DNA of 30,317 nucleotides from a virus: IMG/VR virus record IMGVR_UViG_3300025138_012274, positions 1 to 30,317 of that record, one strand, 5' to 3'. The notes below the pieces were generated by a model. That model did no database searches. It saw only the letters and a list, made by a program, of their open reading frames with translations, and had not been told where the DNA came from. Below, piece after piece: positions 1 to 30,317 of this stretch. Made by a program: the position numbers and the translations under genes. The stretch's first letter is position 1. The number at the start of each line of letters is the position of its first letter.

Positions 1-78
1 CCATGCCCAACGTGAAGTCATTTTACCTCTCGCGTCTCTAACGTACTGTTTTGATGATGGTTTTAATTTAGGTGCCAT
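1..78 (-). CDS. N-terminal fragment of an unknown basic protein
   Basis: An open frame starts with ATG at 78 and runs off the left edge without a stop, giving 26 residues that begin MAPKLKPSSKQYVRDARGK. It is rich in Lys, Arg and Ser and ends in a Trp-rich TSRWAW. The composition looks like a real phage protein start, but no family can be assigned from so little. No member of the window's promoter family lies just upstream, and the leader is AT-rich without a Shine-Dalgarno sequence. The frame stays open to base 1, so the gene continues outside the window. Confidence 0.5.
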   Translation of the reverse strand, partial: MAPKLKPSSKQYVRDARGKMTSRWAW

Positions 79-397
79 ATTATAAATTTTATTGATAGTA
101 ATACATATGTATATCCCTTTATAAATGCACAAATATAAGTATATACTATTCGGGGGTGTAGATACGTGTTCGAGCTGTTAATCACCCTACACCCTATTTT
201 TAGGCATACACGCATATATGGATATTAACGCGCGTGGTATTAGATATATATTACGTATGCGGTATGGCGGTGCGATTATAGTAATACAGTAGTACCCAGT
301 ATAAAATATGTAGGTAGTAAGTACCACGTATAGGAATGTCACCGCGGTAAACATCACCACGGCGAACTTTAATATATTATTATTTCTGGTATGTTAT
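79..397. other. Gene-poor stretch with a long hairpin
   Basis: About 320 bases without a convincing gene. The base composition is visibly less AT-rich than its surroundings, with CG-containing words such as cgcgcg, ccgcgg and cggcg. It contains an inverted repeat (154-194) and, near 285-296, a sequence resembling the CAGTACCC repeats found at 856-998. One minus-strand frame (187-354, 55 codons) exists, but its residues are odd for this genome and it was not accepted. No promoter of the TTTG-N20-TATATTCA family was seen. Confidence 0.4.
154..194. repeat. 8-bp inverted repeat, possible hairpin
   Basis: gggtgtag (154-161) is perfectly complementary to ctacaccc (187-194), with 25 bases between. 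On the plus strand the right arm is followed by tattttta, so it could act as a weak terminator in that direction. All neighbouring genes run on the minus strand, where no T-tract follows. Its role is unknown. Confidence 0.4.
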
Positions 398-550
398 CTA
401 ATGTGAATATTTGAATGTAGATACAACTACATTATCCACACCAAATTCATTAATGGCATCTTGTTCACGCTTATTCATTTCATCTTGATTGGATGTGCTG
501 AATATCGTTTCTAATCCAAACATCCCATTTTCTACCTTTAAATATAACAT
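398..550 (-). CDS. Small hypothetical protein, 50 residues
   Basis: The ATG at 550 opens a 50-codon frame ending in TAG at 398. The protein starts MLYLKVENGMFGLETIF, has an acidic/polar middle (NQDEMNKREQDAI) and ends VVVSTFKYSH. No family is recognised. What makes it credible is its front: the leader is AAAGGTTATG, the same start context as four other promoter-proximal genes here, and a full TTTG-N20-TATATTTA promoter sits 41 nt upstream (591-622). It appears to be a single-gene transcription unit, or the first gene of a unit continuing to the left. Confidence 0.7.
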   Translation of the reverse strand: MLYLKVENGMFGLETIFSTSNQDEMNKREQDAINEFGVDNVVVSTFKYSH

Positions 551-590
551 AACCTTTATTTAGTATTGCAACTTCATTATTACAACATGG

Positions 591-622
591 TAAATATACG
601 ACCCCCCACTCACGTAGCCAAA
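591..622 (-). promoter_or_regulatory. Bacteroidetes-type phage promoter P1
   Basis: On the minus strand TTTG (622-619) is followed after exactly 20 bases by TATATTTA (598-591). The flanks match the family: TTTGGCTACG at the upstream box and a TCG just before TATATT. It reads toward the small gene at 398-550. Of the six copies it is the only one with TTTA instead of TTCA in the -7 box. Confidence 0.7.
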
Positions 623-984
623 TTTATTCATGGTTATTTTAAATGAATTGTATTATCCTCCATTATATTAATGTTTCAATGTTAATAATTCAATATAATA
701 GAAATGTTCATTGGTGTACATTGTGATATCTGCAATTGTTCACAAGTATATATTGTTCGAGTCGAAATAGGTTGGCTTGCGCCATGCATAGGTTAACACC
801 AACCCCATTTCATCTCATATACCACCCATACCTTAGATCACATACTAATGTAGAACAGTACCCAATTAATGTACTTCAGTACCCATTGAACATATTTTGA
901 TTATGGTTGGTCACACTTGATGGTTGCTTCAGTACCCTATTGTGTAGAACAGTACCCCATTGTGTAGAACAGTACCCTAAGTGG
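623..984. other. Non-coding region containing iteron-like repeats
   Basis: About 360 bases with no frame longer than roughly 22 codons on the minus strand. It holds most of the CAGTACCC repeat array (856-998) and a hairpin-forming segment in which ggttgg (near 770) faces ccaacc (near 800). A tRNA was considered because of a gttcgagtc string near 750, but no cloverleaf could be built. The repeats next to a gene-free segment suggest a regulatory or replication-control site. Confidence 0.5.
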
Positions 985-998
985 TTACTCAGGTACCC
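856..998. repeat. Phased array of six CAGTACCC repeats
   Basis: Copies of CAGTACCC start at 856, 877, 930, 950 and 970, and a degenerate CAGGTACCC starts at 990. Steps are 21, 53, 20, 20 and 20 bases, close to 2, 5, 2, 2 and 2 helical turns, so all copies face the same side of the DNA. On the minus strand most units read GGGTACTG followed by a variable pair and a second TAC, for example GTACTGTTCTAC and GTACTGAAGTAC, an imperfect dyad suited to a dimeric protein. The 950 and 970 copies share 15 or more identical bases. Confidence 0.75.
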
Positions 999-1107
999 TA
1001 TTTGTATACTTATCTAATAACAATCTAACTAACCCACCAAATTCCATATTATTAGGTTTGTCGTTACTTAATTGCAGCAGCATATTTACTAATACTCGTT
1101 CATTCAT
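985..1107 (-). CDS. Small hypothetical protein, 40 residues
   Basis: ATG at 1107, TAA at 985. The sequence begins MNERVLVNMLLQLSNDKPNN and contains an amphipathic helical second half (GGLVRLLLDKY). No family recognised. The composition looks genuine: mixed helical pattern with no run of low-complexity residues. The last repeat of the CAGTACCC array (990-998) lies inside the 3-prime end of the frame, and the start codon overlaps the first of four TTGTTTA words at 1107-1148. It could be a regulator of the adjacent repeats, but that is only a guess from position. Confidence 0.4.
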   Translation of the reverse strand: MNERVLVNMLLQLSNDKPNNMEFGGLVRLLLDKYTNRVPE

Positions 1108-1148
1108 TGTTTATTTATTGTTTATCAACGTTGTTTAATTATTGTTTA
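1107..1148. repeat. Four TTGTTTA words spaced 11-13 bp
   Basis: ttgttta occurs at 1107, 1118, 1131 and 1142 (TAAACAA on the minus strand), spacings 11, 13 and 11. The cluster sits directly upstream of the start codon at 1107. In AT-rich DNA such words arise easily, but the near-helical spacing fits an operator. Confidence 0.35.
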
Positions 1149-1189
1149 ACACCAATCGATACATTCTATATTTCCAGAGCCGCACATGT

Positions 1190-1315
1190 TTAACTACGCT
1201 GTTTTGCACGCTGTTTATTACCAGGCTTCCTAGCTTTAGCTACACGGTCTCCAATACCCATAGAATTTGTTGTTAATACATGTTTTATTTGTTGGTACGA
1301 TTTATTACTAGCCAT
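1190..1315 (-). CDS. Small basic hypothetical protein, 41 residues
   Basis: ATG at 1315 (MASNKSYQQIKHVLTTNSMG), TAA at 1190. The C-terminal half is very basic (KARKPGNKQRAKQRS), which suggests nucleic-acid or ribosome binding, although no known domain is visible. It lies 12 bases downstream of the zinc-finger micro-gene at 1328-1456 and is probably co-transcribed with it. The length is below usual gene-calling limits, but codon use and the tight spacing to its neighbour support it. Confidence 0.5.
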   Translation of the reverse strand: MASNKSYQQIKHVLTTNSMGIGDRVAKARKPGNKQRAKQRS

Positions 1316-1327
1316 ATTTATATTTAT

Positions 1328-1456
1328 TTAATTTATTATGTTATTATTATCTGATTTATCCGGTTTTGATTCGTTACAAGCCCCACACGTATCTCTATAA
1401 TGAGCATTCCATGCTCCGCAACCACAAGTCCATATTTTATCTACAAGGTTATTCAT
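1328..1456 (-). CDS. RanBP2-like zinc-finger micro-protein, 42 residues
   Basis: ATG at 1456, TAA at 1328. Residues 9-27 contain W-T-C-G-C, an internal N at 17, and C-G-A-C: the W-x-C-x-C-x3-N-x6-C-x2-C layout resembles the RanBP2/NZF zinc finger, though the first Cys pair is closer together than usual. The tail is Asn/Asp-rich (SDNNNIIN). The family binds RNA or ubiquitin in eukaryotes; in phages such micro-proteins are not characterised as far as I know. It sits 16 bases downstream of the 70-residue gene at 1473-1685. Confidence 0.55.
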   Translation of the reverse strand: MNNLVDKIWTCGCGAWNAHYRDTCGACNESKPDKSDNNNIIN

Positions 1457-1472
1457 AGAATTTTGCTTTATA

Positions 1473-1685
1473 CTATGCTAACTCCCATTTAAACAGATCT
1501 CGGTTACGTTGATACTGTTTCATTGTCCATTCTATATCATCTGTTTTCACGTTGAATGTATAAGATTCTTTAGCAATGCCCTTAGAGTCTTCAACAGGCT
1601 TCACTATTACTCTATACCAAATTTTATCTCCATTATTCTTTGGTTTTGGTTCTCTCGGTTCCTCAATTATTTTTCTTCTAAACAT
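1473..1685 (-). CDS. Hypothetical protein, 70 residues
   Basis: Starts MFRRKIIEEPREPKPKNNGD and ends FKWELA. The first 20 residues are charged and Pro-rich, followed by a beta-rich stretch (KIWYRVIVKPV) and a helical C-terminus (TMKQYQRNRDLF). No family is recognised. It sits alone between a 64-base gap on its 5-prime side and the zinc-finger micro-gene on its 3-prime side. A 64-codon frame on the opposite strand overlaps it almost entirely and is treated as its shadow. Confidence 0.65.
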   Translation of the reverse strand: MFRRKIIEEPREPKPKNNGDKIWYRVIVKPVEDSKGIAKESYTFNVKTDDIEWTMKQYQRNRDLFKWELA

Positions 1686-1749
1686 ATTATATATACGTAT
1701 TAATTGTTAATGGTGTGTAATAAAGAGCTTTGTTTATCTCTTTTTGTTA

Positions 1750-2088
1750 TTAATTAAATTTGTCTTTAGGGTCAATATTGTCTTCAATAAATAAATATTC
1801 CTTTTCATAATACTTCTCATATAGCATTTCATCATGTTGTAAACAACTTTTGCATATTATTCTTAATTCTATTCTATTTAGTAACTCATCATATAACATT
1901 AATTTTGCTTCAAATGTAGAATTTAAATTTAAATTACTCCAATCCGAATGTATACCCCATATTTTATCTCTATCATATGAATTAATTTCTTGTTCTAATT
2001 CTTCTAATATAGGTGTTTCCGCTACTTGAGTAGGTTCATTACTTGTTTTTTTACCACACCATTCACAATATATTTTTTTCTTGCTCAT
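1750..2088 (-). CDS. Zinc-ribbon-type hypothetical protein, 112 residues
   Basis: The N-terminus has C8-E-W-C11 (CEWCGKK) and a second pair, CKSC, lies near residues 79-82, so the two could form one zinc site across a helical insertion. The insertion is acidic (ETPILEELEQEINSYDRD). The C-terminus is Glu/Tyr/Lys-rich (YEKYYEKEYLF). No enzymatic motif is visible. It begins one base after the stop of the 70-residue gene at 2090-2302, so the pair is likely translated together. Confidence 0.65.
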   Translation of the reverse strand: MSKKKIYCEWCGKKTSNEPTQVAETPILEELEQEINSYDRDKIWGIHSDWSNLNLNSTFEAKLMLYDELLNRIELRIICKSCLQHDEMLYEKYYEKEYLFIEDNIDPKDKFN

Positions 2089-2089
2089 A

Positions 2090-2302
2090 TTAATCTGCTA
2101 TTATAGCATCCTCTATTTCTTTTAATATTATTAATTTATTGTGTTGTTGTACTACTCTGTTTGCTTTAAGATTATGAACATACATCCCTAATATTTTTTG
2201 ATTTATACCCCCATTTGATTCCATAAACACACTAGAATTTATTTCACTCACTATCTCATAATTTTCCCCTTGGTGATTAAATATATTACAATGCACACTC
2301 AT
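2090..2302 (-). CDS. Hypothetical protein, 70 residues
   Basis: MSVHCNIFNHQGENYEIVSE at the N-terminus, then short beta-type segments (INQKILGMYVHNL) and a C-terminal helix ending EIEDAIIAD. No family is recognised and no metal-binding set is seen, despite one Cys and several His. It directly abuts the Smr-like gene: the Smr stop is at 2303 and this ATG is at 2302. A small two-domain or chaperone-like role cannot be inferred from sequence alone. Confidence 0.65.
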   Translation of the reverse strand: MSVHCNIFNHQGENYEIVSEINSSVFMESNGGINQKILGMYVHNLKANRVVQQHNKLIILKEIEDAIIAD

Positions 2303-2530
2303 TTATAAAAGAGTTTCATCTACAATTAGTACTCCTGTATTGTTAGTTGGTATATGATATTTGAATTCATATTTATCAAGTACTTCTCTAATAATAGTGT
2401 TTTGCATTAGTATTGATTTTCCTGTAATTATCTCAACTGTATTTTCTTTATATATTTGGTTCATAATTAACTCATTTTCAACCCTTAAAACGGCTTGTTT
2501 ATAAGTTAAACCATGTAAATCTATTTTCAT
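2303..2530 (-). CDS. Smr-domain-like protein, 75 residues
   Basis: Opens MKIDLHGLTYKQAV, the DLHGLT signature of Smr (MutS2 C-terminal) domains, with the following helix (VLRVENELIMNQ) and a central beta strand VEIITGKS in the place of the family's HGxG loop. At 75 residues it is a stand-alone minimal Smr fold. Smr domains bind or nick DNA or RNA; here the conserved second glycine of the loop is replaced by Ser, so catalytic activity is uncertain. It overlaps the cytidylyltransferase stop by four bases (ATGA), indicating coupled translation. Confidence 0.65.
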   Translation of the reverse strand: MKIDLHGLTYKQAVLRVENELIMNQIYKENTVEIITGKSILMQNTIIREVLDKYEFKYHIPTNNTGVLIVDETLL

Positions 2531-2982
2531 ATTTCTTCTAAATGTTTGTATTTTTTATAAACTTGTCTAAATATTTCATCTTTAAATTTTGTTGAAGACC
2601 AACCATGGTCTCTATTTAAATAATGTATAGGAATGTCTAAATCATAACCTGTATAATCCGTTCTTCCTTTATAATCATCACCTAAAAATCTAACGTTAGG
2701 TCTTATTGCTATTAATAAATTATAAAATTCATCTTCTGTATTATAATATTCAATTCTATCTATTTGTTTTAATGATAATAGTATATTTTTCCTTTCTTTT
2801 AATGTTAATATAGGTTTCATTTTATTAGGACGTTCTATAGTAGGATCACCTTGAAGACAAACATAAACTTCTTTACATATGCTTTTCATTGTATTAAACA
2901 TTTCTATATATCCTGGATGTATAACATCAAAGTTTCCTGCTATAATTCCTATATTATATAATTTAATTATTCTATTTTCCAT
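2527..2982 (-). CDS. Cytidylyltransferase-like nucleotidyltransferase
   Basis: This is a TagD/RfaE-C-type nucleotidyltransferase of about 151 residues. GIIAGNFDVIHPGY (GxFDxxHxGH-type site) lies at about 12-25 and a WSSTK motif near the C-terminus matches the family's STT/STK signature. Members join a CTP or ATP nucleotide to sugar phosphates, glycerol phosphate or similar alcohol phosphates. I prefer the ATG at 2982 (MENRIIK) because it puts the usual short leader before the first strand; a start at 2997 adds five residues. It overlaps the 3-prime end of the upstream membrane-protein gene. It may supply an activated precursor for surface-glycan chemistry, but it lies far from that cluster, so the substrate is open. 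Confidence 0.75.
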   Translation of the reverse strand: MENRIIKLYNIGIIAGNFDVIHPGYIEMFNTMKSICKEVYVCLQGDPTIERPNKMKPILTLKERKNILLSLKQIDRIEYYNTEDEFYNLLIAIRPNVRFLGDDYKGRTDYTGYDLDIPIHYLNRDHGWSSTKFKDEIFRQVYKKYKHLEEI

Positions 2983-3323
2983 AATATTTGAACACATATT
3001 AATATAAAACTTAAAATTAAACTAATTAATGTTTTTATATTTATTCCTTCTTTAAAAAATATTTCAACAAATATAGCATATATTATTATACCAATAGCAA
3101 ACCCTACAAACCTAGCAGGCCATAATAAACCGTTAAATGACTCAACTGTATGTTTTGTCCCCCAAATATAAAAAAATGATATAATTAACCCAGCACATGC
3201 TAGTATAAACTCATTATTTTTAAACCAATCCCATTTAAATTGACCATTTAATTGAAACCATACTAAGGTATGTCCTATTATAAAAAAGAAAATACCTAAT
3301 AATAAACTTTCTACCTTTACCAT
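2967..3323 (-). CDS. Membrane protein with about four segments
   Basis: 118 residues with hydrophobic stretches at about 7-24 (LLLGIFFFIIGHTLVWF), 40-55, 69-88 (ARFVGFAIGIIIYAIFVEIF) and 96-114 (LISLILSFILICVQILW), so three or four membrane passes. The loop FNGQFKWDWFKNN-like segment between the first two is aromatic and polar. Trp and Phe are frequent at membrane edges. No family assigned. Inner-membrane location is expected. It overlaps the next gene and the 48-residue membrane micro-protein upstream by seven bases, forming a small membrane-protein pair. Confidence 0.65.
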   Translation of the reverse strand: MVKVESLLLGIFFFIIGHTLVWFQLNGQFKWDWFKNNEFILACAGLIISFFYIWGTKHTVESFNGLLWPARFVGFAIGIIIYAIFVEIFFKEGINIKTLISLILSFILICVQILWKIE

Positions 3324-3463
3324 ACCAATTCAACAATTAATGCTATTACTGATAATATTGCTAATATAACTGAAGCGCATATTATTACTTTCATTGATTC
3401 TGTTTCTCTTTTAGGAGATCGTCCTTGATTAGACCTGTATTGTCTTATTTTTTTATCTTCCAT
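3317..3463 (-). CDS. Single-pass membrane micro-protein, 48 residues
   Basis: I place the start at 3463 (MEDKKIRQYRSNQGRSPKRE), giving a charged cytoplasmic N-terminus followed by one membrane helix (VIICASVILAILSVIALIVELVW). A longer frame starting at 3511 exists, but would overlap the upstream gene by 59 bases, whereas 3463 leaves an 11-base overlap like others in the region. No family recognised. Small single-pass proteins of this form in phage genomes often modulate host membrane proteins, though nothing here identifies a partner. Confidence 0.55.
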   Translation of the reverse strand: MEDKKIRQYRSNQGRSPKRETESMKVIICASVILAILSVIALIVELVW

Positions 3464-3656
3464 ATTGTTTATTATAAATTTCTCTTTCATTATCACCTTC
3501 ACCATAATCATAAATTATAGTTAAAAATAATGTTCTAAATATTATACTAACCCATGGAGTATCTTCTTCCCAATCATAAAAATCTATACTAATCCCAAAT
3601 ACAAACCCATCATGAGGCATTCTAACGTTAAATTTTAACCCAAACCATTTGCTCAT
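3453..3656 (-). CDS. Hypothetical protein, 67 residues
   Basis: MSKWFGLKFNVRMPHDGFVF at the start, rich in aromatic residues and alternating beta-type pattern (FGISIDFYDW, WVSIIFRTLFLTIIYDY). The hydrophobic part around 37-50 could be a short membrane-associated helix or a beta core. No family recognised. It overlaps the 77-residue gene upstream by four bases (start 3656, upstream stop at 3653), consistent with translational coupling. Confidence 0.6.
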   Translation of the reverse strand: MSKWFGLKFNVRMPHDGFVFGISIDFYDWEEDTPWVSIIFRTLFLTIIYDYGEGDNEREIYNKQYGR

Positions 3657-3886
3657 AGTAATAAATTTTTATTTTCTAAAAACATCCAAAAACGCTCTAA
3701 CCATAAGTTAATTCGAACATCTTCAATTAAATCCTCTCCCTTCATATCCTCATAAATCTTTTTATCTGTAACATAGGCTATACCCATGTCGCAATAATCT
3801 CTAGCTTTATCTCGTTCCCCTAATTTAATAAATTCTTTTGCCTTATCCAAACAATTATGAAGGATTTGTCTTTCTACTTTTGCCAT
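3653..3886 (-). CDS. Helical hypothetical protein, 77 residues
   Basis: The protein looks entirely helical: residues 5-30 (RQILHNCLDKAKEFIKLGER) and the following DKARDYCDMGIAYV resemble a single TPR-like helix pair, with a Leu/Trp-rich C-terminus (INLWLERFWMFLENKNLLL). I would not call it a TPR protein on this evidence. The start at 3886 lies inside the 3-prime end of the 48-residue gene at 3874-4020, a 13-base overlap. Confidence 0.6.
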   Translation of the reverse strand: MAKVERQILHNCLDKAKEFIKLGERDKARDYCDMGIAYVTDKKIYEDMKGEDLIEDVRINLWLERFWMFLENKNLLL

Positions 3887-4020
3887 ATCTTATTTATTTT
3901 TTCTGGTGTTATTTGTACTAATGTACGGTTCATTTTTATTAATATATTACCATTATTATGGATACCAAAACATTTTTTACGTCTATCATCGTAAGTAATC
4001 CAATCTCCCTGTTTAATCAT
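3874..4020 (-). CDS. Hypothetical protein, 48 residues
   Basis: Start ATG 4020, stop TAG 3874. The protein begins MIKQGDWITYDDRRKKCFGI and reads like a small SH3-like or KOW-like beta barrel (GDWITY, NGNILIKM). Its ATG overlaps the TGA of the upstream gene (ATGA at 4020-4017), and its end overlaps the next start by 13 bases, so it fills what otherwise would be a gap in a tightly packed operon. That packing is the main support, as no family is recognised. Confidence 0.6.
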   Translation of the reverse strand: MIKQGDWITYDDRRKKCFGIHNNGNILIKMNRTLVQITPEKINKIWQK

Positions 4021-4268
4021 ATCAATGTGTTTAAAGTTTTCATATTATTAACTAAATTTTTAACATTAGCACATTTTTCATATTCCTCAGTTGATTCAAA
4101 ATATTCAAGTAAATCATTTGCCATTTCTAATTCAGTTATCTCTGGATCTGGGATGAATATCATATCTTCTATTTCATCACTATCATTAGGTTCGAATGGT
4201 TTATCTTTACCTAATAACATATTATAACCAACGTTCATTGCTTTATCTAATAATTCTAGTTCTTTCAT
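4017..4268 (-). CDS. Acidic helical hypothetical protein, 83 residues
   Basis: MKELELLDKAMNVGYNMLLG begins an amphipathic helix, then comes an acidic linker (PNDSDEIEDMIFIPDPE) and a second helical half (LEMANDLLEYFESTEEYEKC). No family recognised; the acidic, helical form fits a small protein-interaction module. The gene is flanked by a one-base gap upstream (next start 4270) and an ATGA overlap downstream. An 89-codon plus-strand frame opposite it is a shadow. Confidence 0.65.
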   Translation of the reverse strand: MKELELLDKAMNVGYNMLLGKDKPFEPNDSDEIEDMIFIPDPEITELEMANDLLEYFESTEEYEKCANVKNLVNNMKTLNTLI

Positions 4269-4269
4269 A

Positions 4270-4509
4270 TTAAAATGGTAATGGTTCGTTAGACATATCT
4301 TTAGGTGTAAATGTTACATCATCAAATTTACGATAATATGTTGAGGCAAATGGTTGCTCTCCTATCTCAGTAACTTTAATATGATCAGAATGACGTCTAT
4401 TATCTATTGATAATCTTAAATCATTAGCACGTTTTCTGGCCATATAATCATTATCAGCATAAACATACATTTCCATCTTAACTACGTATCTTTTATTTTC
4501 TCTACTCAT
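4270..4509 (-). CDS. Hypothetical protein, 79 residues
   Basis: Pattern of a small alpha/beta protein: strand (RYVVKMEMYVYA), helix with a DNDYMARKRANDLRLSI segment, strand (HIKVTEIGEQPF) and a polar C-terminus. The layout strand-helix-strand with ADNDYMARKRA is reminiscent of small DNA-mimic or ferredoxin-like phage proteins, but I cannot name a family. It follows the 72-residue promoter-proximal gene by four bases, so it is the second gene of the operon started at promoter P2. Confidence 0.65.
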   Translation of the reverse strand: MSRENKRYVVKMEMYVYADNDYMARKRANDLRLSIDNRRHSDHIKVTEIGEQPFASTYYRKFDDVTFTPKDMSNEPLPF

Positions 4510-4513
4510 AATA

Positions 4514-4732
4514 TTATATGTATAAACCTGTTAAATCGTTAATCCCACTATTGTTTACTTTGGTAACTTTATCATCACCATTTACTGACATTCCAATCCC
4601 ATCAGTATCTATTTGATATTTATTCATACCTAAATAGGCAATTAGTTTAGCTGGACGATTAACCAACACACCATTATGAGTTAGTCCTTCCATATAAAAT
4701 ACATCGTTTACTTTTAAATCACTTACTGTCAT
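4514..4732 (-). CDS. Hypothetical protein, 72 residues, first in operon
   Basis: MTVSDLKVNDVFYMEGLTHN starts a compact beta-rich protein; GVLVNRPAKLIAYLGMNKYQ continues with hydrophobic alternation, resembling a small SH3-like or Hfq-sized fold, with no family assigned. It is the first gene behind promoter P2 (4764-4795) and has the shared AAAGGTTATG start context. From here genes are contiguous down to about 1.2 kb, so it probably heads the long small-gene operon. Confidence 0.65.
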   Translation of the reverse strand: MTVSDLKVNDVFYMEGLTHNGVLVNRPAKLIAYLGMNKYQIDTDGIGMSVNGDDKVTKVNNSGINDLTGLYI

Positions 4733-4763
4733 AACCTTTATTTTTATTATTATTATTATGCCG

Positions 4764-4795
4764 TGAATATACGACCTTTCTTTAACGTAACCAAA
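4764..4795 (-). promoter_or_regulatory. Bacteroidetes-type phage promoter P2
   Basis: TTTG (4795-4792) and TATATTCA (4771-4764) on the minus strand, separated by 20 bases, with flanks TTTGGTTACG and TCG before TATATTCACGG. It reads toward 4514-4732, whose start is 32 bases further on, and probably drives the whole run of small genes to its left. Confidence 0.75.
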
Positions 4796-4812
4796 TTTTT
4801 ACGCATACATTT

Positions 4813-4947
4813 TTATTTAATGTCATAAACCCCATGTTCAATCTCATTTAATAATCCTTTTACTTGTGTTTTAGCTTCATGAGGTTGTCTCATGTTTAGT
4901 AAACTAAGCACTTCATTTAATCTACTTAAAATAATTTCTTTATCCAT
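4813..4947 (-). CDS. Helical micro-protein, 44 residues
   Basis: MDKEIILSRLNEVLSLLNMR followed by a further helix (HEAKTQVKGLLNEIEHG) ending VYDIK. Start ATG 4947, stop TAA 4813. The A of the ATG is also the last base of the upstream stop (TAATG), so the two genes are coupled. The sequence looks like a short two-helix hairpin; no family recognised. It is the last gene before promoter P2. Confidence 0.6.
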   Translation of the reverse strand: MDKEIILSRLNEVLSLLNMRQPHEAKTQVKGLLNEIEHGVYDIK

Positions 4948-5213
4948 TATGAAAGTGTTTTAATTAATTGGTTAATATCTTCTCTCGATTGCCATCCTTT
5001 AACATCACCTAAATGATCTCCAACTGTATTAAATACTAATACTTCAAATGTAGAAACTTCATTTGGTTTTTTGACAGCTGCTCTAGGTAAACTGTATAAA
5101 CTAGGACCAGCTACTACTGATAATTCTATTCCATTATCTAGCATTAATAATCCTTGTAATCCACCCTTAACAACTCTATGTTTTTTGAATGTAATGTCTT
5201 TAAATGTTTTCAT
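4947..5213 (-). CDS. Hypothetical protein, 88 residues, first in operon
   Basis: MKTFKDITFKKHRVVKGGLQ opens a beta-rich domain (LLMLDNGIELSVVAG) and a C-terminal segment FEVLVFNTVGDHLGDVKGWQ typical of small conserved phage proteins of unknown role. No family recognised. The start context is AAGGTTATG, close to the shared leader, and promoter P3 lies 35 bases upstream, so this is the first gene of the two-gene unit 5213-4813. Confidence 0.65.
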   Translation of the reverse strand: MKTFKDITFKKHRVVKGGLQGLLMLDNGIELSVVAGPSLYSLPRAAVKKPNEVSTFEVLVFNTVGDHLGDVKGWQSREDINQLIKTLS

Positions 5214-5247
5214 AACCTTAATTGTTTTTGTACTTATTAATATACCG

Positions 5248-5279
5248 TGAATATACGAAAAAAAAATCGCGTATCCAAA
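5248..5279 (-). promoter_or_regulatory. Bacteroidetes-type phage promoter P3
   Basis: TTTG (5279-5276), 20-base spacer, TATATTCA (5255-5248) followed by CGG. Unusually, the TTTG box lies in the loop of the terminator hairpin of the preceding operon, and the T-tract of that terminator is inside the spacer. It drives the 88-residue gene. Confidence 0.75.
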
Positions 5280-5292
5280 TAGATACGCGATT
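5258..5292 (-). terminator. Intrinsic terminator with perfect 11-bp stem
   Basis: aatcgcgtatc (5265-5275) pairs perfectly with gatacgcgatt (5282-5292), leaving a 6-base loop. On the minus strand the stem is followed by a run of seven or more T (plus-strand A 5258-5264, plus two in the stem). It lies 22 bases after the stop of the acidic-protein gene (5314) and is the clearest terminator in the window. Confidence 0.9.
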
Positions 5293-5313
5293 ACTTTTAA
5301 ATGTATTTAACTT

Positions 5314-6189
5314 CTATTGATAATCTTTCATAAAACGACCAAAATGTTCTTGTAATGATTTATCAGCAACATAATTTTTAAAATCTTCAACATAACCATC
5401 TACATCATCAAATTTATCATCCTCTTTTTTAACTGATGCCATATATTGTTTGATTTCTGAATCTGTTGCTTTAGCATCATCCTTTAATGCCTTAATAATA
5501 TCTTTCATTGGTACTTCAGATTTATCATCCATTTCTTTTATTTCTACATCTTCATATTCTTCAAATTGTGATGCATATTTACCTAATACACCCCTAGCTT
5601 CTCCTGAGTCAAGACCAAATTCGGTCATTATATATTCTTTATCCATAAAATCCTTCCCAGCTCTTCTAATTAAATCTAAATAAGCATACATACCATCATA
5701 ATCCATATCCATATCTTCCTTAAATCTCATCTTTTCAGTTTCTTCTTCTGTTGGAGAATCATCTTTATCTCCGTCTTCATTACCATATCCTTCTTCCATA
5801 CCTGCTAATTTATCACCTTGTCTTTCAAATGAATCATAATGTTGACCTAATTCATATGCCAAATGAGAAACAATATCATTAATATCAAATTCATCCTCTT
5901 CAAGTACATCTTGGATTAAATCCATCCCCATATCTAAGAATTTATTCTTCATACCCACATTAAGTAAACCTTCAATACGTTGTGATACTTCTAAATCCAT
6001 TTCTCTTAACATTCCCATAGATTTTTTAGCATCTTTTTCAATATTAACCTTTTCTTTATCCATTAATGCCTTAATTCTTTTAAGTTTATCTTGGTCATCA
6101 GAAGTTAACATATCGTAACGTTCTTTTTCTTCAGGGGATAAATCATCTTTAAATGATTCAAAAATATCCATTAATTTATATCTACTCAT
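5314..6189 (-). CDS. Large acidic helical protein, 291 residues
   Basis: Strongly acidic, Asp/Glu/Lys-rich and almost free of Cys and Trp. Residues 1-100 are predicted helical (MSRYKLMDIFESFKDDLSPE, EEKERYDML). The middle is a low-complexity acidic linker (about 131-170, GNEDGDKDDSPTEEE), followed by further helical repeats rich in EYEDVEIKEMDDK. No enzyme motif is visible. Charge, low complexity and length resemble scaffold, prohead-core or DNA-mimic proteins, but that is only a physical similarity. The gene ends with the intrinsic terminator and is the last gene of the unit from promoter P4. A basic membrane-anchored partner lies next to it. Confidence 0.7.
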   Translation of the reverse strand: MSRYKLMDIFESFKDDLSPEEKERYDMLTSDDQDKLKRIKALMDKEKVNIEKDAKKSMGMLREMDLEVSQRIEGLLNVGMKNKFLDMGMDLIQDVLEEDEFDINDIVSHLAYELGQHYDSFERQGDKLAGMEEGYGNEDGDKDDSPTEEETEKMRFKEDMDMDYDGMYAYLDLIRRAGKDFMDKEYIMTEFGLDSGEARGVLGKYASQFEEYEDVEIKEMDDKSEVPMKDIIKALKDDAKATDSEIKQYMASVKKEDDKFDDVDGYVEDFKNYVADKSLQEHFGRFMKDYQ

Positions 6190-6193
6190 GTTA

Positions 6194-6463
6194 TTATTTT
6201 TTACTTTTAATAGGTTTTTTCTTTTTATAAGATTTTTTTCCTTTATAAGGTTTTTTCATTGATTTTTCTTCGTGTTCTTTAGCTAACTTAACTAAAGGAT
6301 CTCTATCTGGGTTTTTTTCGTAAAAAGGATCATCTTTTTTGACAATAGATTTTCCTTTCTTAGCTGGTTTATTGGCAGCAGGTTTAGCAAGTAATTTAAA
6401 CTTGTAAACAGCAACACCCCCACCTAAAATTAATAACCCAATAATAATTAAAATTGTATCCAT
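6194..6463 (-). CDS. Membrane-anchored Lys-rich protein, 89 residues
   Basis: One N-terminal membrane helix (about 3-20, TILIIIGLLILGGGVAVYKF) and then a very basic tail, ending KKPYKGKKSYKKKKPIKSKK. The orientation is expected to be tail in the cytoplasm. The tail could bind nucleic acid or the acidic protein encoded four bases downstream. No family recognised. Upstream there is a 41-base AT-rich gap with a TATATTTA word but no TTTG box at the right distance, so it is probably transcribed from P4. Confidence 0.65.
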   Translation of the reverse strand: MDTILIIIGLLILGGGVAVYKFKLLAKPAANKPAKKGKSIVKKDDPFYEKNPDRDPLVKLAKEHEEKSMKKPYKGKKSYKKKKPIKSKK

Positions 6464-6504
6464 AATAAATTTGATTTAAATATTTTGTTATAAATATATA
6501 AAGA

Positions 6505-6924
6505 TTAAGCTAGATTATATTTTTGCTTATATTTGCCTATAAATGACTTACCAGCCCCAACTTCTAACCACTCAGCTATTTCAGGTATGCCTGGGATTCT
6601 TTTAGCTGAAAAAACATAATCAATATTTTTATTAATTACCTTCATTTTAACCTTAGCATTTGAACGGTTTGATGTTTTAAATACTACTATTGTAGACATA
6701 TTCTTATGATACATTCGTTGATCAATTAAGGGTTTAGGTTGTTTATAACCTTTAGTTTCCCAATGTTCAGTTTTATAAGGACCGTTTTCAAATTTATTCC
6801 TATCATAATGCCAAACTGATTTACCTCCTAATTCGGGTTTTGATGGTACTTCAAAAGTTTCTTGTGTATACTTTTGCCAGGGTATTGCTGGTTGTTCTGA
6901 TGGTCTACCTCTACTTTCTGCCAT
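6505..6924 (-). CDS. Hypothetical protein, 139 residues
   Basis: The start is placed at 6924 (MAESRGRPSEQPAIPWQK) because AGAGGAAAA stands about eight bases upstream, one of the rare good Shine-Dalgarno matches here; a longer frame begins at 6960. The first third is Pro- and Trp-rich and looks disordered or extended. The second half (STIVVFKTSNRSNAKVKMK) is beta-rich, with a C-terminal helix (IPEIAEWLEVGAGKSF). No family recognised. Phage structural or virion-associated proteins can look like this, which is an inference only. It overlaps the 57-residue gene by 14 bases. Confidence 0.6.
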   Translation of the reverse strand: MAESRGRPSEQPAIPWQKYTQETFEVPSKPELGGKSVWHYDRNKFENGPYKTEHWETKGYKQPKPLIDQRMYHKNMSTIVVFKTSNRSNAKVKMKVINKNIDYVFSAKRIPGIPEIAEWLEVGAGKSFIGKYKQKYNLA

Positions 6925-7084
6925 TATGTTTTCCTCTTTTAGTTTTGTATTCAGTTTCATATAGTTTAGGTGAAGGCATGCCTGAATAATGACACCATTC
7001 CTCCTCTTTAACCTTAGCTTTTTCAGCTATTATTTTTCTATAAGTTGGGGATTGTAATTCACACCCATTATATGCTCGTTTCAT
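6911..7084 (-). CDS. Hypothetical protein, 57 residues
   Basis: Start at 7084 (MKRAYNGCELQSPTYRKIIA) chosen because it forms an ATGA overlap with the stop of the micro-gene at 7081-7179; an alternative ATG lies at 7120. The sequence is basic, with a helix (AEKAKVKEEEWCHYSG) and a basic tail (KTKRGKHNGRK). Two Cys and two His are present but not in a standard zinc-finger arrangement. No family recognised. Confidence 0.55.
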   Translation of the reverse strand: MKRAYNGCELQSPTYRKIIAEKAKVKEEEWCHYSGMPSPKLYETEYKTKRGKHNGRK

Positions 7085-7179
7085 ATTCCTAATAATATTA
7101 AAATTAATAAAATTGAACATACAGTTAAACCTACTTTGTCAATTTTTTTTAAACTATTGTACCACTTTTTCATTCCCAT
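7081..7179 (-). CDS. Single-pass membrane micro-protein, 32 residues
   Basis: ATG at 7179 (or the second ATG at 7173), TGA at 7083-7081 overlapping the next ATG (ATGA). The protein is MGMKKWYNSLKKIDKVG followed by a membrane helix LTVCSILLILILLGI that ends the chain. A positively charged N-terminus plus a single helix predicts insertion with the N-terminus inside. It is too short for homology, but the overlapping stop/start and the clear charge/hydrophobic pattern support it. Confidence 0.5.
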   Translation of the reverse strand: MGMKKWYNSLKKIDKVGLTVCSILLILILLGI

Positions 7180-7258
7180 AAAATTTATTTAATAATTGTT
7201 CTTTAACTTCTTTACTAATTTCATTAATTTGATATAATTTTTCTATAAGCTCTCTCAT
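7154..7258 (-). CDS. Helical micro-protein, 34 residues
   Basis: ATG 7258 overlaps the TGA of the nuclease-like gene (ATGA at 7258-7255); stop TAG 7154. The chain MRELIEKLYQINEISKEVKE is one amphipathic helix, followed by QLLNKFYGNEKVVQ. It overlaps the next micro-gene by 26 bases, which is more than usual and lowers confidence. It could be a coiled-coil partner of the adjacent nuclease-like protein. Confidence 0.45.
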   Translation of the reverse strand: MRELIEKLYQINEISKEVKEQLLNKFYGNEKVVQ

Positions 7259-7767
7259 AACTGTTTATAATTAAAATTCTGATTAAAATTTTTATCTTCA
7301 TATTTTAGGAATAAGGATAAAAATAATGATTTTTTCCTTGGTTTTCCTAGTTTAGTTAAAATAGGATCACTAAATACTAATCTAAGTGATTTTGATTTTC
7401 TGCCTGGTAGAGTATTTTCTTTAATAAATTTACTAATTACCTTAGAAGGAATTGTAGCTACTCTTTTTTCATTGAAATGAAGTATAGCTAAATAATCATA
7501 ACCACCTTCTTTTTTAGAGTGAATATAAGGCACATAATTACCTTCTGATTCATAAGACATTGATTTAATTTCAATCTTATTATCATCTTTGTCAGTAGCA
7601 TCATATCCTTTTTCGTTACCTATATCTCCATTTTTTAACCAACCATAATGATTCATTAAAATAAATTCAGCCGTATGACCAACTGAACTTGCAACTTGGT
7701 TAACATCCATTGTTTCTAATACAACATGGGCATATGGTTTTAGCATTCTTCTTGTTTCAGATAACAT
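7255..7767 (-). CDS. PD-(D/E)XK-type nuclease-like protein, 170 residues
   Basis: E34 in a helix (GHTAEFILMNHYGW), D56 (GYDATDK) and E66-I-K68 (KIEIKSM) reproduce the E...D...ExK layout of PD-(D/E)XK endonucleases. A conserved-looking GGYDYLAILHFNE strand and a C-terminal basic half (KPRKKSLFLSLFLKYEDK) follow. Small stand-alone nucleases with this layout include restriction-type enzymes and Holliday-junction resolvases, so the target may be DNA. The gene follows the SWIM-finger gene by two bases; together they could form a DNA-binding/cleaving pair. Assignment is by motif only; no domain search was possible. Confidence 0.55.
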   Translation of the reverse strand: MLSETRRMLKPYAHVVLETMDVNQVASSVGHTAEFILMNHYGWLKNGDIGNEKGYDATDKDDNKIEIKSMSYESEGNYVPYIHSKKEGGYDYLAILHFNEKRVATIPSKVISKFIKENTLPGRKSKSLRLVFSDPILTKLGKPRKKSLFLSLFLKYEDKNFNQNFNYKQL

Positions 7768-7769
7768 AA

Positions 7770-8213
7770 TTATTTATTTACTTTTTTTTCTAATAATTTT
7801 ATATGCTTACATTTACCATCTAATGCTCTCCATCTACCAGGACAATCACAATAAAACTTACCACTATTAGGATAAAATGTGGTAGTATAAATTTTATTAC
7901 TACTTGAACTTGGAGACTTTACAATAATATTTTGTTTTTGCTCTTTAACTTTTATTTTAGGTTTTAACCAATTAATATCATTTAAAGTAGTACCTTCAAT
8001 TACTTCTTGCCATAAGGGCATTAAATAAGTTTTACTATCAATTTTTGCTATTGTTGGTAATGTATGACCCTCATAATCATATTTGAAAAGTTTAAATCCT
8101 ATAAATGGACCAAATCCACTTGGATTAATACTTAGGTTGGATTTTTCTTGAAAAAACCTACGAGTTCTAATATTACCGTGTTTATTTAAATTGGAAAATT
8201 CTACTATGGGCAT
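7770..8213 (-). CDS. SWIM zinc-finger protein, 147 residues
   Basis: The C-terminus carries C122-D-C124 and C135-K-H137 (CDCPGRW, DGKCKHI), the CxCx(n)CxH signature of the SWIM zinc finger, a nucleic-acid or protein binding motif. The N-terminal 100 residues are beta-rich with a conserved-looking GFGPFIGFKLFKYDYEGHTL stretch and a Ser-rich linker (about 100-106). No catalytic domain is visible, so it probably binds rather than cuts. It is the first gene behind promoter P4 and has the AAAGGTTATG start context, and it precedes the nuclease-like gene. Confidence 0.75.
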   Translation of the reverse strand: MPIVEFSNLNKHGNIRTRRFFQEKSNLSINPSGFGPFIGFKLFKYDYEGHTLPTIAKIDSKTYLMPLWQEVIEGTTLNDINWLKPKIKVKEQKQNIIVKSPSSSSNKIYTTTFYPNSGKFYCDCPGRWRALDGKCKHIKLLEKKVNK

Positions 8214-8235
8214 AACCTTTATTTTTAATTATCCG

Positions 8236-8267
8236 TGAATATACGAACAATTCTTTGGGGAGCCTAA
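8236..8267 (-). promoter_or_regulatory. Bacteroidetes-type phage promoter P4
   Basis: TTAG (8267-8264), exactly 20 bases, TATATTCA (8243-8236) followed by CGG; one mismatch in the upstream box. The spacer begins GCTCCCC, as in P6 (GCTACCG). It lies 23 bases from the start of the SWIM-finger gene and probably drives the operon down to the terminator at 5258-5292. Confidence 0.7.
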
Positions 8268-8288
8268 TTTTTTATGCATTATTTTTTA

Positions 8289-8444
8289 TTAAGCCCAATA
8301 TATATCCTTTTTTTTATTTTGTTTCATTTCTAAATCCAGAGAAAGAGCAAAACATAAATCTCTTAATCTATTTGATTTTATTACTAATTCAAAATCTTTA
8401 TCGCTCATGCTATTAAAAACATCTACTGGTGTTAAATTATTCAT
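8289..8444 (-). CDS. Hypothetical micro-protein, 51 residues
   Basis: ATG 8444, TAA 8289. MNNLTPVDVFNSMSDKDFEL begins a helical protein (VIKSNRLRDLCFALSLDLEM) that ends KQNKKKDIYWA. No family recognised. The codon use and helical pattern are like other real small genes here, and it fills an otherwise empty 200-base gap after the lysozyme-like gene. It is the last gene before promoter P4. Confidence 0.55.
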   Translation of the reverse strand: MNNLTPVDVFNSMSDKDFELVIKSNRLRDLCFALSLDLEMKQNKKKDIYWA

Positions 8445-8461
8445 ACGATTATAAATATAAT

Positions 8462-9058
8462 TTATATGTCTAAATAATATCCATTAAACTTAACTAAGTA
8501 ACTTGTTAAATCTACTCCATTTCCATCAGTATATTTCTTACCATTTCTTACCCATTTACGAACAGTACCAGCTCCTACTAAATGAGCTGCTGCCAATAAT
8601 CCTGATTCAGTAACTAATATTCCGTTCACCAACTTTCCATCATACTTTTTAATCTGTCTTCTTAAAGTATGTTTATTAGCTTTTAAGAGTTTAAGCATAG
8701 CTTCTTCTTGAAGAATAGGGTTATTAAGAAATTCATTTTTAGTCACTTTGTAACCTAAATCTTTTAAAGTTTGGGGACCAAATTGATATGCCCCCATATA
8801 CCCATACTGATTAACTATATGGTATCTATTACTTGATTCTCTTTCAGCCATATCATATAAAAAAGTATCTAAATTATATACCTTTATATACTTTGGAGCT
8901 TCTATAACAGGTTCTGGAAGTGGAGCTATCTCAGCTATCTTCAATTCACTAGCTATAATATAATTCCTATGCATCATATAGCCAAAAGATGATAGCATAA
9001 AAACAAATAAAACAAAAGCAAAGCCTAGTACGAATTCAATATTATCTATTTTTTTCAT
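8462..9058 (-). CDS. Membrane-anchored lysozyme/transglycosylase-like protein
   Basis: 198 residues. An N-terminal membrane or signal-anchor helix (about 9-28, FVLGFAFVLFVFMLSSFGYM) precedes a Pro/Glu linker (45-58) and an SLT/lysozyme-like domain from about 62. E75-S76 in MAERESSNRY and the YGYMGAYQFGPQTLKDLGY segment match the catalytic Glu and the GxxGxxQ-like region of lytic transglycosylases. The expected role is cleavage of peptidoglycan, during lysis or as a spanin-free anchored endolysin. The helix is polar enough to resemble a signal-arrest-release endolysin, but that is inference. No holin was recognised beside it. Confidence 0.7.
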   Translation of the reverse strand: MKKIDNIEFVLGFAFVLFVFMLSSFGYMMHRNYIIASELKIAEIAPLPEPVIEAPKYIKVYNLDTFLYDMAERESSNRYHIVNQYGYMGAYQFGPQTLKDLGYKVTKNEFLNNPILQEEAMLKLLKANKHTLRRQIKKYDGKLVNGILVTESGLLAAAHLVGAGTVRKWVRNGKKYTDGNGVDLTSYLVKFNGYYLDI

Positions 9059-9059
9059 A

Positions 9060-9230
9060 TTAAAAATTTTTTAAAAAATCTCCTTTAATTGGTTTAGATT
9101 TTAACTGTTGAGCTTTTTCATCATTGCTTAACATTTTATCCGTTAACCTTTCTAAGTGTTTACTTTTTTGTTTATCATAATCACGAGTAATTTTATGATA
9201 TTTTTTATTTAATAATTTTATTTTTTTCAT
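9060..9230 (-). CDS. Basic hypothetical protein, 56 residues
   Basis: I place the start at 9230 (MKKIKLLNKKYHKITRDYDK); an upstream in-frame ATG at 9245 would overlap the previous gene by 14 bases. Very Lys-rich helical protein (QKSKHLERLTDKMLSNDEKA) ending KGDFLKNF. No family. Its stop is adjacent to the ATG of the lysozyme-like gene (one base between), so it is probably co-translated with it. It could be an RNA- or DNA-binding accessory, without direct evidence. Confidence 0.5.
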   Translation of the reverse strand: MKKIKLLNKKYHKITRDYDKQKSKHLERLTDKMLSNDEKAQQLKSKPIKGDFLKNF

Positions 9231-9231
9231 A

Positions 9232-9357
9232 TTAGAAATAGTCACTTATATTAATATCTTTATTTTTAGCTTCTTTTAATGCTTTTTTAGCTATTTCTAA
9301 AGGTACTACATACTGTTTTGATTGATATTCAAAAAATTTATGTTTATTTAAATCCAT
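9232..9357 (-). CDS. Micro-protein, 41 residues
   Basis: ATG 9357 shares its A with the TAA of the HNH-like gene (TAATG); TAA at 9232. MDLNKHKFFEYQSKQYVVPL, then a Lys/Ala-rich helix (EIAKKALKEAKNKDI) and NISDYF. No family recognised. The coupling to its neighbour on both sides (one base between its stop and the next ATG) is the main support. Confidence 0.55.
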   Translation of the reverse strand: MDLNKHKFFEYQSKQYVVPLEIAKKALKEAKNKDINISDYF

Positions 9358-9974
9358 TATATTCTACTAATATATTGATTAACATCATCCTCCTCAGCAT
9401 CTCCTAATCCTAGTTCTTTTAAACGTTGAAGGTGATAATCATCTACTTCCCATTCAATTTTTTCACTAGTGCCACTATGTTCTTGTTGGGTTTCAATTTG
9501 TTTTTCATCTTGTTTATTAAAGATGTCTCCAACAGTTAAAAAATAATGGTTATAACAAAGTAATTGAACATTATCCAAAGAATAATTATTACTATTTTTA
9601 TCCCTAAAATGAAGCAATAGGGGCATCCTATAATCTAATACTCTACGCTCTTTAAAACTACACATGGAACATTCCTCTAATAAATATCCCTCTTCTATCA
9701 TTTTATACTTAAGTTTATTTGGATTAAATGAAGAAGCTGCAATTCTACCTTCAATTATTTCAAGCATAGATGGTTCTTTTTTACTTCCTTTTAAAAATTT
9801 AGGAATACCTTTACCTGATTGGTTTTTATGAGATTCAAATAGTTTATACATTTTAGCATATCTTTTATAATGTGTATAAGAAACATGTAAATACCTAGCA
9901 GCACTCATATTAGAATTAGTTTTTGATTGAGCTGCTACTATTTGTTCTTTAGATAAAGGTTTAGGTCTAGGCAA
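9357..9974 (-). CDS. HNH-type endonuclease-like protein, 205 residues
   Basis: The N-terminus (8-42) contains a helix-turn-helix-like segment, MSAARYLHVSYTHYKRYAKM. The centre has C102-x2-C105, then LLLHFRDKN with H122, an NNYSLDNVQLLCYNH segment with C140 and H143: the HNH/treble-clef layout with a structural zinc site. The C-terminus is acidic (about 155-205). HNH proteins are nucleases or homing endonucleases; here it is not inserted in another gene and has an HTH, so it may be a sequence-specific DNA cutter or a regulator. The gene follows the DksA-like zinc-finger gene by two bases. Confidence 0.65.
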   Translation of the reverse strand: MPRPKPLSKEQIVAAQSKTNSNMSAARYLHVSYTHYKRYAKMYKLFESHKNQSGKGIPKFLKGSKKEPSMLEIIEGRIAASSFNPNKLKYKMIEEGYLLEECSMCSFKERRVLDYRMPLLLHFRDKNSNNYSLDNVQLLCYNHYFLTVGDIFNKQDEKQIETQQEHSGTSEKIEWEVDDYHLQRLKELGLGDAEEDDVNQYISRI

Positions 9975-9976
9975 AA

Positions 9977-10339
9977 CTAATAATCTTTATTAAGAGTATT
10001 ATTGATAATTCTAAAAGGACCTTGTAAATCCCTATCTTCATCTACTGGTATTTTTTTACTATCACCTATTGTTTTTGCTAATAATTCTTCTTGTTCTGTA
10101 TGTTTAAAATATTCTTCTTCATCCATAATAACAGTTTCAGTCCATGTGTGATCACCTTCTCCTCTTAATACGGGAATACCACGTTTTGTACCTACTAAAT
10201 TTTTAGTTTCTGAACATGTAACACAAAAATTGTACCCAAATTTAATTAATCTTAATTCAGGCATATCTTCACCACACGATCTACAGTTTATCATTTTTAA
10301 TTTCATATGCGTATTTGGTTTTTTTAATGTCTGTAACAT
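9977..10339 (-). CDS. DksA/TraR-like zinc-finger protein, 120 residues
   Basis: C19-R-S-C22-G-E-D-M-P-E-L-R-L and F-C39-V-T-C42 match the four-Cys zinc finger of DksA/TraR proteins (CxxCGxxIPxxRL...CxxC). DksA-like factors bind RNA polymerase through the secondary channel; phage versions are known to reprogram transcription. The rest is acidic (about 72-100). Whether it lacks the DksA coiled coil cannot be judged well, because the N-terminal helical part is very short. A start at 10306 (MKLKMINCRSC) is a possible alternative. It is transcribed from P5 together with the gene upstream. Confidence 0.65.
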   Translation of the reverse strand: MLQTLKKPNTHMKLKMINCRSCGEDMPELRLIKFGYNFCVTCSETKNLVGTKRGIPVLRGEGDHTWTETVIMDEEEYFKHTEQEELLAKTIGDSKKIPVDEDRDLQGPFRIINNTLNKDY

Positions 10340-10357
10340 AAATATATAATTTTATTT

Positions 10358-11101
10358 TTATTTTGATGGTTGGTTATTAAATCTTTCTAATAATTCATCT
10401 GCACTTTCACTTATAACATCAAATTTTTTGTGAAATCTTTCTTTATCTAACTCACCACTATATCCTAAAGTAAAACTAACTTCACTACCTGATTCAAATT
10501 TAACTTTAATAATTGGAAATGAAGTATACGATCCTCTATAATAATCAGTACTACTACAAACAACTGCTTTAGGATATAATTTCTTATACTTAGCAATTAT
10601 TTTACCTACTGCTATTTTTTCTGCTTTATTTCTAGATAATTCAGATACTTTTCTAACATTATATCCTTTAAGTCTAGTTAATAATGAACTTGGCTTATAA
10701 TATCTATATTGGTCAGTAACAGTAGTACACATTAATTTATCACCATCTCTATCTACACTAGCATTACGTTTTATTATTTTACCTTCATGAATACAATTAG
10801 TAATAAGTGAAACACCACCTACAGCATTCATATAAGTAACTTCATGCTCATAATTAGTATTATTATAAGAATAACCAAACTCTCTCTTACTAGTAACTTC
10901 AAAAACTTTAAAAGTAGTTTTAAAATCTTTACCATATTCAAAACCAGCTTCTTCTAATAGTCTTAATACAGCATTACATTCTTCTTGATTGTTAACTGCT
11001 CTTTTAGCTTGATTTTCAACCCAAGTAGCAATTTCTTGCTCTTGCTCCGTTGTTAATACTACTCCATGAAATAAATCTAATTGTTTGTTTGAATTTGACA
11101 T
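10358..11101 (-). CDS. Hypothetical protein, 247 residues
   Basis: The N-terminus is helical (TTEQEQEIATWVENQAKRAV), the middle beta-rich with a VGGVSLITNCIHEGKIIKRN stretch and the C-terminus has FHKKFDVISESADELLERF. No family can be named. The 10358-11101 gene is first behind promoter P5 (AAAGGTTATG start context) and probably heads the 11.1-8.3 kb unit with the zinc-finger, HNH and lysozyme-like genes. No signal peptide or membrane segment. The size and promoter position suggest an early or middle function, which is not established. Confidence 0.65.
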   Translation of the reverse strand: MSNSNKQLDLFHGVVLTTEQEQEIATWVENQAKRAVNNQEECNAVLRLLEEAGFEYGKDFKTTFKVFEVTSKREFGYSYNNTNYEHEVTYMNAVGGVSLITNCIHEGKIIKRNASVDRDGDKLMCTTVTDQYRYYKPSSLLTRLKGYNVRKVSELSRNKAEKIAVGKIIAKYKKLYPKAVVCSSTDYYRGSYTSFPIIKVKFESGSEVSFTLGYSGELDKERFHKKFDVISESADELLERFNNQPSK

Positions 11102-11133
11102 AACCTTTATTGTTTTTACTTATTAATATACCG

Positions 11134-11165
11134 TGAATATACGAACTCTTACTCGGGTAACCAAA
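11134..11165 (-). promoter_or_regulatory. Bacteroidetes-type phage promoter P5
   Basis: TTTG (11165-11162), exactly 20 bases, TATATTCA (11141-11134) followed by CGG. Flanks TTTGGTTACC and TTCG match the family. It stands 33 bases before the start of the 247-residue gene and directly after the 3-prime hairpin of the candidate RNA. Confidence 0.75.
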
Positions 11166-11171
11166 TATTTG

Positions 11172-11318
11172 CGCGGGAATCTTTAAAGAAAGCCCGCGGG
11201 GCTAAGTTGTTAAGTAGTAGATTGAAACCACATACAATTAAGATTAGTGGATTGTGTTTTACACCTTTTTGGATCTTTTACCTGGACTTCTCACACCAGC
11301 TTTGACCTTAACTAACTT
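11172..11318 (-). ncRNA. Candidate structured non-coding RNA
   Basis: A segment of about 147 bases with its own promoter (P6) and no frame longer than seven codons. Its expected 5-prime end coincides with a long closing helix: on the minus strand AAGTTAGTTAAG (11318-11307) pairs with CTTAACAACTT (11214-11204), 11 pairs with a single bulged A. Inside are smaller hairpins such as GTGT-AAA-ACAC. At its 3-prime end CGCGGG (11198-11193) pairs with CCCGCG (11177-11172), with an inner CTTT/AAAG stem. No T-tract follows. It matches no RNA family that I recognise; a tRNA was tested by eye and rejected. Confidence 0.5.
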
Positions 11319-11322
11319 GGTG

Positions 11323-11354
11323 TGAATATACGACCCTTATCTGCGGTAGCCTAA
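11323..11354 (-). promoter_or_regulatory. Bacteroidetes-type phage promoter P6
   Basis: TTAG (11354-11351), exactly 20 bases, TATATTCA (11330-11323). Unlike the others, no start codon follows within 200 bases, and -7 is followed by CACC rather than CACGG. The sequence tcacacca (11291-11298) is perfectly repeated inverted at 11318-11325, overlapping the -7 box, so an operator is possible. Confidence 0.65.
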
Positions 11355-11355
11355 T

Positions 11356-12681
11356 TTATTTAAATAAATATTTACTAGTATCAAATAAATATTGTGACCC
11401 TTCTATGTGTTTTTTATTTATGTCTATTAATTCTTTTATTTTAATATCAAAACATCCTATATTATAACTTCCTTTAGGATTTTTTTGTTCTTTTAATAAA
11501 TTATTAAAAATTTGATTTGATTGTTTAATAAATTGATTAGTAATAGGAGCATTAAAGTTTTTAGACAATTCACTCATATCTGTTTTAATTATAATATCAT
11601 CATCTTTATTATAATCTTGTAATAACACAAACCTATCTTTTAAATTATTGCTTTGATTAAAACGATGTTTTACTTCATCCCATTTGCTATTATCATAACC
11701 CCATCTATAGTTACTATAATAATAATAGTTAAAATTGACTTTTCGGTACAATTCTGTTAAAACATCTTTATCATTAATTATTATTTTTTCAAAATAGGGC
11801 TCAATAGCTTCTAATATAGGAAAAAGTGGAACACTATCAATATTAATAATTAATGATGAGTTATATTTAGGTAAATAATGATGACCAAAAAATCCCCATT
11901 TTCTAATAAATCTTTTTAATTCTTCCTGATCAGCTAAGGTTTGCCATTCATTATTTATTTTAACTTTTTCATTATCATTTTTGTACCAATCCTTCCCTCT
12001 TGATGAAACACAAGTATAATGGTAAACATGAGCATTCCAAGTTTCTAGAGCATCTAATTTAGTTGCTCCTATTCTAATAATAAAATCTGAATCCTCTCTA
12101 GAACATCTAAATCTAGTATCAAATCCTCCTAATGTTTTAAAATAAGTTTCTTTATACATCCCAAAAGGAGCAAAATGACCCCAAATCATTGGTCTATTTT
12201 CTTTTTGTAATTCCTTAGAAAACTTAATGAATTCTTTATACTGAAATTCCTCAGGGGTTAATCCAAAACTTTTTGTGATTTTTTCTGGTGATTCTGGATG
12301 TACAGGAGGTTCTATTCTTGCTATAGTAATTATAGCATTTTTATTTTTATTTAATGCCTCTAAAAAATAATAATCAAATTTATTTCCGGCTACCATATCG
12401 GCTTGTAAGTATACAACCACATCATTTGTAGCATGAGAAAATAAAATAGAAATGTTTCTTTGGTATCCTATTCTATCATCTTCATTTTTATAAACTTTAA
12501 TATTAGGTTTATCTTTTCTATATTCTAAAAATGCTTCAAATTGATTTTGATTATCTGAATCTATTAATATTAATACTTCATGTTTTTCAAATTCAGTATT
12601 ATCTACTAAACTATCTAACAGTCCTAGTACATAATTTTTTTCATTTTTAGCAGCGGTAATACAAAAACTAATAGGTTGCAT
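11356..12681 (-). CDS. GT2-family glycosyltransferase, 441 residues
   Basis: GT-A fold at the N-terminus: MQPISFCITAAKNEKNYVLG, a beta-strand/DSD segment (LILIDSDNQ) and Q93-A-D-M in the place of the DXD motif that binds metal-nucleotide sugar. GGFDTRFRCSREDSDF (185-200) matches the GG(F)D...ReDxDF acceptor/catalytic region. The C-terminal 200 residues have no clear domain and could determine the acceptor. It is expected to be cytoplasmic, using a nucleotide sugar to extend a glycan. It is the last gene of the 16-gene glycan module, and promoter P6 starts immediately after its stop. Confidence 0.8.
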   Translation of the reverse strand: MQPISFCITAAKNEKNYVLGLLDSLVDNTEFEKHEVLILIDSDNQNQFEAFLEYRKDKPNIKVYKNEDDRIGYQRNISILFSHATNDVVVYLQADMVAGNKFDYYFLEALNKNKNAIITIARIEPPVHPESPEKITKSFGLTPEEFQYKEFIKFSKELQKENRPMIWGHFAPFGMYKETYFKTLGGFDTRFRCSREDSDFIIRIGATKLDALETWNAHVYHYTCVSSRGKDWYKNDNEKVKINNEWQTLADQEELKRFIRKWGFFGHHYLPKYNSSLIINIDSVPLFPILEAIEPYFEKIIINDKDVLTELYRKVNFNYYYYSNYRWGYDNSKWDEVKHRFNQSNNLKDRFVLLQDYNKDDDIIIKTDMSELSKNFNAPITNQFIKQSNQIFNNLLKEQKNPKGSYNIGCFDIKIKELIDINKKHIEGSQYLFDTSKYLFK

Positions 12682-13435
12682 AATATGTTTTTTTAATTCC
12701 CTCTTTTAATCCTATTAAAGGAATATTTATTTTTTCTTGGTAAGGGCTAATATATGGTTCACCCTCACTTTTATTCTCCAATATAATATCACATTTATGG
12801 GAATCCAAATTATTTATAATTTCTGCTATTTCATATAGACTACAGGTATTATAATAAGAAGCATTTATATTTTTTATTTTAGGGTTTTGTATTATGTAAT
12901 GTATTAAGGAAACAAAATCATCTATATAAAAAAAGTCCATTAACTTATTTTGGTGGATAATTAATGGTTTTTTATTTTTATATCTTTCAATATTGGATTT
13001 TATAAATCTAGTATCCTTTTCATTTTCACTAAATATACCAAACGATAAAATATTATTAAATTTGGGTTCATTTTGTATAATTTTGTGGATGATATTTTTA
13101 CTTAACCCATAAGGTTCAGTTGGTTTACCCAATTCAGCTCCCGAACTTAAATTAATAAATTGTGAATAATTATCTTGGTTAGATAATAAATTATAAAACA
13201 TAGAAATGTTATTATAAAATACTTTACTATCCTCTTTTTCTAATCTATGCCCTCCAGTAATAGCAGTATGAATTACTACATCAAAATATTTATTTTTAAA
13301 AAATTTATTAGTAAGTTCTCTATCACTTAAATCAAAATCATCTCTTCCAATACTAGTAATATGGTGTAAGCCTTTTAGTTTATTAGTTAAATTTTTACCT
13401 ATATAACCATTTTTTCCTGTAATTAATATTTTCAT
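12668..13435 (-). CDS. Short SDR epimerase/reductase, 255 residues
   Basis: An NAD(P)-binding TGKNGYIGKNL (6-16, GxxGxxG) and the SDR catalytic set: Ser around 97 (NLSSGAELG) and Y109-G-L-S-K113 (EPYGLSKNII). FFYIDDF near 160-166 matches the substrate-loop end of extended SDRs. It resembles bifunctional 3,5-epimerase/4-reductase enzymes (Fcl, ColC) in length and place, but the characteristic Cys/His epimerase residues of Fcl could not be pinned. It might finish GDP-L-fucose or GDP-colitose, or act on another 4-keto sugar. It overlaps the GT2 gene by 14 bases. Confidence 0.65.
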   Translation of the reverse strand: MKILITGKNGYIGKNLTNKLKGLHHITSIGRDDFDLSDRELTNKFFKNKYFDVVIHTAITGGHRLEKEDSKVFYNNISMFYNLLSNQDNYSQFINLSSGAELGKPTEPYGLSKNIIHKIIQNEPKFNNILSFGIFSENEKDTRFIKSNIERYKNKKPLIIHQNKLMDFFYIDDFVSLIHYIIQNPKIKNINASYYNTCSLYEIAEIINNLDSHKCDIILENKSEGEPYISPYQEKINIPLIGLKEGIKKTYYATY

Positions 13436-14434
13436 TTATTTTTTAAGTTGTTGTGCTACCTCTAATATTAAATCTTCTTGCCCTGCTACTAATTTTCTAT
13501 TACCTAATTCAAATATAAGGGAAGAATATTCAATGTCATTTAATTTAGAAGCTTTAATGATTGGTCTCTCAAAACCAGAAAATAATTTATTTAACCCAGT
13601 TAACACATTTACAGGATTAATAGTTGGAATCTTAGGTACTAAATAATCTGTTACTTTATCAGCTTCAATTATAACTTGTTTAAAATCTATTCCTACATCA
13701 AAATTAGATTTTTCTAATACAGGTATAAGTACTTCTAAAGGAGCATTTCCAGCTCCAGCACCAAATCCTCTAATACAAGCATCTATATATTTAGCCCCAT
13801 TTTGAGCAGCTACTAATGAATTTGATACAGCACATCCTAAATTATTATGAGCATGGAAACCAATATCAATATTAAGGTTTTCGGTTAATGCCTTAATTCT
13901 TTCTTCTACATTTAAAGGTAAATATGTACCTGTTGAATCCATTATAATAACAGCTTCGGCACCATATTGTTCCATAGTTTTAGCATTTTCAACTAATGTT
14001 TTAGTATCAGTTAATGCCGTCATCATTAATACCCCTAAGGCAGTAACATCTTTATTTTGTAAATATTCTAAATGAGATTTACTAAGAGTTGCTTCAGTAC
14101 AATGAGTAGCTATCCTTACTACATCAACACCCATATCAATTGCTGGTTGGATGTCCTTATTTACTGTTGCAATACCTGGTATTACATGGACACCTAATTT
14201 AGTATTAGTTAAATATTTTTTAGCGGTTTCTATTATTTCTTTATCTGTATGAGTAGCCTTACCTATTAATAATGAAGAAGCACCTAAACCGTTCCCATGG
14301 CCTACTTCAACAATGGGTATATTTGTTTTATTTGCAAATTTACAATATTTTTTAATACTATTTAAACTTATAGTATGTTTTACACTGTGGTTCCCATCTC
14401 TAAGAGAAGAATCTGTTATAATAATATTATTCAT
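13436..14434 (-). CDS. 4-hydroxy-2-oxovalerate aldolase-like enzyme
   Basis: 332 residues, the usual length for DmpG/MhpE. The N-terminal ITDSSLRDGNHSVKH (R12, D13, H20) holds the pyruvate/metal-binding and base residues, VEVGHGNGLGASS follows the VEvaHGdGlggsS motif, and GFHAHNNLG (H194, H196) is the metal-binding HxH. GAGAGNAPLE near residue 230 is a family signature. The enzyme reversibly makes 4-hydroxy-2-oxopentanoate from pyruvate and acetaldehyde. It overlaps the acetaldehyde dehydrogenase by eight bases, the partner that normally channels acetaldehyde to it. In a glycan cluster a biosynthetic direction is likely. Confidence 0.9.
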   Translation of the reverse strand: MNNIIITDSSLRDGNHSVKHTISLNSIKKYCKFANKTNIPIVEVGHGNGLGASSLLIGKATHTDKEIIETAKKYLTNTKLGVHVIPGIATVNKDIQPAIDMGVDVVRIATHCTEATLSKSHLEYLQNKDVTALGVLMMTALTDTKTLVENAKTMEQYGAEAVIIMDSTGTYLPLNVEERIKALTENLNIDIGFHAHNNLGCAVSNSLVAAQNGAKYIDACIRGFGAGAGNAPLEVLIPVLEKSNFDVGIDFKQVIIEADKVTDYLVPKIPTINPVNVLTGLNKLFSGFERPIIKASKLNDIEYSSLIFELGNRKLVAGQEDLILEVAQQLKK

Positions 14435-15281
14435 CTTTTAAATATTTTGTTATTTCAATTGCAGCACAGTTTATTATATCTAAATTGCCAGCATACTCAG
14501 GTAAGTAATCACCTGATCCTTTTACTTTAATACTTAAAACTAAAATATCATCATTAATTACAGGAGGCATTACTAATTCATAGTATGGAATATATGTTTG
14601 TAATTTTTTTATAGTTTTATAAATATCTTCAACCAAAGAAGAGAAATTGATATTATTTGCTTTTACAAACATAGTTGTCTGCATATCAACTTGTGGTTCA
14701 GCTGGGTTAAGATTTAATATTACTTTACATTCCTTACAATTTGTAAACTCTTTAATTGCTTTTTCTGTGGTATTAATATAATTATCAATATTAATTCTTG
14801 TTGCCATTCCAGCACTATCGGAAGCAATTTGGGATACTACTTCAATATAATCTATATTAGAACAATGTTTAGATATTACATTTAATAGTGGGGTTGATGC
14901 TTGTCCACCACAAGTAATCATATTAACATTTCCTTTATTTTGTATTATTCTAGGATTAATATTAGGAACACATAAATCTCCTACTTTAGCTGGAGTTAGA
15001 TCTATTACTTTAATTTCTTGTTTAGCAAATATTTTAGCATGTTTTCTTGCATCATCAGCACTAGTACAATCATAAACTACATCACAACATTTAGGATTAT
15101 CAATAAAATACTGAATGCCCTTGTCTGTTACATTTATATTTAATTCTTGAGCTAATTTAATACCATTAGACTCCATTCTCCTACCAGCAAATATTATAGG
15201 AATAATAAAATCTGTTTTTATCAATTTTAATAATAAATCAGTACCTATATTACCTGTCCCAATTATTCCTGCTTTTATCAT
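14427..15281 (-). CDS. Acylating acetaldehyde dehydrogenase-like enzyme
   Basis: 284 residues, about 20 short of DmpF/MhpF. GIIGTGNIGTDL (5-16) is the Rossmann loop; C124 in NMITCGGQASTP is the catalytic cysteine that forms the acyl-thioester with CoA; AGNLDIINCAA (near 267) matches the C-terminal signature. Reaction: acetyl-CoA + NADH <-> acetaldehyde + CoA. It is adjacent to the aldolase and would supply it (or the ThDP enzyme) with acetaldehyde. Overlaps of eight bases with the aldolase and four with the ThDP enzyme mark one translational unit of three enzymes. Confidence 0.9.
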   Translation of the reverse strand: MIKAGIIGTGNIGTDLLLKLIKTDFIIPIIFAGRRMESNGIKLAQELNINVTDKGIQYFIDNPKCCDVVYDCTSADDARKHAKIFAKQEIKVIDLTPAKVGDLCVPNINPRIIQNKGNVNMITCGGQASTPLLNVISKHCSNIDYIEVVSQIASDSAGMATRINIDNYINTTEKAIKEFTNCKECKVILNLNPAEPQVDMQTTMFVKANNINFSSLVEDIYKTIKKLQTYIPYYELVMPPVINDDILVLSIKVKGSGDYLPEYAGNLDIINCAAIEITKYLKDE

Positions 15282-17068
15282 CTTTGTATTTGATTTGATT
15301 TTTTACTTATTTTTACCTGCATTTCCTTTTCTAATATATTCATAGAAACAAGAGGTGACATTTCTTCTATAGGAGGTGCTAAAATACTCCCATCTGTTTT
15401 AGGTACACCTTTTACTTTAGGTAAAAAACCTTGATGAGGATCCATAAATACTTCTAACACAGAAGGACCACTATGATTTAAAAAACTACTAAGGGAACTG
15501 TCAACATCATTCCATTCTTCTAATTTATAGTACTCATAACCTAAAGCAGGAAACAATTTACTAAAATTAGGTAAACCAATACCTGTATTTTTATCTACAC
15601 TAACGTATTTACCATTAAATAACATTTTTTGAGTGTGTTTAATCATTAAATACCCATCATTGTTAAATATAATAACTTTAACATTCAACCCATTTTCTAT
15701 AACAGTATGCAATTCTTGAAGATTCATCATAATTCCTCCATCACAGTTAAGGCATAATACATCTTTATTAGGACAAGCTGTTGCAGCACCTACTGCTCCT
15801 GCTATACCATATCCCATTTCTCCTAACCCTAATGAAGTAAACATTTTTTGATTAGGTTTTAGTTTTATAGCTTGGTGACCACTTAATAAAGCAGTACCCA
15901 TGTCTGTAACTACAATATGGTCATCTTTTAAATGATTAGATAATTTATCTATAAATTGGTATGAATTAATGTAGTTATCTTTATGTTCATGCTCTTTACT
16001 AATTAAAGGATAATTTATTTTTTTATTTTGACAATATTTTAACCATTCGTTTTCTATAGGTTTAATATCGTTAATTTTGTCTAATAATTGGTCTAAAACA
16101 ACACTAACATTTTCTTTTATATGTAAGTCAATATATTTTTTGGGTGCTTGTAATTCATCAACATCTACGCATATAATTTTACCCTCACGTACAAATTCAT
16201 CCCAATCATATCCAGTTTGTGGTAAAGCTAACCTACTACCTAATACTATTAATAAATCACAATTTTGAACTATATAATTAGCTCCTCTTTGTCCATATAA
16301 CCCAAATCTACCAAAAAAGTTTGGATTATTACTTTCTATTAAATCAATTCCTGACCAAGTTAAAGTTGTAGGGATATTTGTTTTATTAATAAATTTATTA
16401 AATTTATCTTTAGAATTTGATAATCTAACACCATTTCCCCCTAAAATTAAAGGGCATTTAGATTCGTTTAAGGCATTAATTAAAAATTTAGAATAATCAA
16501 TTTGATTATTATTTAAAGATTGTGGTTTACTCCATAATTGTTTTTTTACTAATTTAGATTGAATATCAAAAGGTATATCTAACCAAGTTGGACCTTTTCT
16601 ATCTTCCATAGTAATATTAAAACATTTTTCTAACTCTAATTGAATATGATTTTCATCCATTAAACAATAAGAATATTTAGTAACATCCTTAACCATTTTT
16701 GATACATTAAACCCTTGAGTACCATACATTCTTAAAGATTTATGTTCCTTAATATGAAATGAAGATTCATTACCTGAAATTATAAACCCAGGAATTGAAT
16801 CCGCCCAATTACTGACCACGCCTGTTATAGCATTTGATGCTCCAGCCCCTGCAGTTACTATAGAAGCTGATAATTTGCCTGAAGCTCTATAATGAGCTCC
16901 CATTGCCATAATTGCTGCTTGTTCATGGTGTGTGTTGATGATCTTAGTGTATCCTAATTTATTTATTGAATCAAATATGTGGGAATTTGCAGAACCTATA
17001 ATACCAAAAACAGTTTTAATTTCTTTTTCCTTTAAAAACTCAGCTACTATATCACTTACTTTTACCAT
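15278..17068 (-). CDS. ThDP-dependent acetolactate-synthase-like enzyme
   Basis: 596 residues, standard for the ALS/POX family. E49 in NTHHEQAAIMAMGA is the glutamate that activates the thiamine C2. NCDGGIMMNLQEL (442-453) with NND (469-471) is the ThDP/Mg2+ motif (CDG replacing the usual GDG). The C-terminus (LPKVKGVPKTDGSIL, APPIEEMSPL) is as in ALS-like enzymes of surface-polysaccharide loci. Such enzymes decarboxylate pyruvate to hydroxyethyl-ThDP and add it to a carbonyl; the related YerE adds two carbons to a 4-keto sugar. It may do likewise here, but the acceptor is unknown. No regulatory subunit is near, so branched-chain amino acid synthesis is unlikely. Confidence 0.85.
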   Translation of the reverse strand: MVKVSDIVAEFLKEKEIKTVFGIIGSANSHIFDSINKLGYTKIINTHHEQAAIMAMGAHYRASGKLSASIVTAGAGASNAITGVVSNWADSIPGFIISGNESSFHIKEHKSLRMYGTQGFNVSKMVKDVTKYSYCLMDENHIQLELEKCFNITMEDRKGPTWLDIPFDIQSKLVKKQLWSKPQSLNNNQIDYSKFLINALNESKCPLILGGNGVRLSNSKDKFNKFINKTNIPTTLTWSGIDLIESNNPNFFGRFGLYGQRGANYIVQNCDLLIVLGSRLALPQTGYDWDEFVREGKIICVDVDELQAPKKYIDLHIKENVSVVLDQLLDKINDIKPIENEWLKYCQNKKINYPLISKEHEHKDNYINSYQFIDKLSNHLKDDHIVVTDMGTALLSGHQAIKLKPNQKMFTSLGLGEMGYGIAGAVGAATACPNKDVLCLNCDGGIMMNLQELHTVIENGLNVKVIIFNNDGYLMIKHTQKMLFNGKYVSVDKNTGIGLPNFSKLFPALGYEYYKLEEWNDVDSSLSSFLNHSGPSVLEVFMDPHQGFLPKVKGVPKTDGSILAPPIEEMSPLVSMNILEKEMQVKISKKSNQIQR

Positions 17069-18024
17069 ATAAAATTTTCTTTTAATGAATTTACAATCTT
17101 AGGTAATTCATCAGCAAATACTATTTTAGGACACCACCCTAATTTTCTTAACTTATCATCATTTAAAGCATATCTTACATCTTGACCCTGTCTTGAATAA
17201 GATAAATCTAAGTATGTACTTATTTCTTCTGGTGTTAAATCTGTATTGTGGTACGATTTAATAATTTGTTTAACTGTATCTAAATTATTTTGTTCAAAAC
17301 CACCACAAATGTTATATATTTCATTTTTAACATTACTATCAATAATAGTTAATACTGATTCTGCTGTATCGTTAGCATGTAACCAATTTCTAATTGGTTT
17401 TCCACCATTATGTAAGGGGATAGGTTTATTTAAACCTAAATATTTTATAGATTTTGGGATTAATTTTTCTACATATTGACCTATACCATAGTTGTTTGTA
17501 GGTCTTAATATAACATAAGGAATTGAATATGTTCTCCCCCAAGCTATAATTAATTGATCAGCTGCTGCTTTAGTTGCAGAATAAGGGTTTGATGGTTTCA
17601 ATATATCAGTTTCAATATGTTCTCCTTCTGTTATATCTCCATAAACTTCATCTGTAGAAAAATGTAATAGAGTTGGTAGTTGGGAACTTTCAGCTCTATA
17701 ATTTTTTATTAATTCTAATATATTATGTACCCCATTTATGTTTGAAGCTAAAAAATCATTACTTTTAACAATTGAATTACCAACATGGGTTTCTGCTGCT
17801 GTATTAATAACATAATCACATTCATATAAAAACTCAATATCATTAATATCCTTATCTTCAAATATAAAATTATCATAACAATAAAACTCATCTAATAAAT
17901 GTTTATTTGCAGCATAAGTACACTTATCAATTCCTCGTACATACCATCCCCGTTTTAAACAAGAACGAGTAACGTGGCTTCCAATAAACCCTAAACAACC
18001 TGTTATATAAACTATTCTTTTCAT
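17062..18024 (-). CDS. RmlB-like dTDP-glucose 4,6-dehydratase
   Basis: 320 residues. TGCLGFIGSHV (8-18) is the NAD loop; FSTDEVYGD has T124-D125-E126, the catalytic Thr-Asp-Glu of RmlB; Y148-S-A-T-K152 is the YxxxK pair; IDKCTYAAN (32-40) corresponds to the DkLTYAGN substrate-loop signature. It removes water from a nucleotide glucose to make the 4-keto-6-deoxy sugar. RmlB is the first guess, though other 4,6-dehydratases share these residues. No RmlA, C or D is in the window, so dTDP-glucose would come from the host. It overlaps the ThDP enzyme by seven bases, suggesting that the 4-keto product is its substrate. Confidence 0.85.
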   Translation of the reverse strand: MKRIVYITGCLGFIGSHVTRSCLKRGWYVRGIDKCTYAANKHLLDEFYCYDNFIFEDKDINDIEFLYECDYVINTAAETHVGNSIVKSNDFLASNINGVHNILELIKNYRAESSQLPTLLHFSTDEVYGDITEGEHIETDILKPSNPYSATKAAADQLIIAWGRTYSIPYVILRPTNNYGIGQYVEKLIPKSIKYLGLNKPIPLHNGGKPIRNWLHANDTAESVLTIIDSNVKNEIYNICGGFEQNNLDTVKQIIKSYHNTDLTPEEISTYLDLSYSRQGQDVRYALNDDKLRKLGWCPKIVFADELPKIVNSLKENFIW

Positions 18025-18025
18025 G

Positions 18026-18931
18026 TTAATTATCTATATTTATCCAACTTGGTGGGTAATAATTACCATTAATCCAAGAAGATTGATGGTCTTGTTTTAA
18101 CCAATTAGTGGGACATATTATTTTTTTATTTTTACTTTTACTCAAATAAGCACCCCACCATGAATAAGAGCTATTACAAGTAATATGATGATCACATAAA
18201 CTCATTAAAGCTAAATCTTCTTTTTCTGAATCAGTACATACTTTATCTCCTCCTTCAGGTGCGACAAAATATATATTATCTCCTTCAAGTAGGTTTTTAG
18301 CAAATTTTATATCATTAGAAAAAACTACAAAATTATAATCTTCTGTGGGCATAAATTGATCTACTATTGCTTTTGTATAATATTCATGATCCAATATACA
18401 AAAAGAAAAGTTAGATAACAAATAATCCCCTCTTCTCATATGAATACTAACAGTAGGTTTATTATTTCCAAAATATTTTTTAATATCTTTCATTCTTTTA
18501 ATTGATTGATCCCGAAGGTTAGGGAGAAAATTCCATTTTTCTACTTCTTGTCCTATAGAATCATACCAATAAGAATATAAATCAAATCTACCTATTAAAT
18601 TATAGTTAACTCCAGATTTTAAATTAAATAAAGTTTTATCATATCTAGTAGTATGAAAATTAATAGATTTATCTTCAAAATTATTAAAAAATTCTAAAGG
18701 TTTTATTTCATATTCCTCTTCCAAATCTAATAAATCAAATATTCTAATTTTAGTTTGGAAGGGTTCTTGAGTTGGGGGGTATTTAGTTAAAATTCCTTTA
18801 ATATTTTCTTTTGAAAAAACTATTTTTAAATTATTAGCTCTTGCTACTGCTAGGAGACCTGAAAAAATTTGGAGTTGGGAACATAGTCCTCCAGATGCCC
18901 CCATATTATTTAAAGTTATATAATTAGTCAT
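18026..18931 (-). CDS. GT11-type (fucosyltransferase-family) glycosyltransferase
   Basis: 301 residues, normal for alpha-1,2-fucosyltransferases. The N-terminal GASGGLCSQLQIF matches the family GGLGNQxFQ region, HMRRGDY (164-170) is the GDP-binding HxRRGDY motif, and NSSYSWWGAYL (253-263) matches SNSTFSWWxA.L. The donor is expected to be a GDP-sugar: fucose in most members. Here the GDP-mannose 4,6-dehydratase upstream and the ColD-like gene could instead give GDP-colitose; I recall a colitosyltransferase in this family, not verified here. It overlaps the Gmd gene by eight bases. Confidence 0.85.
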   Translation of the reverse strand: MTNYITLNNMGASGGLCSQLQIFSGLLAVARANNLKIVFSKENIKGILTKYPPTQEPFQTKIRIFDLLDLEEEYEIKPLEFFNNFEDKSINFHTTRYDKTLFNLKSGVNYNLIGRFDLYSYWYDSIGQEVEKWNFLPNLRDQSIKRMKDIKKYFGNNKPTVSIHMRRGDYLLSNFSFCILDHEYYTKAIVDQFMPTEDYNFVVFSNDIKFAKNLLEGDNIYFVAPEGGDKVCTDSEKEDLALMSLCDHHITCNSSYSWWGAYLSKSKNKKIICPTNWLKQDHQSSWINGNYYPPSWINIDN

Positions 18932-19901
18932 TTTTATATATTTTTACCCAATGTTCAATCATCTCATCCATCATACTTTCAAAAGTATATTCAGTTTTCC
19001 ATCCTAATTTTCTAATTAAAGTTGAATCTCCTTTTAGATATTTTAACTCTTCAGGACGTAAAAATTTTTGATTTTGAACCACAAATTTTTTATAATCTAA
19101 ATCTAATTGAGAAAAAACATATTCACACATATCTCTTACTGAACGAGTTTCTCCTGTTGCTACAACCCAATCTCCAGGATGTGGTTGTTGTAAAATTAAA
19201 TGCATAGCACGAACATAATCTTTTGAATGTCCCCAATCTCTATAAGCATCTAAATTACCTAGTTCTAATTCATTTTGGAGTCCTAATTTAATTCTAACAG
19301 CAGCCTTAACTACTTTATTAGTAACAAAATTTGATCCTCTACGGGGTGATTCATGGTTAAATAAAATTCCGTTTGAGGTATGTAATTTATAAGCGTTACG
19401 ATAATTTCTTACAATATTATAACCAAATACTTTAGCACATCCATAAGGAGATACAGGAGTCATTCTAGTTGATTCTCTTTGAAAACCATCTTCATCAACT
19501 GAACTCCCAAACATTTCTGATGAAGATGCTTGGTAAAATTTAGCATTGGGGCAATTATTACGAACTGCTTCTAATATATTTAATACACCAAGTGAATTTG
19601 TTTGGACTGTAAATTGTGGAATTTCATAACTGATTCTTACATGAGATTGGGCAGCCATGTTGTATACTTCATCAGGTTGTATATTACGTAGCAGTCGTTC
19701 AATTCCTGAAGTATCATTTAAATCACCGTAACTTACGTGTACACTTGGATTATTTCGTATAGGATCTAATCTTGATTGTTGATGTTCTGGAGTCGAGTTT
19801 CGTCTAACAATCCCATAAACTTCATAATCTAAACTTAATAGGTATTCTGCTAAATAAGAACCATCTTGCCCCCCAATTCCTGTTATAAATGCTTTTTTCA
19901 T
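18924..19901 (-). CDS. gmd: GDP-mannose 4,6-dehydratase
   Basis: 325 residues. TGIGGQDGSYLAEYL is the NADP loop typical of Gmd. S128-E129 (SSSEMFG) and Y153-G-C-A-K157 form the catalytic set. LFNHESPRRGSNFVT and LGNLDAYRDWGHSKDYVRAM are near-exact family signatures. It converts GDP-mannose to GDP-4-keto-6-deoxy-mannose, the branch point for fucose, colitose, rhamnose and perosamine. Downstream enzymes for several of these branches are in the same operon. No GDP-mannose synthesis gene is here, so the phage depends on host GDP-mannose. The overlap with the short DegT gene upstream is four bases. Confidence 0.95.
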   Translation of the reverse strand: MKKAFITGIGGQDGSYLAEYLLSLDYEVYGIVRRNSTPEHQQSRLDPIRNNPSVHVSYGDLNDTSGIERLLRNIQPDEVYNMAAQSHVRISYEIPQFTVQTNSLGVLNILEAVRNNCPNAKFYQASSSEMFGSSVDEDGFQRESTRMTPVSPYGCAKVFGYNIVRNYRNAYKLHTSNGILFNHESPRRGSNFVTNKVVKAAVRIKLGLQNELELGNLDAYRDWGHSKDYVRAMHLILQQPHPGDWVVATGETRSVRDMCEYVFSQLDLDYKKFVVQNQKFLRPEELKYLKGDSTLIRKLGWKTEYTFESMMDEMIEHWVKIYKND

Positions 19902-20494
19902 AAATTATTTTTAAATATATCCATTTGTGTTAAATCAGGCCAATCTGTTATAACCCACGGTTTTGGTTTTGTTTTAATAGCATCATCTAATTTTTTTAGA
20001 CCCTTTGTTGCTGTTTCAGGAGTCATATAATAATGATAACCTAATGTGTTTATGTTTTGGTCTCTCCAGGGTACATTAGGAATTCTACCATCATAAGTCA
20101 TTTTTTTTAATTGTTCTGCTGCTTCTTTATTATCCGTTAATATAATACCCCCCCTACCAAGAGACAAATGTTTTTGAAATTGAAATGATATATTCATAAA
20201 AGTACCAGGGATATAACTATTTTCTTTCCATAATACAGCGGCATCAATTACTGTATCAGTTAAATAATAATAATCAACCCAATTTTCATCTTTCCAATTT
20301 AAATCTATTCCTAATTTATTAGCTAAAAAAGGTATAGATAAATAGGTTCTTTTAGGTACTACTATACAATCAACTCCTTCATATATTAAACAGAGTTCAA
20401 CTCCATGTGTACAACAATCAATAGCTACAGCGTAGGGAGCACCAAAAAATTCTGCTACTTTATTTTCGAATCTAGTTACTGTTTCAAAGCTCAT
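19898..20494 (-). CDS. Compact DegT-type PLP aminotransferase, 198 residues
   Basis: About half the normal 370-400 residues of the family. SFQFQKHLSLGRGGI (103-117) matches SFxxxKxLxxGxGG, so the internal-aldimine lysine is kept at K108; D84 in VIDAAVLW corresponds to the residue that binds the PLP ring nitrogen. The N-terminal small domain and much of the C-terminal domain are absent, and Cys27-Cys28 (DCCTHGVEL) replace the usual SGT phosphate-binding segment. If active it may use a dimer or GDP-4-keto-6-deoxy-mannose (perosamine-type). Loss of activity cannot be excluded. Its position between Gmd and the formyltransferase suggests the 4-amino sugar intermediate. Confidence 0.7.
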   Translation of the reverse strand: MSFETVTRFENKVAEFFGAPYAVAIDCCTHGVELCLIYEGVDCIVVPKRTYLSIPFLANKLGIDLNWKDENWVDYYYLTDTVIDAAVLWKENSYIPGTFMNISFQFQKHLSLGRGGIILTDNKEAAEQLKKMTYDGRIPNVPWRDQNINTLGYHYYMTPETATKGLKKLDDAIKTKPKPWVITDWPDLTQMDIFKNNL

Positions 20495-20496
20495 TA

Positions 20497-21156
20497 TTAT
20501 ATAAATTTTGGTGGAAAGAATAATATTTTTTCTTGTAACTCACTATCTAAATGACTAACATCTGGAAATTTATTGTAATAAAATTTTCCTAATTTATCTT
20601 GAGGTACCCCCTTATCCTTATTAGAGACTTTTTCTAATATCTTTTCTAAATAAGATATACCTAAAGAATATATTTTATGATTTAAAGTAAAAGCATTATC
20701 ATCCATTATACTAATATTAAAAACTTTTAAAATATTCCCTTGATCTATTTCTGGAGTGATATAATGCCAAGTGCCCCCAACAAATGATTCTTTATTTATT
20801 AATGAATGTATTGTTGATAAACTACCTTTATAAAAAGGTAATATACCAGGATGAAAATTTATAAATTGAGGATTTAATGAGAGAATTGATTTTGGAATAA
20901 TAAAGGGATTTGAAAGGGAAATTACACAATCGGGTTTGTGAAATTCTATATAATGTTTAAGGGTAGAAGAAAAAGTTAATTTATCAACTATAAAATAATC
21001 TATTTTATAATATTTTAGGAATTCTATACAACTTAAATTAAATTCTCCTTTAACTGTTATTACCTTTAAGTTATCAGGAATAACTTTTAAAGAATATAAT
21101 TCTCTAATTAATTGAATTAATTGAGAACCCTGGCCTATAACAATAAATTTTGTCAT
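20497..21156 (-). CDS. Sugar N-formyltransferase-like protein, 219 residues
   Basis: Methionyl-tRNA formyltransferase-fold protein without the tRNA-binding C-terminal domain. N100-F-H102-P-G-I-L-P is the NxHPS/GxLP active-site segment and D138 in EIDQGNIL is the third catalytic residue (the N-H-D triad). FYKGSLSTIHSLI and GGTWHYITPEIDQG follow the family. The reaction transfers a formyl group from N10-formyltetrahydrofolate to an amino sugar. WbkC (GDP-perosamine) and similar enzymes are the closest functional model. It sits two bases downstream of the cupin gene and two upstream of the compact DegT gene, and needs an aminosugar from a neighbour. Confidence 0.8.
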   Translation of the reverse strand: MTKFIVIGQGSQLIQLIRELYSLKVIPDNLKVITVKGEFNLSCIEFLKYYKIDYFIVDKLTFSSTLKHYIEFHKPDCVISLSNPFIIPKSILSLNPQFINFHPGILPFYKGSLSTIHSLINKESFVGGTWHYITPEIDQGNILKVFNISIMDDNAFTLNHKIYSLGISYLEKILEKVSNKDKGVPQDKLGKFYYNKFPDVSHLDSELQEKILFFPPKFI

Positions 21157-21158
21157 TA

Positions 21159-21569
21159 TTAAATAAATGTTTTATCTAAAGCCTGACCTTCATACGGTCC
21201 TGTTTTATATTCATAAACTAAAGTACCATTTTCAAGAATTTCATAATTATGTCCTCCTTCTAATGTAAAAGAAGCATCACCTTGTTCTAATATAGGTTCT
21301 ACTAATATAGTATCATCTAAATCATAAAAAATACATTTAACTTTACCTTGAATTACTATCCAACTTTCCTGAGCAATAACATTTCTCCTTCTATTTTTAA
21401 ATATATGTTTATGGGGTTTAAAAGTTTTACCCTTTTCCATATTAAGATGGGAACATTGTATAAAATGTTTTTCAGGTATAATATCTTTTCTACCTGGCTT
21501 TAAGTCTTCTTTTCTTACTACTATATGTAATAATTTTTTAGGATCTATTTTGGAATAATATTTGATCAT
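21159..21569 (-). CDS. Cupin-domain protein, 136 residues
   Basis: A small single-domain cupin. H53-K-H55 (KPHKHIFKNR), E68 (QESWIVIQGKV) and H107 (GGHNYEIL) give the HxH...E...H metal site. Alternating strands around (IQGKVKCIFYD, LVYEYKTGPYEG) are the barrel. WbuC-like cupins and 3,4-ketoisomerases in O-antigen clusters are the nearest analogues, but FdtA-type ketoisomerases lack this metal set, so the function stays open. It overlaps the ColD-like gene by four bases, implying it works on the same sugar or regulates the branch. Confidence 0.7.
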   Translation of the reverse strand: MIKYYSKIDPKKLLHIVVRKEDLKPGRKDIIPEKHFIQCSHLNMEKGKTFKPHKHIFKNRRRNVIAQESWIVIQGKVKCIFYDLDDTILVEPILEQGDASFTLEGGHNYEILENGTLVYEYKTGPYEGQALDKTFI

Positions 21570-22708
21570 TTATTAAAAAATTTTTTTATTTTATCACAAA
21601 CATAATCAACATCTTCTAAATTCATACCATGGTGGGCACCTAATAGAAAACCATTTTTCATCACTAGATCAGCATTTTTAAAATCTTGTAAATATTTTCT
21701 ATAAATTGGATGCCTAGTGACATTGCCCGCAAATGTAACTCTTGTTTGAATGTGGTTATCTTCTAAAAAATTTAATAATTCCAATCTACGTTCAGTTTGA
21801 AGTGGTATTGCCAACCAGTTAGGTTTAATACTATCATCAGGAAGTATTAATTCTTTGACGTCTTTAAGATTTTTTAAATAACGCTCAATATTATCTCTAC
21901 GTTTTTGTTTAAATGTTTGAAAGCGTTCTAGTTGCACTAGACCAAATGCCGCACTCATTTCACTACATTTCATATTATAACCTAATACACCATATAAAAA
22001 TTTGTAATCATATGGTAAACCATCAACATTATGTGCAAACCTTTCATCCATATTTTCACTATTATTTCCTATACGTCCCCAATCTCTATATTGTAATGCT
22101 TTTTTAACATGTTTTTTATCATTAAACATTACCATTCCTCCCATTCCACCAGCAGTAATAACATGGGAAGCATAAAAACTTGTTGTTGAAACATCTGATT
22201 CCTTTGTATAAGTTACAGTGTCTGCTGAATCTTCAATAACAAAAATATCTTCTCTATTAATTTCTATTAAATATCTTTTTAATTTATCCCAATCTGGTTT
22301 ATTTCCAATTAAATTAGGAATCATAATTGCTCTAGTATCGGGCGTTATTGCATCTAATATATCATTAATATCAGGAACATAAGATGTTAAATTAGAATCT
22401 ATAAAAATAGGTTCATATCCTAACTGTATAATAGGAGCTAATGTTGTTGAAAAAGTTAAAGAAGGTGTAATTATTTTACTTCCTTTGGGTAAATCTAAAG
22501 CTGCTATCGCTAATAAACAAGCAGAAGAACCTGAATTTACAAATACCCCATATTTTTTACCAAATTCTTTTGCAATTTTTTCTTCAAACTCTATAGAACG
22601 AGGTCCAAATCCAGCTAACCATCCATCTCTAAGACACTGTTCAACGGCTTTTATTTCTTCTTCCCCATAAGCTTCTAGTTTATTGGGGGCGTACCAAATT
22701 TTTTTCAT
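21566..22708 (-). CDS. DegT-fold 3-dehydratase-like enzyme (His at PLP site)
   Basis: 380 residues, full-length for ColD-type enzymes and shorter than Fe-S-containing RfbH. SGSSACLLA (59-67) binds PLP phosphate; IEDSADT (158-164) gives the Asp pair to the PLP ring; SFYASHVITAGGMGG has H182 exactly where aminotransferases have the aldimine Lys. ColD and RfbH have the same Lys-to-His change and remove the C3 hydroxyl of a 4-keto-6-deoxy sugar. GYNMKCSEMSAAFGLVQLER is the family's C-terminal substrate segment. Likely substrate: the Gmd product, giving the colitose-type branch; the RmlB product is the alternative. No Fe-S cysteine set is seen. Confidence 0.8.
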   Translation of the reverse strand: MKKIWYAPNKLEAYGEEEIKAVEQCLRDGWLAGFGPRSIEFEEKIAKEFGKKYGVFVNSGSSACLLAIAALDLPKGSKIITPSLTFSTTLAPIIQLGYEPIFIDSNLTSYVPDINDILDAITPDTRAIMIPNLIGNKPDWDKLKRYLIEINREDIFVIEDSADTVTYTKESDVSTTSFYASHVITAGGMGGMVMFNDKKHVKKALQYRDWGRIGNNSENMDERFAHNVDGLPYDYKFLYGVLGYNMKCSEMSAAFGLVQLERFQTFKQKRRDNIERYLKNLKDVKELILPDDSIKPNWLAIPLQTERRLELLNFLEDNHIQTRVTFAGNVTRHPIYRKYLQDFKNADLVMKNGFLLGAHHGMNLEDVDYVCDKIKKFFNK

Positions 22709-22710
22709 AA

Positions 22711-23352
22711 TTATAAGTTATTTTGTGAAATCGTATCGTAGTATTTATTTTGTTGTTCTTGTCTTTTTATATCTTTAGGGTGGTATAAAGCTAACCCTTC
22801 CTCTTGGGGAAGAGCAGAAAAAGTTTTAAACCCTTCTAATACTTCATGAACCTTATTCTTCCATTTAATTTCAGGTTTATTTTTCCACACTCTCCATTGA
22901 TAGTCAGGCCAATTGACCCAACCCTTTTCATTTACATTCCATCTCCATTTACTAATATGTTCATCAGTTAACCCTTTTACTGTATTAACTCTAGGAACTA
23001 AATATACTTCATTATCAGGGTTACATTCTAATATAACTGGGAGATTAATAAGTAAAGATTCGTTAGGTATTTCATCTGCATCTATTTGGAATATATAGTC
23101 TCCGTTACAGTATTCTGTAAGTTTATTTTTCCAGTCAGCAAAATGATTATTAAAATCTAATCCTCTCCAGAACTGAATGTTAGGGTATTTGCTTTGTTTA
23201 GTAAGCCAACTAGCTATTTCTTCATTTCCATTTTTTTGGTCATAAAGTATTATTACTTCATCTTGTTGTCTTTTATTTTTTCTGAGGAAGTTAACTAACT
23301 TTTGGATTTCTATAAATTCATTACAAACAGTAATGGCATAACTTATTTTCAT
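22711..23352 (-). CDS. GT2-family glycosyltransferase, 213 residues
   Basis: A short GT-A protein: MKISYAITVCNEFIEIQKLV is the first strand-helix unit, FQIDADEIPNESL has D91-A-D93 as the DXD metal site, and RVWKNKPEIKWKNKVHEVL is the region beyond the catalytic base typical of the SunS/WaaE-like subgroup that follows DADE with W..R..N...W. It lacks membrane segments, so it is cytoplasmic or peripheral. Donor and acceptor are unknown. It is two bases upstream of the ColD-like gene and three bases after the zinc-ribbon gene. Confidence 0.85.
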   Translation of the reverse strand: MKISYAITVCNEFIEIQKLVNFLRKNKRQQDEVIILYDQKNGNEEIASWLTKQSKYPNIQFWRGLDFNNHFADWKNKLTEYCNGDYIFQIDADEIPNESLLINLPVILECNPDNEVYLVPRVNTVKGLTDEHISKWRWNVNEKGWVNWPDYQWRVWKNKPEIKWKNKVHEVLEGFKTFSALPQEEGLALYHPKDIKRQEQQNKYYDTISQNNL

Positions 23353-23355
23353 AAT

Positions 23356-23799
23356 TTAACTAGGTAATACCCCAATATAAGAAAGAGCTTCCATAAAATC
23401 ACGTTCTTCAAAATGTTGTATGGTAGACATATCAGGTTTAAATTTTTTATCTTTATATTTTTCTTTTTCTTCATCCTCAATAGGAACAGCTTTAACCCCA
23501 GCCCATCTCCAATTATTTTTTGATGTACCATCAGCAAATACCATTCCTTTATCTTCTAAATTAATTATAGTAGGCATCCAAATTTTACCAGAATCTTCTT
23601 CTTCGTCCATTAATTCTTTATGTAATTCAGGTAATAACCCCATTTGTTCTGTAAGAAATTCACTTCCACTAACCATAATAGAGTTTGATTGAAATCCACA
23701 ACCATAACACAATTCAATAATAACATCTTTAGTTACTTCTTGACTATAGCAAGCATCAGACCCGCATCTAGAACATTCTTTTAATGTATCAAAATTCAT
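23356..23799 (-). CDS. Zinc-ribbon protein inside the glycan module, 147 residues
   Basis: C9-x2-C12 (CSRCGSDACY) and C35-Y-G-C38 (ELCYGCGF) form a zinc ribbon in the first 40 residues. The remainder is acidic with a GKIWMPTIINLEDKGMVFAD segment, a conserved-looking SKNNWRWAGVKAVPI and an acidic, helical C-terminus (about 105-147). It is the only gene in the 15-kb module with no obvious sugar role. It may be a regulator or a structural adaptor (WRWAG-type motif) and may have been trapped between two glycosyltransferases. Confidence in the ribbon is good, in the role poor. Confidence 0.6.
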   Translation of the reverse strand: MNFDTLKECSRCGSDACYSQEVTKDVIIELCYGCGFQSNSIMVSGSEFLTEQMGLLPELHKELMDEEEDSGKIWMPTIINLEDKGMVFADGTSKNNWRWAGVKAVPIEDEEKEKYKDKKFKPDMSTIQHFEERDFMEALSYIGVLPS

Positions 23800-23800
23800 A

Positions 23801-25090
23801 TTATTTTACTTTTTTTAATTTAGGGAGACTAATTTTAGGCATATTAAGTTCTACTTGTTTTGGAAAATATGGAAGGTTAGAAGTAAGTAAATTACTAATT
23901 AACTTTTTCATTTTATTAAAACTAAACTTATTTTTAGCATGTTGACTTTGTTTGGAAGTTTTTTTAAGTACTTTTCTATAGTTTTTAAAAATTTCTTTAA
24001 ATGAAGAACCAATATGGGGTTCATCAGGTTTAAACCAACTAGATTCTGCTATTAACCATTGATTAACGGCACTAGGGTGTATTTTTTCTAACTTCCCAGG
24101 AAGTAAAAAATTATACTTGGGATGTAAAAAATCAATATGTCCTGACCAGCCAGAAACCATAATGGGTTTTCCTGTTAAACTAAATTCCAATAAAGGTCTA
24201 CCAAATCCTTCACCTTTAGTTAAACTCACCATTGATTTTACTTTAGGGTGATTATATAATTCATTCATCTCACCATCAGTTAAATCTCCATTTAACAAAT
24301 AAACATTAGCTTTATTACCTTTAACAGTTTTTCTAATTTTTAATATTCTATCTAATAAATCTTCTCTACTCATATAAGAAGAAACACCATTTGAAGCTTT
24401 TAATATTAATGCAGGTGGATTTAATTGATTTTTAAATGTTTCAAAAAAAGCTTTTATTAATAAGGATACATTTTTTCTATCATGTCCAAATTCTCCTTGC
24501 ATCCAATGTCCTACAAATAAAAAGCAAAATGATTCTTTTATTTGGTCTAAATTAATATTTTTAATCTTTGATGAAGGAATTTTTTTATAGATATCTAAAT
24601 TTGCTCCTTCAAATACAACATGAATTGGTTTTTCAATTTTTAATTTACCTTCTACTTGTTGTGTTTGTTTATTTTTTCTATCATATATGGTACTTTCAAA
24701 TACTTTTTTAGCATGGTTAGAAGAAACCCAAGTTTCATCTATTCTATTAACTCCTTCAATCCATTCTGGTTTGCACATTGTAGATTCAATACCAGCGGTA
24801 CATCCTATATTATATTTTCCTACGCGTTGAAATTCATTAGGGATTGATATTTGCATCCAAATTTCAGGTGGAGTTTTATTCCAATCTGGTTTGCAAGTAT
24901 GGTTCATTAAAAACTTCCATTCAGGGTGATCGTTACAAAAACCCCAAGCAGTACTACCCCATCTTTGGGGTAATAATTCTACTTTATATTTTTCTAATTC
25001 AATAATAGCTTTTACTAAATCTCTACTACGTGCCCCATATCCTGAATAGGTATCAAAGGGACATGATATAACAAATCTTGGTTTACTCAT
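23801..25090 (-). CDS. GT4-family glycosyltransferase, 429 residues
   Basis: GT-B fold. The N-terminal FVISCPFDTYSGYGARSRDL is the first Rossmann strand and Gly loop. In the C-terminal domain, E294-G-F-G-R-P-L-L-E302 is the retaining GT4 E-x7-E nucleotide-sugar motif, preceded by VSLTKG and followed by GKPIMVSGWSGHIDFL. An uncommon LFVGHWMQGEFGHDRKN (191-207) lies at the start of the donor domain. The C-terminal 60 residues are Lys-rich. It shares one base with the next GT4 gene (stop and start at 25090), so two successive glycosyl transfers may be coupled. Confidence 0.9.
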   Translation of the reverse strand: MSKPRFVISCPFDTYSGYGARSRDLVKAIIELEKYKVELLPQRWGSTAWGFCNDHPEWKFLMNHTCKPDWNKTPPEIWMQISIPNEFQRVGKYNIGCTAGIESTMCKPEWIEGVNRIDETWVSSNHAKKVFESTIYDRKNKQTQQVEGKLKIEKPIHVVFEGANLDIYKKIPSSKIKNINLDQIKESFCFLFVGHWMQGEFGHDRKNVSLLIKAFFETFKNQLNPPALILKASNGVSSYMSREDLLDRILKIRKTVKGNKANVYLLNGDLTDGEMNELYNHPKVKSMVSLTKGEGFGRPLLEFSLTGKPIMVSGWSGHIDFLHPKYNFLLPGKLEKIHPSAVNQWLIAESSWFKPDEPHIGSSFKEIFKNYRKVLKKTSKQSQHAKNKFSFNKMKKLISNLLTSNLPYFPKQVELNMPKISLPKLKKVK

Positions 25091-26538
25091 TAATATAACA
25101 ATTTATGGGTTAAAAATTTACCTTTATACTCGTTGGTATTTATTAGTTCATATTTTTCTCTAGGTTTCCAAGTACTGAATAATTCTGTAAATGCCTCCAT
25201 TACTCTATATGCTTGATGTTCGTGAGTAAACCCAGCTTCATCAGATAATGCCCATTTTCTTCCTTTTATACCTAATTTTTTTCTTTTAATTCTTCCTAAT
25301 TTATATACTTCTATTAACCTTTCAGTAGCATCTTCCCATCTACATCTGTCGTCATAGATATAAGGAGTTGCAGGTGAACCCTGTATTGATCTAGAAGTTG
25401 GATAACATGGGAAAGCCCACTTTCCGTGTTTTTTATAAGTACCTTTATGATTAGATGGAAAGTCAGAATCGAAATTAATCCAATCACCACTTTCATCTTC
25501 AAATCTCATTTGATCTTGCATCCCCCCAGTAACATTAGCTATAATAGGAGTTCCTGCTAATATAGCTTCAGTTAATGATAACCCCCAACCTTCATTAGAA
25601 GTTAATAACATTTGAACATCTGCTATATTATAATAATAATTTAATTGATTAATAGTAAGTTTTGAATGGGAAAATATTATATTATCTTTATAATCTTCTT
25701 CAAATAAATATTCTCTAACTTTTTCTAAATCTGTCCCATGGTTTGTAACTGCCTCAGTGTGTAATATCATATAACAATTTTTAGATTCCTCTTTAGGTAG
25801 AGTATCTAAAAATCCTCTAAAGGCTAACATAGTATCAGGGATTTGTTTTCTTCTAATATTCCTAGAATTGAAAAATGCTACAAATTTAGGGTTTTTGTTT
25901 TTAAATATATTTTTCTTAAACTCTAACATTTTAGTATATTCTTCATCACCTTCTTTTAAAGGTTTATAAACATTAGAATTTAACCCATGTGGAATATATT
26001 TAAATATTTTATTTTCCCCAGATTTTCCTAATACTATTTTATTAATATTAACAGTTTGTTTAGATATACCCATTAATAAATCACAAGATTCATAGTATGC
26101 TTTATTATACAAGGGTGCTGGATAATCATCCCATATATTTAAATAAGAAATTGGAATTTTTGTTCTGATTTCATTTTCAGCATTAAATAGCCAAGTGAAG
26201 TATCTAGGGTCTGTTATTAATAATATAGCATCAGGTTTTTCAATATTAATAATTTCTCTAACTAATTTTATATCACCATAACCATTAGCGGGATATAAAA
26301 ATACATGGGAATCATCAATTTTTGATATTTTATTAGTATCTTGAGATAAATCTAATCTTTTTCCTGATTCTGGGTGTTTAATAGCACCTGCTATTTGACA
26401 CCAATTAAAATGATGAGCAGTATGTACTACTATTTCTTTTGCAACGGTTGCAACTCCAGAATGTACTCTAATATCATCACAGATTAATAATATTTTCTTC
26501 CTTTTGTTTTTTGGAAGATATTTAAAACTCTTATTCAT
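25090..26538 (-). CDS. GT4-family glycosyltransferase, 482 residues
   Basis: GT-B fold with KILLICDDIRVHSGVATVAK (15-34) as first strand/loop. E316-G-W-G-L-S-L-T-E324 is the E-x7-E motif. An insertion between the two domains (about 195-235) includes RNIRRKQIPD, typical of larger GT4 enzymes. The C-terminal helix carries WKPREKYELINTNEYKGKF. It is the first gene of the glycan module; 12 bases upstream lies the ribbon-helix-helix gene, a candidate regulator. Likely cytoplasmic, adding a sugar to the growing glycan. Confidence 0.9.
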   Translation of the reverse strand: MNKSFKYLPKNKRKKILLICDDIRVHSGVATVAKEIVVHTAHHFNWCQIAGAIKHPESGKRLDLSQDTNKISKIDDSHVFLYPANGYGDIKLVREIINIEKPDAILLITDPRYFTWLFNAENEIRTKIPISYLNIWDDYPAPLYNKAYYESCDLLMGISKQTVNINKIVLGKSGENKIFKYIPHGLNSNVYKPLKEGDEEYTKMLEFKKNIFKNKNPKFVAFFNSRNIRRKQIPDTMLAFRGFLDTLPKEESKNCYMILHTEAVTNHGTDLEKVREYLFEEDYKDNIIFSHSKLTINQLNYYYNIADVQMLLTSNEGWGLSLTEAILAGTPIIANVTGGMQDQMRFEDESGDWINFDSDFPSNHKGTYKKHGKWAFPCYPTSRSIQGSPATPYIYDDRCRWEDATERLIEVYKLGRIKRKKLGIKGRKWALSDEAGFTHEHQAYRVMEAFTELFSTWKPREKYELINTNEYKGKFLTHKLLY

Positions 26539-26550
26539 TAATTTTTAGGT

Positions 26551-26739
26551 TTAAAGTTCTAAGTCTGTTTGGTTTGTAATTTGTCTTCTAAAATTTTCAT
26601 CTGTAAGGTACAGATAAATGGCTCTATCAGATAATTTTTGAAATGAAAATTTTCTTTTTACACACTCAATTTTAAAATTTTCAAACAAATTACTCCTGAC
26701 TTTAACACTAGTAAGTGTCATTTCTTTTTTTGCGTTCAT
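26551..26739 (-). CDS. Ribbon-helix-helix protein, 62 residues
   Basis: MNAKKEMTLTSVKVRSNLFE provides the beta strand (TSVKVRSNLF), followed by helix A (ENFKIECVKRKF) and, after a Ser-Phe turn, helix B (SFQKLSDRAIYLYLTD): the layout of CopG/MetJ/Arc-type DNA-binding dimers. The C-terminus QITNQTDLEL is disordered. It is located 12 bases upstream of the glycan module and has an AAAGATTATG start context one base from the leader shared by promoter-proximal genes. It may control the glycan genes, but this is a positional inference. A TATATTTA word lies 30 bases upstream without the TTTG box. Confidence 0.65.
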   Translation of the reverse strand: MNAKKEMTLTSVKVRSNLFENFKIECVKRKFSFQKLSDRAIYLYLTDENFRRQITNQTDLEL

Positions 26740-26784
26740 AATCTTTATTTTAATAACATTATTTAATATAAATATATACAGAGG

Positions 26785-27756
26785 TTAGTAAATTATACCT
26801 TCCCCACAATTTTCTTTATCCTCTTTATAAGGACAAAATGTACAATTCCATTTAGAAATAGACTTAGGATATTCTATATCTTTTATTTCCCCATTTGAAT
26901 TAAAGCATTCACTTACAAAACTATTCATAGCTTTTTTTGCTCTTCCTAATTTAATTTTCCCACTTGGTGGAGTAAATATTTGAACCCTATGAGCCTGATA
27001 AGGTGACATAAGTTTTTCATCATTAATATCTAATACTTTTCTTTTAACAATAAAAAATTCAATTTCTATATTATCTAAAGGTATACCATATTGTTCTGAA
27101 AAGTATTGTTTATATAATAGTAGTTGGAATTGTTTATTTTCATCTTTTTTAGAATAATCATTCCACCCTTTAGTACTTGTTTTTATGTCTATTATCTTAA
27201 AAGTATTAGTATTTTCATTATACGTGACAACATCTAAATACCCCATGTATAATACGTTATTATACATTTTATTAGGTGCAATTACTATAGGTATTTCACA
27301 ACCTACCAAATATGTTCCTTTTTTAGAAAAATATCTGCTACGTTTTTTCTTAAACCAATCTAATATATTAACCCCATCTTCAAAAAACTCTCTCATTTCA
27401 GAAGCATCTGAAAAATGCTCACTATTATTTTTTTTATATTGAGTTTGATATTCTTCTATAAATTTTTGATGAAATAATTCCTTAATATCTATTTCTCTAT
27501 CCGCATATGCCCCACTTTTTTCATACATTACATCTAAATAATGTTGCATTACTTCGTGTATAGCAGTACCAAATACTGTATGTATAGAAGAAGTAAATCT
27601 TCTTATTTTATCTTTGTACTGTAATTTCCACCGATGAGGGCAACTACGAAATATAGACATTTGCGAATAAGAAATATTTTTCTGATAAGCAAAGTTAATT
27701 TCTTGAGGTGGATTTAAACGAATCTCCTTAACTATATTTGGGATTTTTTTAGCCAA
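26785..27756 (-). CDS. RecB/Cas4-like PD-(D/E)XK nuclease, 323 residues
   Basis: YSQMSIFRSCPHRWKLQY with C39 begins the domain, GTAIHEVM (63-70, H67) is the first motif, D175 in MGYLDVVTYN and D190-I-K192 in IIDIKTS complete the D...DxK site, and a following QLLLYKQYF is the RecB motif's Q-x3-Y. Three more Cys at C305, C308 and C317 (CTFCPYK...C) with C39 give the 4Fe-4S cluster of Cas4/AddB-type nucleases. Length about 320 equals the larger phage Cas4-like proteins. Expected to digest single- or double-stranded DNA ends in recombination or host-DNA breakdown. It follows the Nmad1-like gene by one base. Confidence 0.85.
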   Translation of the reverse strand: MAKKIPNIVKEIRLNPPQEINFAYQKNISYSQMSIFRSCPHRWKLQYKDKIRRFTSSIHTVFGTAIHEVMQHYLDVMYEKSGAYADREIDIKELFHQKFIEEYQTQYKKNNSEHFSDASEMREFFEDGVNILDWFKKKRSRYFSKKGTYLVGCEIPIVIAPNKMYNNVLYMGYLDVVTYNENTNTFKIIDIKTSTKGWNDYSKKDENKQFQLLLYKQYFSEQYGIPLDNIEIEFFIVKRKVLDINDEKLMSPYQAHRVQIFTPPSGKIKLGRAKKAMNSFVSECFNSNGEIKDIEYPKSISKWNCTFCPYKEDKENCGEGIIY

Positions 27757-27757
27757 A

Positions 27758-28159
27758 TTATTTTTTCCATTTGTTACGGCCTACTAAAAGACCAATTATC
27801 CCATAATTAGCAATATCTATAAATGTATCTTCCATACCCTCACCTTTAACAAATGATCTACCATTAATTAATAAATTTTTTAAACGTGAAATTTTATCTG
27901 TAAGTCTAATACATAAACCTGTTAAAGAAAACTTTTTATCTTCCCCATTTGTTAAATCCCCACCTAAAGCAATATTATTTAAACCATAATCCATATGTTT
28001 ACGAGCAAACATTTTATACATTTCTTTTTGGATTTGCCTAAATTCATCTGCTAATATTGGGTATTCTAATTCAAATACTTCTATAGCATCATCTTTACTA
28101 TTTTTTGAAATTTTTTTATTTTTCATATTTTCAAAATAATTTCTAACTGAATCACCCAT
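27758..28159 (-). CDS. Nmad1/DUF1599-like protein, 133 residues
   Basis: HMDYGLNNI (55-63), R85-L-T-D-K-I-S-R-L-K-N-L (85-96) and ED-T-F-I-D-I-A-N-Y-G (110-120) form the H-x-DYG...RxxDKxxRL...DTxxDxANY pattern that I associate with Nmad1/DUF1599, a family linked to nucleotide modification in phages and to MazG-like all-alpha folds. The N-terminal 35 residues are unrelated and basic. It might act in dNTP handling or modified-base supply. No base-modifying partner is seen in the window. It overlaps the 74-residue gene by eight bases. Confidence 0.65.
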   Translation of the reverse strand: MGDSVRNYFENMKNKKISKNSKDDAIEVFELEYPILADEFRQIQKEMYKMFARKHMDYGLNNIALGGDLTNGEDKKFSLTGLCIRLTDKISRLKNLLINGRSFVKGEGMEDTFIDIANYGIIGLLVGRNKWKK

Positions 28160-28376
28160 TTATTTGTTGTTCTAAAGAAAAATATTTATCTATTGTTGCT
28201 AATCTATCATCAGCATCAACTAACATAGCAAGTGCTTCTTCAGCATTTTTATAATAATCTCCAGTTGAATGGTCTCCAATTCCTACTGCTTTATCACCTA
28301 ATAATTCAAGTGATAATAAAGCTTTTGCTTTATCTGCTTGTGCAGACGTACGTAACATTTCTATTAATTTATTCAT
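28152..28376 (-). CDS. Helical hypothetical protein, 74 residues
   Basis: MNKLIEMLRTSAQADKAKAL and a second helix (EEALAMLVDADDRLATIDKY) flank a Gly-rich loop (AVGIGDHSTGD). All-helical, acidic, no Cys. It overlaps the gp62-like gene's stop (ATGA) and the next gene by eight bases, so it lies in the replication operon. The pattern of LLSLELLGDKAVGIGDHST resembles small conserved T4-like phage proteins of unknown function; I cannot name the family. Confidence 0.65.
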   Translation of the reverse strand: MNKLIEMLRTSAQADKAKALLSLELLGDKAVGIGDHSTGDYYKNAEEALAMLVDADDRLATIDKYFSLEQQING

Positions 28377-28792
28377 TTTATTAAGGGTTTTATTTCTTTT
28401 TTATTTAATCCTCTTTCCATTAATATACGATTAATTTCTGGGGTATCCAATATATTTATATATTCTTTTGCTTCTTTACTGGAACATTCAAAATAATCTC
28501 TAATATGATCTACTAAGTCTTTATTTGGTTGTTTAATTTTAGATTTAATATATTTATTCCATTTATTATTTTTAGGTATAAATTCTTTGTAAATAGTATA
28601 AATTGATTTTTTTTCCTGTGGTGGATAATCTTGAACAAAATTGACTATCTCTAAATAATCAGGATTCATAGATAAAAATCTATGAACCATATAACTATTA
28701 AATACCTCCCAATCTTTATCGCTAAAGGATTTAGTTGGAGTTTTATACTGATTTATATGTTTTAACCAATCAAATATATTAGAGCAATTCAT
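28373..28792 (-). CDS. 62: gp62-like clamp-loader small subunit, 139 residues
   Basis: MNCSNIFDWLKHINQYKTPT starts a protein with the general form of T4 gp62: helical, with a W in the first ten residues, followed by FVQDYPPQEKKSIYTIYKEF and a C-terminal helical pair (EAKEYINILDTPEINRILME). T4 gp62 is 187 residues, so this is a shorter version. It works with gp44 (downstream of which it lies, with one small gene between) to open the sliding clamp. Similarity is weak, so the call relies partly on position. It overlaps the 80-residue gene by 14 bases. Confidence 0.6.
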   Translation of the reverse strand: MNCSNIFDWLKHINQYKTPTKSFSDKDWEVFNSYMVHRFLSMNPDYLEIVNFVQDYPPQEKKSIYTIYKEFIPKNNKWNKYIKSKIKQPNKDLVDHIRDYFECSSKEAKEYINILDTPEINRILMERGLNKKEIKPLIK

Positions 28793-29021
28793 CCTTAAAT
28801 TCTTCTCTTAAGTCTTTAGGTAATGTTGATTCTAATATTTTTTTAGTTTCTGGGTCGAAAAATACAGGAACAGGTAATAATGCATCTTCATCTGTACCTG
28901 TTACAAATCTAGAAATTTTTCTTAAAACTACTCCTTGAAGAAATATGCTACCTCCTTCAGAATTTTTAACCCCAGTAGTATTTTTTAAATCAATTTGAGG
29001 TTGTTGTACTTGTTGGTCCAT
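28779..29021 (-). CDS. Hypothetical protein between clamp-loader genes, 80 residues
   Basis: MDQQVQQPQIDLKNTTGVKN then GGSIFLQGVVLRKISRFVTG and VPVFFDPETKKILESTLPKD, a beta-rich protein with a polar Gln/Asn-rich start. No family recognised. It lies two bases after the clamp-loader ATPase gene and overlaps the gp62-like gene, so it is part of the replication operon. In T4, genes 44 and 62 are adjacent; the insertion is unusual. A role with the clamp loader or the sliding clamp is possible. Confidence 0.65.
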   Translation of the reverse strand: MDQQVQQPQIDLKNTTGVKNSEGGSIFLQGVVLRKISRFVTGTDEDALLPVPVFFDPETKKILESTLPKDLREEFKDELL

Positions 29022-29023
29022 AA

Positions 29024-29944
29024 TTATTTATTTTTTATTAAATTTTGTATTAATGACATCGTATTAATTTCCTTATCAATACGAAAGTTTGATTTATATT
29101 GGTGTTCATTTATTAAAATAGCAGCAGTTCCTTCTTTACCTGGCATATATTCTGATGCTTTATCGTATAACATTCTGAATAATTCATCAAAATCATCTAT
29201 ATTTGCATCTGCTATAATTTGTCTAATTGTAGAATACCCTTGTTGTGAGTTTCGTGTACTTAAAATAGAAATAACTTGATCTATGTAATTTGATGATACT
29301 AATATTGATTTATCTAATTGTAATTTATTATCTTGAGTAGATAATTGTATAGTATTAATACATTTACGTAAATCTGGATAATATTGGTTAACTAAAGGTG
29401 CTAAATCTTTAACATTATGTTCAATTGATTCTTCATTTAATAACCAATTTAAATGTTTAGCAACATCTTTTTTAGTTGGGGGTACAATTTTAAGTACTTG
29501 GCACCTTGATTGTAAAGGATCAATAATCCTTTCTACAAAATTACAAGTCATAATAAATCTAGTAGTACGGGAAAAAGTTTCTATTACATTTCGAAGTGAA
29601 GCTTGAGCTTGAATTGTTAAAAAATCAGCTTCATCTAAAATAACTACTTTAAGAGGTTTAAAAGAAGCAACACTTGCAAAACTTGATACTTTATCTCTAA
29701 TTGTTTCTATGCCTCTTTCATCACTAGCATTTATATAAAGATGATCACAATTTAAATTTTGAACACAAATTTTGGCTAACGTTGTTTTTCCTGTACCTGC
29801 GGGGCCATAAAATATTAAATTTTGGATATCATTTTGTTCTATATATTTAGAAATAGATTTTTTAATATTTTCATTACCAACATAATTCTCTAATTTAGAG
29901 GGTCGATATTTTTCTACTAATAAACTATTCTCCGTATTCGCCAT
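29024..29944 (-). CDS. 44: Clamp-loader ATPase, gp44/RFC small-subunit type
   Basis: 306 residues; T4 gp44 has 319. LVEKYRPSKLENYVGNE is the RFC-box start, GPAGTGKTT (47-55) the Walker A, LDEAD (103-107) the Walker B, S146-R-C148 the SRC arginine finger, and TCNF the sensor 1 region. It forms the ATPase ring that loads the sliding clamp on primed DNA with gp62. It overlaps the 90-residue gene by 20 bases. This is the strongest indicator of a T4-like replication module and of phage origin. Confidence 0.9.
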   Translation of the reverse strand: MANTENSLLVEKYRPSKLENYVGNENIKKSISKYIEQNDIQNLIFYGPAGTGKTTLAKICVQNLNCDHLYINASDERGIETIRDKVSSFASVASFKPLKVVILDEADFLTIQAQASLRNVIETFSRTTRFIMTCNFVERIIDPLQSRCQVLKIVPPTKKDVAKHLNWLLNEESIEHNVKDLAPLVNQYYPDLRKCINTIQLSTQDNKLQLDKSILVSSNYIDQVISILSTRNSQQGYSTIRQIIADANIDDFDELFRMLYDKASEYMPGKEGTAAILINEHQYKSNFRIDKEINTMSLIQNLIKNK

Positions 29945-30197
29945 ATATTGAATATTTTTTTACTGGTTCTGGTGTTATTTCTGTTTCAGTTGAATCAATT
30001 GCATACAAACTGCTTTTTAATGGTTCTAACCTATAACTACCTTTAAATCCTGTTTTAACCATATAGGCTTCTAAACAATCAGTTAATGTTTTATGTATAG
30101 GACCATCGGGTTCATTTGCAATTAATCTCCATTTATCGCCAGGCGGTACTCGCCTAGCGATTAGGATATTTTGTTCTTCAATTTTTGTCTTAGCCAT
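29925..30197 (-). CDS. Hypothetical protein, 90 residues
   Basis: MAKTKIEEQNILIARRVPPG then DKWRLIANEPDGPIHKTLTD suggest a small conserved phage domain with beta strands and one helix (LTDCLEAYMVKTGFKG). The C-terminus is Pro/Glu-rich (TEITPEPVKKYSIYGEYGE). No family recognised. It is followed, with a 20-base overlap, by the clamp-loader gene, so it belongs to the replication operon. Confidence 0.6.
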   Translation of the reverse strand: MAKTKIEEQNILIARRVPPGDKWRLIANEPDGPIHKTLTDCLEAYMVKTGFKGSYRLEPLKSSLYAIDSTETEITPEPVKKYSIYGEYGE

Positions 30198-30208
30198 AAG
30201 ATACGAAA

Positions 30209-30317
30209 CTATTTTGACTCAGCCACAGATGCTTTTTTATAATCTGTAATTACTCTTTTAATAGATTGTGCTGCTTTTCTTGCAACAGCTTGACTCTTTT
30301 TAGTGCTACCACTATTG
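30209..30317 (-). CDS. C-terminal fragment of a Lys/Ala-rich protein
   Basis: The frame enters from the right edge and ends with TAG at 30209. The last 36 or so residues are NSGSTKKSQAVARKAAQS followed by an IKRVITDYKKASVAESK tail, helical and basic. The start lies outside the window. The frame has no internal stop and lies 12 bases upstream of the 90-residue gene, so it probably belongs to the same operon. Identity unknown. Confidence 0.5.
   Translation of the reverse strand, partial: NSGSTKKSQAVARKAAQSIKRVITDYKKASVAESK

Follow-up and report, generated by a model that had tools for sequence, protein, structure and literature searches.

A T4-like phage gene block with a probable pathway to an erwiniose-type C4-branched sugar nucleotide

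The DNA analysed here, a stretch of 30,317 nt referred to below as the window, is a contig of a T4-like phage and not of a bacterium, an origin that the original prediction did not mention. Its genes for a clamp loader, an exonuclease and a tail lysozyme are of the T4 type, and neither Rfam matches nor tRNA genes were found in it. It contains three minus-strand open reading frames, which encode a putative ThDP-dependent YerE/JanthE-like carboligase (15278..17068, 596 aa), an acylating acetaldehyde dehydrogenase (AcDH) of the DmpF/BphJ/MhpF type (14427..15281, 284 aa), and a 4-hydroxy-2-oxovalerate aldolase of the DmpG/BphI/MhpE type (13436..14434, 332 aa). As the original prediction stated, the ThDP and AcDH genes overlap by 4 bases, the AcDH and aldolase genes by 8, and the trio directly follows an RmlB-like gene (17062..18024), which overlaps the ThDP gene by 7 bases. 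The genes are transcribed from high to low coordinates, in the order RmlB-like, ThDP, AcDH, aldolase, and a short-chain dehydrogenase/epimerase-family protein (SDR; 12668..13435; Pfam Epimerase). The block ends with a family-2 glycosyltransferase (11356..12681; Pfam Glycos_transf_2, 2.5e-14), whose position is conserved in viral loci. A GT11-type, fucosyltransferase-like glycosyltransferase (18026..18931; Pfam Glyco_transf_11, 1.8e-21) shares the operon with the trio, as do a GDP-mannose 4,6-dehydratase-like enzyme (18924..19901; Pfam GDP_Man_Dehyd, 8.6e-111; gmd 376 bits, cut-off 415) and a DegT-fold sugar 3-dehydratase of the RfbH/ColD type (21566..22708); all of these genes are on the minus strand. 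The gene scan of the window places the trio among glycosyltransferases and nucleotide-sugar enzymes and, among the genes scanned, detected none for the degradation of aromatics; both findings had been anticipated.

Sequence comparison, phylogeny and structure modelling support the ThDP enzyme as a YerE-like carboligase that is nearer to YerE and JanthE than to acetohydroxyacid synthase (AHAS), in line with the initial assignment. In the PDB search, JanthE (8rph) scored 547 bits, PpYerE 256, and AHAS I 226, with identities of 42.3%, 31.9% (5ahk), and 28.3%, respectively. In the tree, the enzyme clustered with JanthE and was separate from PpYerE and AHAS, and the predicted structure (pLDDT 86) found 8rph as its best Foldseek match (TM 0.92). 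The enzyme contains E49 and the LNCDGG...NND site; the CDG form of this motif, instead of GDG, is common to the window enzyme, JanthE, and all full-length relatives above 590 bits, while one relative (L050) has GDGG. AHAS identity was rejected since the enzyme falls below all AHAS/ALS equivalog cut-offs shown (TIGR00118, 322 versus 538; PRK08978, 332 versus 738), and a role as host AHAS in branched-chain amino-acid synthesis was rejected on the same models. No gene for a regulatory ACT subunit lies beside the ThDP gene, whose ends overlap the RmlB-like gene on one side and the AcDH gene on the other.

JanthE of Janthinobacterium sp. HH01 (8rph/8rpi/8rpj) is the closest solved relative by sequence and fold, including the CDG motif. 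Its residues Y268, P293, Y297, H494, and K567 are conserved in the window enzyme, which differs at V121 (T117) and S498 (M482). JanthE accepts 4-hydroxy-2-oxovalerate with benzaldehyde (PMC12188165) and also accepts pyruvate (PMC12247030); its physiological substrates had not been identified as of 2025 (PMC12188165). Positions V121, Y268, P293, Y297, H494, F564, and K567 did not separate the ThDP enzymes that occur with AcDH and aldolase from those that occur without them. Position 498 was the only difference between the two sets (Met versus Leu in phages), and since a single position is too little, no donor was assigned from the pocket.

The AcDH scored 309.6 bits against TIGR03215 (cut-off 282.25), with 7z3s, 4jn6, and 1nvm chain B as PDB matches, and keeps C124, which is invariant in the alignment including E. 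coli MhpF. The aldolase scored 326.2 bits against TIGR03217 (cut-off 286), matched 8ih7 and 1nvm, and possesses the communication domain PF07836 (DmpG_comm); its R12, D13, H16, H194, and H196 are invariant in the alignment including E. coli MhpE. The key catalytic residues that had been named for the three enzymes (E49 and CDG/NND; C124; R12/D13 and H194/H196) were therefore all seen. The pair shares fold family, catalytic residues, the DmpG communication domain, and adjacent genes with DmpFG, BphJI, and MhpFE. It differs in its sugar context, in its presumed synthetic direction, and at two positions of the aldolase: in the alignment, His83 and Phe285 occupy the places of Leu87 and Tyr290 of BphI. 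Every aligned cassette aldolase has H or F, and never Tyr, at these positions. In BphI, Leu87 and Tyr290 enforce the (4S) product, and published biochemistry showed that engineering both positions inverted the stereospecificity to (4R). By analogy, the window aldolase probably forms the (4R) enantiomer of 4-hydroxy-2-oxopentanoate.

The DegT enzyme has a His in place of the PLP lysine (SFYASHVITAGGMGG), its SFYASH aligning with SFYPAHH of 3bcx. Its best NCBIfam match is RfbH at 256.5 bits, below the cut-off of 423, and its best PDB matches are the CDP-4-keto-6-deoxyglucose 3-dehydrase structures 3bcx/3bb8, followed by ColD. It shares the His, the fold family, and E1-like conserved blocks with RfbH (E1) and ColD, but it is a short form of 382 aa that lacks the [2Fe-2S] cysteines of E1 (RDWGRIGNNSENMDERF versus the RDWGR.CYC...C motifs), and it was therefore classed as RfbH/ColD-like instead of RfbH. 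Its synteny suggests that it belongs to the pathway proposed below. The RmlB-like enzyme, a putative NDP-hexose 4,6-dehydratase, scored 271.6 bits against TIGR01181 (cut-off 365), carries STDEVYG and YSATK motifs, and has dTDP-glucose 4,6-dehydratases as its best PDB matches; its gene adjoins the ThDP gene in most viral loci. Within the operon, the GDP-mannose 4,6-dehydratase-like enzyme might instead supply a 4-keto sugar. The SDR gave no PDB match below 1e-5. Its gene follows the aldolase gene in most phage loci, and homologs (72-90 bits) lie beside bacterial ThDP genes that are without AcDH and aldolase; it may reduce the branch ketone, the role of YerF. The family-2 glycosyltransferase is a candidate for transfer of the product sugar.

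A neighbourhood search showed that the gene order of the window is repeated in dozens of other viral contigs, so the arrangement of the trio is more than chance, and the prediction that it forms one unit of sugar and not aromatic metabolism is upheld. The window aldolase as sole query recovered near-copies only, so an aldolase profile was used for the viral search. Both AcDH and aldolase accompany 55 of 66 distinct viral CDG-ThDP genes. Conversely, the 73 viral aldolase loci comprised 64 with a CDG-ThDP gene, 6 with another or split ThDP gene, and 3 cut at the contig end, which places a ThDP gene near every untruncated viral aldolase found. A 3-dehydratase gene was present in 17 of 20 viral contigs. 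The following observations count against the reading given below. RfbF was found above cut-off in none of these 20 contigs, most of which are fragments; a phage clade (L015-L021, L024, L025) keeps ThDP and DegT genes without AcDH and aldolase, and its ThDP enzymes show no pocket changes that would explain this; and in two bacterial loci (L230, L231) AcDH and aldolase lie beside a class I aminotransferase with no ThDP gene, which indicates that the pair has another use too. INPHARED phage matches were set aside: their ThDP enzymes were at most 31% identical and mostly IlvB-like, some records resembled host DNA, and nothing was cassette-like.

Most bacterial relatives add RfbF-RfbG-RfbH, for CDP-4-keto-3,6-dideoxyglucose synthesis. 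Six loci (L049, L051, L078, L079, L083, L097) combine RfbF, RfbG, a His-type DegT enzyme, AcDH, aldolase, and a CDG-ThDP enzyme; L228 has the same set but with a GDG-ThDP enzyme. An order-level sample around L050, aimed at the locus of JanthE itself, yielded just one further relative, L097. RfbFGH and ThDP loci of the sister clade are mostly without AcDH and aldolase, as expected if another donor is used there.

The genes, motifs, homologies, and linkage are best read, with a probability of about 0.72, as a phage-borne pathway to an erwiniose-type C4-branched 3,6-dideoxy sugar nucleotide; we infer each reaction in this phage, as well as the nucleotide carrier, the order of the last two steps, and the fate of the sugar. 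The RmlB-like dehydratase would form an NDP-4-keto-6-deoxyhexose, from which the His-type DegT enzyme would remove O3 to give an NDP-4-keto-3,6-dideoxyhexose. The immediate acceptor is probably such a 3-deoxy 4-keto sugar because the 3-dehydratase shares the operon. AcDH, presumed to run with the aldolase in the synthetic direction, would convert acetyl-CoA to acetaldehyde and hand it to the aldolase, which would join it to pyruvate to give 4-hydroxy-2-oxopentanoate, probably (4R); this flow had been predicted and appears likely. Decarboxylation of the C5 acid by the ThDP enzyme would then yield a 3-hydroxybutanoyl carbanion, which the enzyme would add to the ketone at C4; the resulting tertiary alcohol would bear a branch of four carbons, making ten in all (6 + 4). 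Finally, the SDR may reduce the branch ketone, and the glycosyltransferases may attach the sugar to a surface glycan of the phage or its host.

The closest model of this chemistry is ErwE of Pectobacterium atrosepticum, which uses 4-hydroxy-2-oxobutanoate, -pentanoate, or -hexanoate but not pyruvate as donor and CDP-4-keto-3,6-dideoxyglucose as acceptor (PMC12247030). Its product, erwiniose, is a ten-carbon, C4-branched sugar (PMC8657720, PMC12247030). Compared by published biochemistry, the two systems share a YerE-like ThDP enzyme, a 4-hydroxy-2-oxopentanoate-type donor, a 4-keto-3,6-dideoxy acceptor, and, as expected here, a ten-carbon product. ErwE acts on a CDP sugar; in the phage, by contrast, an RmlB-like dehydratase is present, no RfbF scores above cut-off, and the 3-dehydratase lacks the Fe-S cysteines. 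The donor preferences of ErwE and JanthE, like the effect of the aldolase positions, were taken from published biochemistry. What speaks directly for 4-hydroxy-2-oxopentanoate as donor is the work on ErwE and, with benzaldehyde, on JanthE, whose use of pyruvate as well counts against the reading. With this donor use, and with AcDH and aldolase nearly always coming after the ThDP gene, it is probable that the C5 acid supplies a branch of four carbons. The earlier proposal of a two-carbon branch, with the C5 acid used elsewhere, thus lacks support, and the remark that this combination has no described product was wrong because the erwiniose route is described for bacterial ErwE.

A different branch, formed if AcDH used an acyl-CoA other than acetyl-CoA, or the aldolase an aldehyde other than acetaldehyde, is an unlikely but credible alternative; it would yield a relative of erwiniose with another 3-hydroxyacyl branch, for example a longer or more oxidised one of the caryophyllose type. 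His83 and Phe285 alter the aldolase pocket wall, ErwE takes shorter and longer donors as well, and caryophyllose-type sugars do have long branches (PMC12247030). Against this, the AcDH clears the acetaldehyde dehydrogenase model, and the place of BphI Leu89, which limited aldehyde length when cut to Ala (PMC3962088), is held by Ile85 and not by a small residue.

It is improbable that the block makes two products, with the ThDP enzyme adding the acetyl unit of pyruvate and the C5 acid going to, for example, 4-hydroxynorvaline or an acyl decoration. YerE of yersiniose synthesis also adds to a 3,6-dideoxy sugar at its C4 ketone, but the unit it transfers has two carbons and comes from pyruvate, AcDH and aldolase are not needed, and PpYerE is only 32% identical. 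The pyruvate use of JanthE, the aminotransferase loci L230/L231, and the ThDP clade without the pair would fit such a division. The constant ThDP partner of the viral AcDH and aldolase speaks against it, and the viral cassette has no aminotransferase or acyltransferase neighbour as constant as the ThDP gene.

The prasinovirus MpV-1 is annotated with an 'acetolactate synthase', an acetaldehyde dehydrogenase, and an oxovalerate aldolase (PMC5371798, PMC5454428), published as genes of amino-acid synthesis and aldehyde detoxification (PMC5371798). Such auxiliary metabolism, here branched-chain amino-acid synthesis with aldehyde detoxification, is very improbable for the window, where the ThDP enzyme stays below the AHAS models shown and clusters with JanthE, the block has no regulatory subunit gene, and the glycan context and 3-dehydratase are constant. 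Degradation of 4-hydroxy-2-oxopentanoate to pyruvate and acetyl-CoA, as run by the homologous DmpFG and MhpFE in aromatic catabolism through reversible reactions, is hardly credible given that no upstream catabolic gene was found in the window, the linkage to sugar genes is fixed, and the catabolic stereo-control residues are replaced.

The erwiniose-type pathway would bring together, as a single sugar pathway, three genes that otherwise look ill-assorted under the labels 'aromatic degradation' and 'acetolactate synthase', and it suggests a natural donor for JanthE that can be tested. A few bacteria are known to use this chemistry, and no paper was found that joins the aldolase/AcDH pair with O-antigen synthesis. 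New here are the recognition of the cassette in phages, and apparently also in large viruses of eukaryotes, a 3-dehydratase that lacks the Fe-S cysteines, and an aldolase naturally altered at the Leu87 and Tyr290 positions. MpV-1, known here from the annotation in those papers, shares the three annotated functions, and related Micromonas viruses add an aminotransferase and a dTDP-glucose 4,6-dehydratase; a divergent arrangement was seen in IMG/VR contigs L026-L028 and L040, which are not identified as prasinoviruses. This suggests that the published prasinovirus genes are glycan genes. We tentatively propose that a self-contained factory for C4-branched sugars may be carried by phages and by some large DNA viruses of eukaryotes; it would depart from the bacterial erwiniose route in its nucleotide sugar (RmlB-like, perhaps dTDP), its Fe-S-free 3-dehydratase, and its (4R)-making aldolase, and its sugar would decorate virions or remodel host surface glycans. 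Rare branched sugars would be recurrent in virus-host surface chemistry if the cassette is common to phages and algal viruses. The aldolase family also offers a naturally occurring example of the change at two residues by which BphI was inverted through engineering; (4R)-4-hydroxy-2-oxopentanoate is the enantiomer of the compound formed in catabolism.

The window is a virus record of 30,317 bases (28% GC) in which every ORF of at least 100 aa lies on the minus strand. Glycosyltransferase and nucleotide-sugar enzyme genes form a block at about 11.3 to 26.5 kb, transcribed in the order His-type DegT (21566-22708), cupin, formyltransferase, short DegT-like gene, GMD-like, GT11, RmlB-like (17062-18024), ThDP enzyme (15278-17068), acetaldehyde dehydrogenase (AcDH, 14427-15281), 4-hydroxy-2-oxovalerate aldolase (13436-14434), short-chain dehydrogenase (SDR, 12668-13435) and GT2 (11356-12681). 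AcDH and the aldolase each passed equivalog models. The ThDP protein failed the AHAS models shown, and its assignment as YerE-like rather than AHAS, made in the original prediction, was upheld by sequence, tree and predicted fold. Among solved structures it scored best against JanthE, the ThDP carboligase of Janthinobacterium sp. HH01 (8rph, 547 bits), ahead of PpYerE (5ahk, 256) and AHAS I (226); identities were 42.3% to JanthE, 31.9% to PpYerE and 28.3% to IlvB. A search with the predicted structure (pLDDT 86, pTM 0.89) also placed JanthE first (E 8.6e-68, TM 0.92), the E values of AHAS and 5ahk being some 20 orders of magnitude higher. The ThDP protein shares with JanthE the CDG motif, called unique in the literature. 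In a tree of 64 rows, phage and bacterial CDG proteins formed a single clade with JanthE (support 100/99), separate from a sister clade of bacterial proteins, most of them with SDG or GDG. CDG is an imperfect marker of the JanthE clade, because the GDG-bearing protein of locus L050 falls inside it.

In the original prediction, the ThDP enzyme could add a two-carbon branch and no product was known for the combination. However, ErwE of Pectobacterium reportedly couples hydroxy-functionalised 2-keto acids such as 4-hydroxy-2-oxopentanoate, and not pyruvate, to CDP-4-keto-3,6-dideoxyglucose (PMC12247030); the product, erwiniose, is a branched sugar of ten carbons (PMC8657720), and a four-carbon branch is the probable one here. 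JanthE takes 4-hydroxy-2-oxovalerate with benzaldehyde, its physiological substrates not having been identified (PMC12188165). AcDH and the aldolase would convert acetyl-CoA and pyruvate to 4-hydroxy-2-oxopentanoate, the very acid that ErwE and JanthE accept; the ThDP enzyme would decarboxylate it and move a four-carbon unit, giving 6 + 4 = 10 carbons. The branch ketone would then be reduced by the SDR, the role that YerF is thought to have. Such a four-carbon transfer and reduction is the simplest joint reading. SDR homologues also adjoin bacterial ThDP genes without AcDH/aldolase, as would be expected of a step shared by both branch lengths.

The His-type DegT has histidine at the PLP-lysine position of aminotransferases, like ColD and the 3-dehydratase RfbH (E1), but lacks the E1 cysteines. 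Other trio phages carry full-length RfbH with cysteines instead, and one kind or the other was present in 17 of 20 viral contigs checked. That the two alternate beside the same ThDP cassette argues that 3-deoxygenation belongs to the pathway. CDP-glucose-forming RfbF was found above cut-off in none of these 20 contigs; the host may supply the nucleotide sugar, with the phages using their own RmlB-like dehydratase.

Two viral scans yielded 66 distinct CDG-ThDP genes (loci on partly redundant contigs, not independent events, as in all linkage counts here). Both AcDH and aldolase accompanied 55, one only, at a contig edge, accompanied 2, and neither accompanied 9, of which 8 were not at contig edges. 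Genes without the pair belong to a phage clade (L015-L025) nested in the tree, and the absence is most simply read as a single loss. Its members L015-L021, L024 and L025 have a DegT-ThDP-SDR arrangement and lack neighbouring genes for AcDH, aldolase and an RmlB-like enzyme; their ThDP pocket residues match those of the trio phages and do not account for the missing pair. In reverse, an aldolase profile including E. coli MhpE recovered 73 viral loci, with a CDG-ThDP gene in 64, a different or split ThDP gene in 6, and a contig edge ending the remaining 3. Two of the six have whole GDG genes (L215, L217). In the others, N- and C-terminal ThDP parts in two frames lie by AcDH and aldolase (L207:4315-6089 and its near-copy L211:4315-6089, L214:6837-8461, L216:7876-11092); candidate explanations are an enzyme in two pieces, an insertion and a frameshift.

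A neighbourhood search for the trio, as proposed in the original prediction, found it beside sugar genes. Among MAG and GTDB genomes, bacterial CDG-ThDP loci L049, L051, L078, L079, L083 and L097 contain RfbF, RfbG, His-type DegT, AcDH and aldolase; L228 matches this set but for its GDG-type ThDP gene, and L227 and L229 are truncated versions. Most sister-clade loci with RfbF-RfbG-RfbH and a ThDP gene lack AcDH/aldolase.

The catabolic aldolase BphI forms solely (4S)-4-hydroxy-2-oxopentanoate; Y290F relaxes its stereospecificity, and L87N/Y290F or L87W/Y290F inverts it to (4R) (PMC3962088). Leu and Tyr occupy these positions in DmpG and MhpE, and His83 and Phe285 in the window aldolase. In the 72 viral cassette aldolases compared, His (69) or Phe (3) stands at the first position; the second holds Phe in 66 and Met, Val or a gap in the rest, with Tyr in none. 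Bacterial relatives agree at both, except the classical MhpE-like L232. Judged from these residues, natural cassette aldolases would make the (4R) acid; His was not among the engineered BphI residues. The aldolases of bacterial loci L230 and L231 share the His, though no ThDP gene occurs in the stretch read, so the change is the mark of a clade and not of sugar use as such. There (L230:8327-11610, L231:7476-10662) AcDH and aldolase adjoin a gene resembling class I aminotransferases, and the three might make 4-hydroxynorvaline.

Four contigs, apparently of large eukaryotic DNA viruses as judged by eye from other genes (L026-L028, L040), carry the trio divergently, with ThDP and AcDH forward and aldolase reverse; L026 and L028 also have the Fe-S-free His-type DegT. 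Reviews name the Micromonas prasinovirus MpV-1 as the sole virus in which AcDH and oxovalerate aldolase were then known; they read the two as detoxification and its "acetolactate synthase" as serving branched-chain amino-acid synthesis (PMC5371798). An aminotransferase and dTDP-glucose 4,6-dehydratase are also present in related Micromonas viruses (PMC5454428). The published annotation of MpV-1 suggests that it may share one cassette with the L026-type viruses.

ErwE chemistry, the JanthE/YerE-like kind of enzyme and the AcDH/aldolase pair are already known; an in silico study, as cited by a review, listed >200 YerE-like enzymes by cluster similarity. The INPHARED phage collection held no record of the cassette. 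As far as the searches reached, four things are apparently new: the presence of the cassette in phages, the new reading of the prasinovirus genes, the alternative 3-dehydratase that is free of Fe-S, and the changed residues of the aldolase.

The phage also encodes, on the minus strand, T4-type clamp-loader subunits (28373-28792, 29024-29944), an exonuclease (26785-27756) and a tail-lysozyme-like protein (8462-9058). It is distant from isolated phages, since the closest annotated clamp-loader relative, from Microcystis phage Mel-JY01, is only 42% identical. Formyltransferase-like and WbuC-like cupin genes (20497-21569) adjoin the GMD-like gene, which suggests that this glycan block also serves a second sugar, a formylated amino sugar. 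The short DegT/LegC-like aminotransferase gene (19898-20494), kept in L001, L002, L029 and L125, encodes only 198 aa, about half the normal length, and its product may be a miniature aminotransferase. An RfaE/TagD-like nucleotidyltransferase gene (2527-2997, 156 aa) lies distant from the block.
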